The translations under genes were made by a program, and so were the position numbers. From Actinophytocola algeriensis (GTDB lineage Bacteria; Actinomycetota; Actinomycetes; Mycobacteriales; Pseudonocardiaceae), in NCBI RefSeq assembly GCF_014203735.1, contig NZ_JACHJQ010000001.1:1-64000 (forward strand): a stretch of DNA of 64,000 nt, written 5' to 3'. Below are positions 1 to 64,000 of the stretch, piece after piece. Numbering within the stretch: position 1 is the stretch's first letter; each line of letters begins with the position of its first letter. The notes under the pieces are model-generated. The model saw nothing but the letters and a program-made list of their open reading frames with translations. It was not told where the DNA came from and searched no databases.

Positions 1-110
1 TTCACTAGCACTCCACGTCCAGGCGCAACAAGTGCTCACCCACTGGCGGCCAGACCCAAGTCTGCCCGATGACCGACTCACCACCCATTAGGCGCTTTCA
101 GGACGTGGCC

Positions 111-1599
<1,489 letters not shown>

Positions 1600-1639
1600 C
1601 GGTGTTCGTGCTGCGGACGCGGTCCGTGAGGGCTAGCGT

Positions 1640-2662
1640 TTGCCTGTGGCGGACAAAGAATCCTTCCTGACCCGGCAGCGCGGGAAGCGGCCGTGGCTCG
1701 ACCACCTCGTGCGCGCGGGCGAGGCGTACACCGAGCGGTACGGCAACCACTACGCCGCCGCGATCACGTACTTCAGCGTGCTGTCGTTGTTCCCGCTGCT
1801 GATGATCGCGTTCGCCATCGCCGGTTTCGTGCTCGCGGGCAACGCGGCCCTGCTGCAGGAGATGAAGTCCGGCATCACCGAGGCGGTGCCGTCCGGCCTC
1901 GGCGAGACGATCAACGAGGTCGTGGACGAGGCGATCACCTCCCGCAGCACGGTCGGCGTCATCGGCCTGCTCGCCGCGCTGTACTCGGGGCTCGGCTGGA
2001 TGTCGAACCTGCGCGACGCGCTGACCGCCCAGTGGGGCCAGGAGAACAAGCCGCGCCCGTTCCTCGCCACCACGGTCAAGGACCTGCTCGCGCTGCTCGG
2101 TCTCGGCCTGGCCCTGGGCGTGTCGTTCGGCCTGTCCGCGGCGGGCGGTGGCCTCGGCTCGTGGCTGCTCGGGCTGGTGGGCCTGGACGACGACGCGTGG
2201 GCCCTGTTCCTGTTGCGCCTGGCGACGATCGTGCTGTCACTGGCGGCGAACTGGCTGGTGTTCCTGTGGGTGCTGTCCCGCCTGCCGCGCGAGAGCGTTG
2301 GCGTCCGCTCGGCCGTGAAGGGCGCCGTCATGGCGGCGATCGGGTTCGAGGTCCTGAAGCAGGTCTTCACCATCTACCTGGCGAGCGTCACGTCCTCGCC
2401 GTCCGGGCAGCTGTTCGGCCCGATCATCGGTCTGCTGCTGTTCGCGAACTTCGTGTCGAGGTTCCTGCTGTTCATCACGGCATGGACCGCGACGGCGCGG
2501 GAGAACGTGGTCAAGACACCGCCCCCGCCGCCCCCACCCGCGGTGATCAGCCCGAGGACGGTGGTCAGGAAGGGGCCGGACGCCCGCAGCGCGGCGGGGC
2601 TGGTGGGCGTGGGAGCGGTGCTGGGTCTGTTGCTGCGCAAGAAGAAGCGCCCAGTGGAGTGA
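1640..2662 (+). CDS. YihY/BrkB (YhjD-like) inner-membrane protein
   Basis: Polytopic membrane protein of the YihY/virulence factor BrkB family, 340 aa. The N-terminal signature (YGNHYAAAITYFSVLSLFPL, about residues 34-53) is clear and is followed by five or six hydrophobic segments. The C-terminal tail is charged and proline-rich (PPPPPPPP near residue 294) and ends KKKKRPVE. The first possible start is TTG 1640 with a GAGGG-like site about 8 nt upstream; GTG 1646 is an alternative. The biochemical role of the family is unsettled, and the old name as ribonuclease BN is not supported. Placement directly after trpS is conserved in actinobacteria. Confidence 0.88.
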   Translation: MPVADKESFLTRQRGKRPWLDHLVRAGEAYTERYGNHYAAAITYFSVLSLFPLLMIAFAIAGFVLAGNAALLQEMKSGITEAVPSGLGETINEVVDEAITSRSTVGVIGLLAALYSGLGWMSNLRDALTAQWGQENKPRPFLATTVKDLLALLGLGLALGVSFGLSAAGGGLGSWLLGLVGLDDDAWALFLLRLATIVLSLAANWLVFLWVLSRLPRESVGVRSAVKGAVMAAIGFEVLKQVFTIYLASVTSSPSGQLFGPIIGLLLFANFVSRFLLFITAWTATARENVVKTPPPPPPPAVISPRTVVRKGPDARSAAGLVGVGAVLGLLLRKKKRPVE

Positions 2663-2698
2663 CAGCGGCCCCGCCATGACTACCCCTGCTGGGACACC

Positions 2699-4006
2699 TC
2701 AGCCGCGCGCGGCTCGGGCGGCGCGCGCTCGGCGGCGCCGCAGCCACATGGCCAGCGTGACCAGGACCGCGACGCCCGCCAGGATCACCAGCGGCAGGCC
2801 CACGTTGCCGAACGCGGACCGCTCGGGCTCCGCCTCGGTCGTCGTCGAGGACCTGTCGTCCACCGACTCGGTGACCTCGGTCTGCTTGTTCGGGTTGGGC
2901 TTCGGCTGGGCCTCCGGCGACTGGGTGACCAGTTCGCCGACCGGTTTCGCGCCCTGCTCCGCGAGTTCGAAGCCGTAGTCCAGCAGCGACGCGCCCTGCT
3001 CCGCGAGCGGGCTCTGCTCACGTTCGCCGCGCAGGAGGACCACCACCAGGCGCTTGCCGTCGCGTTCCGCCGCGCCGACGTACGTGTGGCGCGAGTCGTC
3101 GGTGAAGCCGGTCTTGCCGCCCAGGAAACCCTCGTACGAGCCCAGCAGCCGGTTGTCGTTCGTGACCTGGAAGCCTTCCCGGCCCGCGTAGCCCGGGAAG
3201 TCGATCCGCTCGGTCTTCGCCGCGTTCGCGAACTCCTCGTGCTGCATCGCGGCGCGGAAGATCAGGCTCTGGTCGTACGCGGAGGTCATCATGCCCGGGC
3301 CGTCGAGGCCGGACGGGGTGGCCGCGCGGGTGTCCAGCGCGCCGAACTCCTTGGCCAGCGCGTTCATCTTCTCGAGCGCGGCCGCTGGCCCGCCCAGGGT
3401 CCTGGCCAGCGCGTACGCCGCGTCGTTGCCGGAGCGCATCACCAGCGCGTGCAGCAGCTGGTCGACCGTGTACTGGCCGCCGGGGCCGATGCCGACCCGC
3501 GTGCCTTCCTGGTTCGCGTCGTCCTGCGTGCCCTCGACGACCGTCTCGGGGCGCAGTTCGCGGATCACCACGATGGCGAGCAGCACCTTGATCAGTGACG
3601 CGGGGCGCTCGCGGGCGTGCGGGTCCTTCGCGGCGAGGACGGCGCCGGAGTCGAGGTCGGAGATGATCCACGTCGCCGCGGTGACGGGCGGTGGGGCTTT
3701 GCTGCCCTCCGGCTGCACGATGCCGCACTCACCCATACGAGTTCCCCCTACCGGGTCCTCGGGTACGGGGAGTGGCTCCGGGCTGGGCTCGCCGGGCTTC
3801 GGCTCCTCCGACGTGTCGATGGGCGGCGGAGGGAGCTGCCGGTTCTGGCACGCGCCCTGGGCCGAGTCGTTGTCTCCCGGAGAGGGCTGTGCGTGACGCG
3901 TGTGGCGTGCGGCGACGGCGCCAGGAGCAGCGACGATCGCGGTGGTAACCAGAGCGCACAGTGACAGGACGAGTGCCGGAACGAACCTGGTGGCTGCAAG
4001 GCGCAC
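2699..4006 (-). CDS. D-alanyl-D-alanine carboxypeptidase (penicillin-binding protein family S11)
   Basis: Secreted, membrane-anchored serine peptidase that trims the terminal D-Ala of peptidoglycan stem peptides. The 435-aa product has an N-terminal signal sequence (residues 8-33), a Pro-rich linker (58-85) and all three active-site motifs: SLIK (137-140), SGN (192-194) and KTG (298-300). A C-terminal transmembrane helix (403-422) precedes an Arg-rich cytoplasmic tail, as in actinobacterial DacC/DacB-type enzymes. The start is GTG at 4006. It is convergent with the YihY gene (36 bp between stops). Beta-lactams would be expected to acylate the SxxK serine. Confidence 0.93.
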   Translation of the reverse strand: MRLAATRFVPALVLSLCALVTTAIVAAPGAVAARHTRHAQPSPGDNDSAQGACQNRQLPPPPIDTSEEPKPGEPSPEPLPVPEDPVGGTRMGECGIVQPEGSKAPPPVTAATWIISDLDSGAVLAAKDPHARERPASLIKVLLAIVVIRELRPETVVEGTQDDANQEGTRVGIGPGGQYTVDQLLHALVMRSGNDAAYALARTLGGPAAALEKMNALAKEFGALDTRAATPSGLDGPGMMTSAYDQSLIFRAAMQHEEFANAAKTERIDFPGYAGREGFQVTNDNRLLGSYEGFLGGKTGFTDDSRHTYVGAAERDGKRLVVVLLRGEREQSPLAEQGASLLDYGFELAEQGAKPVGELVTQSPEAQPKPNPNKQTEVTESVDDRSSTTTEAEPERSAFGNVGLPLVILAGVAVLVTLAMWLRRRRARAARAARG

Positions 4007-4060
4007 GGGGGCAGCCTAGGGCGTCAGCGTGGTGCGGCCGCGCCGACCCTCTGAGAAGGC

Positions 4061-4107
4061 CCCGAAAAGGGCTTTGCTAGCGGCCGCTTGCAAAGCCCCT
4101 TTTCGGG
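4061..4107 (-). terminator. Strong hairpin downstream of the DUF1508 gene
   Basis: Inverted repeat of 17-18 bp (4061-4077 with 4090-4107, one bulged base, 12-nt loop). Its arms resemble the cccgaaaaggggctttgc-type hairpins seen elsewhere in the window. It lies between two minus-strand genes and would end transcription of the small upstream gene. Confidence 0.75.
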
Positions 4108-4118
4108 TGAATCCGAAA

Positions 4119-4301
4119 TCAGGTGGTCTTGTCGTCGATCTCCGCTTCCGAGGCCGCGCGCTTGACCGCGTCGACGCCGTTGATGACGCCCGACTTGGTC
4201 TTGTAGCTCTCACCGGTGGCGACGACCTCGCCGTTGCCCGCCTTCAGGCGGAACCGGTACTCGCCCTTCGCGTCGGTGTAGATCTCGAACTTCGCGGCCA
4301 T
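4119..4301 (-). CDS. DUF1508 (YegP-type) small protein
   Basis: A 60-aa protein matching the DUF1508/YegP fold: a single repeat starting KFEIYTDAKGEYRFRLKAGN and containing the typical GESYKTKSGVINGVDAVKR-like segment. Family members carry one or two such units; this has one. Its function is unknown. The ATG at 4301 is the only good start. It is divergent from the ROK regulator gene at 4420 and is followed by a strong hairpin. Confidence 0.88.
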   Translation of the reverse strand: MAAKFEIYTDAKGEYRFRLKAGNGEVVATGESYKTKSGVINGVDAVKRAASEAEIDDKTT

Positions 4302-4407
4302 GTAGTACTCCAGTCAGCGTCGACGTGTGGGTTCGCCGCGGCCTCGGTGGGGATGACGGGGACGCGCGGGAGCCGCAGTTTACGTCCGCGGACCACGTGA
4401 TTGGGGC

Positions 4408-4413
4408 TAGATT
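4408..4413 (+). promoter_or_regulatory. Possible -10 element of a leaderless transcript
   Basis: TAGATT lies 6 nt before the GTG start at 4420, with no Shine-Dalgarno sequence between them. This spacing fits leaderless transcription, which is common in actinobacteria. No clear -35 was found, so this is tentative. Confidence 0.3.
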
Positions 4414-4419
4414 GGACAC

Positions 4420-5622
4420 GTGAACGCGCCGAGCCCAGGCCAGCAGGCGAGGGTGTCCTCCCGGCAGCAGTCGCGGCTGCTCGCGCTCCTCCGTGACGAG
4501 GGCCCGATGTCGCGGGTCGCGCTGGGTGAGCGACTGGACCTGCCGCGCGCCAAGCTGACCGGTGAGCTGTCCCGGCTGGTCGACACGGCACTCGTCGAGA
4601 TCGGCGGACCCGCCGCGAGCCGGGGCGGGCGCCGTTCGACGCTCGTGCACCTGGCCGACGACCTCCGGTTCGTCGCGGCCGACGTCGGTGCGACCTCGGT
4701 GAACGTGGCGGTGACCGACGGGCGCTGCGAAGTGCTCGCGAGCCAGAGCGAGGAGTGCGAGGTCCGCCTGGGGCCGACGCCGGTCCTCGGCCGGGTCGTC
4801 GACCTCGCGGAACGCGTGCTGGAGAAGGCGCCGGGCCGGTTGATGGGCGCGGGCATCGGCCTGCCGGGACCGGTGAGCTTCCGCGACGGCATGCCGGTGG
4901 CGCCGCCGATCATGCCCGGCTGGGACCGCTACCCCGTGCGCGACGAGCTGGCAGGCAAGTGGGGCTGCCCGGTCACGGTCGACAACGACGTGAACGTCAT
5001 GGCGCTCGGCGAGCGGCACGCTGGGGTGGCGCGGTCGCTCGACGACCTCATCTTCGTGAAGGTCGGCACCGGCATCGGCTGCGGGATCGTGCTCGGCGGC
5101 AAGGTGTACCGAGGAGTGGCCGGCACGGCCGGCGACATCGGGCACATCCGGCTCGACGACTACGGGCCCGCGTGCGCGTGCGGGGAGGTCGGCTGCCTGG
5201 AGGCGTACTTCGGTGGCGCGGCACTGGCCCGCGACGCGCTGACGCTGGCGCGGTCGGGCCGCTCGTCGATGCTCGCGGAGACACTGACCGAGCACGGCAG
5301 GCTCAACGCCATGGACGTCGGCGACGCGGCGGTGGCGGGCGATTTCGCGGCGGCCAACCTGGTGCGCGAGGGCGGGCGGCGGCTCGGGCACGTGGTCGCG
5401 TCGCTGGTGAGCTTCCTGAACCCGGGGATGGTCGTGATCGGCGGCGGCGTGTCGCGGCTGGGGCACCCGCTGCTGGCGGAGGTCCGCAGCTCCGTGTACC
5501 GGCGGTCGCTGCCGCTGGCGACGGGGAACCTGCCGATCGTGCTCTCGGAGCTCGGCGACCTCGCCGGCGTGACGGGCGCCGCGTGGTCGGCGACGGACCG
5601 CGCCTTCGCCCCGATGAACTGA
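4420..5622 (+). CDS. ROK-family transcriptional regulator / sugar-binding protein
   Basis: ROK protein of 400 aa. A winged helix-turn-helix domain (about 15-70; GPMSRVALGERLDLPRAKL) precedes an ASKHA sugar-kinase-like domain. The ROK zinc site is present (H242 in GHIRLDDYG, then CACGEVGC at 252-259), as is the active-site Asp in VDNDVN (about 188-193). The DNA-binding domain argues for a repressor responding to a sugar or sugar phosphate rather than a dedicated glucokinase. It is followed by a perfect 10-bp hairpin. A second ROK regulator starts 366 bp downstream; the pair precedes the sugar ABC importer. Confidence 0.9.
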   Translation: MNAPSPGQQARVSSRQQSRLLALLRDEGPMSRVALGERLDLPRAKLTGELSRLVDTALVEIGGPAASRGGRRSTLVHLADDLRFVAADVGATSVNVAVTDGRCEVLASQSEECEVRLGPTPVLGRVVDLAERVLEKAPGRLMGAGIGLPGPVSFRDGMPVAPPIMPGWDRYPVRDELAGKWGCPVTVDNDVNVMALGERHAGVARSLDDLIFVKVGTGIGCGIVLGGKVYRGVAGTAGDIGHIRLDDYGPACACGEVGCLEAYFGGAALARDALTLARSGRSSMLAETLTEHGRLNAMDVGDAAVAGDFAAANLVREGGRRLGHVVASLVSFLNPGMVVIGGGVSRLGHPLLAEVRSSVYRRSLPLATGNLPIVLSELGDLAGVTGAAWSATDRAFAPMN

Positions 5623-5664
5623 ACCCCGATGAACTGAGCCCGGGCCTGCCGGCCGGCGGCTGAT

Positions 5665-5687
5665 GCCCTGAAAGACGCTTTCAGGGC
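5665..5687 (+). terminator. Hairpin terminator after the first ROK gene
   Basis: Perfect 10-bp stem (5665-5674 with 5678-5687) with a 3-nt loop, followed by a second, imperfect ctgaaagcg-type hairpin at about 5698-5716. The stem sequence gccctgaaag is shared with the borders of the hairpin-array family at 111, 41333 and 58455. Confidence 0.65.
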
Positions 5688-5988
5688 ACGTCAACGTCCC
5701 GAAAGCGTTTTCAGGGCCGCGGCCGGCCGTGGGGTGGCCCGGCCGGTGTGCGCTGTGGACAACTCGCGCGCCCGGTGTTCGTCACAGGTGTCTGTGTTCT
5801 CTTTCACGGTGGGTGGCCAAAGGGTTGACTTCTCGCTGGTTTGACAGGACTTTTGCGTGGAACATGCGAAAGATCGATCGGGATGTTGCGCCAAACGGGG
5901 TATTGCGAGACCTAAGACCCCTGCGACACCCTTCTTTGTGAGTTAGAGCACCGGTCTTCGATCGGGCCCTCAACGAAGTGGAGCGCCG
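5688..5988. other. Intergenic region before the second ROK gene
   Basis: No gene seen. It contains one DnaA-box-like TGTGGACAA (5754-5762) and an unusually A+T-rich stretch (about 5815-5945) with two TTGAC sequences (5825 and 5841). This is the likely promoter/operator region of the ROK-ABC operon, but I could not fix a -10 or an operator palindrome. Confidence 0.4.
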
Positions 5989-7221
5989 GTGGGCCAGAGT
6001 CGCCCAGCAGATCAGGCTGGTCTGCGCCGAGGGAACCTCGCGCTGCTCGTGCGGACCCTCCGCGAGCACGGCGCGCTGTCCCGGGCGCAGTTGGCCGTGC
6101 GCTCCGGACTCTCCAAAGCCACCGTCTCCAGCCTCGTCACCGACCTCGAGACGCGCGGGCTCGTCCACGACGCCGGGATCTCCGCCGGCGGCCAGGGCAG
6201 ACCAGGACAGCTGGTCGACCTGCGGCCCGACAGCGTGTGCGGTGTCGGGCTCGACGTGCACGTCGGGCACATGGGTGCGTTCGTCACCGATCTCGGTGGG
6301 CAGGTCCTCTTCCAGCGCCGCGTCGTGTGCGACGTGCCGGGGATGGGGCCGGAAAGGGCACTGGACCAGCTCGGGGAGCTCGCCGCCGAGGCCATGGCCG
6401 GGCTGAAGAACGCCGTCGGTGTCACCGTCTCGGTGCCCGGGCTCGTCGACACCGCCGCCGGGGTCGTCACCTTCTCGCCGCGGTTGCGCTGGCGGGACGT
6501 CTCCGTCGCCGACGGGCTCGCCGCGCGGACCGGGCTGGGGCTGGACCGGATCGTCGTCGACAACGACGCGAACCTCGGGGCGCTGGCCGAGCTGGCCGAC
6601 ATGGACGTCGCCGACCTCGTCTACCTCACCGGGGACTTCGGCATCGGCGGCGGCGTGATCGCGGGCGGCCGCCTCGTGCGCGGGTCCATCGGGTTCGCGG
6701 GCGAGATCGGGCACATGGCCATGGACCCGCTCGGTCCCTACTGCTCGTGCGGGCGCCGGGGGTGCTGGGAGACGCAGGTCGGGCTCGGTGCCCTGCTGCA
6801 CGCGTGCGCCGACCCCGACGACCCGATCCGCGACCCCGCACTCGACCTCGACCAGCGGATGCGCATGGTCCGCGCCCGCGCGGCGCAGCAGGACCGGCGC
6901 ACGCTCGACGCGCTCCACCAGATCGGCACGGCCCTCGGGCTGGGGGTCTCGTTCCTGGTGAACCTGCTCAACCCGGCCGTGGTGGTGCTCGGCGGGTACT
7001 TCGCCGCGCTGCCGGAGTGGCTCGTCGAGCCGATCCGAAACCAGGTCGTGGCCCACGTTCTCGCACCAGGCGCGGGCGGCGCCCGGGTGGTCGGCTCGCG
7101 GCTCGGCTTCACCGCGGCGACCACCGGCGGCGCGCTGGCGTCGTTGCGCCGGGTGCTCGAAGACCCGACGGTCGTGCCCGTCATCCAGACCGAGGAAGAA
7201 CCAGAGGAGGCGCCGGCATGA
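5989..7221 (+). CDS. ROK-family transcriptional regulator of the sugar ABC operon
   Basis: ROK repressor of 410 aa. The N-terminal winged helix (about 17-75; GALSRAQLAVRSGLSKATVS) leads into a kinase-like domain with VVDNDANLGALAEL (active-site Asp) and the zinc motif GHMAMDPLGPYCSCGRRGCWE. GTG 5989 is preceded by a GAAGTGGAG site at good spacing. It is first in a run of genes encoding an ABC importer (7283-10968), a Gfo/Idh/MocA oxidoreductase and xylose isomerase, so it most likely controls these genes in response to a monosaccharide such as xylose. The inducer identity is inferred. Confidence 0.9.
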   Translation: MGQSRPADQAGLRRGNLALLVRTLREHGALSRAQLAVRSGLSKATVSSLVTDLETRGLVHDAGISAGGQGRPGQLVDLRPDSVCGVGLDVHVGHMGAFVTDLGGQVLFQRRVVCDVPGMGPERALDQLGELAAEAMAGLKNAVGVTVSVPGLVDTAAGVVTFSPRLRWRDVSVADGLAARTGLGLDRIVVDNDANLGALAELADMDVADLVYLTGDFGIGGGVIAGGRLVRGSIGFAGEIGHMAMDPLGPYCSCGRRGCWETQVGLGALLHACADPDDPIRDPALDLDQRMRMVRARAAQQDRRTLDALHQIGTALGLGVSFLVNLLNPAVVVLGGYFAALPEWLVEPIRNQVVAHVLAPGAGGARVVGSRLGFTAATTGGALASLRRVLEDPTVVPVIQTEEEPEEAPA

Positions 7222-7282
7222 GCGGAGCTTGCGTAGCGAATCGTGGATGTGCCCGCCGCCACGGAGCGTGCGAGGTGACGGC

Positions 7283-8803
7283 GTGAGCGAACCTGGCGAT
7301 GTGTTGCTGACGATGTCGGGCATCGTCAAGACGTTCCCGGGCGTGCGTGCCCTCGACGGCGTGGACCTCGAGGTCCGCGCCGGTGAGGTGCACTGCCTGC
7401 TCGGGCAGAACGGTGCGGGCAAGTCGACGCTGATCAAGGTGCTCGCGGGAGCGCACCAGCCGGACGAAGGCGTGATCACCTGGCGGGGCGAGCCCGCCAC
7501 GCTCGGCTCGCCGGTCGCCGCGCTCAAGATGGGCGTCGCGACCATGTACCAGGAACTGGACCTGGTCGAGGGCCTGTCGGTCGCGGAGAACATCTTCCTC
7601 GGCCACGAACCCGCCACGTTCGGCTTCACGAACCGGCGTTCGGCGAACAACCAGACCCGCAAGCTGATGGCCCGCCTCGGCCACCCCGAGATCCCGCCGA
7701 GCCGCGAGGTCGGGCTGCTGTCCGCGGCAGGCCAGCAGCTGGTGTCGATGGCCCGCGCACTCGTGCACGACGCGCGGCTGATCGTGATGGACGAGCCGAC
7801 CGCGGCACTCGCCGCCGACGAGGTCGACAACCTGTTCCGGGTCGTCGAGGACCTCACCGACGACGGCGTCGCGGTCGTCTACATCTCGCACCGCCTCGAG
7901 GAGATCCGCCGCATCGGCGACCGGGTCACGGTCCTCAAGGACGGCCGCACGGTCGGGACGAACATGCCCGCCGACACCCCGACCTCCGAGCTCGTGAACC
8001 TGATGTCCGGGCGGCAGGTCGAAACCGTCTTCCCGCACCGTGATGTTTCCACTGTGGACGAGGACAACGAGTTGCTGCGGGTGGAGAACCTGTCGCGCGG
8101 CGGCGAGTTCGAACACGTCAGCTTCACGGTGCGGGCGGGGGAGATCGTCGGCATCGCCGGTCTCGTCGGCGCCGGGCGCAGCGAGGTGCTCGAAACCGTC
8201 TACGGGGCGCGGAAGTCCGACACCGGGTCGGTGTGGGTGAACGGCAAGCGGCTCAAGCCGGGCAGCGTCATGGCCGCGGTCGCCGCCGGGATCGGGCTCG
8301 CGCCGGAGGAGCGCAAGAGCCAGGGCCTGCTGCTCGACCAGTCGGTGGCGAACAACGTGACGCTGGCGAGCCTGCCCGAGTACAGCAGGCTCGGGTTCAC
8401 CGACCAGCGCAGGGAGTTGAAGGACTCGCGCGCGACGCTGGAGCGGCTGGACCTGCGGCCCGCGGACCCGCGCCGCGAGGTGCGCACGCTGTCGGGCGGC
8501 AACCAGCAGAAGGCGGTCGTCGCCCGCTGGCTGGTGCGGGGCACGAAGGTGCTGTTGCTGGACGAGCCGACCCGCGGTGTGGACGTCGGGGCGCGGGCCG
8601 AGCTCTACCGGCTGATCCACGAGCTGGCCGCGACCGGTGTCGCGGTGCTGCTCGTCTCCAGCGAGGTGCCCGAGGTGCTCGGGCTGTCCGACCGCGTGCT
8701 CGTGATGCGGGAGGGGCGGGTGCTCACCGAAGCGCCCGCCGGCGAGCTGACGGAGGCGGCCATTTTGGACATGGTGATGGAAGGTAGCGAGGTAATGGCG
8801 TGA
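7283..8803 (+). CDS. Monosaccharide ABC transporter, double ATP-binding subunit (RbsA/XylG type)
   Basis: Cytoplasmic ATPase of a CUT2-type sugar importer, about 506 aa with two ABC domains. The first has Walker A GQNGAGKST and Walker B LIVMDEPTAAL. The second has a degenerate Walker A (GLVGAGRSE), the signature LSGGNQQK and LLLDEPTRGVD. This asymmetry is normal for the RbsA/XylG/MglA group. GTG 7283, about 7 nt after GAGG, is preferred to an upstream start that would add a non-conserved leader. The ROK gene ends at 7221 with a TGA lying inside a gagcggagcttgcg motif. Its stop overlaps the permease start by 4 nt. Confidence 0.93.
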   Translation: MSEPGDVLLTMSGIVKTFPGVRALDGVDLEVRAGEVHCLLGQNGAGKSTLIKVLAGAHQPDEGVITWRGEPATLGSPVAALKMGVATMYQELDLVEGLSVAENIFLGHEPATFGFTNRRSANNQTRKLMARLGHPEIPPSREVGLLSAAGQQLVSMARALVHDARLIVMDEPTAALAADEVDNLFRVVEDLTDDGVAVVYISHRLEEIRRIGDRVTVLKDGRTVGTNMPADTPTSELVNLMSGRQVETVFPHRDVSTVDEDNELLRVENLSRGGEFEHVSFTVRAGEIVGIAGLVGAGRSEVLETVYGARKSDTGSVWVNGKRLKPGSVMAAVAAGIGLAPEERKSQGLLLDQSVANNVTLASLPEYSRLGFTDQRRELKDSRATLERLDLRPADPRREVRTLSGGNQQKAVVARWLVRGTKVLLLDEPTRGVDVGARAELYRLIHELAATGVAVLLVSSEVPEVLGLSDRVLVMREGRVLTEAPAGELTEAAILDMVMEGSEVMA

Positions 8804-9861
8804 GTGGGCTTGCGAACGAACCATCGACACGGGGTGACGTGAGCGAGAAGTCTCCGTCCACTGTGGAGGAATCGGTCCAGACGGGACCGACCAAGGGCGT
8901 GCGGACGCCGAGCGGGCTGCGGCTGGACATCCGGCTGACCATCCTCATCGGCGTGCTCGCCGCGCTGTGCGCGGTCGGCTACATCCTCAGCCCGGAGACG
9001 TTCCTCGGCGAGAGCAACATCTCGATCATGCTGCGGCTCGCCGCCGCGATCGGCGTGGTGAGCGTCGGCATGACGTTCGTCATCATCTCGGGCGGCATCG
9101 ACCTGTCCGTCGGCTCGATGGTGGCGCTCGCGAGCGTGTGGATGACGACGCTGGCCACCCAGGAGTACGGCCTGTTCGTGATGGTGATCTGCGCGCTGGC
9201 CGTCGGTCTCGGCGCCGGGTTGATCAACGGGGTGCTGATCTCCTACGGCAAGGTCGTGCCGTTCATCGCGACGCTCGCCATGTACGCGTCCGCCCGCGGT
9301 CTGGCAGAGCGCCTGTCCGGGCGGCAGACGCAGACCGTGTCCGAACAGGGTTTCCTCGAGTTCTTCCGCGGCGACGTCCTCGGCATCCCGGTGCTGATCT
9401 GGATGCTGGCCCTCGTGTTCGCCGTCGGCTGGGTGGTGCTCAACCGCACCACGTTCGGCCGCCGCACGTTCGCGGTCGGCGGCAACGCGGAGGCCGCGCG
9501 CCTCGCGGGCATCAACGTCAGGCTGCACACGGCGCTGGTCTACGGCATCGCCGGACTGTGCTGCGGCATCGCCGCGATCATGGTCGTCGCCCGCACCACA
9601 TCGGGTTCCTCGACCAACGGCATGTTCTACGAGCTGGACGCCATCGCGGCGGTCGTCATCGGCGGCACGCTGCTCTCCGGTGGTCGCGGCACCCTGATCG
9701 GCACCCTCATCGGCGTGCTGATCTTCACCGTGGTGAACAGCATCTTCACGCAGAACAACCTCGACACCGCCACCCAGAACATCGCCAAGGGCGTGATCAT
9801 CGTGGCCGCCGTGCTGCTGCAGACCGCGAGCGCACGCACCCGCAAGACCGCCAAAACATAG
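8800..9861 (+). CDS. Monosaccharide ABC transporter permease (RbsC/XylH type)
   Basis: Inner-membrane permease of 353 aa with 8-10 hydrophobic segments and the family signatures GGIDLSVGSMVAL and AIAAVVIGGTLLSGGRGTLI. The first 45 residues are hydrophilic and may be partly untranslated; GTG 8839 is an alternative start. It overlaps the ATPase gene by GTGA and precedes the binding-protein gene by 54 bp, so the three form one transcription unit. Confidence 0.93.
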   Translation: MSGLANEPSTRGDVSEKSPSTVEESVQTGPTKGVRTPSGLRLDIRLTILIGVLAALCAVGYILSPETFLGESNISIMLRLAAAIGVVSVGMTFVIISGGIDLSVGSMVALASVWMTTLATQEYGLFVMVICALAVGLGAGLINGVLISYGKVVPFIATLAMYASARGLAERLSGRQTQTVSEQGFLEFFRGDVLGIPVLIWMLALVFAVGWVVLNRTTFGRRTFAVGGNAEAARLAGINVRLHTALVYGIAGLCCGIAAIMVVARTTSGSSTNGMFYELDAIAAVVIGGTLLSGGRGTLIGTLIGVLIFTVVNSIFTQNNLDTATQNIAKGVIIVAAVLLQTASARTRKTAKT

Positions 9862-9915
9862 AGACCTGCAACGAAAACCCCGACACCGTAAGACCTTCAG
9901 TACAAGGGAGTACCA

Positions 9916-10968
9916 ATGTCCATCGACCCGTCCCTGGCCCGCCGCCGGTTCCTCTTCGGCGCTGGCGCGCTCGGCGCGAGCGCCGTCCTCGTCGGCTGCA
10001 CCTCCAACGAGTCCGGCGCCGACCAGCCGCAGCAGGTCGCGCAGGGCGGTGGTGACAACGCCGCGAAGGGCAAGCAGGTCACCATCGGCTTCTCCGCGCC
10101 CGCCGCGGACCACGGCTGGATCGCGGCCATCACCAAGAACGCGCAGGCGCAGGCCGAGGCGTTCGAGGACGTCACGTTCAAGGCCACCGAGGGCACGAAC
10201 GACGTCAACCAGCAGATCTCGCAGGTCGAGACGCTGATCAACGAGAAGGTCGACGTGCTCGTGATCCTGCCGCACGACGGCAAGGCGCTCACCGCGACCG
10301 GCCAGGCCGCGATGGACGCGGGCATCCCGGTGATCAACCTGGACCGCATCTTCGACACCCCGCTCGCCTACCGCACGTGGATCGGCGGCGACAACTACCG
10401 CATGGGCGTCAACGCGGGCAACTACATCGCCGAGCAGATGAAGGCGAAGGGCGTCTCGAACCCGGTCATCGGCGAGGTCGCCGGCATCGACTCGCTGCCG
10501 CTGACCCAGGAGCGCAGCAAGGGCTTCAAGGACGCGCTCGCCAAGGCCGGTCTCCAGGTCGGTCCCCGGGTGTCCGCGAGCTTCACCGTGGAGACCGGTG
10601 AGCAGGTGACGACGAACCTCCTGCAGGGTGCGTCGAAGCTCGACGCGCTGTGGAACCACGACGACGACCAGGGCGTCGGCGTGCTGGCCGCCATCACCGC
10701 GGCCAACCGCAGCGAGTTCATCATGGTCGGCGGTGCGGGCTCGAAGGCCGCGATGGACCACATCAAGGCGGACAACACCGTCCTGAAGGCGACCGTCCTC
10801 TACAACCCGTCGATGGCGTCGTCGGCCGTCTCGCTGGCCCGCCTGCTCGGGCAGGCGAAGGGCATGGGCGACCTCGCGGAGCACGAGATCCCGTCCTCGA
10901 TCACGACGTACTCGGCCGTGGTCACGAAGGAGAACGTCGACGATTACCTGGACGTGGGTTTCTCCTGA
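9916..10968 (+). CDS. Monosaccharide ABC transporter substrate-binding lipoprotein
   Basis: Periplasmic-binding-protein-like type I lipoprotein, 350 aa. It has a twin-arginine-like n-region (RRRFLFGAG), a hydrophobic segment and a lipobox VLVGC with the lipidated Cys at residue 28, suggesting a Tat-exported lipoprotein. The body matches the ribose/xylose/galactose binding family (QISQVETLINEKVDVLVILP; GGDNYRMGVNAGNYIAEQM). The sugar cannot be read from sequence; the neighbouring xylA makes xylose a reasonable guess. An AAGGGAG site precedes the ATG. Confidence 0.92.
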   Translation: MSIDPSLARRRFLFGAGALGASAVLVGCTSNESGADQPQQVAQGGGDNAAKGKQVTIGFSAPAADHGWIAAITKNAQAQAEAFEDVTFKATEGTNDVNQQISQVETLINEKVDVLVILPHDGKALTATGQAAMDAGIPVINLDRIFDTPLAYRTWIGGDNYRMGVNAGNYIAEQMKAKGVSNPVIGEVAGIDSLPLTQERSKGFKDALAKAGLQVGPRVSASFTVETGEQVTTNLLQGASKLDALWNHDDDQGVGVLAAITAANRSEFIMVGGAGSKAAMDHIKADNTVLKATVLYNPSMASSAVSLARLLGQAKGMGDLAEHEIPSSITTYSAVVTKENVDDYLDVGFS

Positions 10969-11020
10969 TCCGGCGCGGCGGTTGACGGACTTTTCTTTGT
11001 GATGACAGACGGAGGGTGAG

Positions 11021-12175
11021 ATGACAGAGGGCAGCGGGGGACGGATCGGGGTCGGCATGGTCGGCCACGCGTTCATGGGTGCGGTGCACTCCCATGCGTG
11101 GCGGACCGCGCACCGGTTCTTCGACCTGCCGGTGACACCGGAACTCGCCGTGCTCGGTGGGCGTGACCTCGCGCGCACCAAGGCAGCCGCGGCGAAGTTC
11201 GGGTGGACCAGCGTGCAGACCGACTGGCGCGAGCTGGTCAACTCGCCCGACGTGCAGATCGTGGACATCTGCACGCCGGGCGACACGCACTGCGAGATCG
11301 CCATCGCGGCGCTCGCGGCGGGCAAGCACGTCATGTGCGAGAAGCCGCTCGCCAACACCGTCGAGGAGGCGGAGGCGATGACGGCCGCGGCGGAGGCCGC
11401 CAAGGAGCGGGGGGTGCGCTCCATGGTGGCCTTCAACTACCGCCGCGTGCCTGCCGTCGCCTACGCCCGCAAGCTCATCGAGGCGGGCCGCCTCGGCGAG
11501 ATCCGGCACGTCCGCGCGCTGTACCTGCAGGACTGGCTGTCCGACGAGAACGCGCCGATGACGTGGCGGCTGCGCAAGGAGACCGCGGGCTCCGGCGCGC
11601 TCGGCGACCTCGGCGCGCACATCGTCGACGCGACGCAGTACCTCGTCGGCGACCTGCTGTCGGGCGTCTCCGCGATCACGAACACCTTCGTCACCAAGCG
11701 CCCCGACGAGAGCGGCGAGCAGGTCGACGACGTGACCGTCGACGACGCCGCCGTGTTCATCGGCCGCTTCGGGAACGGCGCGCTCGCCACCTACGAGGCG
11801 ACCCGGTTCGCGCTCGGCCGCAAGAACGGCATGTCCGTGGAGATCAACGGCTCGCTCGGCTCGCTCAAGTTCGAGTTCGAGTCGATGAACGAGCTGTGGT
11901 TCTTCGACGGCGCGAACGGCGCCGAGGAAGCGGGCTTCCGCCGCATCCTCGTCACCGAGGACACGCACCCGTACGTCGGTGCCTGGTGGCCGCCGGGACA
12001 TCTCCTCGGCTATGAGCACACCTTCACCCACGAGGTCGTGGACTTCGTGCGGGCGATCCACACGGGGATCGACCCAGCCCCGTCCTTCGCGGACGGGCTC
12101 CAAGTGCAGCGGGTGCTCGGTGCTGTCGAGAGCAGCGCCGCGAACGGTTCGGCATGGACGGAGATCCAGGCATGA
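11021..12175 (+). CDS. Gfo/Idh/MocA-family NAD(P)-dependent oxidoreductase
   Basis: Cytoplasmic sugar or polyol dehydrogenase of 384 aa. The N-terminal Rossmann fold starts GVGMVGHAFMGAVHS, and the family motif EKPLANT carries the conserved Lys. The C-terminal alpha/beta domain has DLGAHIVDATQYLVGD, with the substrate-binding Asp and His. A GGAGGG site lies 5-6 nt before the ATG. Enzymes of this type oxidise inositols, glucosides (often at C3) or aldoses. Its position between a sugar importer and xylA indicates sugar catabolism; the exact substrate is unknown. Confidence 0.9.
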   Translation: MTEGSGGRIGVGMVGHAFMGAVHSHAWRTAHRFFDLPVTPELAVLGGRDLARTKAAAAKFGWTSVQTDWRELVNSPDVQIVDICTPGDTHCEIAIAALAAGKHVMCEKPLANTVEEAEAMTAAAEAAKERGVRSMVAFNYRRVPAVAYARKLIEAGRLGEIRHVRALYLQDWLSDENAPMTWRLRKETAGSGALGDLGAHIVDATQYLVGDLLSGVSAITNTFVTKRPDESGEQVDDVTVDDAAVFIGRFGNGALATYEATRFALGRKNGMSVEINGSLGSLKFEFESMNELWFFDGANGAEEAGFRRILVTEDTHPYVGAWWPPGHLLGYEHTFTHEVVDFVRAIHTGIDPAPSFADGLQVQRVLGAVESSAANGSAWTEIQA

Positions 12176-12296
12176 GATTGAGCGGAGCGACGGAGCGGGC
12201 GCCGTCTGGACTGAGGAGCGCGCGCAGGCCCGAGGAACGAGGGCCGAGCACGCGACGAGGGAAGACGGCGTCTGAGCGGAGGGGCGAAGCGATCCG

Positions 12297-13457
12297 ATGA
12301 GCACTGACTTCACACCACGACCGGAGCACAAGTTCAGCTTCGGGTTGTGGACCGTCGGCTGGCAGGGGGTCGACCCGTTCGGCGTCGCGACCCGCGCGCC
12401 GATGGACCCCGCGCACGCCGTCGAGAAGCTCGCGGAGCTCGGCGCGTACGGCGTCACGTTCCACGACGACGACCTGATCCCGTTCGGGGCGTCGGAGTCC
12501 GACCGGGAGTCGCGGATCGCGAGCTTCCGCAAGGCGCTCGACGCCACCGGCCTGGTCGTGCCGATGGCGACGACCAACCTGTTCGCCCACCCGGTGTTCA
12601 AGGAGGGCGCGCTCACCGCCAACGACCGCGACATCCGGCGATTCGCGCTGAAGAAGATCCTGCGCAACCTGGACCTCGCGGCCGAGCTCGGTGCGAAGAC
12701 CTACGTGCTCTGGGGCGGCCGCGAAGGGGCCGAGTCCGCGGTCGCGAAGGACACCCGTGCCGCGCTCGACCGGTACAAGGAGTCGCTCGACATCCTGTGC
12801 GCGTACGTGCGGGAGCAGGGCTACGACATCCGGTTCGCGCTGGAGCCCAAGCCCAACGAGCCGCGCGGCGACATCTTCCTGCCGACGATCGGGCACGCGA
12901 TCGCGTTCATCTCCGAGCTGGAGGAGCCGGACCGCGTGGGTCTCAACCCCGAGGTCGGGCATGAGCAGATGGCGGGCATGTCGGTCGTGCAGGGCTACGC
13001 GCAGGCGCTCTGGCACGACAAGTTGTTCCACATCGACCTGAACGGCCAGAACGGTCCGCGCTACGACCAGGACCTGCGGTTCGGCAACGGTGACGTGAAG
13101 TCGGCGTTCCTGCTGGTGGACCTGCTGGAGCACGGCGGCTACGACGGTCCGCGCCACTTCGACTTCAAGCCCGGCCGCATCGAGGACGAGGCCGGTGTGT
13201 GGGAGTCCGCGAGGGGCTGCATGCGCAACTACCTGATCTTCGCGGAGAAGGCGCGGGCGTTCCGCGCCGACCCGGAGGTCGCCGAGGCCAGGGCCGCGGC
13301 ACGGGTGGACCAGCTGTCGGAGCCGACGCTCGGCGCCGGTGAGAGCCTCGCGGACCTGCGCGCCGAGGAACTCGACATCGACGCGGCCGCCGCACGCGGT
13401 GCGGGCGTGGAGAAATTGGACCAACTGGCGCTCGATCACCTTTTCGGCACCCGTTAG
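12297..13457 (+). CDS. xylA: Xylose isomerase
   Basis: Metal-dependent TIM-barrel aldose-ketose isomerase (D-xylose to D-xylulose), 386 aa, the length of the Streptomyces-type class I enzymes. Visible catalytic and metal-binding segments are [10 protein letters not shown] (catalytic His and its Asp), [40 protein letters not shown] and HFDFKP. Xylulokinase (27727), the partner enzyme, is 14 kb downstream rather than adjacent. The 120-bp gap before the gene is rich in gagcg-type repeats. It is followed by a clear hairpin terminator. Confidence 0.97.
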
Positions 13458-13475
13458 TCACTTCCCGACAGAAAA

Positions 13476-13511
13476 GCGGCGTCGCCCGACCGGCACGTCA
13501 GGCGACGCCGC
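13476..13511 (+). terminator. Hairpin terminator after xylA
   Basis: Perfect 11-bp stem gcggcgtcgcc (13476-13486) with its complement (13501-13511) around a 14-nt loop, 18 bp after the xylA stop. Confidence 0.75.
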
Positions 13512-13576
13512 AACACGGAAAGGAGCACAAGTCCTTCTCGCGGTCCCCATTCGGTGAGAACAAGGAGAAGTTACCA

Positions 13577-16500
13577 GTGCGAGGGTTCAGTAAGAGTAAG
13601 AACGCGGTTAAACCACCAGGGGTGAAGCGGGGGCTACGCGGCGCATCACGTTTCGCCGTGGCCGGACTGGCTTTGCTCACGGGAATTGGCGTCGCTTCGG
13701 CGCAACCGGTGAGCGCCTCTTCGGCGCAAGCGGATGCCACCATCCTGGTGTTCTCCAAGACCGCGGGCTTCCGCCACGACTCCATTCCCGCGGGTATCGC
13801 CGCCATCCAGACCCTCGGCGAGCAGAACGGTTTCGCCGTCGAGGCCACCGAGGACGCGGCCGCGTTCACCGCCGGCAACCTGTCGCGATTCGCCGCCGTC
13901 GTGTTCCTTTCCACCACGGGTGACGTGCTGAACGCGGAGCAGCAGACGGCGTTCGAGAACTACGTGGACGGTGGCGGCGGGTACGCGGGAGTGCACGCCG
14001 CGGCCGACACCGAGTACGACTGGCCGTGGTACGGATCACTCGTCGGCGCGTACTTCCAGTCGCACCCGCAGATCCAGGAAGCCACCATCGACGTCACCGC
14101 GCGGGACCACCCGTCGACCGCGCCGCTGCCGTACCAGTGGACCCGCACCGACGAGTGGTACAACTACCGCTCCAACCCGCGTGCCAACGTGAAGGTCCTG
14201 GCCACACTGGACGAGTCCAGCTACGACCCGGGCGGCGGCGCCATGGGTGACGACCACCCGATCATGTGGTGCCACGCCCAGGAGCAGGGCCGGTCCTGGT
14301 ACACCGGTCTCGGCCACACGCAGGAGTCGTACGCCGAGCCCGAGTTCCTCGCCTCGCTGGCGGGTGGCATCAAGTACGCGGCGGGCCTGGAGGCCGCCGA
14401 CTGCGCCCCCGACGACGGCGGGCCCGCCGAGCCGCCGGTCGACGACGACTTCGACCAGATCACCCTCGCGAAGGGCGAGCAGGTCACCGGTGAGCCGATC
14501 GCGCTGGCCGTGCTGCCCGACCGCAAGGTGATCCACACCTCCCGCGACGGTCGCGTGTGGCTGACCACACCGGAGGCCACGACCACGCTCGCGGGCCAGC
14601 TCCCCGTCTACAACCACGACGAGGACGGTCTGCAGGGCGTCGCGGTCGACCCGGACTTCGCCACGAACCGCTGGGTGTACCTGTACTACGCGCCACCGCT
14701 TTCCACCCCGGCCGGTGACGCGCCGGAGAACGGCACCGCGGCGGACTTCGAGCCGTTCAAGGGCCACAACCAGCTGTCGCGCTTCAAGCTCTCCGAGGCA
14801 GGCACGCTGGACCTGGCGAGCGAGCAGCAGATCCTGCAGATCCCGGCGGACCGCGGCATCTGCTGCCACGCCGGTGGCGAGATCGACTTCGACGGGCAGG
14901 GCAACCTGCTGCTGTCCACCGGCGACGACACGAACCCGTTCGCCTCGGACGGGTACTCACCCATCGACGAGCGCCCGACCCGCAACCCGGCGTTCGACGC
15001 CCGCCGGTCGTCGGCCAACACCAACGACCTGCGCGGCAAGATCGTCCGGATCACGGTGGGCGACGACGGGTCGTACACGATCCCGGAGGGCAACCTGTTC
15101 GCCCCCGGCACCGAGAAGACCAAGCCCGAGATCTACGCCATGGGCTTCCGCAACCCGTTCCGGTTCGCCGTGGACAAGGAGACGGGCTGGATCTACCTCG
15201 GTGACTACGGTCCCGACGCCGGTGCGGCCAACCCCGCGCGCGGCCCGGGAGGCACCGTCGAGTTCAACCTGATCAAGGAGCCCGGCAACTACGGCTGGCC
15301 GCTCTGCGTCGGGGACAACCAGCCGTTCATCGACTACGACTTCGCGACCGGCACGTCCGGTGCGGCGTTCGACTGCGCGGCGCCCAAGAACGAGAGCCCG
15401 CACAACACGGGTCTCGTTGACCTGCCGCCGGCGCGGTCGGCGTGGATCCCGTACGACGGCGGTTCCGTGCCCGAGTTCGGCACCGGTGGCGAGTCGCCCA
15501 TGGGCGGTCCCGTCTACCACTACGACGCGGACCTCGAGTCGACGACGAAGTTCCCCGAGTTCTACGACGGCAAGAACTTCGCCTACGAGTGGGACCGCGG
15601 CTGGATCAAGACGATCGAGGTCGGCGCGGACGGTGAGCGCGGCGCGATCGAGCCGTTCTTCGACTCGATGACGCTGACCAGGCCGATGAACATCGAGTTC
15701 GGCCCCGAGGGTTCGCTGTACGTGCTGGACTACGGCAGCGGCTACTTCGGCGGCGCCGAGGACTCGGCGGTCTACCGGATCGACTACACCAAGGGCAACC
15801 GGACCCCGGTGGTGGAACTGAGCGCGGACAAGACGTCCGGCCCGGCGCCGCTGACCGTCCAGTTCGACCCGGCCGGCACGTCCGACCCGGACGGCGGTGA
15901 GCTGACCTACGCGTGGGACTTCGACGGTGACGGCACGACCGACTCGACCGAGGCCACACCGCAGTCGCACACCTACACCAACCCGGGTCAGTACACCGCG
16001 CACCTGTCGGTGACCGACGAGTCCGGGCTGACCGGCGCGGCGAGTGTCGTGGTCACGGCGGGCAACACGCAGCCGGCCGTGAAGCTCGACCTGCCGGTGA
16101 ACGGTGGCTTCTTCGGCTACGGCGACACCGTGCCGTTCACGGTCACCGTCACCGACCCGGAGGACGGCCAGATCGACTGCTCGAAGGTGACCGTGGAGTA
16201 CATCCTCGGCCACGACAACCACGGGCACCCGCTCTCGCGTGCCACGGGTTGTGAGGGCGAGATCGTGACTCCGGCCGACGAGGGCCACGGCCTGGACGCC
16301 AACGTGTTCGGCGTGATCAACGCGAGCTACACCGACACCGGTGCGGACGGCGCCCCGGCGCTGACCGGCTCGGACGAGATCGTGCTCCAGCCGAAGCTGA
16401 AGCAGGCCGAGTTCTTCACCGAGAACAACGGCACGCAGGTCGTCAACGCGACGGGTGCGAGCGGCGGCAAGCGCGTCGGCTACATCGACGACGGTGACTG

Positions 16501-18190
16501 GATCAAGTTCGACCCGATCAACCTGACCGGGGTGGACGCGATCGGCTACCGCATCAGCGCGGGTGGCCCCGGCGGCACGATCACGGTGCGCAAGAACGCC
16601 GTGGACGGCCCGGTGGTGCAGACCGTGCAGGTGCCGACGACCGGCAGCCCGGACAACTACCAGGACATCCCGCCCGCACCGATCACCGACCCCGGTGGCA
16701 CGGGCCCGCTGTACCTGGTGTTCTCCGGCAACGGCGGCGGTCTGTTCGACGTGGACAACATCCAGGTGCGGGGTGACGGCGTGGCCGGTCCGGCCGAGCC
16801 CCAGGAGTGCACGCCGTTCACGCCGGACGAGGGCTACCGCGCCCTCTACGACGGCACGGCGGCGAGCCTCGAGGGCTGGAAGATGTCCGGTCCCGGTGCG
16901 TTCGTCCAGCAGGAGGACTGCACGATCCTGACCACCGGCGGCATGGGCCTGCTCTCCTTCGACGAGGAGTTCGGCGCCTACAGCCTGAAGATGGACTGGA
17001 AGATGGCCGGGGACGACAACTCCGGGATCTTCGTCGGCTACCCGGACCCGGGCAACGACCCGTGGGTGGCGGTGAACCAAGGCTACGAGATCCAGATCGA
17101 CGCCACGGACGCGGTCGACCGGACCACCGGTTCGATCTACACGTTCCAGGCGGCGGACATCGCGGCCCGCGACGAGGCGCTCAACCCGCCGGGTGCGTGG
17201 AACTCCTACGAGATCCAGGTCGTGGGGCAGACGATCAAGGTCTTCCTCAACGGGGTGCTGATCAACGACTTCACCAGCACCGACCCGGCCCGCGACCTCA
17301 CGCAGGGGTTCTTCGGCATCCAGAACCACGGCAACGGCGACGACGTCTGGTTCCGGAACATCCAGATCAAGGAGATCGTGGACGAGACCGCGCCGGTCAC
17401 GACCGCGACCTTCGCCCCGCCCGCGGGCACCGGCTGGCACCCGGGCACCGTCCCGGTGTCGCTGACGGCCGAGGACGAGGGCCAGGGTGTCGACTTCGTC
17501 GAGTACAAGCTGGACGGTGGCGAGTGGACCCGCTACACCGGCGTGGTCACCGTGACCGGTGACGGTGCGCACACGCTGCTGTACCACGCGGTTGACCGGG
17601 CCGGGAACTCCGAGGCCGAGAAGGCGGCGACCATCAAGATCGACGGCACGAAGCCGACGCTCATGGTGGCCGGCGTGGCCGACGGGTACATCTACGGCGA
17701 CGCGTCCGACGTGGTGCTGTCGTGGCACGCGGAGGACGCCACGTCCGGGGTCGCCTCGGTGACGGGCGCGCTGAACGGTGCGCCGATCACATCGGGCCGG
17801 TTGCTCGCGCTGTACCAGCTGCCGCTGGGCACGCACGGGTTCACCGTGGCCGCTACCGACACCGCGGGGAACGTGACGTCGCAGTCGCTCACGTTCGCGA
17901 CGACCACGTCCATGCGGGACATCGGGCAGCTGCTGGACCGCTTCCGGGCGACCAACCGGCTGTCGCTGTCGGCGTACAAACAGCTGAAGAGCCTGCTCAC
18001 CAAGGCCCGCAAGGCCGAGGCGAACGGGAACGACACGAAGGCGGCGCGGTACCTGGGCACGTTCAGGCAGCTGGCCATCGACGAGACGCTCGTCGGTGAC
18101 GAGGATGTGCGATCGGTCCTGGACCGCGACGCCGAGGCGGTCATCGACGACCTCCAGGGGGCGGCCGAGCTGCCCCAGGCGGGTCGATGA
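13577..18190 (+). CDS. Giant exported multidomain carbohydrate-active protein (ThuA-PQQ dehydrogenase-PKD-CBM6-DUF1080)
   Basis: A 1537-aa secreted protein. A long Arg/Lys-rich signal peptide (about 1-42) is followed by a ThuA-like domain (54-270; ILVFSKTAGFRHDSIPAGI), a PQQ-dependent glucose/sorbosone-dehydrogenase-like beta-propeller (300-735; YNHDEDGLQGVAVDPDF), a PKD domain (745-828), a CBM6-like module (940-1065; GKRVGYIDDGDWIKF), a DUF1080 domain (1085-1267; LYDGTAASLEGWKM), two Ig/OmpL47-like modules (1270-1440) and a C-terminal helical FIMAH-like domain (1447-1528). DUF1080 proteins include 3-keto-glycoside-cleaving enzymes; the propeller type oxidises sugars. An AAGGAG site precedes GTG 13577. 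It probably acts outside the cell on glycans. No anchor motif is seen. Confidence 0.9.
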   Translation: MRGFSKSKNAVKPPGVKRGLRGASRFAVAGLALLTGIGVASAQPVSASSAQADATILVFSKTAGFRHDSIPAGIAAIQTLGEQNGFAVEATEDAAAFTAGNLSRFAAVVFLSTTGDVLNAEQQTAFENYVDGGGGYAGVHAAADTEYDWPWYGSLVGAYFQSHPQIQEATIDVTARDHPSTAPLPYQWTRTDEWYNYRSNPRANVKVLATLDESSYDPGGGAMGDDHPIMWCHAQEQGRSWYTGLGHTQESYAEPEFLASLAGGIKYAAGLEAADCAPDDGGPAEPPVDDDFDQITLAKGEQVTGEPIALAVLPDRKVIHTSRDGRVWLTTPEATTTLAGQLPVYNHDEDGLQGVAVDPDFATNRWVYLYYAPPLSTPAGDAPENGTAADFEPFKGHNQLSRFKLSEAGTLDLASEQQILQIPADRGICCHAGGEIDFDGQGNLLLSTGDDTNPFASDGYSPIDERPTRNPAFDARRSSANTNDLRGKIVRITVGDDGSYTIPEGNLFAPGTEKTKPEIYAMGFRNPFRFAVDKETGWIYLGDYGPDAGAANPARGPGGTVEFNLIKEPGNYGWPLCVGDNQPFIDYDFATGTSGAAFDCAAPKNESPHNTGLVDLPPARSAWIPYDGGSVPEFGTGGESPMGGPVYHYDADLESTTKFPEFYDGKNFAYEWDRGWIKTIEVGADGERGAIEPFFDSMTLTRPMNIEFGPEGSLYVLDYGSGYFGGAEDSAVYRIDYTKGNRTPVVELSADKTSGPAPLTVQFDPAGTSDPDGGELTYAWDFDGDGTTDSTEATPQSHTYTNPGQYTAHLSVTDESGLTGAASVVVTAGNTQPAVKLDLPVNGGFFGYGDTVPFTVTVTDPEDGQIDCSKVTVEYILGHDNHGHPLSRATGCEGEIVTPADEGHGLDANVFGVINASYTDTGADGAPALTGSDEIVLQPKLKQAEFFTENNGTQVVNATGASGGKRVGYIDDGDWIKFDPINLTGVDAIGYRISAGGPGGTITVRKNAVDGPVVQTVQVPTTGSPDNYQDIPPAPITDPGGTGPLYLVFSGNGGGLFDVDNIQVRGDGVAGPAEPQECTPFTPDEGYRALYDGTAASLEGWKMSGPGAFVQQEDCTILTTGGMGLLSFDEEFGAYSLKMDWKMAGDDNSGIFVGYPDPGNDPWVAVNQGYEIQIDATDAVDRTTGSIYTFQAADIAARDEALNPPGAWNSYEIQVVGQTIKVFLNGVLINDFTSTDPARDLTQGFFGIQNHGNGDDVWFRNIQIKEIVDETAPVTTATFAPPAGTGWHPGTVPVSLTAEDEGQGVDFVEYKLDGGEWTRYTGVVTVTGDGAHTLLYHAVDRAGNSEAEKAATIKIDGTKPTLMVAGVADGYIYGDASDVVLSWHAEDATSGVASVTGALNGAPITSGRLLALYQLPLGTHGFTVAATDTAGNVTSQSLTFATTTSMRDIGQLLDRFRATNRLSLSAYKQLKSLLTKARKAEANGNDTKAARYLGTFRQLAIDETLVGDEDVRSVLDRDAEAVIDDLQGAAELPQAGR

Positions 18191-18203
18191 CCAGGTGAGA
18201 CCG

Positions 18204-18244
18204 CCGGTGGGCCGGTCGCGCGTGCGGCGCGGCCGGCTCACCGG
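18204..18244 (+). terminator. Hairpin between the giant exported protein and the Ebo-like operon
   Basis: 12-bp inverted repeat with one mismatch (18204-18215 with 18233-18244) in the 87-bp gap before the inositol-phosphate-synthase-like gene. It could end transcription or attenuate read-through. Confidence 0.45.
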
Positions 18245-18277
18245 AGTCACCGTTTGGTTCGAGGAAGGATTTGCGGG

Positions 18278-19567
18278 ATGGCGGGAACGGGTTTGTGGCT
18301 GGTCGGAGCGCGGGGCTCCGTGGCCACGACGGCGGTGGTGGGACTGCTCGCGTTACGGGCCAAGCTCGTCGAGCCGGTCGGTTGCGTGACGGAGCGCCCC
18401 GAGTTCGCGGGGGTGCCACTGCCCGCGTGGGAGGACATCGTCGTCGGAGGGCACGACGTCGTCCACACGCCACTGGAGAAGCGGGCCGAGCAGCTGGCCG
18501 ATGCGGGCCTGATCCCGCACCGCGTCCTGGCCGCCACGGCGACCGGCCTGCGCGCGGTCGACGCCCGCATCCGCGACGGCTACCACCCGGCGACCCACAC
18601 GGGCGCGCAGGCCGACGCCGTCGCACGCCTGGTCGAGGACATCACGACGTTCCGCGGTGAGCACGGGCTCGACCGCGTGATCGTGGTGAACGTGTCGTCG
18701 ACGGAGCCGCCCGCACCGTCGCTCCCGGAGTACTCGTCCCTGGACCTGCTGGAAGCCGCCCTGGCCGACCCGGCCCGGTCGGTGCTCCCGCCCAGCTCTC
18801 TGATGGCCTACGCCGCCCTGCGGGCCGGCTGCCCGTTCGTCGACTTCACACCGTCGCCCGGTCTTCGGCTGCCGGTGCTGCACGACCTGGCCGTGTCGCT
18901 GGGCCTGCCGTACGCGGGCTCGGACGGCAAGACCGGCGAGACCCTCCTCCGTACGGTCCTCGCCCCCATGTTCACCGCCCGCGCGCTGCGGGTCCGCTCG
19001 TGGGCCGGCACGAACCTGCTCGGCGGCGGCGACGGCGCGAACCTGGCCGACCCGGTGCAGGCGGCCGGGAAGCTCGAGTCGAAGGCCCGCGGCCTGGCCG
19101 CGCTGCTCGGAGAGGGCGTGACCGCACCGCTGCACATCGACAACGTGCCGGACCTCGGTGAGCAGAAGACCGCGTGGGACCACGTGTCGTTCGAGGGCTT
19201 CCTCGGCGCGCGGATGAACCTGCAGTTCACGTGGACCGGCCTCGACTCGTCGCTGGCGGCCCCGCTGATCCTGGACCTGACCCGGCTGGTGGCCGCGGCC
19301 CACGACGCGGGTCAGTCCGGCCCGCTGGCCTCGCTGGCGTTCTTCTTCAAGGACCCGGTCGCCACGGACGAACACCGCTTCGCGCAGCAGACGGACATGC
19401 TCACCGAGTGGGCACAGGCACTTGTCCACAGCGCGGACAGTTATCCACAGGCAGACACCGACACCCCCGAAACGTCACCCCCAGCCGATAAGATGGCAAG
19501 GCGGGACGCCCCCGGGAACGGGTGGGGGTTGGGCAACGCGCGCGCGAGCGACGAGGCCTCGTCGTGA
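18278..19567 (+). CDS. Inositol-3-phosphate synthase family protein
   Basis: NAD-binding protein of 429 aa in the myo-inositol-1-phosphate synthase superfamily: the N-terminal Rossmann motif LVGARGSVATT, a long central domain (PPSSLMAYAALRAGCPFVDFTPS) and GSDGKTGETLLRTVLAPMF, close to the family's conserved GSDGKTGxT loop. The predicted reaction is NAD-dependent cyclisation of a hexose phosphate. ATG 18278 follows GAGGAAGG. Its last 31 residues come from a 79-bp repeat also found in the kinase gene at 50183, so the true C-terminus is replaced or extended. It is first gene of a seven-gene overlapping operon. Confidence 0.87.
   Translation: MAGTGLWLVGARGSVATTAVVGLLALRAKLVEPVGCVTERPEFAGVPLPAWEDIVVGGHDVVHTPLEKRAEQLADAGLIPHRVLAATATGLRAVDARIRDGYHPATHTGAQADAVARLVEDITTFRGEHGLDRVIVVNVSSTEPPAPSLPEYSSLDLLEAALADPARSVLPPSSLMAYAALRAGCPFVDFTPSPGLRLPVLHDLAVSLGLPYAGSDGKTGETLLRTVLAPMFTARALRVRSWAGTNLLGGGDGANLADPVQAAGKLESKARGLAALLGEGVTAPLHIDNVPDLGEQKTAWDHVSFEGFLGARMNLQFTWTGLDSSLAAPLILDLTRLVAAAHDAGQSGPLASLAFFFKDPVATDEHRFAQQTDMLTEWAQALVHSADSYPQADTDTPETSPPADKMARRDAPGNGWGLGNARASDEASS
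19473..19551 (+). repeat. 79-bp dispersed coding repeat, copy 1
   Basis: The segment from cgtcacccccagccgataag to gcgcgcgagcga matches 50183-50261 with only two mismatches (near 19534, ca against tg). It is read in the same frame in both genes and encodes PPADKMARRDAPGNGWGLG plus flanks. A weaker resemblance extends about 50 bp upstream, where both copies have two tccaca boxes (here TTGTCCACA 19422-19430 and TTATCCACA 19441-19449). Confidence 0.9.
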
Positions 19568-20415
19568 AGGCGTTCCTGCAGCTCGTGCGGGCTCCTGCCG
19601 CCCTGACCGTCATCGGTGACACCGTCGCCGGCGCGGCCGCGGCCGGCAGGCCGCTTCGCGGGCGGCGCTTGCTTCTCCCGCTGTCATCGGCATCCTTCTA
19701 CTGGGCCGGGATGGCGCTCAACGACTGGGCCGACCGCAAGCTCGACGCCGTCGAGCGACCCGAGCGGCCCATCCCGTCGGGACGAGTCAGTCCCGACCAA
19801 GCGCTCGCGGTCGCCGGCGGGCTCACCGCCGCGGGCCTGGGCCTGGCCCGCGCCGCCGGCGGCCGCGACACCCTGAAGATCGCCGTGCCTCTCGCGGCGG
19901 CGGTCTGGGCGTACGACACCGTCCTCAAGAAGACCGCCGCGGGCCCCGCGGGCATGGCCGCGTGCCGCGCGCTCGACGTCCTCATGGGCGCGGGCGCTGG
20001 CAACGTGCGCAAGGCCCTGCCCAGCGCGATGGCCGTCGGCGGCCACACCTACGGTGTCACCGCCCTGTCCCGCGGCGAGGTGCACGGCGCCTCCCCGAGG
20101 ACCGCGCGTGCCGCGTTCGCCGGGACCGTCGCCACCGCCGCGACCTCGATCATCGGCGCCCGCACCTGGCGCGACCGGCTCGCCGCGCTCGCGTTCTCCG
20201 GTGCCTACTCCGGACTCGTCGGCCGCGCCCAGTACGACGCCGCCCAGGACCCGTCCGCGCAGAAGGTCCGCAGCGCCACCATGGCAGGCATCCACGGCAT
20301 GGTCCCGCTCCAGGCCGCGCTCGCCGCCCGCCGCGGCTCGCTGCTCGGCGCGGTCGCCGTCGCCGCCGCGCTGCCGGTCGCCAAGCGGCTCGCCAAGAAG
20401 GTGAGTCCGACATGA
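19564..20415 (+). CDS. UbiA-type prenyltransferase (SCO3242 family, EboC-like)
   Basis: Membrane-embedded UbiA-superfamily protein, about 283 aa with 7-8 hydrophobic segments. The first Asp-rich prenyl-diphosphate motif is present in modified form (NDWADRKLDAVERPERPIPS). Members of this subfamily sit beside inositol-phosphate-synthase-like and EboE genes in actinobacteria, and EboC of the Ebo operon is a UbiA protein. The second Asp-rich motif is not obvious (QYDAAQDPSAQK may replace it). The acceptor is unknown. GTG 19564 overlaps the upstream stop (GTGA); longer starts would read through the repeat. Confidence 0.82.
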   Translation: MKAFLQLVRAPAALTVIGDTVAGAAAAGRPLRGRRLLLPLSSASFYWAGMALNDWADRKLDAVERPERPIPSGRVSPDQALAVAGGLTAAGLGLARAAGGRDTLKIAVPLAAAVWAYDTVLKKTAAGPAGMAACRALDVLMGAGAGNVRKALPSAMAVGGHTYGVTALSRGEVHGASPRTARAAFAGTVATAATSIIGARTWRDRLAALAFSGAYSGLVGRAQYDAAQDPSAQKVRSATMAGIHGMVPLQAALAARRGSLLGAVAVAAALPVAKRLAKKVSPT

Positions 20416-21899
20416 GGCTCGGGTACGGCACCAACGGTTTCGCGAACCACCGGCTCGACGACGCGCTGCGGATCATCGCCGACCTCGGTTACAGCTCCGT
20501 CGCGCTGACGCTCGACCACCACCACCTCGACCCGTTCGGTGACGACCTCACCAAACAGGTCGACCACGTCGCGAACCTGCTCGACCGCCTCGACCTGCGC
20601 AGCGTCGTCGAGACCGGTGCCCGCTACCTGCTCGACCCCACCCACAAGCACCACCCGACGCTCGTGTGCGACGAACCGGAGGGGCGCATCGACTTCCTCG
20701 TCCGCGCCCTGCGCATCGCCGCCGGGCTCGGCTCCGACGCGGTGTCGTTCTGGTCCGGCATCCGGCCCTCCACCGTGGACCCGGAGACGGCGTGGCGGCG
20801 GATGCGCGCCGGGGTCGGCGAGGTCCTCGAGGCGGCGGCCGACGTGGACGTGCCGCTCGGGCTCGAACCAGAACCCGGCATGTTCGTCGAGCACCTGTCC
20901 GACGCGCTGCGCCTCCGCGAGGAGCTCGGCGCGCCTGCGCTGTTCGGCATCACGCTCGACGTCGGCCACTGCGTCGCCGTCGAACCGGTCGACGCGCCGA
21001 CGTGCATCCGCCGCGCGGCCGACCTGCTCGTGAACATCCAGCTCGACGACATGCGCCCCGGCGTGCACGAGCACCTCGAGTTCGGCGAGGGCGAACTCGA
21101 CCTGCGTGCCACCCTCGCCGCGCTGTCGGAGATCGGCTACACCGGCGTCGCGGCGGTCGAACTGCCCCGGCACAGCCACGCGGCCCCGGTCGTGGCCGCC
21201 CGCGCGTTCTCGGCACTACAGACAGCGCTGCACCACGCGCCGGCGCCGGTGACCCCGGCGACCGGCGATGACCACGATCCGGAGTGGGTGAGCACCGTGG
21301 ACCATCCATGGCTCGTCGAGGCCGAGCAGAAAGTGCGCCGCGACCCGAAATCGGTCGCCGCGCTGTTCCCGGCCGTCGGCCGCAAGGTCGGCCGCGCACC
21401 GCTGCGGCCCGAGACCGATCCGCAGGGCCTGGTGCACGGCACCGTCGACGACCTCGCCCGCACGCGCCTGCTGACCGTGCTCAGTGAGGTCCTCGACAGC
21501 GACAAGGACAGTGGGAAGCTGTCCGAGGAGATCGCGCAGCTCTACCGGTACGGCGACGACGCCGAACGCCGCGGTGTGCTCCGCGGCCTGTCCGCGCTGC
21601 CCGCCGCGACCGTCCCGGCCGGGGTCGAGCTGGTCAAGGACGCCTTGCGCGCCAACGACATCCGGCTCGTCGCGGCCGCCATGGGCGACTTCGCGGCGGC
21701 CCACCTCGACGCGCACAGCTGGCGCCACGGCGTGCTGAAGTGCCTGTTCGTCGGCGTGCCGCTCGCCGCCGTGTCCGAACTGGACAGTCGTACCGACGAC
21801 GAGCTGCTGCGCATGGTCGGCGACTACGCCGAGGAACGCAGGGCGGCGGGCCGCGAGGTCCCCGCCGACGCCGTGACACTGCTGGAGGCACGACCGTGA
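20412..21899 (+). CDS. TIM-barrel sugar isomerase fused to an EboA domain
   Basis: 495 aa. Residues 1 to about 275 form an AP-endonuclease-2/xylose-isomerase-like TIM barrel (MRLGYGTNGFANHRLDDALR; LGLEPEPGMFVEH; ITLDVGHC; EFGEGELD) with His/Glu/Asp metal ligands. Residues about 290-495 match EboA, a helical domain (VGRAPLRPETDP; DDLARTRLLTVLSEVL; NDIRLVAAAMGDFAAAHLD; HGVLKCLFVGVPL, as in EboA ends). In the classical Ebo operon EboA is a separate protein, so this is a fusion. Start and stop both overlap neighbours by 4 nt. The EboA function is unknown. Confidence 0.82.
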   Translation: MRLGYGTNGFANHRLDDALRIIADLGYSSVALTLDHHHLDPFGDDLTKQVDHVANLLDRLDLRSVVETGARYLLDPTHKHHPTLVCDEPEGRIDFLVRALRIAAGLGSDAVSFWSGIRPSTVDPETAWRRMRAGVGEVLEAAADVDVPLGLEPEPGMFVEHLSDALRLREELGAPALFGITLDVGHCVAVEPVDAPTCIRRAADLLVNIQLDDMRPGVHEHLEFGEGELDLRATLAALSEIGYTGVAAVELPRHSHAAPVVAARAFSALQTALHHAPAPVTPATGDDHDPEWVSTVDHPWLVEAEQKVRRDPKSVAALFPAVGRKVGRAPLRPETDPQGLVHGTVDDLARTRLLTVLSEVLDSDKDSGKLSEEIAQLYRYGDDAERRGVLRGLSALPAATVPAGVELVKDALRANDIRLVAAAMGDFAAAHLDAHSWRHGVLKCLFVGVPLAAVSELDSRTDDELLRMVGDYAEERRAAGREVPADAVTLLEARP

Positions 21900-22762
21900 G
21901 GATCTTCGACCCGCACATCCACATGACCTCGCGGACCACCGACGACTACGAGGCCATGTTCTCGGCAGGCGTCCGCGCACTGGTCGAGCCCGCGTTCTGG
22001 CTCGGGCAGCCACGCACGAGCGTCGCGTCGTTCACCGACTACTTCGACTCGCTCATCGGCTGGGAACGCTTCCGCGCCGCGCAGTTCGGCATCCGTCACC
22101 ACTGCACGATCGCGCTCAACCCCAAGGAAGCCAACGACCCGCGCTGCCGCGAGGTGCTCGACGTGCTGCCCCGCTACCTCGCGAAGGACGGCGTGGTCGC
22201 GGTCGGCGAGGTCGGCTACGACTCGATGACGCCCGAGGAGGACGAGGTGTTCACCCGGCAGCTCGCCCTCGCCGTCGAGCACGAGCTGCCCGCGCTCGTC
22301 CACACCCCGCACCGCGACAAGCTCGCCGGGACCAAGCGGACCCTGGACGTCGTGAAGGAGTCCGGCATCGACCCCGGCCGCGTGCTCGTCGACCACCTCA
22401 ACGAGCCCACCGTCGGCGTCGTCCACGAGTCCGGGAGCTGGATGGGCTTCTCGATCTACCCGGACACGAAGATGGACGAGATCCGGATGGTCGCGATCCT
22501 GCGGGAGTACGGCACCGAGCGCATGATCGTGAACTCGGCCGCCGACTGGGGCCGGTCCGACCCGCTGAAGACCTACAAGACCGGGCTCGCGATGCTCGAC
22601 GCCGGTTTCACCGAGGCCGACGTCGACAAGGTGCTGTGGCAGAACCCCGTCGAGTTCTACGGCCAGTCCGACCGGCTCGTCCTCGACGAACTGCCCGGGT
22701 TCTCCTCGTCGACTGAAACGTTCGCGGGCAACTCGGTGCTCCGTGGCGGCGGGAACACATGA
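21896..22762 (+). CDS. TatD-family metal-dependent hydrolase (EboB-like)
   Basis: 288-aa amidohydrolase-superfamily protein. Metal ligands are visible: HxH in FDPHIHM, Glu in AVGEVGYD, His in LVHTPHRDK and VDHLNE. TatD proteins are nucleases or hydrolases; in the Ebo operon this gene is eboB and its substrate is not known. GTG 21896 overlaps the preceding stop as GTGA, and the gene ends with ATGA shared with eboE. Confidence 0.87.
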   Translation: MRIFDPHIHMTSRTTDDYEAMFSAGVRALVEPAFWLGQPRTSVASFTDYFDSLIGWERFRAAQFGIRHHCTIALNPKEANDPRCREVLDVLPRYLAKDGVVAVGEVGYDSMTPEEDEVFTRQLALAVEHELPALVHTPHRDKLAGTKRTLDVVKESGIDPGRVLVDHLNEPTVGVVHESGSWMGFSIYPDTKMDEIRMVAILREYGTERMIVNSAADWGRSDPLKTYKTGLAMLDAGFTEADVDKVLWQNPVEFYGQSDRLVLDELPGFSSSTETFAGNSVLRGGGNT

Positions 22763-23895
22763 CGCCCCTGTCCTACTGCACCAACGTGCACCCGGCCGAG
22801 GACCTGGCCGGTGTGCTGGCGCAGCTCGACCGCTACGCCGAGCCCGTCCGGCGCCTCGTCGGCGTCGACGTGCTCGGCCTCGGCCTGTGGCTGCCCGCCG
22901 CACTGGCCGGGGAGCTGGCGGCCGCACCCGAGCTGCGCGCCAAGTTGCGTGCGGAGCTGGACGCCCGCGGGCTCGAGGTGTACACGCTCAACGCCTTCCC
23001 GTACGGCGGTTTCCACGACGACGTCGTCAAACACTCCGTCTACCGTCCGGAGTGGACGGACGAGGCGCGGCTGCGGTACACGGTCGACTGCGCCACCGTG
23101 CTCAACGACCTGCTGCCCGACTCCGCGGTCTACGGCTCGATCTCGACGCTGCCGCTCGCGTGGCGCACCCCGTGGTCGGCCAAGGACGACGAGGTTTCCT
23201 CAGCCGCCCTCGCGTCCCTGACCAGGACGTTGGACGAGATGGCGACCGCGAACGGGCGGCCGATCCGGTTGGCCGTCGAGCCGGAGCCGGGGTGCGTGCT
23301 CGACACGGTCGCCGACGCCGTGGCCTGGCTCGCGCCCCGCGTCGACCCCCGCTACATCGGGCTGTGCCTGGACACCTGCCACCTCGCGGTGTCGTTCGCC
23401 GACCCCGCATCGACCGTCGCCGACATCTACCGGTCCGGGCTCGAGGTCGTGAAGGTGCAGGCCTCGGCGGCGTTGCAGGTCGAGGACCCGGACACCGGCC
23501 CGGCCCGGCTCGCGCTCGCCGACTTCACCGAACCCCGCTACCTGCACCAGGTGCGGGAACGGACGTCGTCCGGTGACGTGCTCGCCGCCGACGACCTGCC
23601 GCAGGCGCTGTCCGAACTGCCCGGCCGCAACCCGTGGCGCGTGCACTTCCACGTGCCGCTGCACGCCCGCCCCGCCGCGCCCCTGTCGGCGACCACGGAC
23701 GTGCTGCGCGCCGCCATCGCCGCCTTGCAGTCCACAGTGGACGGTACACTGCCGCACGTCGAGGTGGAGACCTACACGTGGAGCGTGCTGCCGGAGACCG
23801 CCGGGAACGGTGGCGACACGGCACTCATCAGGGGGATCGCCGCGGAACTGCGCTGGGCCGTGGCGAACCTGCTGGAACCGGGAGGAGTTCGATGA
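22759..23895 (+). CDS. eboE: Metabolite traffic protein EboE (TIM barrel)
   Basis: 378 aa, matching the EboE subfamily of xylose-isomerase-like TIM barrels. The N-terminus LSYCTNVHPAEDL is characteristic, with YTLNAFPYGGFH, VEPEPGCVLDT, YIGLCLDTCHLAV and WRVHFHVPLH supplying metal-binding and active-site residues. In cyanobacteria the ebo genes are needed to bring a scytonemin precursor to the periplasm, hence the name; the reaction is unknown. It is the most diagnostic gene for calling this an Ebo-like operon. Confidence 0.85.
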   Translation: MTPLSYCTNVHPAEDLAGVLAQLDRYAEPVRRLVGVDVLGLGLWLPAALAGELAAAPELRAKLRAELDARGLEVYTLNAFPYGGFHDDVVKHSVYRPEWTDEARLRYTVDCATVLNDLLPDSAVYGSISTLPLAWRTPWSAKDDEVSSAALASLTRTLDEMATANGRPIRLAVEPEPGCVLDTVADAVAWLAPRVDPRYIGLCLDTCHLAVSFADPASTVADIYRSGLEVVKVQASAALQVEDPDTGPARLALADFTEPRYLHQVRERTSSGDVLAADDLPQALSELPGRNPWRVHFHVPLHARPAAPLSATTDVLRAAIAALQSTVDGTLPHVEVETYTWSVLPETAGNGGDTALIRGIAAELRWAVANLLEPGGVR

Positions 23896-25280
23896 CACAG
23901 GTGGTCGTGGTCGACGTCGTCGGTCTGACGCCGAAACTGCTGAAGCACATGCCGAACCTGCAGTCGCTCGCGCGCACGGGGTGGCAGGCCGAGCTCGGCA
24001 CGGTGCTGCCCGCGGTGACGTGCAGCGCACAGTCGACGTTCCTGACCGGCGCCATGCCGCGCGACCACGGGATCGTCGGCAACGGCTGGTACTTCCGCGA
24101 CGTCGGCGAGGTGCACCTGTGGCGCCAGCACAACAAGCTGGTGCTGGGCGACAAGGTGTGGGAGACCGCGCGTGCCGCGAACCCGGACTTCCAGATCGCG
24201 AACGTGTGCTGGTGGTACGCCATGGGCGCGACCACCGACATCACGGTGACGCCGCGGCCGATCTACCACGCGGACGGGCGCAAGTCGCCGGACGCGTACG
24301 TGCGGCCGCCCGCCCTGCACGACGAGCTGACCGGCGCCCTGGGCGAGTTCCCGCTGTTCCAGTACTGGGGCCCGACGGCGGCGCTGGCGTCGAGCGAGTG
24401 GATCATCGGGGCGTCGCGGAAGATCCTGCGCGAGCACCATCCGGACATGCTGCTGGTGTACGTGCCGCACCTGGACTACGACCTGCAGCGGTTCGGCCCG
24501 GACTCGGCCCAGGCCATCCGCGCCGCGCGGGAGATCGACACCGCGCTGAAGCCGCTGCTGGACGACGCGCGCGACGCGGACGCCACGGTGGTCGCGCTGT
24601 CCGAGTACGGCATCACCGACGTGCGGCGGCCGGTGGACATCAACCGGTTGCTGCGCCGCGAGGGCCTGCTCGAGGTGTACACGCAGGCCGGCATGGAGTA
24701 CCTGGACCCGTGGGTGTCGCGCGCGTTCGCGGTGGCCGACCACCAGGTGGCGCACGTGTACGTCGCCGACTCCTCGGACATCCCGCGCGTGCGGGACATG
24801 CTGTCCTCGCTCGCCGGGGTGGACGAGGTGCTGGACCGGTCGGAGCAGGCCCGCTACGGGATCGACCACGAACGCTCTGGTGAGCTGGTCGTGGTCGCCG
24901 ACCCGGACGCGTGGTTCACCTACTACTACTGGCTCGACGACGACCGCGCGCCCGACTTCGCGCGCGGCGTGGAGATCCACCGCAAGCCCGGCTACGACCC
25001 GGCGGAGCTGTTCTTCAACCCCGAGGACAAGCTGGCGAAGGCCAAGGCGGGGCTGAACCTGGTGAAGAAGAAGGTGGGCCTGCGGTACGCGATGCAGGTC
25101 GTGCCGCTCGACCCGGCGCCGGTCCGCGGCTCACACGGCCGTCTGCCGCTGTCCGCCGACGACGGCCCGGTGCTGCTGTGCTCGGTCCCCGACGCGGAGC
25201 CCGGCGGCGCCGTGGCGGCGACCGAGGTACGCGATCTTTTGTTGCAGTTGCAGGGTATTCCGGAGGGAGTTCGACGATGA
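23892..25280 (+). CDS. Alkaline-phosphatase-superfamily phosphodiesterase (EboF-like)
   Basis: 462-aa nucleotide pyrophosphatase/phosphodiesterase-like protein. The N-terminal metal-binding Asp is in VVVVDVVGL, the nucleophilic Thr in [20 protein letters not shown], and further metal ligands lie in [15 protein letters not shown]. The third ligand motif, normally DHG, reads LSEYGI and is degenerate. It has no signal peptide, so it is cytosolic. It hydrolyses a phosphate diester or anhydride by family inference. Both ends overlap neighbours by ATGA. Confidence 0.83.
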
Positions 25281-26281
25281 GTCGACCAGTCACGTTGTTC
25301 ACCGGCCAGTGGGCCGACCTGCCCTTCGAGGAGGTGTGCAAGCTCGCCGCGCAGTGGGGTTACGACGGGCTGGAGATCGCTTGTTCCGGTGACCACTTCG
25401 AGGTGGACCGGGCCCTGGCGGAGGACGACTACGTCCAGAAGAAGTTGGAGCAGCTGGCCTCGCACGGGTTGAAGGTGTGGGCCATCTCCAACCACCTGGT
25501 GGGCCAGGCGGTGTGCGACGACCCGATCGACGAGCGCCACAAGAACATCGTCCCGTCCCGCATCTGGGGCGACGGTGACCCGGAAGGCGTCCGTCAGCGC
25601 GCGGCGGAGGAGATGAAGGACACCGCCCGCGCCGCGGCGAAGCTGGGTGTGGACACGGTCATCGGCTTCACGGGCTCCAAGATCTGGAAGTACGTGGCGA
25701 TGTTCCCGCCGGTGTCGCAGGACGTCATCGACGACGGCTACGCCGACTTCGCCCGCCGCTGGAACCCCATCCTCGACGTGTTCGACGAGGTGGGCGTCCG
25801 CTTCGCCCACGAAGTCCACCCGTCCGAGATCGCCTACGACTACTGGACGACGAAGAAGACCCTCGACGCGGTCGACAACCGGGAAGCGTTCGGCCTGAAC
25901 TGGGACCCGAGCCACTTCATCTGGCAGGACCTGGACCCGGTGGGCTTCATCCTGGACTTCGCGGACCGGATTTATCACGTGGACTGCAAGGACACGAAGA
26001 AGCGCTTCGACGGCCGCAACGGCCGCATGGGCAGCCACCTCGCATGGGCCGACCCCCGCCGAGGCTGGGACTTCGTGTCCACCGGCCACGGCGACGTGCC
26101 CTGGGAGGAGTCGTTCCGAGCCCTGAACTCGATCGGCTACACCGGCCCGATCTCCGTCGAGTGGGAGGACGCGGGCATGGACCGCCTGCGTGGCGCGGAG
26201 GAAGCGGTGACGTTCATCCGCGCCCACCTGTTCGACAAGCCGGAAGCCGCCTTCGACGCGGCTTTCTCCACAAAGGACTGA
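25277..26281 (+). CDS. Sugar phosphate isomerase/epimerase (TIM barrel)
   Basis: 334-aa xylose-isomerase-like TIM barrel that closes the Ebo-like operon. Signature segments are [73 protein letters not shown] and [13 protein letters not shown], giving Glu/Asp/His metal ligands. It resembles IolE/IolH-type enzymes acting on inositols or keto-sugars, which would suit an operon beginning with an inositol-phosphate-synthase-like gene. The reaction is not determinable from sequence. Confidence 0.83.
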
Positions 26282-26816
26282 CGGTGCGCGGGGCGGGGCG
26301 GCGGCCGGTCGCCCCACCCCTGTCCCCGTGCCTGGCTTGGCCTCCGGCCCCCGATTTCCAGCCTACGGCGGGGCACCGACAAACCGGCGGCTGAGCGAGC
26401 AGTTGTCCACACCCTGCCTTCGACTCCCGGGCAACTGCGCTCAGCCACCTGGTTTGCCGCACAACTCCATCCGGCAGCACACTCGCGGCGGGCTCCCCGG
26501 CATGCGCGGCGCCCAAGGCGAATGCCGTCACACCGACGCCGCGAAGCCGATCACCATCGGCGTCCTGATCTCAGCGGTGCCGAATCCAGGGGTCCGGATC
26601 CGAGGGGAGCTGAACCCGAAGGTCCTGATCCCAGGGGGCCGACCCGCGTTCCGAACCGTGTCCTCAACCCGTGCTCCGAAACCGCCCTTCAATTCGTGTA
26701 CCTGCCCCGTCGTCTGCGTCCGGCCCGGAGAGGGTCGCGCGGTCGTCATCCGCGTCCGGTCACAAACCGGCTCGTTGTTCACCCCATCTCCACCCGTCCC
26801 AATGGAGGGATCTGTC
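26282..26816. other. 535-bp intergenic region with degenerate repeats
   Basis: No convincing gene. The stretch 26560-26660 repeats gtcc(t/g)gatc(t/c) at about 30-bp intervals (near 26563, 26593, 26620) with interleaved gctgaaccc/gccgaatcc. One DnaA-box-like TTGTCCACA is at 26403-26411. No clear promoter for the downstream Tat protein was found. Confidence 0.4.
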
Positions 26817-27674
26817 GTGGCTATTTCTAGAAGGTCCATGCTTCGTGGTGCCGCCGGCGCCGCACTCGCGGTCGGCGCCGCCGGGGTTCTGCCCGGTGTC
26901 GCGTCGGCTGAACGGGGCGGGCACGGTGGGCACTGGGGCCTGCGTGTGCCCAAGGACAAGATCAGCATCCAGCTGTACACGCTGCGGTCGATCCTCGAGA
27001 ACGATCTCGAGGGGACGCTCGACGCGCTCGCCGACATCGGGTACCGCAAGGTGGAGCTCGCAGGCACGTACGGGCGCAGCGCCGAGGAGTTCCGGAAGCT
27101 GCTGGACGCCCGCCGCATCAAGGCGACGTCGACCCACGTCGGGATCGACGGGGACATCGACCAGGCCATCGCGGACGCGAAGGTCCTCGGCAACCGGCGC
27201 AGCAATGTGGCGTGGGCGAACTTCGGGACCATCGCGGAGTGGGAGACCTTCGCCGACCGGCTCGAGGCCGCCGGCAAGGCCTACCGCCGCGCGGGCATCG
27301 GGTTCGGCTACCACAACCACGACCACGAGTTCCAGGCCATCGACGGTGTCCGGCCCTACGACGTGCTGACCCGCCGGACCTCGCGGCGGAACGTCAGCCT
27401 CGAGATGGACCTGTACTGGGTCGTGGTCGCCGGTGCCGATCCGGTGCGGGAGTTCTACAAGATCGCGGGCCGCGTCAAGCAGTACCACGTGAAGGACCGC
27501 GCGCCGGACGGAGGATTCGCCGACCTCGGTGAAGGCAACATCGACTTCAGGCGGATCTTCCGCGCCACCCGGCCGCTGGAGGTCGAGGAGTACATCGTCG
27601 AGAACGACCAGCCGGTCGACGCGCTCAAGTGTGCCGAGACCGGTTACAACTACCTCGCCAACCTGCGTTTCTAG
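26817..27674 (+). CDS. Tat-exported sugar isomerase/epimerase-like TIM-barrel protein
   Basis: 285 aa. A twin-arginine signal ([20 protein letters not shown], cleavage near ASA) precedes an IolE-like TIM barrel ([54 protein letters not shown]). Exported members occur beside Gfo/Idh/MocA and DUF1080 genes. A GGAGGGA site 6 nt before GTG 26817 fixes this start, rather than ATG 26802. Related TIM barrels in Bacteroides act as hydratases in 3-keto-glycoside breakdown, so an extracytoplasmic role with the giant protein at 13577 is possible. Confidence 0.85.
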
Positions 27675-27726
27675 GCGGTCCGGCGACCGCCGAACCCGCA
27701 TAGACTCGATCTCGGAGGTGTTGACC

Positions 27727-29124
27727 ATGCCGCTGGTGGCCGGGGTCGATTCGTCGACCCAGTCCTGCAAGGTGGTTGTGCGTGACGCGGAGTCGGGCGC
27801 CCTCGTGCGCAGTGGTTCCGCACCGCACCCCGACGGGACCGAGGTGGACCCGGCGGCGTGGTGGACCGCGCTGCGGTCGGCGATCGACCAGGCGGGCGGC
27901 ATCGACGATGTCGCCGCCGTGTCGGTCGCCGGCCAGCAGCACGGCATGGTGTGCCTCACCGAGTCCGGCGAGGTGGTCCGGCCCGCGTTGCTGTGGAACG
28001 ACACCCGTTCCGCCCAGGCCGCGGCCGACCTCGTCGACGAACTCGGCGGCGGCGCGGCGTGGGCCGACGCGGTCGGCGTCGTCCCGGTCGCGTCGATGAC
28101 GGCGAGCAAGCTCCGCTGGTTGCGCGACCACGAACCGGAGTCCGTGGCCCGCACCGCGGCGGTGTGCCTGCCGCACGACTACCTGACGTGGCGCCTGTCC
28201 GGCGGCGGCCTGGACCGCCTGACCACCGACCGCGGCGACGCGTCGGGCACCGCGTACTTCTCCGCTGCTACCGGCGCATATCGCACCGACCTCCTGAAAC
28301 TCGCGTTGGGCAAGACCCCGGCGCTGCCGAGGGTCCTCGGTCCTTCCGACGACTCGGGCCGCACCCCGGCGGGCGCCCTCCTCGGCGCGGGCACCGGCGA
28401 CAACATGGCCGCCGCGCTCGGCGTCGGCGCCGAGCCGGGTGACGTCATCGTCTCCATCGGCACGTCCGGCACCGCGTTCGCGGTCGCCGACAAGCCGTGT
28501 GCCGACGCGGCCGGCCTGGTGGCCGGTTTCGCCGACGCGACAGGACGGTTCCTGCCGCTGGTGTGCACGTTGAACGCCGCCCGCGTACTGGACGCGGTCG
28601 CCCGCATGCTGGGCGTCGACCACGACCGGTTCGCCGAGCTCGCGCTCACCGGCCCACCGGGCGCCGACGGCCTGACGCTCGTCCCGTACCTGGAGGGCGA
28701 GCGCACCCCGAACCTGCCGGCCGCCACCGGTGCGCTGCACGGCCTGCGCCTCGCGAACGCGACCCCGGCACACCAGGCCCGCGCGGCCGTCGAAGGCATG
28801 CTGTGCGGCCTCGCGGACGCACTCGATGCTCTTGTGGCACAAGGAGTCCGCACCGACCGGGTGCTGCTGGTCGGCGGCGGCGCCAGGTCCGCCGCCGTCC
28901 GCCGCATCGCCCCGACCGTGCTCGGCCGCCCGGTGCTGGTGCCCGAGCCGGGTGAGTACGTGGCCGACGGCGCCGCCCGCCAGGCCGCGTGGACCCTCGC
29001 CGGTGGCAACGCCCCACCCAACTGGCGGCTGGGCGCGACACAGCGCCTCGAAGGCGACCCGACCCCTGGCCTACGCGAGCGCTACGCGGAGGCGAGGGAG
29101 AAGATCGTGGACCGCCCGAGCTGA
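27727..29124 (+). CDS. xylB: Xylulokinase (FGGY family)
   Basis: 465-aa FGGY carbohydrate kinase that phosphorylates D-xylulose to xylulose-5-phosphate for the pentose phosphate pathway. The N-terminal phosphate loop [15 protein letters not shown], the substrate motif [10 protein letters not shown] and ATP-binding [11 protein letters not shown] are present, with [15 protein letters not shown] near the C-terminus. GGAGGTG sits 6 nt before ATG 27727. It completes the xylose route begun by xylA (12297) but is transcribed from a separate unit here. Confidence 0.94.
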
Positions 29125-29204
29125 GTCGGACATATCGAGCCTGCTAGAACTGCCTGTACCAACGGGCTGACCCGCGGCCTGGCCGACCAAGGGAGATCGT
29201 TCTC

Positions 29205-29555
29205 GTGGAGTTCGTCCGCCTCCTTCTGGTGTTCCTGCACCTGCTGGGCATGGCGCTGCTGGTGGGCATGTTCCTGGTCCAGCGCCGCGCCGCCGCCGAT
29301 GCGCCGCTCAACAAGGGCTGGCTGCACGTCGCCGCGCTGCAGCTGATCACCGGGCTCGCGCTGCAGCTCCTGGCCCCGGCCACGGACCAGGACTACAACG
29401 GCATGAAGCTCGGCATCAAGACGCTGATCCTGCTGGTGATCGGTGCGCTCGCGCTCGTGTACGTGATCCGCCGCGTGCCCGCCCCGAAGTGGCTCCCGCC
29501 GACGATGGTCGGTCTGGTCGTCGTGAACGTGGGCATCGCGGTCTTCTGGACGTGA
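29205..29555 (+). CDS. Small four-helix integral membrane protein, unknown function
   Basis: 116 aa with four predicted transmembrane segments (about 3-23, 42-60, 68-87, 96-114). It resembles small conserved actinobacterial membrane proteins of unknown role. An AAGGGAG site precedes GTG 29205. Its stop lies one base from the stop of the convergent coiled-coil gene. Confidence 0.75.
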   Translation: MEFVRLLLVFLHLLGMALLVGMFLVQRRAAADAPLNKGWLHVAALQLITGLALQLLAPATDQDYNGMKLGIKTLILLVIGALALVYVIRRVPAPKWLPPTMVGLVVVNVGIAVFWT

Positions 29556-29556
29556 G

Positions 29557-30021
29557 TTATGCGGACTTGCTGCGCAGGATGCTGAGCACCTCGGCCATCT
29601 GACCATCGATCGCGTCGAATCGACGGTCCTGCGCGGCGAACCGCTCGTCGTGCGCGGTGAACAGCTCCTTGTGGTTGTTGAGTTCGTTCATGTGGTCCAA
29701 GGTGTAGCGGCTGTAGACGTTCATCTTCGTGTTGAGCAGACTGAGCGTCTGCACGTCCGGAGGTGGCAGCGACGGGTCGTGTTCGTGTGCGGGCTGTTCG
29801 AGGAGTCGCTCCAGCCGATCGAAGCGCTCCTCGACGTGGCTCTTGAGAGCGCGGACCTCCGTGGTGAGGTTGTCGGCTTTGCCGTCGAGTCCGTCGACGC
29901 GCGAGATGAGGGTGTCGACCTTGGCTTCTGTTTTCCTGCCTTGTTTGTAGAGGTCCTCGATGTCGTTCTTGTTCTGCTTGTACTGGCGGTTCAGCTCTGC
30001 GGCTGTGCTGCGGAAGGCCAC
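29557..30021 (-). CDS. Coiled-coil hypothetical protein
   Basis: 154-aa hydrophilic protein dominated by heptad-like repeats (about 20-75, KVDTLISRVDGLDGKADNLT, and 115-150, DERFAAQDRRFDAIDGQMAE). It has no signal peptide or membrane segment. It is divergent from the reductase at 30128. The family is not recognised; such short coiled coils are often structural or adaptor proteins. Confidence 0.72.
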   Translation of the reverse strand: MAFRSTAAELNRQYKQNKNDIEDLYKQGRKTEAKVDTLISRVDGLDGKADNLTTEVRALKSHVEERFDRLERLLEQPAHEHDPSLPPPDVQTLSLLNTKMNVYSRYTLDHMNELNNHKELFTAHDERFAAQDRRFDAIDGQMAEVLSILRSKSA

Positions 30022-30127
30022 GGATCGGATCCTAACTGCGGGGTGGTCGCGCTGGGCGGCGTCACATTTCTGTCGGTAGGGTGGCTACTCGTCGGTAGGT
30101 TTTGGGGTTCGTGGAGGGTGTTCGCGC

Positions 30128-31300
30128 ATGTCAGTGGGGCGGGAGTTCGACGTCGTTCTCTTTGGTGCCACCGGGTTCACCGGTGGGCTCACGGCCGAGT
30201 ACCTGGCGGCGCATGCGCCCAACGGTTGTCGGTGGGCGATCGCCGGTCGGTCGCGGGAGAAGCTCTTGGCGGTGCGGAAGCGGCTCGCCGAAATCAACCC
30301 CTCGTGTGCTGATCTCGAGTTGCTCGTCGCCGACGTCACCGACCGTGAGGCGTTGCGGGCCGTGGTCTCGCGAGGGCGGGTGGTCGTCACCACCGTCGGT
30401 CCGTATCTCCGTTACGGGGAACCACTTGTGGCGGTGTGTGCGGAGACGGGGACCGACTACCTCGACCTCACCGGTGAGCCCGAGTTCGTCGACCGGATGT
30501 ACCTCGACCACCACGAGACGGCCGTCGCGAGTGGAGCGCGGATCGTCCACTCCGCGGGGTTCGACTCCATTCCTCATGATCTCGGGGTGCTGTTCACCGT
30601 CAAGCGGTTGCCGGAAGGGGTTCCGCTCGACGTGCAGGGGTACGTGTCCGCGTCCGCGACCTTCTCCGCCGGGACCTACCACTCCGCCATCACCGCGTTC
30701 TCCCGCCTGCGCGAGATGGCGGCCGTCGCCAAGCGGCGGCGGCGGGTCGAGGGGCGGCCCGGCGCGCGGACCATCCGTGGTGCCAAGGGGCGGCCCCGGT
30801 TCGAGAAGGACGCCGACGCGTGGGTGCTGCCCGCGCCGACCATCGACCCGCAGATCGTGTTGCGGTCCGCGCGTGCCCTCGAGCGGTACGGGCCCGCGTT
30901 CCGGTACGCGCACTACCTCGCGGTCAGGAAGCTGCCCGTCGCCGCCGGGATCGTGGGTGCCGTGGGTGCCGCGGTGGTGCTCGCGCAGGTGCCGCCGGCC
31001 CGGAAGTGGCTGCTGTCGCGCATGTCCTCCGGGGACGGGCCCACGCAGGAACGCCGCGACAAGGCCTGGTTCCGGGTGCGGTTCGTCGGTGCGGGTGGTG
31101 GTCGCCGGGTGGTCACCGAGGTGTCCGGGGGTGACCCCGGCTACGGGGAGACCGCCAAGATGCTCGCGGAGTCGGCGCTCTGCCTCGCGTTCGACGATGT
31201 GCCGAAGAGCGCGGGGCAGGTGACGACGGCCGTCGCCATGGGGGACAGGTTGATCGACCGGCTGGTGCGGGCCGGGCTGACGTTCCGGGTCGTGGAGTAG
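30128..31300 (+). CDS. Saccharopine dehydrogenase-like / trans-acting enoyl reductase family protein
   Basis: 390-aa Rossmann-fold oxidoreductase: GATGFTGGLTAEYLA (NAD(P) loop), AGRSREKL, NTVGPYLRYGE-like VTTVGPYLRYGE and YLDLTGE. It resembles the mycobacterial Rv2953 group (trans-acting enoyl reductase in phenolic glycolipid synthesis), but widespread homologues in actinobacteria have no assigned substrate. One hydrophobic segment (about 268-285) may associate with membrane. Two direct repeats gtcggtagg (30072 and 30091, 19 bp apart) lie in the divergent promoter region. Confidence 0.85.
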   Translation: MSVGREFDVVLFGATGFTGGLTAEYLAAHAPNGCRWAIAGRSREKLLAVRKRLAEINPSCADLELLVADVTDREALRAVVSRGRVVVTTVGPYLRYGEPLVAVCAETGTDYLDLTGEPEFVDRMYLDHHETAVASGARIVHSAGFDSIPHDLGVLFTVKRLPEGVPLDVQGYVSASATFSAGTYHSAITAFSRLREMAAVAKRRRRVEGRPGARTIRGAKGRPRFEKDADAWVLPAPTIDPQIVLRSARALERYGPAFRYAHYLAVRKLPVAAGIVGAVGAAVVLAQVPPARKWLLSRMSSGDGPTQERRDKAWFRVRFVGAGGGRRVVTEVSGGDPGYGETAKMLAESALCLAFDDVPKSAGQVTTAVAMGDRLIDRLVRAGLTFRVVE

Positions 31301-31362
31301 TGGAGTTCATGGCGTCGATCGTGCCCGGCGGGGGCGACGGGTGCGATCGGGCGACGTGGATC

Positions 31363-31390
31363 TGTGGACAAGTCCGGTGGCTGTGGACAA
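31363..31390. promoter_or_regulatory. Pair of DnaA-box-like sites
   Basis: CTGTGGACAA twice (9-mers TGTGGACAA at 31363-31371 and 31382-31390), again exactly 19 bp apart, in the 163-bp gap before the secreted-protein gene at 31464. Confidence 0.4.
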
Positions 31391-31463
31391 CTGCCACGAA
31401 CGGCCGGGTCTGATTCGGCGAACTGTCGGTCGTGCGTGGTAGGCGCGTGAGAGGCTGCGGCGC

Positions 31464-32783
31464 GTGCGTGTGGTGAGAACGCTCGCCGGCCTGCTCCTCG
31501 CCGGCGGCGTCGTAGCGGGGGCAGCGCCGCCGGTGATGGCCCAACCCCAGGAGCGACCGCCCGTACTGGACGTCGGACAGGCCCTGGACGACCTCGCTGA
31601 CCAGCGGATCGTCCGGGCGCCCGGTGCCGTCGCCCACCTCGACGACGACCTGGTGCGGTCGGCTCTCGGCGACGACACCTACGTCATCCTCGCGCCCTAC
31701 ACGGGCCGCATCGAGGAGGGCGGCAACTACCCGGACGGCGAGACGCACGACAAAGTGGTGAGCGAACCGCTCCAGTCCTGGGCCGAAAAGAACCGGAAGA
31801 ACCTGGTTCTTGTCGAGGGCATCGGCGTGACCCTCTACGGCGAGACGCGCATCGGCGCCTCCGTGGCGAACATCCCCGAACTACGGCAGATGACCGCCTA
31901 CCTCGACGTCACGATCCCGGTGGTCTACGCGGCCCGGTACGCCCACGACGAGGACACGGCGGCCGACTTCGACGGCCCGGTCGCCGACCCCGTGACACCG
32001 TCCGCGGCGCAGGTCGACGACCTCGCCGGGCACCTCCGCGACGCCCCGGTCCACAACGCACCCGGCCGCGACGACCCGGTCGACCCCCGCATGGCGCGGC
32101 TCGCCACGGAGTACGGGATCGGTGTCCGCATCGCCGCGCTCCCGGCGCTCGAACCGGGGCAGCCGTTCGTCGACTACGCCCCCGCGCTGCTCGAACGCTT
32201 TCCCGACGACGTCGTGATGGTCGCGCAGGGCCGGTGGCTGGACATCGCGGCGCGGGACCAGGCCAAGGCGACCTCCGCCCGCGACTACGCCTACGGCCGC
32301 TTCGAGTACGGGAGCTTCCGCCAGGGCAGCCTCATGCAGGACCGCGTCGGCACGGTCCTCGAACGGCTCCGGTTCCTCCTCAAGAACAACGCCTACGGGC
32401 GGCCGCAGCCACAACCCCAGCCGAGGCCGCAGCCCTACGACGTGCGGCAGACGATCAACGACCTCACGCCGTGGGTGCTGGTCGGCGCGGCGCTGGTCCT
32501 CGGCGGTGTCGGGCTCTACAGCTGGCGCCGCGTCCAGACCGACCGGACGGACGCCGAGCGGAGGGCCATGCGCCGGGAGAGCGCGCGGGCCATGGCCAAG
32601 ATCGGGGAGCTGGGCGCGGCGCTGCTCGCCGCCGAGGAACGTGGAGAGGCGGCCGACCCGGCGGCGGCCGAACGGTACGCCACGGCCCGCGCCCTCTACG
32701 ACGAGGCGCTCACCGCGAAGGCGATGGCCGAGGTCACCGGTGTTGCCGAGGAAGGGCTCGCCGAGGGGGTGCCCGCGTCGTGA
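31464..32783 (+). CDS. Secreted/membrane-anchored protein, unknown function
   Basis: 439 aa. A signal peptide (about 1-27, ending VMAQP), a mixed extracytoplasmic domain (30-315), a PQPQPQPRPQP linker (near 317) and a transmembrane helix (about 333-352) precede an acidic, Ala-rich cytoplasmic helical tail. I do not recognise the domain. It overlaps the next gene by GTGA. Together the three genes at 31464-34158 look like a membrane complex with cytoplasmic helical tails. Confidence 0.72.
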   Translation: MRVVRTLAGLLLAGGVVAGAAPPVMAQPQERPPVLDVGQALDDLADQRIVRAPGAVAHLDDDLVRSALGDDTYVILAPYTGRIEEGGNYPDGETHDKVVSEPLQSWAEKNRKNLVLVEGIGVTLYGETRIGASVANIPELRQMTAYLDVTIPVVYAARYAHDEDTAADFDGPVADPVTPSAAQVDDLAGHLRDAPVHNAPGRDDPVDPRMARLATEYGIGVRIAALPALEPGQPFVDYAPALLERFPDDVVMVAQGRWLDIAARDQAKATSARDYAYGRFEYGSFRQGSLMQDRVGTVLERLRFLLKNNAYGRPQPQPQPRPQPYDVRQTINDLTPWVLVGAALVLGGVGLYSWRRVQTDRTDAERRAMRRESARAMAKIGELGAALLAAEERGEAADPAAAERYATARALYDEALTAKAMAEVTGVAEEGLAEGVPAS

Positions 32784-33775
32784 AGGCCAGTACGAAGAAG
32801 CGGCTCCTGATGGAGCTGCGCAAGGACCACTGGTTCGGGGTGCCGCGCTGGTTGGTCGTGGCCGTCGCGGTGGCGGTGCTGATCGGTTACGGCACGTTCG
32901 GCAGGCCGTCCAACGGTCCCGCGCCGGTGTCCGCCGAGGTGCGGACGATCGTCGAAGGGCTGCGGACGACCTCGGTCTACGAGGCGCCGGACGCGCCGGG
33001 CAAGGTCGACGCCGAGCGGGCGCGGGAGCTGATCGGCGACCGGCCCATCGTGCTCGTGCTGCTCGACGAGGACACGCGGTCCACGTGGGACCCGTTCGAG
33101 GACCACGGTGACGACCTGTGCGAACAGGTCGCGAACGTCGTCACGACCTCGCTCGTGATCCTCTACGGGCGGGAGTACCGCGGCGACTACGGACCGGACT
33201 TCTGCGTCGGCCCCGAGTTCTCCAACCCGCAGAACCCGGTCGAGCCCGGCAACTACGACTTCGTGCTGATCGCCAAGGCGGAGCTCGGGTGGAAGTACCG
33301 GGTGACCGAGGACGACATGTTCGCGCAGGTCGAGGAGTTCGTGTTCGCGTTCGACGAGCAGGCCGCCCAGGACTACCCGGGCGGCGTGCCGCGCAGGGCC
33401 GTCGTGGTCCCGCCGCCACCGGCACCGGACTCCCTGCAGACCTGGCAGATCATCCTCTCGCTCGCCGGCATCCTGCTCGGCACGATCGCGGCGTTCGTGG
33501 GGCTGCGGCTGGTCGGCCGGGTGGTCGCGCGGCGGGCCGCCCACGGCGCCGACCTGCGCACCAGGAACGAGGCGGCGAGCGCGCGACTGAACAAGCTCGC
33601 CGACGTCGTCCTGCACCCGCCGCGCCCGAAGACGGCGGCCGACGCCCGGTGGCAGGCCGACCTCGCGGGTGAGTACGTGCGGGTCCTGGCGGAGTACGAG
33701 GGGGCGAACACCCGCTCGAAGCTCGCCGCGCTGGGCGGGCGGCTGACGGAACTGGAGAAGGAGGCGGCCAGGTGA
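32780..33775 (+). CDS. Two-TM membrane protein, unknown function
   Basis: 331 aa with one N-terminal transmembrane segment (about 23-42, WLVVAVAVAVLIGYGTF), an exterior domain (45-215) and a second transmembrane helix (about 223-247), then a cytoplasmic helical tail. The exterior domain has a Cys pair (in DDLCEQV and DFCVGPEF) that may form a disulfide. It shares topology with the preceding gene, suggesting paralogous or partner proteins. No known family recognised. Confidence 0.72.
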   Translation: MKASTKKRLLMELRKDHWFGVPRWLVVAVAVAVLIGYGTFGRPSNGPAPVSAEVRTIVEGLRTTSVYEAPDAPGKVDAERARELIGDRPIVLVLLDEDTRSTWDPFEDHGDDLCEQVANVVTTSLVILYGREYRGDYGPDFCVGPEFSNPQNPVEPGNYDFVLIAKAELGWKYRVTEDDMFAQVEEFVFAFDEQAAQDYPGGVPRRAVVVPPPPAPDSLQTWQIILSLAGILLGTIAAFVGLRLVGRVVARRAAHGADLRTRNEAASARLNKLADVVLHPPRPKTAADARWQADLAGEYVRVLAEYEGANTRSKLAALGGRLTELEKEAAR

Positions 33776-34158
33776 TCTGGGTGTGGATCGGCATCGCCGT
33801 GGTGCTGGTGGCGGCCGGGGCGCTCGTGCCGGTGCTGTCCGGCAGGGACCACCGGCTGCGGAGCAACGACGAGGCGGTCGCCGCGCGTTCGCGGTACCAC
33901 CAGCTCGGGCACTACGTCGAGGACACCGTAGGCATGGGTCCAGTCGAAAGTCTCGAAGACGAAAAGGCCATGGCATTGCTGCGAACGGCCCATGAGCGCT
34001 ACAACACGGCGGGCGCCACCCTGGCCCGCGCCACAACGGAGGAGGACTTCCTGCTGGCGCTGCGTATCGCGGAGGAAGGCCTGGCCGCGGTGGCCGACGC
34101 GTACACCAGAATCGGGCGAACGGGGCCGCGGATCAAGAAACAAAGGCGTCACAAATGA
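33772..34158 (+). CDS. Single-TM small protein, unknown function
   Basis: 128 aa: one N-terminal transmembrane helix (2-22) then a helical cytoplasmic domain ending in a basic tail (KKQRRHK). It overlaps the preceding gene by GTGA. The helical region resembles the tails of the two proteins before it (ARATTEEDFLLALRIAEEGL). Confidence 0.7.
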   Translation: MIWVWIGIAVVLVAAGALVPVLSGRDHRLRSNDEAVAARSRYHQLGHYVEDTVGMGPVESLEDEKAMALLRTAHERYNTAGATLARATTEEDFLLALRIAEEGLAAVADAYTRIGRTGPRIKKQRRHK

Positions 34159-34333
34159 CCGCTGAGCACGCAGGCGATCACATTCGGTACTAGTCTGCGC
34201 GCGCTCGAAGAACGATTGGGTCACGCGGGTCTACGCGGCGGTAGCAGTTTCGCGACCGCAGAGTACGGTCTCGCCAATAAGTCGGCGTCCGGCGCTCGGC
34301 CGGGCGTGTTCATGAAGGCGGAGGGAGAAAGCC

Positions 34334-35488
34334 TTGCGCTTCAAGCGGGGAGTCGCGGTCGCCGCGATCGCGCTGACCAGCGTGCTGTCCGTGGTCGGTT
34401 GTGCGAAGGATTCGGGATCCTCGAACAGCGGTTCGGGTGGCGGCGACAACGCCACGGGCTGCAAGACCGTGGACAAGCCGGCGGCGGCGTCCGGAGAGAC
34501 CACCACGACCGATGCCGGTGCCAAGGTGGACGGCAGTGCGCTCAAGGTCGGTCTGGCCTTCGACATCGGTGGCCGCGGCGATGCGTCGTTCAACGACTCG
34601 GCGGCGGCCGGCCTGGACAAGGCCGTCTCGGACATCGGGGTCAAGAAGGAGAACACCAAGGAGCTCACCGCGACCGACCAGGAGAGCGAGGACGCGAAGC
34701 TGACGCGTCTGCGCCAACTGGCGCAGGAGGGCCACAACCCGATCGTGAGCGTGGGCTTCGCGTACTCGGACGCGACCGCCAAGATCGCCGCGGAGTTCCC
34801 GAACACCCAGTTCGCCGTTGTCGACGGCTTCGTCGACAACGCGCCGGCCAACGTCACCTTCCTCGGCTTCGCCGAGCAGGAGGGCTCGTTCCTCGTCGGT
34901 GTCATCGCCGCGCTGAAGAGCGAGAGCTGCACCATCGGCTTCGTCGGCGGCGTGAACGTGCCGCTGATCCAGAAGTTCCAGGCCGGTTTCCAGCAGGGTG
35001 TCGAGACCGTCGCGCCGGACGCCAAGGTCGTCTCGAAGTACATCACCGAGGCTGGTGACCTCACCGGTTTCGCCGACGCCCCCAAGGGCCAGGTCGCCGC
35101 CAAGGGCCTGATCGACCAGGGCGCCGACGTCGTGTACCACGCCGCCGGTGCTTCCGGTAAGGGTGTGTTCGCCGCCGCGAAGGAGGCGAACGTCCAGGCC
35201 ATCGGCGTCGACTCCGACCAGTACAACCAGAAGACGGTCGCCGAGTACAAGGACGTCATCATCACGTCCATGCTCAAGCGCGTCGACGTCGCGGTGTTCG
35301 ACTACATCGCCGCGGTCGCGTCGAACAACCTGACGGGTCTGCCCCCGGTCTTCGACCTGAAGGTGGACGGCGTCGGCTACTCGACGTCCGGCGGGAAGAT
35401 CGACGACGAGACCAAGGGCTGGGTCGAGGCGTACAAGCAGCAGATCATCGAGGGCAAGATCAAGGTCTCGGACACTCCGAGCAGCTGA
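34334..35488 (+). CDS. BMP-family nucleoside-binding lipoprotein
   Basis: 384-aa substrate-binding lipoprotein of the basic-membrane-protein family that delivers nucleosides to the ABC importer encoded next. The lipobox is SVVGC (Cys near 23), followed by a Ser/Gly linker. The core has GLAFDIGGRGDASFNDSAAA, GVGFAYSD-like VSVGFAYSDA and FVGGVNVPLI. TTG 34334 is the best start, with GAGGGAG 6 nt upstream. cdd and deoA downstream support nucleosides as cargo. It is homologous to the PnrA/Med and Mycobacterium-type nucleoside systems. Confidence 0.9.
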   Translation: MRFKRGVAVAAIALTSVLSVVGCAKDSGSSNSGSGGGDNATGCKTVDKPAAASGETTTTDAGAKVDGSALKVGLAFDIGGRGDASFNDSAAAGLDKAVSDIGVKKENTKELTATDQESEDAKLTRLRQLAQEGHNPIVSVGFAYSDATAKIAAEFPNTQFAVVDGFVDNAPANVTFLGFAEQEGSFLVGVIAALKSESCTIGFVGGVNVPLIQKFQAGFQQGVETVAPDAKVVSKYITEAGDLTGFADAPKGQVAAKGLIDQGADVVYHAAGASGKGVFAAAKEANVQAIGVDSDQYNQKTVAEYKDVIITSMLKRVDVAVFDYIAAVASNNLTGLPPVFDLKVDGVGYSTSGGKIDDETKGWVEAYKQQIIEGKIKVSDTPSS

Positions 35489-35569
35489 GTCCCGAAAGTG
35501 TGTGACGCCCGTGGGTGTGCGGTGAGGCAGCCGCGCACCCACGGGTCTTTCCTGTGAGGAAGGGTCTCC

Positions 35570-37155
<1,586 letters not shown>

Positions 37156-37159
<4 letters not shown>

Positions 37160-38247
37160 ACGCCCGGCTGCGCTCGTCGCTGCTGGCGCCCGGACTCGCC
37201 ATCGTCTTCTCCGCGGTGCTGTGCGCGGTCGTGCTGCTGGTCTCCGGCGCGAACCCCGCGAGCGCGCTCGGCGCGATGATCGGCCAGGTCGGCGAGGGTC
37301 AGGTGGCGGTCGACATCGTCAACTCGACGGCGATCTACATGCTGGCCGCGCTGGCCGCCGCCATCGGCTTCCAGATGAACCTGCTGAACATCGGGATCGA
37401 GGGCCAGTACCGCGTCGGCGCGCTGGTCGCGGCCATCGTCGGCGGCGCGATCGTGTTGCCGCCGGTGCTGCACTGGCTGGTGATCCTGGTGGTCGCGGCC
37501 GTCGCGGGTGCCGCGTGGGCGACACTGCCCGCGATCCTGAAGGTCACGCGCGGGGTGCACGAGGTGCTCTCCACGATCATGATGAACGCGATCGCGTTCG
37601 GTCTGGCCGCGTACCTGATCCGCCGCGACCAGTTCGGCATCCTGGTCGGCAACAACGTGTCGACCGAGCCGATCGCCGACTCCGGCCAGGTGCCGGGCAT
37701 CGAGATCGGTGACCGGGGCACGGTCTTCGGCCTGGTGTTCCTCGCGGTCGTCGCGGCCGCAGTCTACGGCGTGGTGATGAACCGGACCCGGTTCGGGTTC
37801 GAGCTGAAGGCGTCCGGTCTCTCGCCGACCGCCGCCGCGGCCGGTGGTGTGAACGCCAAGAAGATGATCGTGGTGTCGCTGCTGGTCTCGGGTGCCGTTG
37901 CCGGTCTGGTCGGCATGCCGGAGATCCTGGGTCGCGACCACGCGTACACGCTGAACTTCGCGTCCGGCTACGGCTTCGCGGGCATCGGCATCGCGCTGCT
38001 CGGCCGCAACCACCCGGTCGGCATCGCGTTCGGGTCGCTCCTGTGGGCGTTCCTGGAGAAGGCGAAGGGCGCGCTGGACAACGAGGGTGTGCCGAGGGAG
38101 ATCGCGACGATCATGCAGGGCTCGATCGTCCTGTCGGTGGTCGTCGCGTACGAGATCGTGAAGCGGATGGAGCTGGCCGCCGAACAACGGCGGGTCGGCC
38201 AGGCCACCGGCACCGCTGAACCTGTCGGGGAAGGTGCTGCCAAATGA
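37156..38247 (+). CDS. Nucleoside ABC transporter permease 1 (YufP/NupP type)
   Basis: 363-aa permease with 8-10 hydrophobic segments. Family motifs are NLLNIGIEGQY, GVHEVLSTIMMN and GVNAKKMI with YGFAGIGIALLGRN. A GGAGGA site precedes the ATG inside the upstream gene's 3' end. It pairs with the second permease, overlapping by ATGA. Confidence 0.92.
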
Positions 38248-39524
38248 GCATGGTCGATGTGCAGCCGACGGCGCCCTCGGGCATGACGATGGCGCCGCCC
38301 CCGCGCAAGCGGATCATCCCCGGCTGGGCGACGTTCGCGCTCGGCATCGTCGCGGTGGTCGGCGTGCTCGCCACCACCTCGTACCTGACCGGCGAACCGG
38401 CGCTGACGTCGTCGTCGACGATGCAGAACACGGTCACGCTGGGCCTGCCGATCCTCCTCTGCGGTCTCGGTGGCATCTGGGCCGAACGCTCGGGCATGAT
38501 CAACATCGGTCTCGAGGGCATGATGATCCTCGGTACCTGGGGTGCGGCGTGGGCAGGCGTGCTGGGGCTTGGCCCGTACGGCTCGGTGTTGTTCGGCGCG
38601 GTCTTCGGTGCGCTGGGCGGTCTGCTCCACGCGATCGCGACGGTGTCGTTCGGCGTCAACCACATCGTGTCCGGGGTGGCGATCAACCTGCTCGGCGCCG
38701 GTGTCGCGAAGTACCTGTCGACGCTGATCTTCGCGCCGCTGTCGGACAACCCGCGTGACTCGCCGCCGATCGAGCGGTTCGACACGTTCTCCGCGCCGGG
38801 CCTCGGCGACTGGCTGGGCGAGCTGGAGTCGGAGCAGCGCGCGGTGATCTCCGACGTGGCCGGCCTGCTGCGCGGGCTCGTCACGCGGGTGTCGCCGATG
38901 CTGATCATCGGCATCCTGCTGGTGTTCGTGACCTACCTCGTGCTGTGGCACACCAGGTTCGGCCTGCGGCTGCGGTCGTGCGGCGAGAACCCGGTCGCGG
39001 CCGAGTCGCTCGGCGTGAACGTGTACCTGCACAAGTACGTGGCGGTTGTCGCGTCCGGCGCGCTGGCGGGCATCGGTGGCGCCGCGCTGGTGCTGGGGTC
39101 GAGCCCGTCGATCTACTCGGAGGGCCAGACCGCGAACCGCGGCTTCATCGGCCTCGCCGCGATGATCTTCGGCAACTGGCGCCCCGGCGGCACGCTCGCG
39201 GGCGCGGGCCTGTTCGGGTACGCGGACGGCCTGCGGCTGTCGTCGGGCCCGGAGACGGTGCACTCGCTGCTGTACGCGGCGGTGATCTGCGCCGGCCTGC
39301 TGGTGATCTGGCAGCTGTTCCGCCGCAAGTGGACGACGGCGGCGCTGGCCGCGGTCGGCGCGGTCGCGGTGTACGTGCTGTACTACGCGACGGACGAGCT
39401 GCCGACGCAGTTCCTGCCGTACACGCCGCACATCATCACGCTGGTGGTGCTGGCGCTGGCGGCGCAACGACTGAGGCCACCCGCGGCCGATGGAATGCCG
39501 TACAGGCGAGGTGAGGGTGACTGA
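38244..39524 (+). CDS. Nucleoside ABC transporter permease 2 (YufQ/NupQ type)
   Basis: 426-aa permease, with motifs ERSGMINIGLEGMM, VNHIVSGVAINLLG and RGFIGLAAMIFGNWRP. It is longer than most family members because of a central hydrophilic insertion (about 165-205, NPRDSPPIERFDTF) and two extra C-terminal helices. Its TGA stop at 39522 lies at the start of a 30-bp tandem repeat that runs to the cdd start codon. Confidence 0.91.
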   Translation: MSMVDVQPTAPSGMTMAPPPRKRIIPGWATFALGIVAVVGVLATTSYLTGEPALTSSSTMQNTVTLGLPILLCGLGGIWAERSGMINIGLEGMMILGTWGAAWAGVLGLGPYGSVLFGAVFGALGGLLHAIATVSFGVNHIVSGVAINLLGAGVAKYLSTLIFAPLSDNPRDSPPIERFDTFSAPGLGDWLGELESEQRAVISDVAGLLRGLVTRVSPMLIIGILLVFVTYLVLWHTRFGLRLRSCGENPVAAESLGVNVYLHKYVAVVASGALAGIGGAALVLGSSPSIYSEGQTANRGFIGLAAMIFGNWRPGGTLAGAGLFGYADGLRLSSGPETVHSLLYAAVICAGLLVIWQLFRRKWTTAALAAVGAVAVYVLYYATDELPTQFLPYTPHIITLVVLALAAQRLRPPAADGMPYRRGEGD

Positions 39525-39675
39525 GCGCAGCTTGCGGAGCGAACATCATGACTTTGCGCAGCTTGCGGAGCGAGCATGTGACTTTGCGCAGCTTGCGGAG
39601 CGAGCATGTGACTTTGCGCAGCTTGCGGAGCGAGCATGTGACTTTGCGCAGCTTGCGGAGCGAACATCATGACTG
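39525..39675 (+). repeat. Five-copy 30-bp tandem repeat in the permease-cdd gap
   Basis: Five copies of a gcgcagcttgcggagcga-type unit (starting 39525, 39556, 39586, 39616, 39646), nearly identical, each ending in (a/g)cat(c/g)..g followed by ATGACT or GTGACT. The final unit's ATGACT is the real start of cdd, so the repeat duplicates a translation-initiation region. The same core follows the stop codon of the ROK gene at 7219. Confidence 0.95.
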
Positions 39676-39676
39676 A
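39548..39676 (+). other. Possible 42-aa leader ORF made of decapeptide repeats
   Basis: ATG 39548 opens a frame of four VTLRSLRSEH decapeptides (the first starting with Met) and stops at TGA 39674, overlapping the cdd start by 8 nt. Since 30 bp is ten codons, any copy-number change keeps the frame. It could be a translated leader coupled to cdd, or an accident of the repeat. No Shine-Dalgarno site of good quality is seen. Confidence 0.3.
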
Positions 39677-40052
39677 TTGGGAGAAGCTGAGGGCCGTCGC
39701 TGTGGAGGCGGCCCAGGCTGCGTACTGCCCGTACTCCGGCCTGCAGGTCGGCGCGGCGGCGGTGTGCGACGACGGCCGGATCGTGACCGGCTGCAATGTC
39801 GAGAACGCGTCGTACGGCGTCGGCCTGTGCGCGGAGTGCACGATGGCGGGCCAGTTGCGCCTGACGGGCGGCGGCCGGTTCGTGGCGGTCGCGTGCCGTT
39901 CCGGTACGGGTGACTTGCTGATGCCGTGTGGCCGGTGCAGGCAGATCCTGTACGAGTTCGGCGGCCCGGACTGCCTCATGGACACCCCGGACGGCCCGGT
40001 GCCGATGTCGGAGGTCCTGCCGCACGCGTTCGGCCCGGCTGATCTACCGTGA
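39669..40052 (+). CDS. cdd: Cytidine deaminase
   Basis: 127-aa homotetrameric-type cytidine deaminase converting (deoxy)cytidine to (deoxy)uridine. The zinc site is complete: CAE (in GLCAECTMAG; catalytic Glu) and PCGRC (in MPCGRCRQIL). The substrate motif GCNVENASYG is present. Translation starts at ATG 39669, immediately after a 30-bp tandem repeat. deoA follows with only 4 bp between genes. Confidence 0.96.
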   Translation: MTDWEKLRAVAVEAAQAAYCPYSGLQVGAAAVCDDGRIVTGCNVENASYGVGLCAECTMAGQLRLTGGGRFVAVACRSGTGDLLMPCGRCRQILYEFGGPDCLMDTPDGPVPMSEVLPHAFGPADLP

Positions 40053-40056
40053 CGAG

Positions 40057-41325
40057 GTGAAGCACACGGCGGTCGACGTCATCCGGACCAAGCGCGACGG
40101 CGATGTCCTGTCGGACGCCCAGATCGACTGGGTGATCGACGCGTACACCCGGGGCGAGGTGGCCGACGAGCAGATGTCGGCGCTGGCCATGGCGGTCTTT
40201 CTCAACGGCATGACGTTCGAGGAGACCGCCCGCTGGACCCAGGCGATGATCGACTCGGGGGAACGGCTGTCGTGGCCGGTCCCGACGGTCGACAAGCACT
40301 CGACGGGCGGTGTCGGCGACAAGATCACGCTGCCGCTGGCCGCGCTGGTCGCGACCTGTGGCGTCGCGGTGCCGCAGCTGTCCGGGCGGGGTCTCGGGCA
40401 CACGGGCGGCACGCTGGACAAGCTGGAGTCGATCCCGGGCTGGCGGGCGCAGCTGTCGACGGAGGAGATCCGCGCACAGCTGTCCGACGTCGGTGCGGTG
40501 GTGTGCGCACCGACCACGGGCCTCGCGCCCGCCGACCGCAAGCTGTACGCGTTGCGGGACGTGACGGCGACTGTCGAGTGCGTGCCGTTGATCGCGTCGT
40601 CGATCATGTCGAAGAAGATCGCCGAGGGCGCGGGTGCCCTGGTGCTGGACGTGAAGGTCGGCTCTGGCGCGTTCATGCGCTCGATCGAGGACGCCCGTGA
40701 GCTGGCGAAGGCGCTGGTGGCCATTGGGGTGGCCCACGGCCAGAAGGTGTCGGCACTGCTGACGGACATGTCGGTGCCGCTGGGCCGAGCGGTGGGCAAC
40801 GCGGTCGAGGTGGCGGAGGCGGTCGACGTCCTGCGCGGCGGCGGCCCGTCGGACGTGGTGGAGCTGACGGTGGCACTGGCGTCGGAGATGCTGTCCCTCG
40901 CGGGCGTGTCGGCGGACCCGGCGACGGTACTGGCGTCGGGCGCGGCCTATGAGACGTGGGAGAAGATGATCTCCGCGCAGGGCGGTGACCCGTCGGCCGA
41001 GCTGCCGTCACCGAAGCACGTGCACGTCGTAGCGGCACCCCGGGACGGGGTGCTGACCAGGCTCGACGCGCTGGGCGTCGGGGTGGCGGCATGGCGTCTC
41101 GGTGCCGGGCGGGCGCGGAAGGAAGACCCGGTGCAGGCGGCGGCAGGCATCATCTGCCACGCGAAGCCGGGGGATGTGGTGACGGCGGGCGAGCCGCTGC
41201 TGGAGCTGCACACGGACACCCCGGACGCGGTGGACGGTGCGCTGGCGTCGCTGGACGGCGCGTACGAGATCGGCGACGAGGCCGCGGCGCGGGACGGCCT
41301 GGTGATCGAGGTGGTCCGGGGCTAG
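40057..41325 (+). CDS. deoA: Thymidine phosphorylase
   Basis: 422-aa pyrimidine-nucleoside phosphorylase that splits thymidine or deoxyuridine to base and deoxyribose-1-phosphate. The phosphate-binding motif KHSTGGVGDKITL is intact, as are SGRGLGHTGGTLDKLESIPG and SIMSKKIAEGAGALVLDVKVG. GTG 40057 gives the normal family length. It is the last gene of the nucleoside import operon, followed by a hairpin array. Confidence 0.95.
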   Translation: MKHTAVDVIRTKRDGDVLSDAQIDWVIDAYTRGEVADEQMSALAMAVFLNGMTFEETARWTQAMIDSGERLSWPVPTVDKHSTGGVGDKITLPLAALVATCGVAVPQLSGRGLGHTGGTLDKLESIPGWRAQLSTEEIRAQLSDVGAVVCAPTTGLAPADRKLYALRDVTATVECVPLIASSIMSKKIAEGAGALVLDVKVGSGAFMRSIEDARELAKALVAIGVAHGQKVSALLTDMSVPLGRAVGNAVEVAEAVDVLRGGGPSDVVELTVALASEMLSLAGVSADPATVLASGAAYETWEKMISAQGGDPSAELPSPKHVHVVAAPRDGVLTRLDALGVGVAAWRLGAGRARKEDPVQAAAGIICHAKPGDVVTAGEPLLELHTDTPDAVDGALASLDGAYEIGDEAAARDGLVIEVVRG

Positions 41326-41332
41326 CGCCACC

Positions 41333-41505
41333 GAAGACGCTGTCGAGACAGCTGCAATGCCATGAAGGGGTCCTTCGTCACGCCCGGCGTGATGAAGGAC
41401 CCCTTCGTTGTGCTCAGCGTGATGAAGGACCCCTTCGTAACGCCCGGTGTGATGAAGGGCCCCTTCATGCCATAGGGCCACGTCCTGAAAGCGCCTTTCA
41501 CGGCA
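41333..41505. repeat. Hairpin-repeat array, copy E2
   Basis: Four 30-bp hairpin units (gaaggggtccttc, gaaggaccccttc twice, gaagggccccttc) between the borders gacgctgtcgagacagctgc and ccacgtcctgaaagcgcc. It is the same element as E1 (reverse orientation) and E3. It lies between convergent genes (deoA and the M20 amidohydrolase), where a bidirectional terminator is expected. Confidence 0.85.
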
Positions 41506-41612
41506 CGAAGGCCACCGAGCACGGGGCAGACCCGCAGCCAAACAACGAAACCGAGGAGCCATCCCAGAGACCTGCCCTCCGGCGAGGAGCCTCCGGAGGG
41601 CACCCCATCCGG
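41506..41612. repeat. Conserved tail adjoining array E2
   Basis: The sequence after E2 (gcacgaaggccaccgagcac, then gcagccaaacaac, gagccatcccagagacctgc, and the hairpin ccctccggcgaggagcctcc) recurs after E3 at about 59870-60135, where it is split by a palindromic insert. It codes for nothing obvious. Confidence 0.75.
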
Positions 41613-41646
41613 CGCGCGGATCCAGGCTGAGTGCCCCGAATGCGTC

Positions 41647-42948
41647 TCAGGCCAGGGCGGCCAGCGCTGTGTGCGTCAGCACGCGGACCCCCGTCAGCAG
41701 GGCCCGCTCGTCCAGCACGAACGTCGGCTGGTGCAGATCCGGCGGCGTACCCTCCCCGGACCAGACACCCAACCGGGCAAAGGATCCGGGCACGTTCTCC
41801 AGGTACCACCCGAAGTCCTCGCCACCGGACGACTGCTTGGTGCCGGTCACGGCCTGCTCACCCAGCGCGGCCTCGACCCCGGCCCGGAGCACCGCCTCGG
41901 ACTCGACGTCGTTCACCACAGGCGGCACGCCGCGCCGGTGTTCCAGCTCGAACCCGACCCCGGTGGGGGCGAGCAGCGACTGCACCAGCCCGGCCACCAA
42001 CGGCTCCAGGTCGGCCCACACCTCGTGGTCACCGGTGCGCAGCGTCCCCCGCAGGACTCCGTCCTGCGGCACGGCGTTCGGCGCCTCACCGGCGTGCACG
42101 GCGCCCCACACGAGCACGGTCCCGGACCGCGGGTCGATGCGGCGCGACAGCAGCGCGGGCAGCCCCGTGATGACGGTGCCGAGCGCGTGCACCAGGTCCG
42201 CCGTCAGGTGCGGTCGCGACGTGTGCCCGCCGGGCGAGGTGAGCCGCAGCTCGAGCAGGTCCGTCGCCGACGTGATGGCACCGACGCGGGTGCCGACGCT
42301 GCCGACCCTGAGCCGGGGGTCGCAGTGGAGGCCGAAGATGGCGTCCACTCCGTCAAGTCCGCCCGCGGCGATGACGTCCAGCGCGCCGCCGGGCATGACC
42401 TCCTCGGCGGGCTGGAACACCAGCCGGACCCGGCCGGGCAGCTCGGGTGCGGACGCCAGCGCGAGACCGGCGCCGAGCAGCATCGAGGTGTGGCCGTCGT
42501 GGCCGCAGGCGTGTGCCGCGCCGGGCACGGTGGAGGAGAACGGCAGGCCGGTCAGCTCGGTCAGCGGCAGCGCGTCCATGTCGGCGCGGAGGGCGACGCA
42601 GCGGTCGCCACCTCCGTTGTCGCCGCCGATGTCGCAGATCAGGCCGGTGCCGGTGTCGAACACCTTCGGGTGCAGGCCCGCGGTGGACAGCAGGCCGGCC
42701 ACCAGCTCGGTCGTGTTGTACTCGCGCCTGGACAGCTCGGGGTTGGCGTGGATGTGCCGGTACCAGGCGAGCACGTCCGGCGCGTTACGTGTCAGCCAGT
42801 CGTCGAGCCATTCCGGCCCGCGACCGGCTCCGATGTCATCCACACTGGGCATACTGACGCCCTTGTCGGTGATCAGCACGCCGGCCCCATTCGCGGCAGC
42901 TGAGCCGCCGTCCTTGGGCACGTCGGATCGCGAGTCGAGCACGGTCAC
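41647..42948 (-). CDS. M20-family amidohydrolase (N-acyl amino acid / hippurate hydrolase type)
   Basis: 433-aa zinc peptidase-like amidohydrolase. Metal and catalytic motifs are LRADMDALPL, AHACGHDGHTSMLL (including the ligands His and Asp), FQPAEEVMPGG (catalytic Glu) and SGGEDFGWYLE. GTG 42948 follows a strong GGGAGG site and the added 32 codons are rich in G/C at third positions; ATG 42852 would give a standard 401-aa enzyme. In mycobacteria two such genes also flank the PNP/phosphosugar mutase region. Confidence 0.9.
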   Translation of the reverse strand: MTVLDSRSDVPKDGGSAAANGAGVLITDKGVSMPSVDDIGAGRGPEWLDDWLTRNAPDVLAWYRHIHANPELSRREYNTTELVAGLLSTAGLHPKVFDTGTGLICDIGGDNGGGDRCVALRADMDALPLTELTGLPFSSTVPGAAHACGHDGHTSMLLGAGLALASAPELPGRVRLVFQPAEEVMPGGALDVIAAGGLDGVDAIFGLHCDPRLRVGSVGTRVGAITSATDLLELRLTSPGGHTSRPHLTADLVHALGTVITGLPALLSRRIDPRSGTVLVWGAVHAGEAPNAVPQDGVLRGTLRTGDHEVWADLEPLVAGLVQSLLAPTGVGFELEHRRGVPPVVNDVESEAVLRAGVEAALGEQAVTGTKQSSGGEDFGWYLENVPGSFARLGVWSGEGTPPDLHQPTFVLDERALLTGVRVLTHTALAALA

Positions 42949-43119
42949 GCGATCCTCCCAAGGTCCCGTGAGTGATTCATGATTCGTCAATCCTGCACCA
43001 TCAGTGGTGGTGGATCGCACGAGGTTTCCTGGTCTACCGGTTGCCGGTACCACCAGAGCGCCGAGCGGTGGGACCGCTTCAGCCTCGCTAAACGATCACT
43101 GTCGGCCAGCGGCCGTTGG

Positions 43120-43437
43120 CTACTTCTTGGGCTTGGCCTTCTTACGCCGGATGCTTCGGCCCCAGATCACGACGCCGATCAGCAGTGCGGAGGCGACGCC
43201 CATCACGATCTTCCGCCGCGACTCGGCCCGGTCCGACTCCGTCTCAGCGGGGTCGAGCTCGACCGTCGGCGCGCTCGGCGCGGTGGACGGCCCGGTGGGC
43301 GGCGGCGCCGGCTGGTGCCCGGCGACGAGGCCGTACTCACGGTCGGAGGGGTGCGACTCCGCGACCGCGTGAACCGGAAGCAGCGCGACGACGAGCCCCG
43401 TGAGTGTCACGACGAGTAGTCGAACCGCGCTGCGCAT
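43120..43437 (-). CDS. Small membrane-anchored extracytoplasmic protein
   Basis: 105 aa: signal sequence (1-26, ending AVA), a short Pro-rich exterior segment, a transmembrane helix (about 76-93) and a Lys/Arg-rich tail ending KKAKPKK. No family recognised. It is upstream of the amidohydrolase gene on the same strand. Confidence 0.7.
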   Translation of the reverse strand: MRSAVRLLVVTLTGLVVALLPVHAVAESHPSDREYGLVAGHQPAPPPTGPSTAPSAPTVELDPAETESDRAESRRKIVMGVASALLIGVVIWGRSIRRKKAKPKK

Positions 43438-43501
43438 GAGACAAGCCTATCGAGAAGGTGAACAGTCGATCAGCGGCCGTGTGGGTATTGATGCGAGATC
43501 G

Positions 43502-44461
43502 TCAGTCCGCGTCGGTGGTGGCGAGCACCGCGATCCCGCGCCCGCCGGGCCGCAGGCACAGCACACCGAGGTCCCACGAGATCCGCTTGAACCAGTCGTT
43601 CGCCGCGTCGAACAGCCACCACGCGCACCCCGCCACAGCCCCGCCTGCCAGCGCTTTCACCGACCGCCACGCCGCCAGCCTGCCGTACGCGCCGCCCTGC
43701 CCCCGGTCGTACGCGCCACCGTCGGCGGCCGCGGTGAACAGCGTCGTCACGACCTGCGGCAGCGTCGCGCGCCGCAATGCGAGCCCGTTGCCGGCGAGGC
43801 AGTCGAGACCCAGCGACTCGACCGTCCGGATCCCGACGTCCGTCGCAGCCAGTGGTGCGGCCACCGTGAACACCGCGGCCTCGGCCCGTCCGTTCGACTC
43901 GGTCAGCCACGTGGTCACGGCCGAGGTGATGTCCGCCGGGCTGGTCAGACGGGTCGCGGACGGCACCGCGCCGGCCGCCGTGATCAGCTCCGACCGCGTG
44001 GTGGCACCCGTTTCGCCGGGCGGTGTTTCCCCGGGCAGTGGCGTCAGCGGCAGCTCGCCGAGCGGGTGCCCGGCCAGCCGGGTCCGCCACTCCGGACCCA
44101 CCGGTACCCCGCGCAGCACCAGCTCGTGCACCAGGCACGCCCCCAGCTCCCGCGGCAGGTCCAGCGACAGCAGCACCGACGCGGGCTGGCCGGTCGCGAG
44201 CAGAGCCGCCGTCGACCGCACCCGCCGCGCGGGCAACCGGGCCGCGAGCCGGACCACGGCCGCCGCCCGCGATGCGGACGGGGTCAGCGCAAGCAGCCGC
44301 TCCACGTGGTCGAAGACGCTGTCGTAGGTCAGGTGACCTGGATCCGCGAGCAGCGCGTGCGCCAGCTCCTCCAGCCGAGGCACCTCGTCCGCCGACGACC
44401 AGCGGTCCAGCTCCGCGTAGTACGGCCGGACGTCGGCCTTGCCACGCAGCGCGGACAGCAT
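43502..44461 (-). CDS. Unknown protein downstream of meaB
   Basis: 319 aa, hydrophilic and helix-rich in the N-terminal half (YYAELDRWSSADEVPRLEEL; ALLADPGHLTYDSVFDHVERL), with a Gly/Ala-rich C-terminus containing GCAWWLFDAANDWFKRISWD. I do not recognise the family. ATG 44461 is taken as start although it lies 15 nt past the meaB stop without a good ribosome site. Co-orientation with mutA-mutB-meaB suggests a possible link, but nothing in the sequence shows it. Confidence 0.7.
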   Translation of the reverse strand: MLSALRGKADVRPYYAELDRWSSADEVPRLEELAHALLADPGHLTYDSVFDHVERLLALTPSASRAAAVVRLAARLPARRVRSTAALLATGQPASVLLSLDLPRELGACLVHELVLRGVPVGPEWRTRLAGHPLGELPLTPLPGETPPGETGATTRSELITAAGAVPSATRLTSPADITSAVTTWLTESNGRAEAAVFTVAAPLAATDVGIRTVESLGLDCLAGNGLALRRATLPQVVTTLFTAAADGGAYDRGQGGAYGRLAAWRSVKALAGGAVAGCAWWLFDAANDWFKRISWDLGVLCLRPGGRGIAVLATTDAD

Positions 44462-44475
44462 CGTCTCGATCGAGG

Positions 44476-45459
44476 TCAGTTCGCGAACTCCTTCAGTAGG
44501 CGTTCCGCGGCCAGGGTCGGCGTGAGCGTGCCGTCCGCGACCTGCTGTTCCAGCGACGGCGCGAGCGCGCGGACCCCGGGGTGCTCGGACAGCCTGGTCA
44601 GCAGCGTGTCCCGCACCATCGTCCACGTCCAGTCGACCTGCTGCCGCCGCCGCTTCTCCGCCAGCGCACCCGACTCGGTCAGCGTGTCGTGGTGCCGTTT
44701 CACCTGTTCCCACAGGGTGTCCAGCCCGGCGCCGGTCATGCCGCTGCACGTCAGCACCGGCGGGGTCCACCCGTCCGACGACGCCTGCAGCAACCGCAGC
44801 GCCCCCGACAGCTCGCGGGCCGCCTTGCGCGCGGGGAGCTCGTGGTCGCCGTCGGCCTTGTTCACCGCGATCACGTCCGCCAGCTCGAGCACGCCCTTCT
44901 TGATGCCCTGCAGCTGGTCGCCGGTGCGGGCCAGCGTGAGCAGCATGAAGCAGTCGACCATGTTGGCGACCGAGATCTCGGACTGGCCGACGCCGACGGT
45001 CTCGACCAGCACCACGTCGTAGCCCGCGGCCTCCATCAGCACGATCGTCTCGCGGGTCGCGCGGGTGACGCCGCCGAGCGTGCCGGACGTCGGCGACGGG
45101 CGGATGAACGCCGACGGGTCCACCGACAGCCGCGCCATCCTGGTCTTGTCACCCAGGATCGAGCCGCCGGTGCGCGACGACGACGGGTCGACGGCCAGCA
45201 CCGCGACCCGGTGCCCGGCGCCGGTGAGCTGGGTGCCGAGCGCGTCGATGAACGTCGACTTGCCCGCCCCCGGCACCCCGGTGATGCCGACCCGGTGCGC
45301 GCCACCGGCGTGCGGCAGCAGCTCCACCAGCAGCTGCTGTGCCAGCGTGCGGTGGTCCGGCCGCCGCGACTCGACCAGCGTGATCGCCTTGGACAGCGTG
45401 CCGCGGTCACCCGCGAGCACACCCTCGGCGTACGCCGCTACGTCAACGTCCCGCGGCAT
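44476..45459 (-). CDS. meaB: Methylmalonyl-CoA mutase-associated GTPase MeaB
   Basis: 327-aa G3E-family P-loop GTPase that protects and reloads the B12 cofactor of methylmalonyl-CoA mutase. Walker A is GVPGAGKST (near 60-68), followed by [30 protein letters not shown] (switch region) and NKADG for guanine specificity. The ATG overlaps the mutB 3' end by 17 nt. Older annotations as ArgK kinase are not supported. Confidence 0.95.
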
Positions 45460-47629
45460 TGATGAGCTTCCGCAGCAGGTCGGTGGCCGCCTCGGCGATC
45501 ACCGTGCCGGGACCGAAGATCGCGGCCGCGCCCGCGTCGTGCAGCTCGTCGTAGTCCTGCGGCGGGATCACGCCGCCGACGACGATCATGATGTCGTCGC
45601 GGCCGAGCGTGGCCAGTTCCGCGCGCAGCGCGGGCACCAGCGTGAGGTGCCCGGCGGCCAGCGAGTTGACGCCGACGATGTGCACATCCGCCTCGACGGC
45701 CTGCCGCGCCACCTCCGCCGGGGTCTGGAACAGCGGGCCCACGTCGACGTCGAAGCCGAGGTCGGCGAACGCGGTCGCGATCACCTTCTGGCCGCGGTCG
45801 TGTCCGTCCTGGCCCATCTTCGCGACGAGGATGCGCGGGCGCCTGCCCTCCGCCTCGGCGAACTCGTCCACGACCCGGCGCGCTTCCTCCACATTGGACA
45901 CGTCGCCGACCTCCTCCGAGTAGACGCCGGAGATCGTACGGATCTGCGCCGAGTGCCGTCCCCACACCTTGCCGAGCGCCTCGGAGATCTCGCCGACGGT
46001 GGCCTTCGCGCGGGCCGCGTCGATCGCCAGCGCGAGCAGGTTGCCCTCGCCGTTCGCGGCTGCCGACAGCGCGTCGAGCGCACTGTCCACGGCGGACTGG
46101 TCGCGTTCCGCGCGGAGCCGGCGCAGCTTCTCCAGCTGCTGCGCCCGCACGCCCGCGTTGTCGACCTTCAGCACGTCGATCCGCTCGTCCGCGTCCGCGA
46201 GCCGGTACTTGTTCACACCGATCACCGGCTGGCGGCCGGAATCGATGCGTGCCTGAGTTCGCGCGGCCGCCTCCTCGATGCGCAGCTTCGGGATGCCCGC
46301 GTCGATCGCGCGCGCCATGCCGCCCGCCGACTCGACCTCCTGGATGTGGCCCCACGCCTTGCGCGCCAGGTCGTGGGTGAGCCGCTCGACGAACGCGCTG
46401 CCGCCCCACGGGTCGATGACGCGCGTGGTGCCGGACTCCTTCTGCAGCAACAACTGCGTGTTCCGCGCGATGCGGGCGGAGAAGTCGGTCGGCAGGGCCA
46501 GCGCCTCGTCGAGTGCGTTGGTGTGCAACGACTGCGTGTGCCCCTGCGTGGCGGCCATCGCCTCGACGCACGTGCGGATCACGTTGTTGTAGACGTCCTG
46601 CGCGGTCAGCGACCAGCCGGACGTCTGACAGTGCGTCCGTAACGACAGCGACTTGTCGGACAGCTTCTGCCCGGCCGGCTCGAACTGCTTCACGAGCTTC
46701 GCCCACAGCAGCCGCGCGGCACGCAGCTTCGCGACCTCCATGAAGAAGTTCATGCCGATGGCCCAGAAGAACGACAGCCGTGGCGCGAACGCGTCCACGG
46801 ACAGCCCAGCCTCCACCCCGGCGCGGATGTACTCGACCCCGTCGGCCAGCGTGTACGCCAGCTCGAGATCGGCGGTGGCACCCGCTTCCTGCATGTGGTA
46901 GCCGGAGATCGAGATGGAGTTGAACTTCGGCATGTGCCGGGACGTGTGCGAGAAGATGTCGGAGATGATCCGCATCGACGGCTGCGGCGGGTAGATGTAG
47001 GTGTTGCGGACCATGAACTCCTTGAGGATGTCGTTCTGGATGGTCCCCGTGAGCTTGTCCTGCGGCACACCCTGTTCTTCGGCCGCCACCACGTAGAGCG
47101 CGAGGATCGGCAGCACGGCGCCGTTCATGGTCATCGACACCGACATCTTGTCGAGCGGGATGCCGTCGAACAGCTGGCGCATGTCGTAGATCGAGTCGAT
47201 CGCGACGCCCGCCATGCCGACGTCACCGGCGACGCGCGGGTGGTCGGAGTCGTAGCCGCGGTGCGTCGCGAGGTCGAACGCGACCGAAAGGCCTTTCTGA
47301 CCGGCGGCGATGTTGCGGCGGTAGAAGGCGTTCGACTCCTCGGCGGTGGAGAAACCCGCGTACTGGCGGATGGTCCACGGCTGATTGACGTACATCGTCG
47401 GGTACGGGCCGCGCAGGTACGGCACGATGCCCGGGTAGGTCTCCAGGAAGTCGAGCCCGGCCGTGTCCTCGCGGGTGTACAGCGGCTTGACGCCGATGCC
47501 TTCCGGTGTCTCCCACATCAGCGCGTCCGGGCCCTTGCCCGTGGCGTCCTGCACGGCCGCCTGCCAGTCGGCCGCGGACCCGGCGTCCGGCTCGCCGAGT
47601 GCGATCTCGGAGAAGTCGGGGATGCTCAT
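45443..47629 (-). CDS. mutB: Methylmalonyl-CoA mutase large (catalytic) subunit
   Basis: 728 aa, the standard MutB length. The N-terminal TIM barrel binds the CoA ester ([34 protein letters not shown]), and the C-terminal B12 domain has the base-off histidine motif in [10 protein letters not shown] plus [13 protein letters not shown] and [12 protein letters not shown]. It interconverts succinyl-CoA and (R)-methylmalonyl-CoA. The ATG overlaps the mutA stop (ATGA). It supplies extender units or metabolises propionate. Confidence 0.97.
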
Positions 47630-49158
47630 GACCGGGCCTCCAGCGCCGCCTCGAACGGTTCCGCGTACCGCACCCTCGGCAACCCGCCCGACGGCGGCGC
47701 CGGTTCCGGTTGGCGCGTCAGGGGTTTCTCGTCCTTGTCGGGGAAGACGGTCACGCCGGTGATCGCCTCCTCGCCCGCGTCGAGCCGCGCGGTGCGGGCC
47801 GCGCGGGTGGCTGCGAGCTTCTCCTCGACGAGCCCGGAGTCGAGCGCGGCGACGATCCCGCCCGCCTTCTCGATCTCCTGGAACACGGCCCAGCCCGCGT
47901 GTGCCAGCTCGTCGGTGTGCCGCTCCACGTACCAGGAACCACCCGCCGGGTCGATCACTCCGGCGACCCGCGACTCTTCCAGCAGGATCGACTGGGTGTT
48001 GCGGGCGATGCGGCGCGCGAACGCGTCCGGCAGGCCGATGGCCGCGTCGAACGGCTGCACCGTCACCGCGTCCGCACCGCCGACGCCTGCGGCGAAGCAG
48101 GCGAGGGTGGTGCGCAGCATGTTGTTCCACGGGTCGCGGCGGGTCGTCATCGTGGTGGAGGTCACGGCGTGCTGCGGCACGGCTGCGCGCGGCGCGCCGC
48201 AGACCTCCGCGACCCGCGCCCAGAGCCTGCGCGCGGCCCGCAGCTTCGCGATGGTGCCGAACTGGTCGGCGGTGGCGGCGAACCGGAACTCCAGCTGCCG
48301 CGCCGCCTGCTCGACCGACAGCCCGGCGCCGGTCAGCGCACGCAGGTAGGCGACGGCGGTCGCCAGCGCACAGCCCAGTTCCTGCCCGTCGGACGAGCCC
48401 GCCTCGTGGTACGGCAGGGCGTCGACGACCACGGACCGCAGGTTCACGTGCCGCTCGGCGATCCGCTTGGCCAGGCCCGCGGCGCCGTCGAGGTCGGCCG
48501 GGGTCCCGGTGCGGGCGCGGTGGCCGAGCGGGTCGGCGCCGAGGTTGCCGAGCACCGCGCCGGCCGGGACACCTTTGTCGTCGTGCACCGCGAGCAGCGC
48601 GTCCGCGGCGGCCACGAAGTCGGCGCCCGCGTCGAGGGTGACCGGGGCGAGGTCGGTGTAGACGTCGGCGAGCACGTCCGGCAGCGCGTCGACGGGCAGC
48701 CCGGCCGCGCCGACGACGAGCCACAGTGACGCGACACCGTTCTCCAGGTCGGCCAGCACCGCGCGGCGGGTGGTGCCGACGTCCGGGTCGGCGTGGCGCT
48801 GGCGGACGTCCCAGCCGATGGCGGCCGCGCCGTCGGGCCTGCTGCCCCTGGTGGACGGGGAGTCGCCGGGGAAGCCGGGGGCCATCGCGGTGGCGATCGT
48901 GCCGTCGGGCGCGCTACCCCTGGTGAACGGCGGCAGGCCGGGGAAGCCGGCGTCGGGGGCCGCGTCGTCCGCCGTGTAGAGGGGCTGGATGGCGAAACCG
49001 TCGTAGGTGGCGCTCGCGAGGAGGTCCTCGAGGGGGCCCTCGTGGGCGTCGACGTCTGCGCCCGACCTGCGCAGCACCTTGTCGACCATGGCCCGCCACT
49101 GGTCCCTGGTCGCCGCGTCGAACTCCGATGCCAGCCGCAACTGGTCCGCCGAGGTCAT
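47626..49158 (-). CDS. mutA: Methylmalonyl-CoA mutase small subunit, lacking the C-terminal domain
   Basis: 510 aa with the MutA-type barrel ([57 protein letters not shown]). Characterised MutA proteins are about 610-640 aa and end in a degenerate B12-like domain; this one stops right after the barrel (FEAALEARS) and overlaps mutB by 4 nt. The loop GFPGxxPxTRGSxPDG occurs twice (71-86 and 95-110), a 72-bp tandem duplication. ATG 49158 is chosen; TAGCAT lies 9 nt upstream, so the transcript may be leaderless. Confidence 0.9.
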
Positions 49159-49245
49159 ACCCCGCAATGCTACGGACGCCTGGTGCGAGCGCCAGGGCAC
49201 GCGAGTGTGAGGCTGATCGCCGACGATCCGGTGTTTACCGGCACA

Positions 49246-51105
49246 ATGTCGTGCGTGTCCAGCACTGGGGAGCGGGTCGTCGCCGGGCGCTACCGGCTAC
49301 GCCGGCAGCTCGGCCAGGGCGCCATGGGCACCGTGTGGGAGGCCTACGACGAGTTCCTCCACCGGACCGTGTCGGTGAAGGAGGTCCTCCTCCCGCCCGG
49401 TGTGCCCGAGGCGCAGGCCGCTGAGCTGCGCGAACGTACGCTGCGTGAGGCGCGCGCCATCGCCGCGCTGTCCCATCCGAACGTGATCACGCTGCACGAC
49501 GTCGCCCGCGAGAACGGCGAACCGTTCGTCGTGACCGAGTACGTGCTCGCGCACAGCCTGGCGACGTTGATCAACGTGCTCGGCCCGCTGCCGGAGCAGA
49601 AGGCCGCCGCGATCACCGACGCGGTGGCGGCCGGGCTGGCCGCCGCCCACCAGGCGGGCATCACGCATCGTGACGTCAAGCCCGGGAACGTGCTCATCGG
49701 GGTCGACGGCCAGGTGAAGCTGACCGACTTCGGCATCGCCCGCAACGTGTCCGAGCAGACGCTCACCAGCACCGGGATCATGCTCGGCTCACCCGCGTAC
49801 ATCTCCCCGGAGGTCGCCGCGGGCCGCGAGGTGACACCGGCGGCCGACCTGTGGGGCCTTGGCGCGACCCTGTTCGCGACGATCGAGGGCAGGCCGCCGT
49901 ACGACGTGGACGGCGCCGTGCTCGAGACGGTGAACCAGGTCGTGCACGGCGACATCCCGCGGCCGTCGACCGAGGGCGCGCTCGGCGAGATCATCGCCGC
50001 GCTGATGGTGAAGGAACCGGAGGAGCGGATCACGCTGCGCGAACTGCGCAACCGCCTCCACCCCCTGCTGCCGCCGCCGAGCACCCCGCTGCTGACCGAC
50101 GAGGACCTGGCACGCCTGAAGGAAGCCACCGACGATCCACAACCGGCGAGTAATCCACAACCCGCCGGTAACAACGAGGATTCGTCACCCCCAGCCGATA
50201 AGATGGCAAGGCGGGACGCCCCCGGGAACGGGTGGGGGTTGGGTGACGCGCGCGCGAGCGAAATCGGCGAATCCGACAGCGATTCCGGTGATGCGGCTCC
50301 TGCTCAGGCCCCCAAGGACGACGACGCGCCAGTGCTCGCCGCCGCGCCCGGTCCGCTGCCCTTCGACGTCACCGTTCGCGCACCGGTCGGCCGCGAACGC
50401 GGCTCCGTCGCCACCGCCCTCGTCGCGTTCTTCTCGGTCCTCTTCTTCTGCGCCGCGGCGGCGGGCGGGTTCGCGCTCTCCCGTTACGTCGGCGGCGAGC
50501 CGATCATGCCGCCAGCCCGGCAGACCACCCCGTCGCAGACCACGACCTCCGTCGAGGACGACGCGGGCGCCCTCGCGCCGAGGAGCGGCAACGCCGCCAG
50601 CACCACCCCCGCCCAGGGCGGCGGTTTCCAGGTGCCCGTGCCGCGCGACTGGGTCGAGTTCACCGAAGAGGTCACCGGCGACGACCTGCCCAACAGCACC
50701 CGCTTCTACTACGTCTCACCCGACGGCACCCAGCTGCTCACCGTCGAGCGGATCGTCGACTTCTACCCCGACCACGAGATCGAGGAGTACGTCGACATCC
50801 GGACCGAACGCGGCCCCGAGGTGGTCACCCAGGAGATCGAGGAGAAGCCGGCCAACGGCATCACCCCGCCGGGCGTCGAACCCCGGGAACCCGCGAGGGA
50901 ACTCTTCTACCGCACGATCACCAGCGCCGCGGAGCTCGCGCCCGGCGACCCGAACGCCCGGGACGTGTACCAGGGCACCTTCGCCCGGCTGCTGCCCCTC
51001 GCCCGCGACCTGTGGGTGGTGTCGATGACCGTGCTCATCGACCGGGAAGGCCCCAGCAGCGAACTGTTCACCGACATCGCGAACGGCTTCAAGGTCACCG
51101 GCTGA
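49246..51105 (+). CDS. Membrane-anchored serine/threonine protein kinase (PknB-like)
   Basis: About 619 aa. The kinase domain (16-275) has the Gly loop LGQGAMGTV (22-30), Lys45 in VSVKEV, HRDVKPGN (141-148) and DFG (161-163), so it should be active. A long linker (280-388) contains the repeat-encoded PADKMARRDAPGNGWGLG (316-333). A transmembrane helix (389-411) leads to an extracellular domain (about 440-619) with no PASTA repeats. The start is uncertain: GTG 49207, ATG 49246 and GTG 49255 are in frame. It is divergent from mutA. Confidence 0.88.
   Translation: MSCVSSTGERVVAGRYRLRRQLGQGAMGTVWEAYDEFLHRTVSVKEVLLPPGVPEAQAAELRERTLREARAIAALSHPNVITLHDVARENGEPFVVTEYVLAHSLATLINVLGPLPEQKAAAITDAVAAGLAAAHQAGITHRDVKPGNVLIGVDGQVKLTDFGIARNVSEQTLTSTGIMLGSPAYISPEVAAGREVTPAADLWGLGATLFATIEGRPPYDVDGAVLETVNQVVHGDIPRPSTEGALGEIIAALMVKEPEERITLRELRNRLHPLLPPPSTPLLTDEDLARLKEATDDPQPASNPQPAGNNEDSSPPADKMARRDAPGNGWGLGDARASEIGESDSDSGDAAPAQAPKDDDAPVLAAAPGPLPFDVTVRAPVGRERGSVATALVAFFSVLFFCAAAAGGFALSRYVGGEPIMPPARQTTPSQTTTSVEDDAGALAPRSGNAASTTPAQGGGFQVPVPRDWVEFTEEVTGDDLPNSTRFYYVSPDGTQLLTVERIVDFYPDHEIEEYVDIRTERGPEVVTQEIEEKPANGITPPGVEPREPARELFYRTITSAAELAPGDPNARDVYQGTFARLLPLARDLWVVSMTVLIDREGPSSELFTDIANGFKVTG
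50183..50261 (+). repeat. 79-bp dispersed coding repeat, copy 2
   Basis: 77 of 79 bases match 19473-19551. Here it lies in the region encoding the kinase linker, in the same reading frame as in copy 1. Two tccaca boxes 47 and 29 nt upstream (50136, 50154) match the position of those before copy 1. Confidence 0.9.
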
Positions 51106-51126
51106 CCGGTGGCCTATCCTCCCCGG

Positions 51127-51921
51127 GTGACCGACATCCAGGACCACTCCTCGGCCGCTGCCGCGGCGCTTGCCAAGGCCACCGGCGTCGATACCCATGA
51201 CGTCGCGGTCGTACTCGGCTCCGGCTGGCGACCCGCCGCCGACGTGCTCGGCGACCCCGACCACGAGGTGCCCATCGGCGACCTGCCCGGGTTCGCCGCG
51301 CCGACCGTCGCCGGCCACGGCGGCACGCTCCGCTCGCTGCGCGTCGGCGACAAGCGCGTGCTGATCCTGCTGGGCCGCACCCACCTGTACGAGGGCCGGG
51401 GCGTCAGCCCCGTCGTCCACGGTGTGCGGACCGCCGCCGCGGCCGGGTGCCGCACGGTCGTGCTGACCAACGCGGCCGGCTGCCTGCGTGACGGTGTCGC
51501 CGTCGGCCAGCCGGTGCTGATCAGCGACCACCTGAACCTGACGGCCACGTCCCCGCTGGTCGGTGCCCAGTTCGTGGACCTGACCGACCTGTACTCGCCG
51601 CGCCTGCGCGCACTGGCGAAGGAGATCGACCCGACGCTCGTCGAGGGCGTGTACGCCGGACTGCCCGGCCCGCACTTCGAGACCCCCGCCGAGATCCGCA
51701 TGCTGCGCACCATGGGCGCGGACCTGGTCGGCATGTCGACCGTCCTCGAAGCCATCGCGGCCCGCGCCGCCGGAGTCGAGGTGTTCGGCCTGTCGCTGGT
51801 GACGAACCTGGCCGCCGGTGTCACGGGCGAGCCGCTCAACCACGACGAGGTCCTCGAAGCGGGCCGCGCGTCGGCCACCCGCATGGGCGCGCTGCTGAAG
51901 TCGCTGGTGGAGCGGTCGTGA
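51127..51921 (+). CDS. Purine-nucleoside phosphorylase
   Basis: 264-aa trimeric-type PNP that splits inosine and guanosine (and deoxy forms) to base and pentose-1-phosphate. Motifs are VVLGSGWRP (phosphate), [17 protein letters not shown] and [16 protein letters not shown], then [15 protein letters not shown] 51127 excludes a short non-conserved leader. It overlaps the mutase gene by GTGA. The PNP-phosphosugar mutase-upp arrangement matches that of mycobacteria. Confidence 0.94.
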
Positions 51922-53537
51922 GTCTCCCGTCGGCGCTGCGCGACCGCGCGTTCCGCTGGATCGCCGACGACCCCGACCAGGCCACCCGCACCGAACTGCA
52001 GCAGGTCGCGGCCCGCGCCATGGGCGGCGACCAGGCGGCCGTCGACGAGCTCGCCGACCGCATGAACGGGACGCTCGCGTTCGGCACCGCGGGCCTGCGC
52101 GGCCCGGTGCGCGCGGGCTCCAACGGCATGAACAAGGCGGTCGTCCTGCGCGCCACCCACGGCGTCGCCGCGTGGCTGACGTACCAGGGCCACACCGGCG
52201 GCACGGTGATCGTCGGCCGCGACGCCCGCCACGGCTCGGCCGAGTTCGCGGAAGCGGCCGCGTCGGTCCTCGTCGCGGCGGGCTTCGTCGTGCGCACCAT
52301 GCCCGGCCCGCTGCCGACGCCCATGACCGCGTTCCACGTGCGCGCACTCGGTGCGGTCGCGGGCATCCAGATCACCGCGTCGCACAACCCGCCCGCCGAC
52401 AACGGCTACAAGGTCTACACCGATGACGGCGCGCAGATCGTCCCGCCGGACGACGCGCTGATCGAGACCGGCATTCGGGAGGCGCCGCCAGCGGTGTCGG
52501 TCCCGGTGGCGCCCGGCGCCTCGCCTCTCGCCGACGTGTCCGGGTACGTCGCCAGGATCGCCACCCTGCCCCGCGGCGTCGCCCGCGACCTCCGCGTGGT
52601 GCTCACCCCGATGCACGGCGTCGGTGGCGAGACCGCGCTGGAAGCCTTGCGGGCAGCGGGTTTCACCGACGTTCGCCTCGTCGAGCAGCAGGCCGCCCCG
52701 GACCCGGACTTCCCGACGGTCGCGTTCCCGAACCCGGAAGAACCGGGCGCCGCTGACCTCCTGCTGGGCTTCGCGTCCGAAGTGGACGCCGATCTGGCCG
52801 TCGCGCTGGACCCGGACGCCGACCGGTGCGCACTGGGCGTCCGCGACGAGAACGGCTGGCGCATGCTGCGCGGCGACGAGACCGGCGTGCTGCTGGGTTC
52901 GCACGTGTTGTCCACAGTGGACCGACCGGACCCGTTGGTGGCGTCGACGATCGTGTCGTCGTCGATGCTGTCGCACGTGGCGGCCGCCCACGGCGCACGC
53001 CACGTCGAGACGCTGACGGGGTTCAAGTGGCTGATGCGCGCGGGCGAGGGTTTGGTGTTCGCGTACGAGGAGGCGCTGGGCCTGTCGGTGGACCCGGACC
53101 ACGTGCGCGACAAGGACGGCATCTCGGCGGCGGTGGTGGCGTGCGACATGGCGGCCACGCTGAAGGCGTCCGGCCGGACGCTGCTGGATGTCCTCGACGA
53201 CCTGTACACCGCGCACGGCGTGCACCTGACCGACCAGATCTCGCTGCGGTTCGCGGACGTCACGGCGATGCTCCCCTTGGTGGCGGGCCTGCGGTCGGCG
53301 CCGCCGGAGCAGTTGTGCGGCGTGCCGGTGAGCGAGGACGGCCCGGCCGCGGACATCGTCCGCCTACGCGGCGAGGGCCTGCGGGTGGTGGTCCGCCCGT
53401 CGGGCACCGAGCCGAAGGTGAAGGCGTACCTGGAGGTCGTGACCCCGGTGACGGGCACCCTGGCCGACGCCCGCTCGCAGGCCGCGACCCGCCTGGTCAC
53501 CTTGCGCGACGAGGTGACGGCACTGCTGAAGGACTGA
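51918..53537 (+). CDS. Alpha-D-phosphohexomutase family protein (PmmB-like)
   Basis: 539 aa with all superfamily motifs: active-site Ser in [13 protein letters not shown], the magnesium loop [10 protein letters not shown], the sugar-binding EEALG loop (FAYEEALG) and the phosphate-binding [10 protein letters not shown]. Substrate by motif could be phosphomannose, phosphoglucose or phosphopentose. Its overlap with PNP suggests phosphopentomutase, turning (deoxy)ribose-1-phosphate into the 5-phosphate for DeoC (60287). That role is inferred. Confidence 0.92.
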
Positions 53538-53554
53538 CTCAGGAAGGTCGTCGC

Positions 53555-54010
53555 GTGGCCAGGTTGTTGATCGTGCACCACACGCCGTCGCCGTCCATGC
53601 AGGCGATGTTCGAGGCCGTGGTGGCCGGGGCGACCACCGGCGAGATCGAAGGCGTCGAGGTCGTGCGGCGGCCTGCGCTCGCGGCCACCGTGTCCGACGC
53701 GCTCGAGGCCGACGGCTACCTCCTCGGCACGCCCGCCAACCTCGGCATGATGTCTGGCGCGCTCAAGGTGTTCTTCGACCTCGCCTACTACCCGATCCTC
53801 GACGCCACCCGCGGCCGCCCCTTCGGCCTCTACGTGCACGGCAACAACGACACCACCGGCGCGGTCCGCGGCATCGAGTCGGTCACCACCGGCCTCGGCT
53901 GGGAGAAGGTGGCGCCGGTCGTGAGCGTCACCGGCGAGCCAGGCAAGGCCGACCTCCAGGCCTGCTGGGAACTCGGCGCCACCGTCGCGGCGGGCTTGAC
54001 TCTGACGTAA
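53555..54010 (+). CDS. Flavodoxin-like NAD(P)H-dependent oxidoreductase
   Basis: 151-aa flavodoxin-fold protein: the N-terminal FMN phosphate loop HHTPSPSMQAM, then DGYLLGTPANLGMMSGALKVFFD, a WrbA/NADPH-FMN-reductase-like segment. GTG 53555 follows AGGAAGG. It is 17 bp after the mutase gene, so probably co-transcribed. The substrate is unknown. Confidence 0.85.
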   Translation: MARLLIVHHTPSPSMQAMFEAVVAGATTGEIEGVEVVRRPALAATVSDALEADGYLLGTPANLGMMSGALKVFFDLAYYPILDATRGRPFGLYVHGNNDTTGAVRGIESVTTGLGWEKVAPVVSVTGEPGKADLQACWELGATVAAGLTLT

Positions 54011-54033
54011 CTGGAGACTCGACGCTCGACGGC

Positions 54034-54515
54034 ATGACCGAGTACGTCAGCCCCGTGCCCATGCCCGCTCTCGACGCCGTCGCCCCGGAGGTCTACCGCG
54101 GCATCTACGGCATGCCGATGTTCGTCACCCTGCCGACCACCGATCTGGCGGCCTCTCGGGACTTCTGGCTCCGCGGCCTCGGCTTCATCGACCTGTTCTC
54201 CATTCCAGGTCAGCTGACCCACGTCCGGCGCTGGGCCTTCCAGGACGTGCTGTTCGTGCCGGGCGAGCCGGCCGACAGCACAGCGAGCATCAGCTTCGCC
54301 TGCGTCCTCGACCAGCTCGCCGAGATCGCCGCGCGCTGCGAGGCGATCGCGCCCGGCTGCACCAGCGGGCCGGAAGAAGGCCCTGGAACTCCGTCGAGCT
54401 GACGGTCGTGACCCCTGAGCGCGCACGGGTCGTCATGACGGCCGCCAAGCCGCTCGACCCGCACAGCCCCGCCGCGGACCGCCTGCGGGAGATCGGCATC
54501 GCGGTGCCGGACTAA
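54034..54515 (+). pseudogene. VOC/glyoxalase-family protein, frameshifted
   Basis: The first frame (54034-54402) starts a vicinal-oxygen-chelate domain (MPMFVTLPTTDLAASRDFWL; GLGFIDLF; RWAFQDVLFVPG) and stops early. From about 54382 another frame continues the fold (WNSVELTVVTPERARVVMTA, ending EIGIAVPD) to TAA 54513. Adding one C to the ggccctgg run at 54379-54386 restores a roughly 160-aa protein. The restored stop overlaps the convergent MerR gene's stop (ctaa). It may be a true pseudogene or an assembly indel. Confidence 0.8.
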
Positions 54516-54904
54516 GCAGACGCGGCCTGCGGCTCGGTCACCACCGCCCGCTCGCAGTTCTCGTAGTTGGCGATCTTGTAGTTCAGCACCTCGAGGCACG
54601 AGTTCAGCTCGGCGATCCGGCTCAGCACCTCGGTCCGCTGTTCCACCAGGATCTGCTTGCGCCGCCCGGCGCTGGCCACGCCCTGGTGGCGCAGCTTCGC
54701 GTACTCCCGCATCATGCGGATCGGCATGCCGGTCGTGCGCAGTTTGGTCAGGAACTCGAGCCACACCAGGTCGTCGTCGTTGTAGGCGCGGCGGCCGCCG
54801 GAGTCGCGGGCCGGCGGCTCGATCAGCTGGATGCGCTCGTAGTAACGGAGTGTGTCGATCGACAACCCACTGCGGTGGGCTGCCTCGGCGATCGCATAAG
54901 TCAC
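54512..54904 (-). CDS. MerR-family transcriptional regulator
   Basis: 130 aa: an N-terminal winged helix-turn-helix (YAIAEAAHRSGLSIDTLRYY) with the MerR signature YYERIQLIEPPARDSGGRRAY, a long dimerisation helix (about 78-118) and a short C-terminus with single Cys residues (SCLEVL, NCERAV) but no metal-binding loop. GTG 54904 is probably leaderless; its promoter has the 19-bp spacer typical of MerR-regulated promoters, implying autoregulation. It resembles the aldehyde/thiol-stress branch (AdhR/NmlR). Confidence 0.9.
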   Translation of the reverse strand: MTYAIAEAAHRSGLSIDTLRYYERIQLIEPPARDSGGRRAYNDDDLVWLEFLTKLRTTGMPIRMMREYAKLRHQGVASAGRRKQILVEQRTEVLSRIAELNSCLEVLNYKIANYENCERAVVTEPQAASA

Positions 54905-54911
54905 GGCTTCG

Positions 54912-54942
54912 ACCGTAAGAGCTGGAGTGCACTCCAGGTCAA
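54912..54942 (-). promoter_or_regulatory. MerR-type promoter and operator
   Basis: On the minus strand, -35 TTGACC (54942-54937) and -10 TACGGT (54917-54912) are separated by 19 bp. Between them lies the perfect 16-bp palindrome CTGGAGTGCACTCCAG (54922-54937). Such over-long spacers are remodelled by MerR proteins. The +1 would fall at about 54905, next to the GTG at 54904. Confidence 0.8.
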
Positions 54943-54944
54943 GC

Positions 54945-55334
54945 TCATAAGTCGCTCTCCTTCGGATGCGCCCACTCCTCGAGCCGCGCCGCCATCTCCG
55001 GTACGCCGACGTTCCCCCGGCCGACCTCGCGGACCAGGTCGAGGGCCTCGTCCTCGTCGGCGTCGATCCACCAGCCGTTCATGTCGCAGATGGTCACGGC
55101 CGCGACCCAGCCGAGCCGCCAGTTGCCCTCGACGAGGGGTCGCGTGCACACGATCGAGTCGAGCAGCGCGGCCGCCTTCAGCCACAACGACTCGTACGCC
55201 TGCACCCCGAGCACGGTCGCGCGGGGCCGGTGCGCGGCAGCGTCGAGCAGGCCGAGGTCGCGCACGACAAGATCACCACCGGTCACGGCAGCGGCCAGCA
55301 CGAGCAGGTCACTGGCGTCCAAGTACATGATCAC
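54945..55334 (-). CDS. Doc/Fic-like toxin with altered active-site motif
   Basis: 129 aa. It starts YLDASDLLVLA, as in Doc-type toxins, and the region TRPLVEGNWRLGWVAAVTIC (64-83) aligns with the Fic/Doc motif HxFx(D/N)GNKR: the catalytic His is replaced by Arg, Asp by Glu and Lys by Trp. Doc phosphorylates EF-Tu through this motif, so activity here is doubtful or different. It lies 31 bp after a ribbon-helix-helix gene on the same strand, forming a toxin-antitoxin-like pair. Confidence 0.8.
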   Translation of the reverse strand: MIMYLDASDLLVLAAAVTGGDLVVRDLGLLDAAAHRPRATVLGVQAYESLWLKAAALLDSIVCTRPLVEGNWRLGWVAAVTICDMNGWWIDADEDEALDLVREVGRGNVGVPEMAARLEEWAHPKESDL

Positions 55335-55365
55335 GCAGGGATCATCTCAGACACCACCGACAGTT

Positions 55366-55572
55366 TTAGGCCGTTCCGATCCGGTCCAGCAGCCCTTTGT
55401 AGCGCGGTAGGACCCGGCCAAGAACCTCGCCCAGCTGCTGTTCCTTCTGCAGCCGTGACCAGCGGTCGGCCAGCGCCAGCCGCAGGATCTCCTGCTTCGA
55501 CCTGCCCTCGGCTTCGGCCAGCTGGGCGAGGTGGGCGTTCTCCTCGTCCGACAGCCTCAGAGTCATCGCCAT
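55366..55572 (-). CDS. Ribbon-helix-helix antitoxin
   Basis: 68-aa CopG/Arc-like DNA-binding protein: a beta strand (MTLRLSDEENAHL) followed by two helices (AEAEGRSKQEILRLALADR). The C-terminal helix probably neutralises the Doc-like partner encoded next. ATG 55572 is used; ATG 55566 is possible. RHH antitoxins usually repress their own operon. Confidence 0.82.
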   Translation of the reverse strand: MAMTLRLSDEENAHLAQLAEAEGRSKQEILRLALADRWSRLQKEQQLGEVLGRVLPRYKGLLDRIGTA

Positions 55573-55766
55573 GCTGCCGACGGTACCACCGTGATACCAA
55601 CCGCTCCAGGTGTCGCGTTGCGGTCTCAGTCGACGAAACCGCCGCCCGCGGCGGTCGCGAGGTCCGGGCCGAACACGGCCGCCGGCGGGCGGGACGACTT
55701 CGCGGCCTGTGTGGAGGCGGTCGTCACGTCACTCCGCGACGCGTTGGCCGAGGACCCGCCGCCGTC

Positions 55767-55802
55767 CGCTAGACCGTGCGGTACCGCTAGACCGTGCCGT
55801 AC
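55767..55802. repeat. 18-bp tandem duplication at the upp stop codon
   Basis: Two adjacent copies of cgctagaccgtg(c/c)(g/c)gtac (55767-55784, 55785-55802; one mismatch). On the minus strand each copy ends with GGTCTAG, so the last codons and stop of upp are duplicated in frame. Confidence 0.85.
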
Positions 55803-56410
55803 TGCCGGTCTCCGGCGTCACCGAGTCCCGGCACGATGTAGCCGGAGTCGTTCAGCCGCTCGTCGATGCTCGCCGTGACCAGCCGGACCGGCAGTTTCGC
55901 CTCCGAGAGGTGCTTGATGCCCTCGGGTGCCGCCAGCGCGCACACGGCCGTCACGTCGGTGGCGCCGCGGTCGGTCAGCAGCCGGATCGTGTACTCCATC
56001 GAGCCGCCGGTCGCGAGCATCGGGTCGAGCACGAACACCGGCCGCCCGGCGAGGTCCGCGGGCAGCGACTCCATGTACGGGGTTGGTTCGAGCGTCTCCT
56101 CGTTGCGCGCCAGGCCGACGAAACCCATCTGTGCCTCGGGGATCAGCTTGTGCGCCTGGTCGGCCATGCCGAGGCCCGCCCGCAGCACCGGCACCAGGAG
56201 CGGCGGGTTCGCGAGCCAGTAGCCCTCGGTGCGGGCGACCGGGGTGTGGATGCGCTCGGTGCGCACCGGCGCCTCCCGCGTCGCCTCGTAGATGAGCATG
56301 ACGGTCAGCTCGTGCAGCGCCGCGCGGAACACGGCGTTGTCGGTGCGGGCGTCCCGCATGACGGTCAACCGCGCCTTGGCGAGCGGGTGATCGACGGTGA
56401 GCACATCCAT
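55787..56410 (-). CDS. upp: Uracil phosphoribosyltransferase
   Basis: 207-aa enzyme making UMP from uracil and PRPP. The PRPP loop is [14 protein letters not shown]; the flexible hood segment [17 protein letters not shown] and uracil-binding [18 protein letters not shown] are intact. ATG 56410 gives the normal length. It salvages uracil released by the Cdd/phosphorylase route encoded at 39669-41325. It overlaps a short duplication of its own 3' end. Confidence 0.96.
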
Positions 56411-56429
56411 GTCGCGACACGTTAGCCGT

Positions 56430-56966
56430 TCAGACCGACCACACCTCGGCGGTGGCGAGAAACGCGGACGACGACGGCCGGTGCTCGGTGCCGCCGACGG
56501 TGACCGTGCCGGGCACCCGGTGCCCGTCGACCGTGATGGCCGCTTCCGCGACCGGCGCCAGCAGCAGCTGCAGCGAGTGCGGGACGCCGTCGAGGGAGAA
56601 GCTGTCGGTGGCGAACGTGCGGCGTCCCAGCACATCTGACATGGAAACCTCGACACCGCCGCCACGCGCGGTCAGTCCGGTCGTCAGGTCCAGCTCGACG
56701 GTCACCGGCGCCGCGTCGACCTCCGGTGCCGGCCACGGCAGCCCGTCCACTTCGGGGAAGTGCCGCACGAAGTACTGCGCGAGCCACTCCGCCAGCGCCG
56801 GGTCGCTGCCCACGGCACGGACCCGGTCGCCGTGCCACAGCACGAGGGCGGTGCCCGCGCCGCGGACCGACCAGTCCACGGTCCACACCGACGCGAACGC
56901 CGTCACCACGTCGCCGTCGGTGAGCCGTGCCCCGGGGTTCGCCCCGGTGAGGATCACCGCGTTCAT
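56430..56966 (-). CDS. Hypothetical protein, possibly beta-rich
   Basis: 178 aa without signal peptide or membrane segment. Strand-rich sequence ([45 protein letters not shown]) suggests a beta domain. No family recognised. It overlaps the methyltransferase gene by 4 nt and lies before upp on the same strand. Confidence 0.7.
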
Positions 56967-57763
56967 CGGTGCGCCAGCACGGCGAACATGGTCACCGACA
57001 TGTGGAAGTCGCCGTTCTCCGCGCCCGCGGCCAGGTCGATGAGGAACCGCTCGCAGTCCTCGGCGCCGATCACGCCGCGGTCGACCGCCATCCTGCCGAG
57101 CATCCGCACCAGCGGCCCGGTCGCCGCCTCGGGTGACTGGACGAGTGCCTGCGAGCCGATGTCGTCGACGGTGAGGCCGGCCCCGCTGAGCTGTCCAGGC
57201 AGCCGCCGCGCGGCCTGGGGGTTCACCACACCGCCGCGCATCGACTCCGTCATCACGCGCACGATCTCCGGTTCACCGGGATGGATGATCGCTGTCGCCC
57301 AGTCGGTGTCGGTCACGACCACGCGTCCACCGGGCCGCAGTACGCGGGCGATCTCCGCGGTCACCTTCTCCGGGTGGTCGAGGTGCTGGAACACGCGCTC
57401 GCAGGTGACCGCGTCGAGCGACGCGTCGGGGAACGGCAGCCCGTAGGCGTTGCCGTCGACGAACCGTGCGCGGGGCGCGCGCCGCGCCGCCTCCGCGCGC
57501 ATGCCGGGGTTCGGGTCGACGCCGACGACCTCGCCGCCCGCGCCGACGGTCTCCGCGAGGAGCCGCGCCAGCTCACCGGTGCCGGACCCGATGTCGAGCA
57601 CCCGGTCGCCGGGTTTCAGGCCGAGCACCGCGATGGTCCACGCCCGCAGTCGGGGAATACCGGGCAGCCGGTTCTGCTGGTCCAGCGTGGCGATCTGCTT
57701 TGCCAGATCAGTGGGCGAGATCTCGTCGGCGTGGAAAAGACCGCGCCGGGCACCATCGGGCAT
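56963..57763 (-). CDS. SAM-dependent class I methyltransferase
   Basis: 266 aa. The SAM-binding motif I is VLDIGSGTGELARLL, with the acidic motif VVGVDPNPGMRAEA and motif III LRPGGRVVVTDTDW, as in the UbiE/COQ5-like Methyltransf_11 group. The N-terminal helical extension (ISPTDLAKQIATLDQQ) may cap the substrate. The substrate is unknown. It is divergent from the DUF1707 gene, with 23 bp between starts. Confidence 0.88.
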   Translation of the reverse strand: MPDGARRGLFHADEISPTDLAKQIATLDQQNRLPGIPRLRAWTIAVLGLKPGDRVLDIGSGTGELARLLAETVGAGGEVVGVDPNPGMRAEAARRAPRARFVDGNAYGLPFPDASLDAVTCERVFQHLDHPEKVTAEIARVLRPGGRVVVTDTDWATAIIHPGEPEIVRVMTESMRGGVVNPQAARRLPGQLSGAGLTVDDIGSQALVQSPEAATGPLVRMLGRMAVDRGVIGAEDCERFLIDLAAGAENGDFHMSVTMFAVLAHR

Positions 57764-57786
57764 GTGCGCACGATAACCTCACCCGC

Positions 57787-58437
57787 GTGAGTGAACCGCC
57801 AGCCGTGCCAGACCCGCGGGAGATGCGGGTGTCCAACGATGACCGCGAGCGGGTGGCGCAGGTTCTGCACGACGCCATGGCCGAAGGCAGGCTGACGGTC
57901 AACGAGCTCGAGGAGCGTCTGGACAAGGTCTACGCGGCGAAGATCTTCCGCGACCTGGAGCCGCTGGTGCGGGACCTGCCGGTGGGCGGCCAGACGCCGA
58001 GGCTGCCGCTGCCCGCCGCCGCACCCCTGCCCGCGGTGTCGAACCGGATCGGCGGTCGCGGCACGTCGAGCGCGGCGGTCGCGGTCATGTCCGGCTCGGT
58101 GCGCAAGGGCGTGTGGACGGTACCGCCCACGTTCACGTCGTTCGCGCTCATGGGCGGCGTGGAGATCGACCTGACCGACGCGCGCTTCGAGGACGCCGAG
58201 ACCACCATCCAGGCGTACGCCTTCATGGGCGGCATCGAGATCTTCGTGCCAGAGGACGTCGTGGTGCAGGTCAACGGCGTCGGTTTCATGGGCGCGTTCG
58301 AGAGCACCATCTCCGAGTCCGGCCAGCCGCGCCCCGGTGCGCCGCTGGTGAAGGTCAACGGCCTGGCCTTCTGGGGCGCCGTCGAGGTCAAGCGCAAGAA
58401 GCCGTCGAAGAACGACAGGCGCCAGCTCGAGGAGTAG
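57787..58437 (+). CDS. DUF1707 / LiaF-like cell-wall stress protein
   Basis: 216 aa. DUF1707 (about 12-65; MRVSNDDRERVAQVLHDAM) is followed by a Pro/Ala linker and a C-terminal LiaF-like domain of repeating FMGG/FMGA segments (ALMGGVEIDLTDARF; AYAFMGGIEIFVPEDV). It has no membrane segment, so is probably cytosolic or peripherally attached. Related proteins act in envelope-stress sensing; this role is inferred. GTG 57787 has no clear ribosome site, and TAACCT 7 nt upstream may be a -10 of a leaderless mRNA. Confidence 0.85.
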   Translation: MSEPPAVPDPREMRVSNDDRERVAQVLHDAMAEGRLTVNELEERLDKVYAAKIFRDLEPLVRDLPVGGQTPRLPLPAAAPLPAVSNRIGGRGTSSAAVAVMSGSVRKGVWTVPPTFTSFALMGGVEIDLTDARFEDAETTIQAYAFMGGIEIFVPEDVVVQVNGVGFMGAFESTISESGQPRPGAPLVKVNGLAFWGAVEVKRKKPSKNDRRQLEE

Positions 58438-58454
58438 CGCGGCGGACGGCTGAA

Positions 58455-58529
58455 GCCCTGAAAGCCGCTGTAGAGACAGCTGCGATGCCACGAAGGGGTC
58501 CTTCGTTCCGCTCGGTGCGATGAAGGACC
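58455..58529. repeat. Hairpin-repeat array E3, left part
   Basis: Border sequence (ccctgaaagccgctgtagag, then acagctgcgatgcc) and one complete gaaggggtccttc hairpin unit, then gatgaaggacc, which is half of a second unit. The rest resumes at 59768 after the IS30 element. Confidence 0.85.
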
Positions 58530-59767
58530 GGCGGAATCACTCGGTCGTCGCAACACCCTCTGTGAGCTGGGAGTTTGTGATGTCGGGTGGGTTGCCGTTG
58601 GGGCGGTCGGTGCGGGTGCGGTTTTGGGGATTGGTGGCGGCGGGTCACCGGGTGTGGCCTGCGAGTGGGCTGGCTGGTGTGTCGCATGAGACGGGGCGGC
58701 GGTGGTTCCGTGAGGCTGGTGGGGTGATCGGGAACGCGCCACGCCCGTTGAGCGGGCGTTATCTATCGTTGGCTGAGCGGGAGGAGATCTCCCGTGGTTT
58801 GTCCGCGGACCGGCCGTATCGGGAGATCGCCCGGGGGTTGGGCCGTGAACCGTCGACGGTGAGCCGGGAGGTCACGAACAACGGTGGCCGGGATGGGTAT
58901 CGGGCGTACCGGGCGGAGGTGGCGGCGCGGGAGCGGGCGAAGCGACCCAAGACCGCGAAGCTGGCCGAGACCGGTAACCGCGAGTTGCGGGATCATGTGC
59001 AGGCGCGGTTGCGGTGGAAGTGGTCTCCGGCGGAGATCTCGGCCAGGCTGGCGGTGGAGTTCCCCGACCGGCCGGAGATGCGGGTGTCCCACGAAACGAT
59101 CTACCAGTCGTTGTATGTGCAGAGCCGGGGAGCGCTGCGCCGCGACCTGACCCGCTGCCTGCGGACCGGGCGGGCACTGCGTAAACCCCACCGGCGGGCA
59201 GCGGCGCGGCGGTCGAGGATCCCGAATATTGTCGAGATCAGCGAACGTCCCGCCGAAGCCGCGGACCGGGCGGTCCGGGGCATTGGGAAGGTGACCTGAT
59301 CCTCGGCGCCGGGAACAAGTCCGCGATCGGCACCCTGGTCGAACGCTCAACCCGCTACGTGATGCTGCTCCACCTCCCGAACGGATACGACGCCACCCAG
59401 GTCCGCGACGCGATGATCGACACAATCCACACCCTCCCGGCCGAGCTACGCCGGTCGATGACCTGGGACCGCGGCAACGAGATGGCCCGCCACACCGACA
59501 TCACCCTCGCCACCGACATGGCCATCTACTTCTGCGACCCCCACTCACCCTGGCAACGCGGCAGCAACGAGAACACCAACGGCCTGCTCCGCCAGTACTT
59601 CCCCAAAGGCACCAACCTCTCCCAGCACAGCCTCGAACACCTCACCGAAGTCGCCGCCGAACTGAACAGCCGACCCCGCAAAACACTGAACTGGCTTACC
59701 CCACAAGAAAAACTCACCCTGCTACTGTCCTAACCAGACCACGTTGCAACGACCACGTGAATCCGCC
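58530..59767 (+). mobile_element. IS30-family insertion sequence (1238 bp)
   Basis: Imperfect 25-bp terminal inverted repeats (58530-58554 with 59743-59767; 21 of 25 match; outer end ggcgga). The 3-bp sequence acc flanks both ends (58527-58529 and 59768-59770), consistent with target duplication. One transposase gene, frameshifted. Removing the element and one acc restores the palindrome gaaggaccccttc. Confidence 0.92.
58580..59733 (+). pseudogene. IS30-family transposase, frameshifted
   Basis: Two frames together encode a typical ~384-aa IS30 transposase. The first (58580-59299) has the helix-turn-helix (FWGLVAAGHRVWPASGLAGV) and the IS30 signature YLSLAEREEISRGLSADRPY. The second (to 59733) carries the catalytic core, with WDRGNEMARHTDIT (DDE Asp), YFCDPHSPWQRGSNENTNGL and the final Glu region. 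One missing C in gcggtccgggg near 59273-59277 causes the shift (RAVRGIGK instead of RAVPGHWEGD). ATG 58580 follows GGGAG; an earlier ATG lies outside the element. Either inactive or an assembly indel. Confidence 0.9.
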
Positions 59768-59875
59768 ACCCCTTCGTTGCGCTCACCGTGATGAAGGACC
59801 CCTTCATCACGCCCGGTGTGACGAAGGGCCCCTTCATGCCATCGGCACAGCCCCGAAAGCGCCTTCACGGCACGA
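59768..59875. repeat. Hairpin-repeat array E3, right part
   Basis: Continues the split unit (accccttcg), then a gaaggaccccttcatcac unit and gaagggccccttcatgcc, followed by the border gccccgaaagcgccttcacg. Same order as in E2. Confidence 0.85.
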
Positions 59876-59893
59876 AAGCCAACCGAGCACGGG

Positions 59894-60050
59894 CGAAAGC
59901 CCGCCACAAGGGGCTCCCTGCCATCCCGTCGACCTGGCGAAGCCCGATCACACCGGCTCAAGGGGGCACCACCAACGGAACCGGCGGCAAAGCTGGGAAC
60001 GCCCCCTTGAGCCGGTGTGATAGCCCGTAGGGAGGTCGACGGGATGGCAG
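59894..60050. repeat. 157-bp insert with a large palindrome
   Basis: Absent from the equivalent place in the E2 tail. The arms are about 50 bp (59918-59967 with 60001-60050): 18 bp perfect (ctgccatcccgtcgacct), about 12 bp poorly matched, 20 bp perfect (tcacaccggctcaagggggc). The 33-nt loop is noncoding. A strong hairpin and possibly a MITE-like insertion. Confidence 0.75.
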
Positions 60051-60230
60051 GCAGACCCGCACCCAACCGCAGCCAAACAACAAAACCCCAAAGCCATCCC
60101 AGAGACCTGCCCCTCCGGCGAGGAGCCCCCCGGAGGGCAGCCCGCCCCTCCGGCGAGGAGCACGCCCGTCCAGCAAGGAGCCCCGGGAAGGCAGCCCGCC
60201 CCTCCGGCGAGGAGCCCCCGGAGGGCACAC
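60051..60230. repeat. E3 tail with (c)cctccggcgaggag repeats
   Basis: Resumes the conserved tail seen after E2 (gcagaccc, gcagccaaacaac, agccatcccagagacctgcc) and then repeats a ccctccggcgaggagc hairpin about three times (60111, 60149, 60200), whereas E2 has one copy. No gene seen in 59768-60286. Confidence 0.75.
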
Positions 60231-60271
60231 CGGCCGAGGGCCCGACCCGACGGTCCAGGTCGGGGGTGCCG

Positions 60272-60277
60272 CCTAGA
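60272..60277 (+). promoter_or_regulatory. Possible -10 for leaderless deoC transcript
   Basis: TAGACT (approximately 60273-60278) lies about 9 nt before the deoC ATG at 60287, with no ribosome-binding site between. Tentative; no -35 assigned. Confidence 0.3.
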
Positions 60278-60286
60278 CTCGGGCAC

Positions 60287-61255
60287 ATGGCAGCACCCTC
60301 AACGGCGAGCACCGGGTTACCGCCCGCACTCGCCGACGCGACCCGGGACGAGATGTCCCTGCGGCGGTTCCTCCACGGGCTACCGGGCGTGGACCAGGTC
60401 GGCGTCGAGCAGCGGGCGGCGGGCCTGGCCACCCGCAGCATCAAGAAGGCCTCGAAACTGCAGGCCATCGACACCGCGATCGGCCTGGTCGACCTGACCA
60501 CCCTCGAAGGGGCCGACACCGTCGGCAAGGTCCGCTCGCTGTGCGCGAAGGCGCGGCGGCCCGACCCGGAGCGGCCGGACGTCCCCAGGGTGGCGGCGGT
60601 GTGCGTCTACCCCGACATGGTGGCGACCGCGGCGGCGGCGACCGCGGGCAGCGGCATCGACATCGCGAGTGTGGCGACCGCGTTCCCGTCGGGGCGCTCG
60701 ACCAGGGAGATCAAGCTCGCCGACACCCGGTTCGCGGTCGAGAGCGGCGCCACCGAGGTCGACATGGTGATCGACCGGGGTGCGTTCCTCTCCGGGCAGT
60801 ACGGGCGGGTCTTCGACGAGATCGTGGCGGTCCGGGAGGCGTGCGGACAAGCGCACCTCAAGGTCATCCTCGAGACCGGTGAGCTGGTCACCTACGACAA
60901 CGTGCGCCGCGCGTCGTGGCTCGCGTTGCTGGCTGGCGGGGACTTCATCAAGACCTCCACCGGCAAGGTCAGCCCCGCGGCGACGCTGCCCGTCACGCAC
61001 GTGATGCTGCAGGCCGTCCGCGACTGGCACACGCAGACCGGCGAGCACCGGGGCGTGAAACCGGCGGGCGGGATCCGCAACACCAAGGACGCGATCCGGT
61101 ACCTGGTCGCCGTCAACGAGGTCGCCGGGCCGGACTGGCTCACCTCGAAACTCTTTCGCTTCGGTGCGTCCAGCCTGCTCAACGACCTGCTGATGCAGCG
61201 GCGTGCCCAGCTCGAAGGCCACTACAGCGGCCCTGACTACGTGACGGTGGACTGA
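60287..61255 (+). CDS. deoC: Deoxyribose-phosphate aldolase
   Basis: 322-aa class I aldolase splitting 2-deoxyribose-5-phosphate into glyceraldehyde-3-phosphate and acetaldehyde. The Schiff-base lysine is in FIKTSTGK, with the proton-relay residues in KVILETGEL and VKPAGGIRNTKDA. It is longer than E. coli DeoC because of an N-terminal extension and C-terminal tail, as in many actinobacteria. ALDH follows 1 bp after the stop, presumably to consume acetaldehyde. Confidence 0.95.
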   Translation: MAAPSTASTGLPPALADATRDEMSLRRFLHGLPGVDQVGVEQRAAGLATRSIKKASKLQAIDTAIGLVDLTTLEGADTVGKVRSLCAKARRPDPERPDVPRVAAVCVYPDMVATAAAATAGSGIDIASVATAFPSGRSTREIKLADTRFAVESGATEVDMVIDRGAFLSGQYGRVFDEIVAVREACGQAHLKVILETGELVTYDNVRRASWLALLAGGDFIKTSTGKVSPAATLPVTHVMLQAVRDWHTQTGEHRGVKPAGGIRNTKDAIRYLVAVNEVAGPDWLTSKLFRFGASSLLNDLLMQRRAQLEGHYSGPDYVTVD

Positions 61256-61256
61256 C

Positions 61257-62684
61257 ATGTGGGAATACGCGCCCGCTCCCGAGAACCGGGACATCGCGAA
61301 CCTCAAGCCCAGCTACCGGATGTTCCTCGACGGCGAGTTCGTCGAGGGCGCCGGTGAGCCGCTGAAGACGGTCAACCCCGCCACCGAGGAGGTGCTGGCC
61401 GAGGTCAGCACGGCCGACAAGAACGACGTCGACCGCGCGGTCAAGGCCGCGCGCCGCGCCTACGACCGGGTGTGGGGGAAGATGCCGGGCGCCGAGCGCG
61501 CCAAGTACATCTACCGGATCGCCCGCATGATCGCCGAGCGCGCGCGCGAGCTCGCCGTCCTGGAGAGCCTCGACAACGGCAAGCCGATCAAGGAGTCGCG
61601 GGACGTCGACGTGCCGACCGCGTCCGCGCACTTCTTCTACCACGCGGGCTGGGCCGACAAGCTCGGCTACGCGGGCCTCGGGCCGGACCCGAGGCCGCTG
61701 GGTGTCGCGGGCCAGGTCATCCCGTGGAACTTCCCGCTGCTGATGGCCGCGTGGAAGATCGCGCCCGCGCTGGCCTGCGGGAACACCGTGGTGCTGAAGC
61801 CCGCCGAGACGACGCCGCTGACGGCGCTGGTGCTCGCCGAGATCATCCAGCAGGCCGAACTGCCGCCGGGCGTGGTCAACATCCTGCCCGGCGCCGGGGA
61901 CGTGGGTGCCGAGCTGGTCAGCCACGCCGGTGTCGACAAGGTCGCGTTCACCGGCTCCACCGACGTCGGCAAGCTCATCCAGCGCTCGCTCGCGGGCAAG
62001 GGCAAGAAGGTCACCCTCGAGCTGGGTGGCAAGGCCGCCAACGTGGTGTTCGACGACGCGCCGCTCGACCAGGCCGTCGAGGGCATCGTCAACGGCATCT
62101 TCTTCAACCAGGGCCACGTGTGCTGCGCGGGCTCGCGGCTGCTGGTGCAGGAGTCCGTCGCCGACGAGCTGATCGAGAAGCTGCACGCCCGCGTCTCCAC
62201 GCTGCGGATCGGTGACCCGCTCGACAAGAACACCGACGTTGGCGCGATCAACTCGCGCGAGCAGCTCACGAAGATCACCGAGCTCGTCGAGTCCGGGGAG
62301 AGCGAGGGCGCGGAGAAGTGGGTGAGCCCGTGTCCGTTGCCGGACAAGGGTTTCTTCTTCGCGCCGACCGTGTTCTCCGGTGTCAGCCAGGCCATGCGGA
62401 TCGCCCGCGAGGAGATCTTCGGGCCCGTGCTGTCGGTGCTGACGTTCCGCACCCCGGACGAGGCCATCGCCAAGGCCAACAACACGCCCTACGGCCTGTC
62501 CGCGGGCATCTGGACGGAGAAGGGCTCGCGCATCCTCTGGGCGGCGAACAAGCTCCGCGCCGGTGTGGTGTGGGCCAACACGTTCAACCGCTTCGACCCG
62601 ACCGCGCCGTTCGGCGGCTACCAGGAGTCCGGGTTCGGCCGCGAGGGCGGCCGCACGGGGCTGGAGGCATATCTCGATGTCTGA
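61257..62684 (+). CDS. Aldehyde dehydrogenase
   Basis: 475-aa NAD(P)-dependent ALDH. The catalytic Cys is in NQGHVCCAGSR, the general-base Glu in LELGGKAANVV, and the Rossmann region FTGSTDVGKLI and PWNFPL are intact. Tight linkage to deoC points to oxidation of the acetaldehyde made there. It overlaps the next ALDH-like gene by 8 nt. Confidence 0.94.
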   Translation: MWEYAPAPENRDIANLKPSYRMFLDGEFVEGAGEPLKTVNPATEEVLAEVSTADKNDVDRAVKAARRAYDRVWGKMPGAERAKYIYRIARMIAERARELAVLESLDNGKPIKESRDVDVPTASAHFFYHAGWADKLGYAGLGPDPRPLGVAGQVIPWNFPLLMAAWKIAPALACGNTVVLKPAETTPLTALVLAEIIQQAELPPGVVNILPGAGDVGAELVSHAGVDKVAFTGSTDVGKLIQRSLAGKGKKVTLELGGKAANVVFDDAPLDQAVEGIVNGIFFNQGHVCCAGSRLLVQESVADELIEKLHARVSTLRIGDPLDKNTDVGAINSREQLTKITELVESGESEGAEKWVSPCPLPDKGFFFAPTVFSGVSQAMRIAREEIFGPVLSVLTFRTPDEAIAKANNTPYGLSAGIWTEKGSRILWAANKLRAGVVWANTFNRFDPTAPFGGYQESGFGREGGRTGLEAYLDV

Positions 62685-63543
62685 CCGTCTGTCCGTCGCG
62701 AAGACGTACAAGCTCTACATCGGCGGCGCGTTCCCGCGTTCCGAGTCCGGCCGCTCCTACGTGGTGCGCGACAGCAAAGGCGGGTTCCTCGCCAACGCGG
62801 CGCAGGGCTCTCGCAAGGACGTCCGCGAAGCGGTCGTCGCCGCGCGCAAGGCGTTCGGCGGCTGGTCCGGCGCCACGGCGTACAACCGCGGCCAGGTGCT
62901 GTACCGGGTGGCGGAGCTGCTGGAGGGCAGGCGTGAGCAGTTCATCGCCGAAACCGCCGCCAGCGAAGGGATCGCCACCAAGAAGGCACAGTCCACTGTG
63001 GACGCGGCGATCGACAGGTGGGTCTGGTACGCGGGCTGGACCGACAAGATCGCGACCGTCCTCGGTGCGTCGAACCCGGTCGCCGGGCCGTACTTCTCGT
63101 TCTCGGTGCCGGAGCCGACCGGTGTCGTCGGCGTGCTCGCGCCGCAGGCCTCGTCGTTGCTGGGGCTCGTGAGCGTGGTCGCGCCGGTGATCGCCACCGG
63201 CAACACCGCCGTCGTGATCACCTCGCAGGACCGGCCGCTGCCCGCGATCACGCTGTCCGAGGTGCTCGCGACGTCCGACGTGCCGGGCGGGGTGGTCAAC
63301 ATCGTCACCGGCCGGACCGCGGAACTGGCGCCGTGGCTCGCCTCGCACGCCGACGTCAACGCACTCGACCTGGCCGGTGCGCCCGAGTCGATGCGGGCCG
63401 AACTGGAGGGCGCGGCGGCCGACACCGTCAAGCGGGTGCTGCGGGCCAGGGCCACCGAGCCGGACTGGACCGCGCAACCGGACATGTCCCGGCTGCGCGC
63501 GTTCGTCGAGTCGAAGACCGTCTGGCACCCGATGGGAGTCTGA
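62677..63543 (+). CDS. Truncated, cysteine-less aldehyde dehydrogenase-like protein
   Basis: 288 aa. It aligns with the NAD-binding part of ALDHs (YKLYIGGAFPRSESGRSYVV; GWSGATAYNRGQVLYRVAELL; VGVLAPQASSLLGLVSVVAP; VPGGVVNIVTGR) but lacks the catalytic Cys/Glu domain: after DVNALDLAGAPE it jumps to a short unrelated C-terminus ending WHPMGV. It overlaps the active ALDH gene by 8 nt, so is co-translated. It could be a regulatory subunit or a degenerate duplicate; the intact frame favours function. Confidence 0.88.
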   Translation: MSDRLSVAKTYKLYIGGAFPRSESGRSYVVRDSKGGFLANAAQGSRKDVREAVVAARKAFGGWSGATAYNRGQVLYRVAELLEGRREQFIAETAASEGIATKKAQSTVDAAIDRWVWYAGWTDKIATVLGASNPVAGPYFSFSVPEPTGVVGVLAPQASSLLGLVSVVAPVIATGNTAVVITSQDRPLPAITLSEVLATSDVPGGVVNIVTGRTAELAPWLASHADVNALDLAGAPESMRAELEGAAADTVKRVLRARATEPDWTAQPDMSRLRAFVESKTVWHPMGV

Positions 63544-63653
63544 TCGGGGTCTGATCGGCGGATTCTCCCGCACGTCGGGGCCGAGTTGACCTACTCTTTC
63601 ACGCGGGGAGCCACCGGGGGCTGGTGTGCGTCAGACCCGTCAGGAGGGGACAG

Positions 63654-64000
63654 ATGACGAACCACGACGAGCCGTTGCCGCCGCCACCACCGCCGCCGGG
63701 TTACGACGCGGACGGGGACGCGTTCGCGAGCTTCACCAGGGGATACCGGCCGCTGGCCGACGACCTGAACCGGGCGACGGGCAACAACCTCGGCGCGCAC
63801 ACGTCGCTGGACGGCAACGCGTTCTCGCGGGTCGGCAACGAGGTCGGGCTGTCCGACGCCATCCGCAACGCGACGCAGCGCCAGCTCGACCGCGTGAACG
63901 GCCTCGCGGGCAACACCACCGCGATGGCCGACGCGGTGGACCAGACGTGGACGAACTACGTCGACATCGAGGACGAGGCCGGCAGGCGGGTCCGGCGGGC
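63654..64000 (+). CDS. Hypothetical protein, N-terminal part (runs off the window)
   Basis: The first 115 codons of an open frame starting ATG 63654 after a GGAGGGG site. The N-terminus is MTNHDEPLPPPPPPPGYDAD (proline-rich), followed by a helical, Asn/Asp-rich region (NLGAHTSLDGNAFSRVGNEV; RQLDRVNGLAGNTTAMADAV) that resembles helical WXG100/EspC-like secreted substrates of type VII secretion, though no WxG motif is seen. The assignment is tentative. Confidence 0.6.
   Translation, partial: MTNHDEPLPPPPPPPGYDADGDAFASFTRGYRPLADDLNRATGNNLGAHTSLDGNAFSRVGNEVGLSDAIRNATQRQLDRVNGLAGNTTAMADAVDQTWTNYVDIEDEAGRRVRR

Follow-up and report, generated by a model that had tools for sequence, protein, structure and literature searches.

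What does an operon make that carries most of the Ebo proteins but no EboD, and what stands in place of this cyclase? The ebo operon (eboABCDEF) is described from eustigmatophyte plastids, Bacteroidetes, Cyanobacteria and other groups, and an isoprenoid-cyclitol product has been proposed for it (PMC5133447). Five single ebo mutants of Nostoc are described as retaining the scytonemin monomer in the cytoplasm, which gave the operon a role in export to the periplasm (PMC6282210). We analyzed an Ebo-like operon of Actinophytocola algeriensis within the window, the first 64,000 nt of contig NZ_JACHJQ010000001.1 (Table 1).

Table 1. Genes of the Ebo-like operon and the gene preceding it, with window positions.
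Feature	Position	Strand	Supporting matches
1537-aa protein with ThuA, GSDH, PKD, CBM6 and 3-keto-disaccharide-hydrolase domains	13577..18190	+	domain matches; 87 nt upstream of operon
Ino, inositol-1-phosphate-synthase-like NAD-dependent cyclase, 429 aa	18278..19567	+	PF07994 166 bits, PF01658 102 bits
UbiA-superfamily prenyltransferase, SCO3242 subfamily, EboC counterpart	19564..20415	+	NF045897 386 bits (cut-off 260)
TIM1-EboA fusion	20412..21899	+	PF01261 116 bits, NF035938 156 bits
EboB, TatD/phosphotriesterase-type metal hydrolase	21896..22762	+	PF01026 47 bits (cut-off 27), PF02126 24 bits
EboE, xylose-isomerase-like TIM barrel	22759..23895	+	NF035939 434 bits (cut-off 250)
EboF, type I phosphodiesterase/nucleotide pyrophosphatase family	23892..25280	+	PF01663 217 bits
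TIM2, TIM barrel of the SCO6571 (2zds) group	25277..26281	+	2zds E 3.3e-172

The seven genes of the original prediction were recovered on the forward strand at the same coordinates, 18278-26281, and all six junctions have the claimed 4-nt overlap, as GTGA or ATGA. The order is Ino-UbiA-TIM1-EboA-EboB-EboE-EboF-TIM2, with TIM1 and EboA in one fused gene, and the predicted inositol-phosphate-synthase-like first gene is confirmed by matches to both of its Pfam domains. Counterparts of EboA (fused), EboB, EboE and EboF were likewise supported by profile and domain matches, but the EboC assignment held in part only, as the UbiA protein reaches 158 bits with the EboC model NF035940 (cut-off 250) and belongs to NF045897, the 'SCO3242 family prenyltransferase'. 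Profile searches found no DHQ-synthase-family cyclase among the genes of the operon; EboD is therefore absent and Ino stands in its stead, as had been proposed. Compared with the classical ebo operon, the window operon thus also has EboA, EboB, EboE, EboF, an EboC-type UbiA and a cyclase, but it has Ino and TIM1 for EboD, a UbiA under the EboC cut-off, and the gene order Ino-UbiA-TIM1-EboA-EboB-EboE-EboF. This core order is complete on one strand in 61 of 80 related loci selected by Ino (12 of the 80 being shorter than 18 kb), and its conservation across related loci excludes a grouping by chance. Scans for promoters and terminators around the operon gave nothing useful. By eye, the start of the 1537-aa protein encoded upstream resembles a signal peptide.

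The sole PF01761 match of the genome lies outside the operon (G000, C5:686131, 150 bits) and is presumably AroB, so that an EboD elsewhere in the genome is ruled out at the level of this model. The mutual exclusion of the two cyclases suggested in the original prediction was borne out among the loci with EboE over its cut-off (19 loci in 18 of 396 genomes of the phylum, a genome with EboE fragments below the cut-off being left out): 17 have Ino, one has EboD, one has neither and none has both. All 17 Ino matches above 300 bits in the 396 genomes sit at the ebo locus of EboE-bearing genomes, and EboD was matched in none of the 80 related loci, close relatives thus giving no sign of an EboD in the operon. 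On plasmids, records with an EboF match above 200 bits, drawn from 40 of 45 and 60 of 115 records listed, comprise at least 32 with Ino, at least 15 with EboD and at least four with neither; none of the 51 listed was seen to have both, and in the loci fetched this was checked directly. A region that appeared under more than one locus number entered the counts a single time, and three records with EboF below 200 bits were left out. Within the stretch read, Ino was not found at one ebo copy (L060) or at a Haladaptatus cluster (L160). EboE alone proved unsafe as a marker: it stands solitary among polyketide-synthase genes on one Streptomyces plasmid, a record with no EboF match above 200 bits and hence outside the plasmid count. 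All four combinations, EboA or EboG with EboD or Ino, were found, and the cyclase therefore looks independently exchangeable.

The exchange is larger than first noted: Ino together with the TIM1 barrel replaces EboD, and apparently the prenyltransferase subtype changes too. TIM1 follows Ino. Ino lies within ~7 kb at 24 of the 25 TIM1 loci (24 genomes; a contig-edge fragment of one more genome was not counted), seven of these 24 in genomes without EboE over the cut-off, and TIM1 is absent at E 0.01 from all nine EboD-type loci. TIM1 and EboA share a single frame without a stop in 34 of 86 testable loci. In the window's fusion, a TIM barrel of the sugar-phosphate-epimerase type (PF01261) spans approximately residues 1-275 and is followed at the C-terminus by an EboA domain at residues 346-490 (NF035938, cut-off 50); the stricter EboA family NF035937 gives 60 bits, short of its cut-off of 320. 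The AlphaFold model (mean pLDDT 88) has the barrel followed by a helical domain. Its top fold match is the L-xylulose-5-phosphate 3-epimerase UlaE, and the TIM1 fold also resembles the epimerase YcjR; the best 50 matches listed are barrel enzymes only, with none for the EboA domain. EboB and EboF have counterparts in loci of both cyclase types, those of EboB being 43-77% and those of EboF 38-69% identical, and EboF of the window is 47-53% identical to that of EboD-type plasmid operons from Proteobacteria and Deinococcus. The nearest solved structure to EboB is 3guw (AF_1765, E 1.2e-25). EboE has no match in the PDB by sequence at E 0.1; the fold of its model (mean pLDDT 92) matches SCO6571 (2zds), xylose isomerases and ketose epimerases.

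EboD and Ino have unrelated folds and only their product class, a cyclitol, in common, so that the swap is independent evidence, pointing to a cyclitol from which the Ebo product is made in either type of operon. The operon is probably an Ebo-type biosynthetic operon in which Ino and TIM1, with a matching UbiA subtype, replace EboD and a C6 cyclitol is prenylated. In such a pathway, Ino would convert glucose-6-phosphate to inositol phosphate with NAD, TIM1-EboA would isomerize or epimerize the inositol phosphate or its keto form, and the C6 cyclitol thus formed would be prenylated by the membrane UbiA. EboE, EboB and EboF, joined here by TIM2, may then tailor the prenylated cyclitol, which at the membrane could serve as a carrier or anchor for exported cargo or for secreted sugar-oxidizing enzymes. 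Gene content, gene order, retained active-site residues, mutual exclusion and co-inheritance argue for this scheme, its reactions and product being predicted from them. For the Ino type, both the substrate (glucose-6-phosphate) and the first product can be predicted, and haloarchaea as well as Streptomyces, which are tractable, have operons of this type; the Ebo pathway thereby becomes directly testable step by step.

The prenyltransferases divide along the same line. The ND-x2-D-x3-D and RP motifs are invariant in 30 of 30 UbiA sequences including that of the window, and the UbiA tree splits by cyclase type with 100/100 support in a reduced set (28 of 39 rows, with Aureibacter, which has a long branch, and ten rows from actinobacteria left out), the support falling to 84/61 when the Aureibacter row is included. 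The Ino-type locus of Gemmatirosa, the only one representing Gemmatimonadota, separates the influences on these trees: its UbiA subtype follows the cyclase, although an AU test did not reject a placement among the EboD-type UbiAs (p 0.137), while its EboB and EboF cluster with EboD-type operons. The EboB tree splits mainly by EboA or EboG and not by cyclase, six EboA+EboD rows adjoining the actinobacterial Ino-type rows and Gemmatirosa joining three EboG+EboD rows; the Gemmatirosa EboB therefore reflects its EboG background and not a cyclase lineage. That UbiA goes with the cyclase type but neither EboB nor EboF does suggests, from the trees of this one locus, that the cyclitol may itself be the prenyl acceptor.

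UbiA enzymes mostly prenylate aromatic rings. A less likely pathway, which we consider doubtful, would accordingly have the TIM barrels, with their IolE/IolI-like fold, dehydrate the cyclitol to an enolized or aromatic ring before prenylation; the resulting quinone- or phenol-like prenyl lipid would carry electrons for, or be a cofactor of, the secreted GSDH-type sugar oxidases whose genes lie alongside. The usual acceptors of UbiA enzymes fit this route, as does Ubi-297 of an ebo locus, which is described as accepting quinoline acids (PMC9235831); its farnesylation of aromatic quinolines in vitro, and not of cyclitols, speaks against the prenylated C6 cyclitol. TIM2 also lends itself to a dehydration, as it matches 8ro4, a 2-hydroxy-3-keto-glucal hydratase, strongly (E 2.8e-43) and has a weak match to the inosose dehydratase IolE (39 of 290 bits); but no more than 28 of the 80 loci have a TIM2 match, the protein being accessory and outside the conserved core, and within that core no oxidoreductase was seen besides the cyclase. 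The neighboring genes favor a link with sugar oxidation: a GSDH, ThuA or DUF1080 match occurs in 55 of the 80 related loci and in 10 of the 18 regions selected by EboE, compared with none of 20 control regions, and ThuA is found in 15 of 18 EboE-bearing versus 51 of 378 other genomes, yet this association with secreted oxidases is uncorrected for genome size or phylogeny. The prenylated C6 cyclitol could be extended to a general scheme, which we offer tentatively and think unlikely as a whole: Ebo would be a modular route, shared by bacteria and haloarchaea, that leads to prenylated cyclitol lipids and whose front end can be exchanged (EboD, or Ino and TIM1 with the matching prenyltransferase), the product would be a membrane-bound carrier or a redox or anchoring cofactor for secreted GSDH-type (beta-propeller) sugar-oxidizing enzymes, and cyanobacterial scytonemin export would be one instance of it.

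Could Ino merely make inositol phosphate for general use in mycothiol, phosphatidylinositol or an osmolyte, sitting in the operon for regulation beside Ebo proteins unrelated to its product? The active site is compatible with this. In a PDB sequence search the nearest solved structure is the A. fulgidus mIPS 1u1i (E 9.9e-65), with three alanine variants among the matches, and Ino K265, K269, K297, K358, N246, D216 and D323 align with K274, K278, K306, K367, N255, D225 and D332 of the A. fulgidus enzyme, the four lysines of which we take to be catalytic. These residues are invariant in 12 of 12 sequences including the window's Ino, which by its two Pfam domains and the A. fulgidus active-site lysines belongs to the PF07994/PF01658 superfamily, as does mycothiol-type Ino1 (TIGR03450). 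Ino, however, scores 30.6 bits with TIGR03450 against a cut-off of 638, and a separate mycothiol-type Ino1 (677 bits) is encoded elsewhere in the A. algeriensis genome. Because of this separate enzyme, general inositol synthesis, which the original prediction had considered as a rival role for the first gene, was set aside as the full explanation of Ino. Of the 16 other Ino-type genomes, 11 likewise encode a mycothiol-type Ino1, ten of them with scores above the cut-off and the eleventh with 606 of 638 bits; a second PF07994 protein is present in another three. In the remaining two of the 17 Ino-type genomes (G268, and G318, which is 82% complete), a further Ino1 homologue was looked for but not detected, so that Ino may double as their source of general inositol. 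With the linkage of Ino to EboE, UbiA and TIM1 and its exclusion of EboD added, a purely housekeeping role appears improbable. Equally improbable is a catabolic operon whose TIM barrels, acting as hydratases or epimerases, take part in breaking down 3-keto-glycosides produced extracellularly. The adjoining ThuA/GSDH/3-keto-disaccharide-hydrolase protein, the hydratase-like TIM2, the UlaE- and YcjR-like TIM1 and the DUF1080 and Gfo/Idh/MocA genes adjoining the Haladaptatus relative would suit such an operon, but against it stand a biosynthetic pair of inositol-phosphate-synthase-type cyclase and membrane prenyltransferase, the 25 of 80 Ino-selected loci (some short or without ebo genes) lacking a GSDH, ThuA or DUF1080 neighbor, and the export phenotype of published ebo mutants (PMC6282210).

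The prediction that the pathway is undescribed for actinobacteria was too strong, since hybrids of EboA with an isomerase were noted in Actinobacteria as early as 2016 (PMC5133447), ebo loci of Saccharomonospora have been drawn (PMC9235831), and NCBIfam already names several proteins of the operon, the prenyltransferase after SCO3242. No paper describing the swap of EboD for Ino was found in the literature searched, which excluded preprints and most subscription journals. SCO3242 and SCO3243 of Streptomyces coelicolor are listed in a transcriptome table among the genes of the CDA cluster, where no tie to ebo is made (PMC3610822); by description rather than sequence, they resemble the window operon in pairing the prenyltransferase subfamily with a 'myo-inositol phosphate synthase' at the next locus number. 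The EDB cluster of Pseudomonas fluorescens, in which interruption of the eboA, eboD or eboE homologue is described as rendering the bacterium edible to a nematode (PMC6282210), has the full ebo set but is of the EboD type, again by description and not by sequence. Beyond actinobacteria, the Ino type occurs in Gemmatirosa and in haloarchaea, with a related cluster on three haloarchaeal plasmids. Four Micromonospora loci encode close relatives of Ino but no ebo genes, and Halomarina offers a similar case with a less closely related protein. Ino and TIM1 also occur together in Ino-...-YcaO-TIM1-GT4-PIG-L clusters of Roseomonas and Methylobacterium, which differ from the window operon in having no ebo matches and, instead, a GT4 and a PIG-L deacetylase that suggest a glucosaminyl-cyclitol product.

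The extent originally predicted for the operon, 18278-26281, was borne out exactly by the gene calls of the window, which place seven genes there on the plus strand, and the 4-nt overlaps claimed between them are present at all six junctions. The first gene encodes Ino, an inositol-1-phosphate-synthase homologue in the place of EboD, the sugar-phosphate cyclase of classical ebo operons; it starts with ATG, preceded 9 nt upstream by GGAAGG, and scored 30.6 bits with the mycothiol-type Ino1 model (cut-off 638). UbiA, the prenyltransferase that is the counterpart of EboC, reaches the EboC model below threshold only (158 bits, cut-off 250). The last gene product, TIM2, belongs to the group of the solved protein SCO6571 (2zds) and is similar to the 2-hydroxy-3-keto-glucal hydratase 8ro4, a sequence likeness that hints at possible 3-keto-sugar chemistry for SCO6571-type proteins.

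Genes of the operon, its downstream neighbors, and loci read elsewhere (L, fetched locus; G, genome of the phylum set)
Feature	Coordinates	Content
Gene 1, Ino	window, from 18278	inositol-1-phosphate-synthase superfamily; PF07994 166 bits, PF01658 102 bits
Gene 2, UbiA		NF045897 'SCO3242 family prenyltransferase', 386 bits
Gene 3, TIM1-EboA		PF01261 barrel (TIM1) and EboA domain in one protein
Gene 4, EboB		TatD family
Gene 5, EboE		EboE curated model, 434 bits
Gene 6, EboF		PF01663
Gene 7, TIM2	window 25277-26281	second PF01261 barrel
Barrel just downstream of operon	window 26328-27674	PF01261; twin-arginine-like signal sequence (by eye)
Gene after downstream barrel	window 27529-29124	reads like xylulokinase (by eye)
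Roseomonas cluster	L189:7995-17170	Ino and TIM1, outside the phylum
Methylobacterium cluster	L058:7977-16944	Ino and TIM1, outside the phylum
Micromonospora phaseoli locus	L106:8713-16764	Ino with condensation domain, carrier-protein domain, AMP-binding enzyme, PLP decarboxylase, acyl-CoA dehydrogenases
Second ebo copy of G128	L060:12912-15808	Ino absent; apparent FAD/NAD(P)-binding oxidoreductase in its place (by eye); inositol-monophosphatase-like gene nearby
Streptomyces sp. NBC_01244 plasmid	L157:8965-10143	lone EboE amid polyketide-synthase genes; no other ebo matches

The predicted mutual exclusion of Ino and EboD held in a survey of 396 genomes of the phylum, where EboE exceeded its cut-off at 19 loci in 18 genomes: 17 loci have Ino, one has EboD, one has neither and none has both. 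At each of the 17 Ino-type loci, the PF07994 gene shares the strand of EboE and precedes it by ~4-5 kb. The locus of G381 has no PF07994 gene and carries a DHQ-synthase-family gene ~2 kb upstream that is 57% identical to Azospirillum EboD (EboD-type), and the second EboE copy of G128 has neither gene. Among public plasmids with EboF matches, 51 of 54 records exceeded 200 bits; among the matches listed, and counted by accession, 32 of these 51 have Ino within ~7 kb, 15 have EboD and four have neither, many of the Streptomyces plasmids in this count being near-copies. The 32 comprise, among the matches listed, 28 actinobacterial plasmids, Gemmatirosa and three haloarchaeal plasmids. No plasmid carried both cyclases, either among the matches listed (40 of 45 and 60 of 115) or in the loci read directly. 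We also took the best 80 of 587 confirmed Ino matches, in named genomes; since these loci were picked by Ino, they measure EboD presence and linkage, not Ino frequency. EboD was matched at 1e-5 in none of these best 80, the entire core stood in order in 61, and five had no ebo match (four Micromonospora loci and Saccharomonospora saliphila L105, which has runs of N).

EboD is replaced by a module, in which TIM1, the sugar-phosphate-epimerase-type TIM barrel fused to EboA in the window, follows Ino rather than the ebo genes. First, TIM1 had no match at E 0.01 in any of nine EboD-type loci. Second, Ino lies within ~7 kb at 24 of the 25 TIM1 loci (E <= 1e-25; 24 of 396 genomes), the sole exception being the second G128 copy. 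Third, seven loci with both genes belong to genomes without EboE above cut-off. A TIM1 match was looked for, and not found, in the four Micromonospora Ino loci. TIM1 and EboA share one frame with no intervening stop at 34 of 86 loci and not at the other 52; such a fusion was already reported for Actinobacteria in 2016 (PMC5133447). The predicted structure of TIM1 best resembles UlaE, a phosphosugar 3-epimerase, with IolI also among the fold matches. The Roseomonas and Methylobacterium loci each have, in a conserved cluster, genes for Ino, a methyltransferase, Gfo/Idh/MocA, YcaO, TIM1, a GT4 glycosyltransferase and a PIG-L deacetylase; no ebo matches were found in this cluster, which may serve to make a modified glucosaminyl-cyclitol.

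Among solved structures, a PDB sequence search placed Ino nearest to 1u1i, the enzyme of Archaeoglobus fulgidus (E 9.9e-65); the mycobacterial Ino1 1gr0 came a distant second to it (E 7.7e-9). The presumed catalytic residues of the A. fulgidus enzyme (K274, K278, K306, K367, N255, D225 and D332) align with K265, K269, K297, K358, N246, D216 and D323 of the window, which are invariant in a set of 12 actinobacterial, haloarchaeal and Gemmatirosa sequences; three PDB sequences have alanine where 1u1i has K278, K367 or N255. The original prediction would have been refuted if Ino served general inositol synthesis only; the window's genome has a second, canonical Ino1 (TIGR03450, 677 bits; G000:C3). 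Among 16 other Ino-type genomes, 11 have a mycothiol-type Ino1 (10 above cut-off, G162 at 606 vs 638 bits) and three have another PF07994 protein besides Ino, while genome searches found no further Ino1 homologue in two (G268, and G318, which is 82% complete).

The trees, together with profiles built from nine EboD-type and nine actinobacterial rows, point to a cyclase that varies independently of an older division. In Deinococcus, a small gene stands in for EboA; by its position, we identify it as the eboG of PMC5133447, and matches to it were found in G381 and Gemmatirosa. The main division of the EboB tree is EboA vs EboG, with six EboA+EboD rows adjoining the actinobacterial rows and Gemmatirosa grouping with Deinococcus and G381, both EboD-type; in the EboF tree, the Ino-type Gemmatirosa likewise falls among EboD-type rows. 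Its EboB scored 444 bits with the EboD-type profile vs 258 with the actinobacterial one, and its EboF 789 vs 611. All four combinations (EboA+EboD, EboG+EboD, EboA+Ino and EboG+Ino) occur, so the type of cyclase does not follow the EboA/EboG division. At the Gemmatirosa locus, UbiA, Ino and TIM1 are adjacent, behind EboB and EboF. Its UbiA scored 151.5 with the actinobacterial profile vs 135.8 with the EboD-type one, and one branch of the UbiA tree separates EboD-type rows from Ino-type rows, including Gemmatirosa and haloarchaea (support 84/61 with the long Aureibacter row, 100/100 in a reduced set without it). Against this split, a tree in which Gemmatirosa UbiA joins the EboD-type rows was not rejected by an AU test (p 0.137). 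The Ino tree brings together the ebo-associated copies of Actinobacteria, and the Micromonospora copies are nested within that group; the haloarchaeal and Gemmatirosa copies lie outside.

On plasmids of Halobaculum, Halocatena and Natronococcus, genes for TatD, two TIM barrels, UbiA, Ino (44-46% identical) and EboF lie within ~8 kb, with no EboA match at E 1. Haladaptatus has this gene set, with Ino absent from the 19 kb read, and the Ino of Halomarina is located among glycosyltransferase genes, with no ebo genes in the annotation shown. The closest non-ebo relatives of Ino are the Micromonospora copies (L106, L107, L109 and L111, alike in Ino; 63-65% identical), with no ebo matches within the 19 kb read; the L106 gene set possibly makes a cyclitol-containing natural product. 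The clusters of two Streptomyces plasmids (L158 and L159) are reduced: the 19 kb read gave matches to EboB, EboE and EboF only, and none to Ino, TIM1, EboA or UbiA.

The operon parts are already named in NCBIfam and the classical ebo operon is published; our literature search found no published description of the cyclase swap, the Ino-TIM1 module or the haloarchaeal relatives. A published proposal has EboD forming a cyclitol that EboC then prenylates (PMC5133447). The scytonemin monomer stays in the cytoplasm in Nostoc eboA, B, C, E and F mutants (PMC6282210), and the UbiA enzyme of a flavobacterial ebo locus transferred farnesyl to quinoline acids in vitro (PMC9235831). From the gene anatomy, we infer that Ino would convert glucose-6-phosphate to inositol phosphate, which TIM1-EboA would isomerize and UbiA prenylate; EboE, EboB, EboF and, optionally, TIM2 may then tailor the product for use at the membrane. 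Because EboF occurs with both cyclases, and the ring released by EboD-type cyclases is unphosphorylated (PMC5133447) whereas the product of Ino should be phosphorylated, a role for EboF as a cyclitol-phosphate phosphatase only is unlikely.

Upstream of the operon, 87 nt away, lies a gene whose 1537-aa product begins like a signal peptide and contains ThuA, GSDH, CBM6, PKD and 3-keto-disaccharide-hydrolase domains. GSDH, ThuA or DUF1080 was matched in 55 of the 80 Ino-selected loci (best 80 of 587) and in 10 of 18 EboE-selected regions, vs none of 20 control regions (Fisher 9.3e-5 for 10/18), the controls being taken from 13 of the same genomes at round-number positions chosen by the analyst. 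ThuA occurs in 15 of 18 EboE-bearing vs 51 of 378 other genomes, uncorrected for genome size or descent. A gene annotated as a PQQ-dependent sugar dehydrogenase adjoins the Natronococcus cluster and a pyrroloquinoline-quinone-dependent dehydrogenase adjoins the EboD-type locus of Salipiger; the annotation of the other EboD-type loci read has no gene of this kind. The barrel just downstream of the operon has matches in 30 of the 80 related loci (best 80 of 587).
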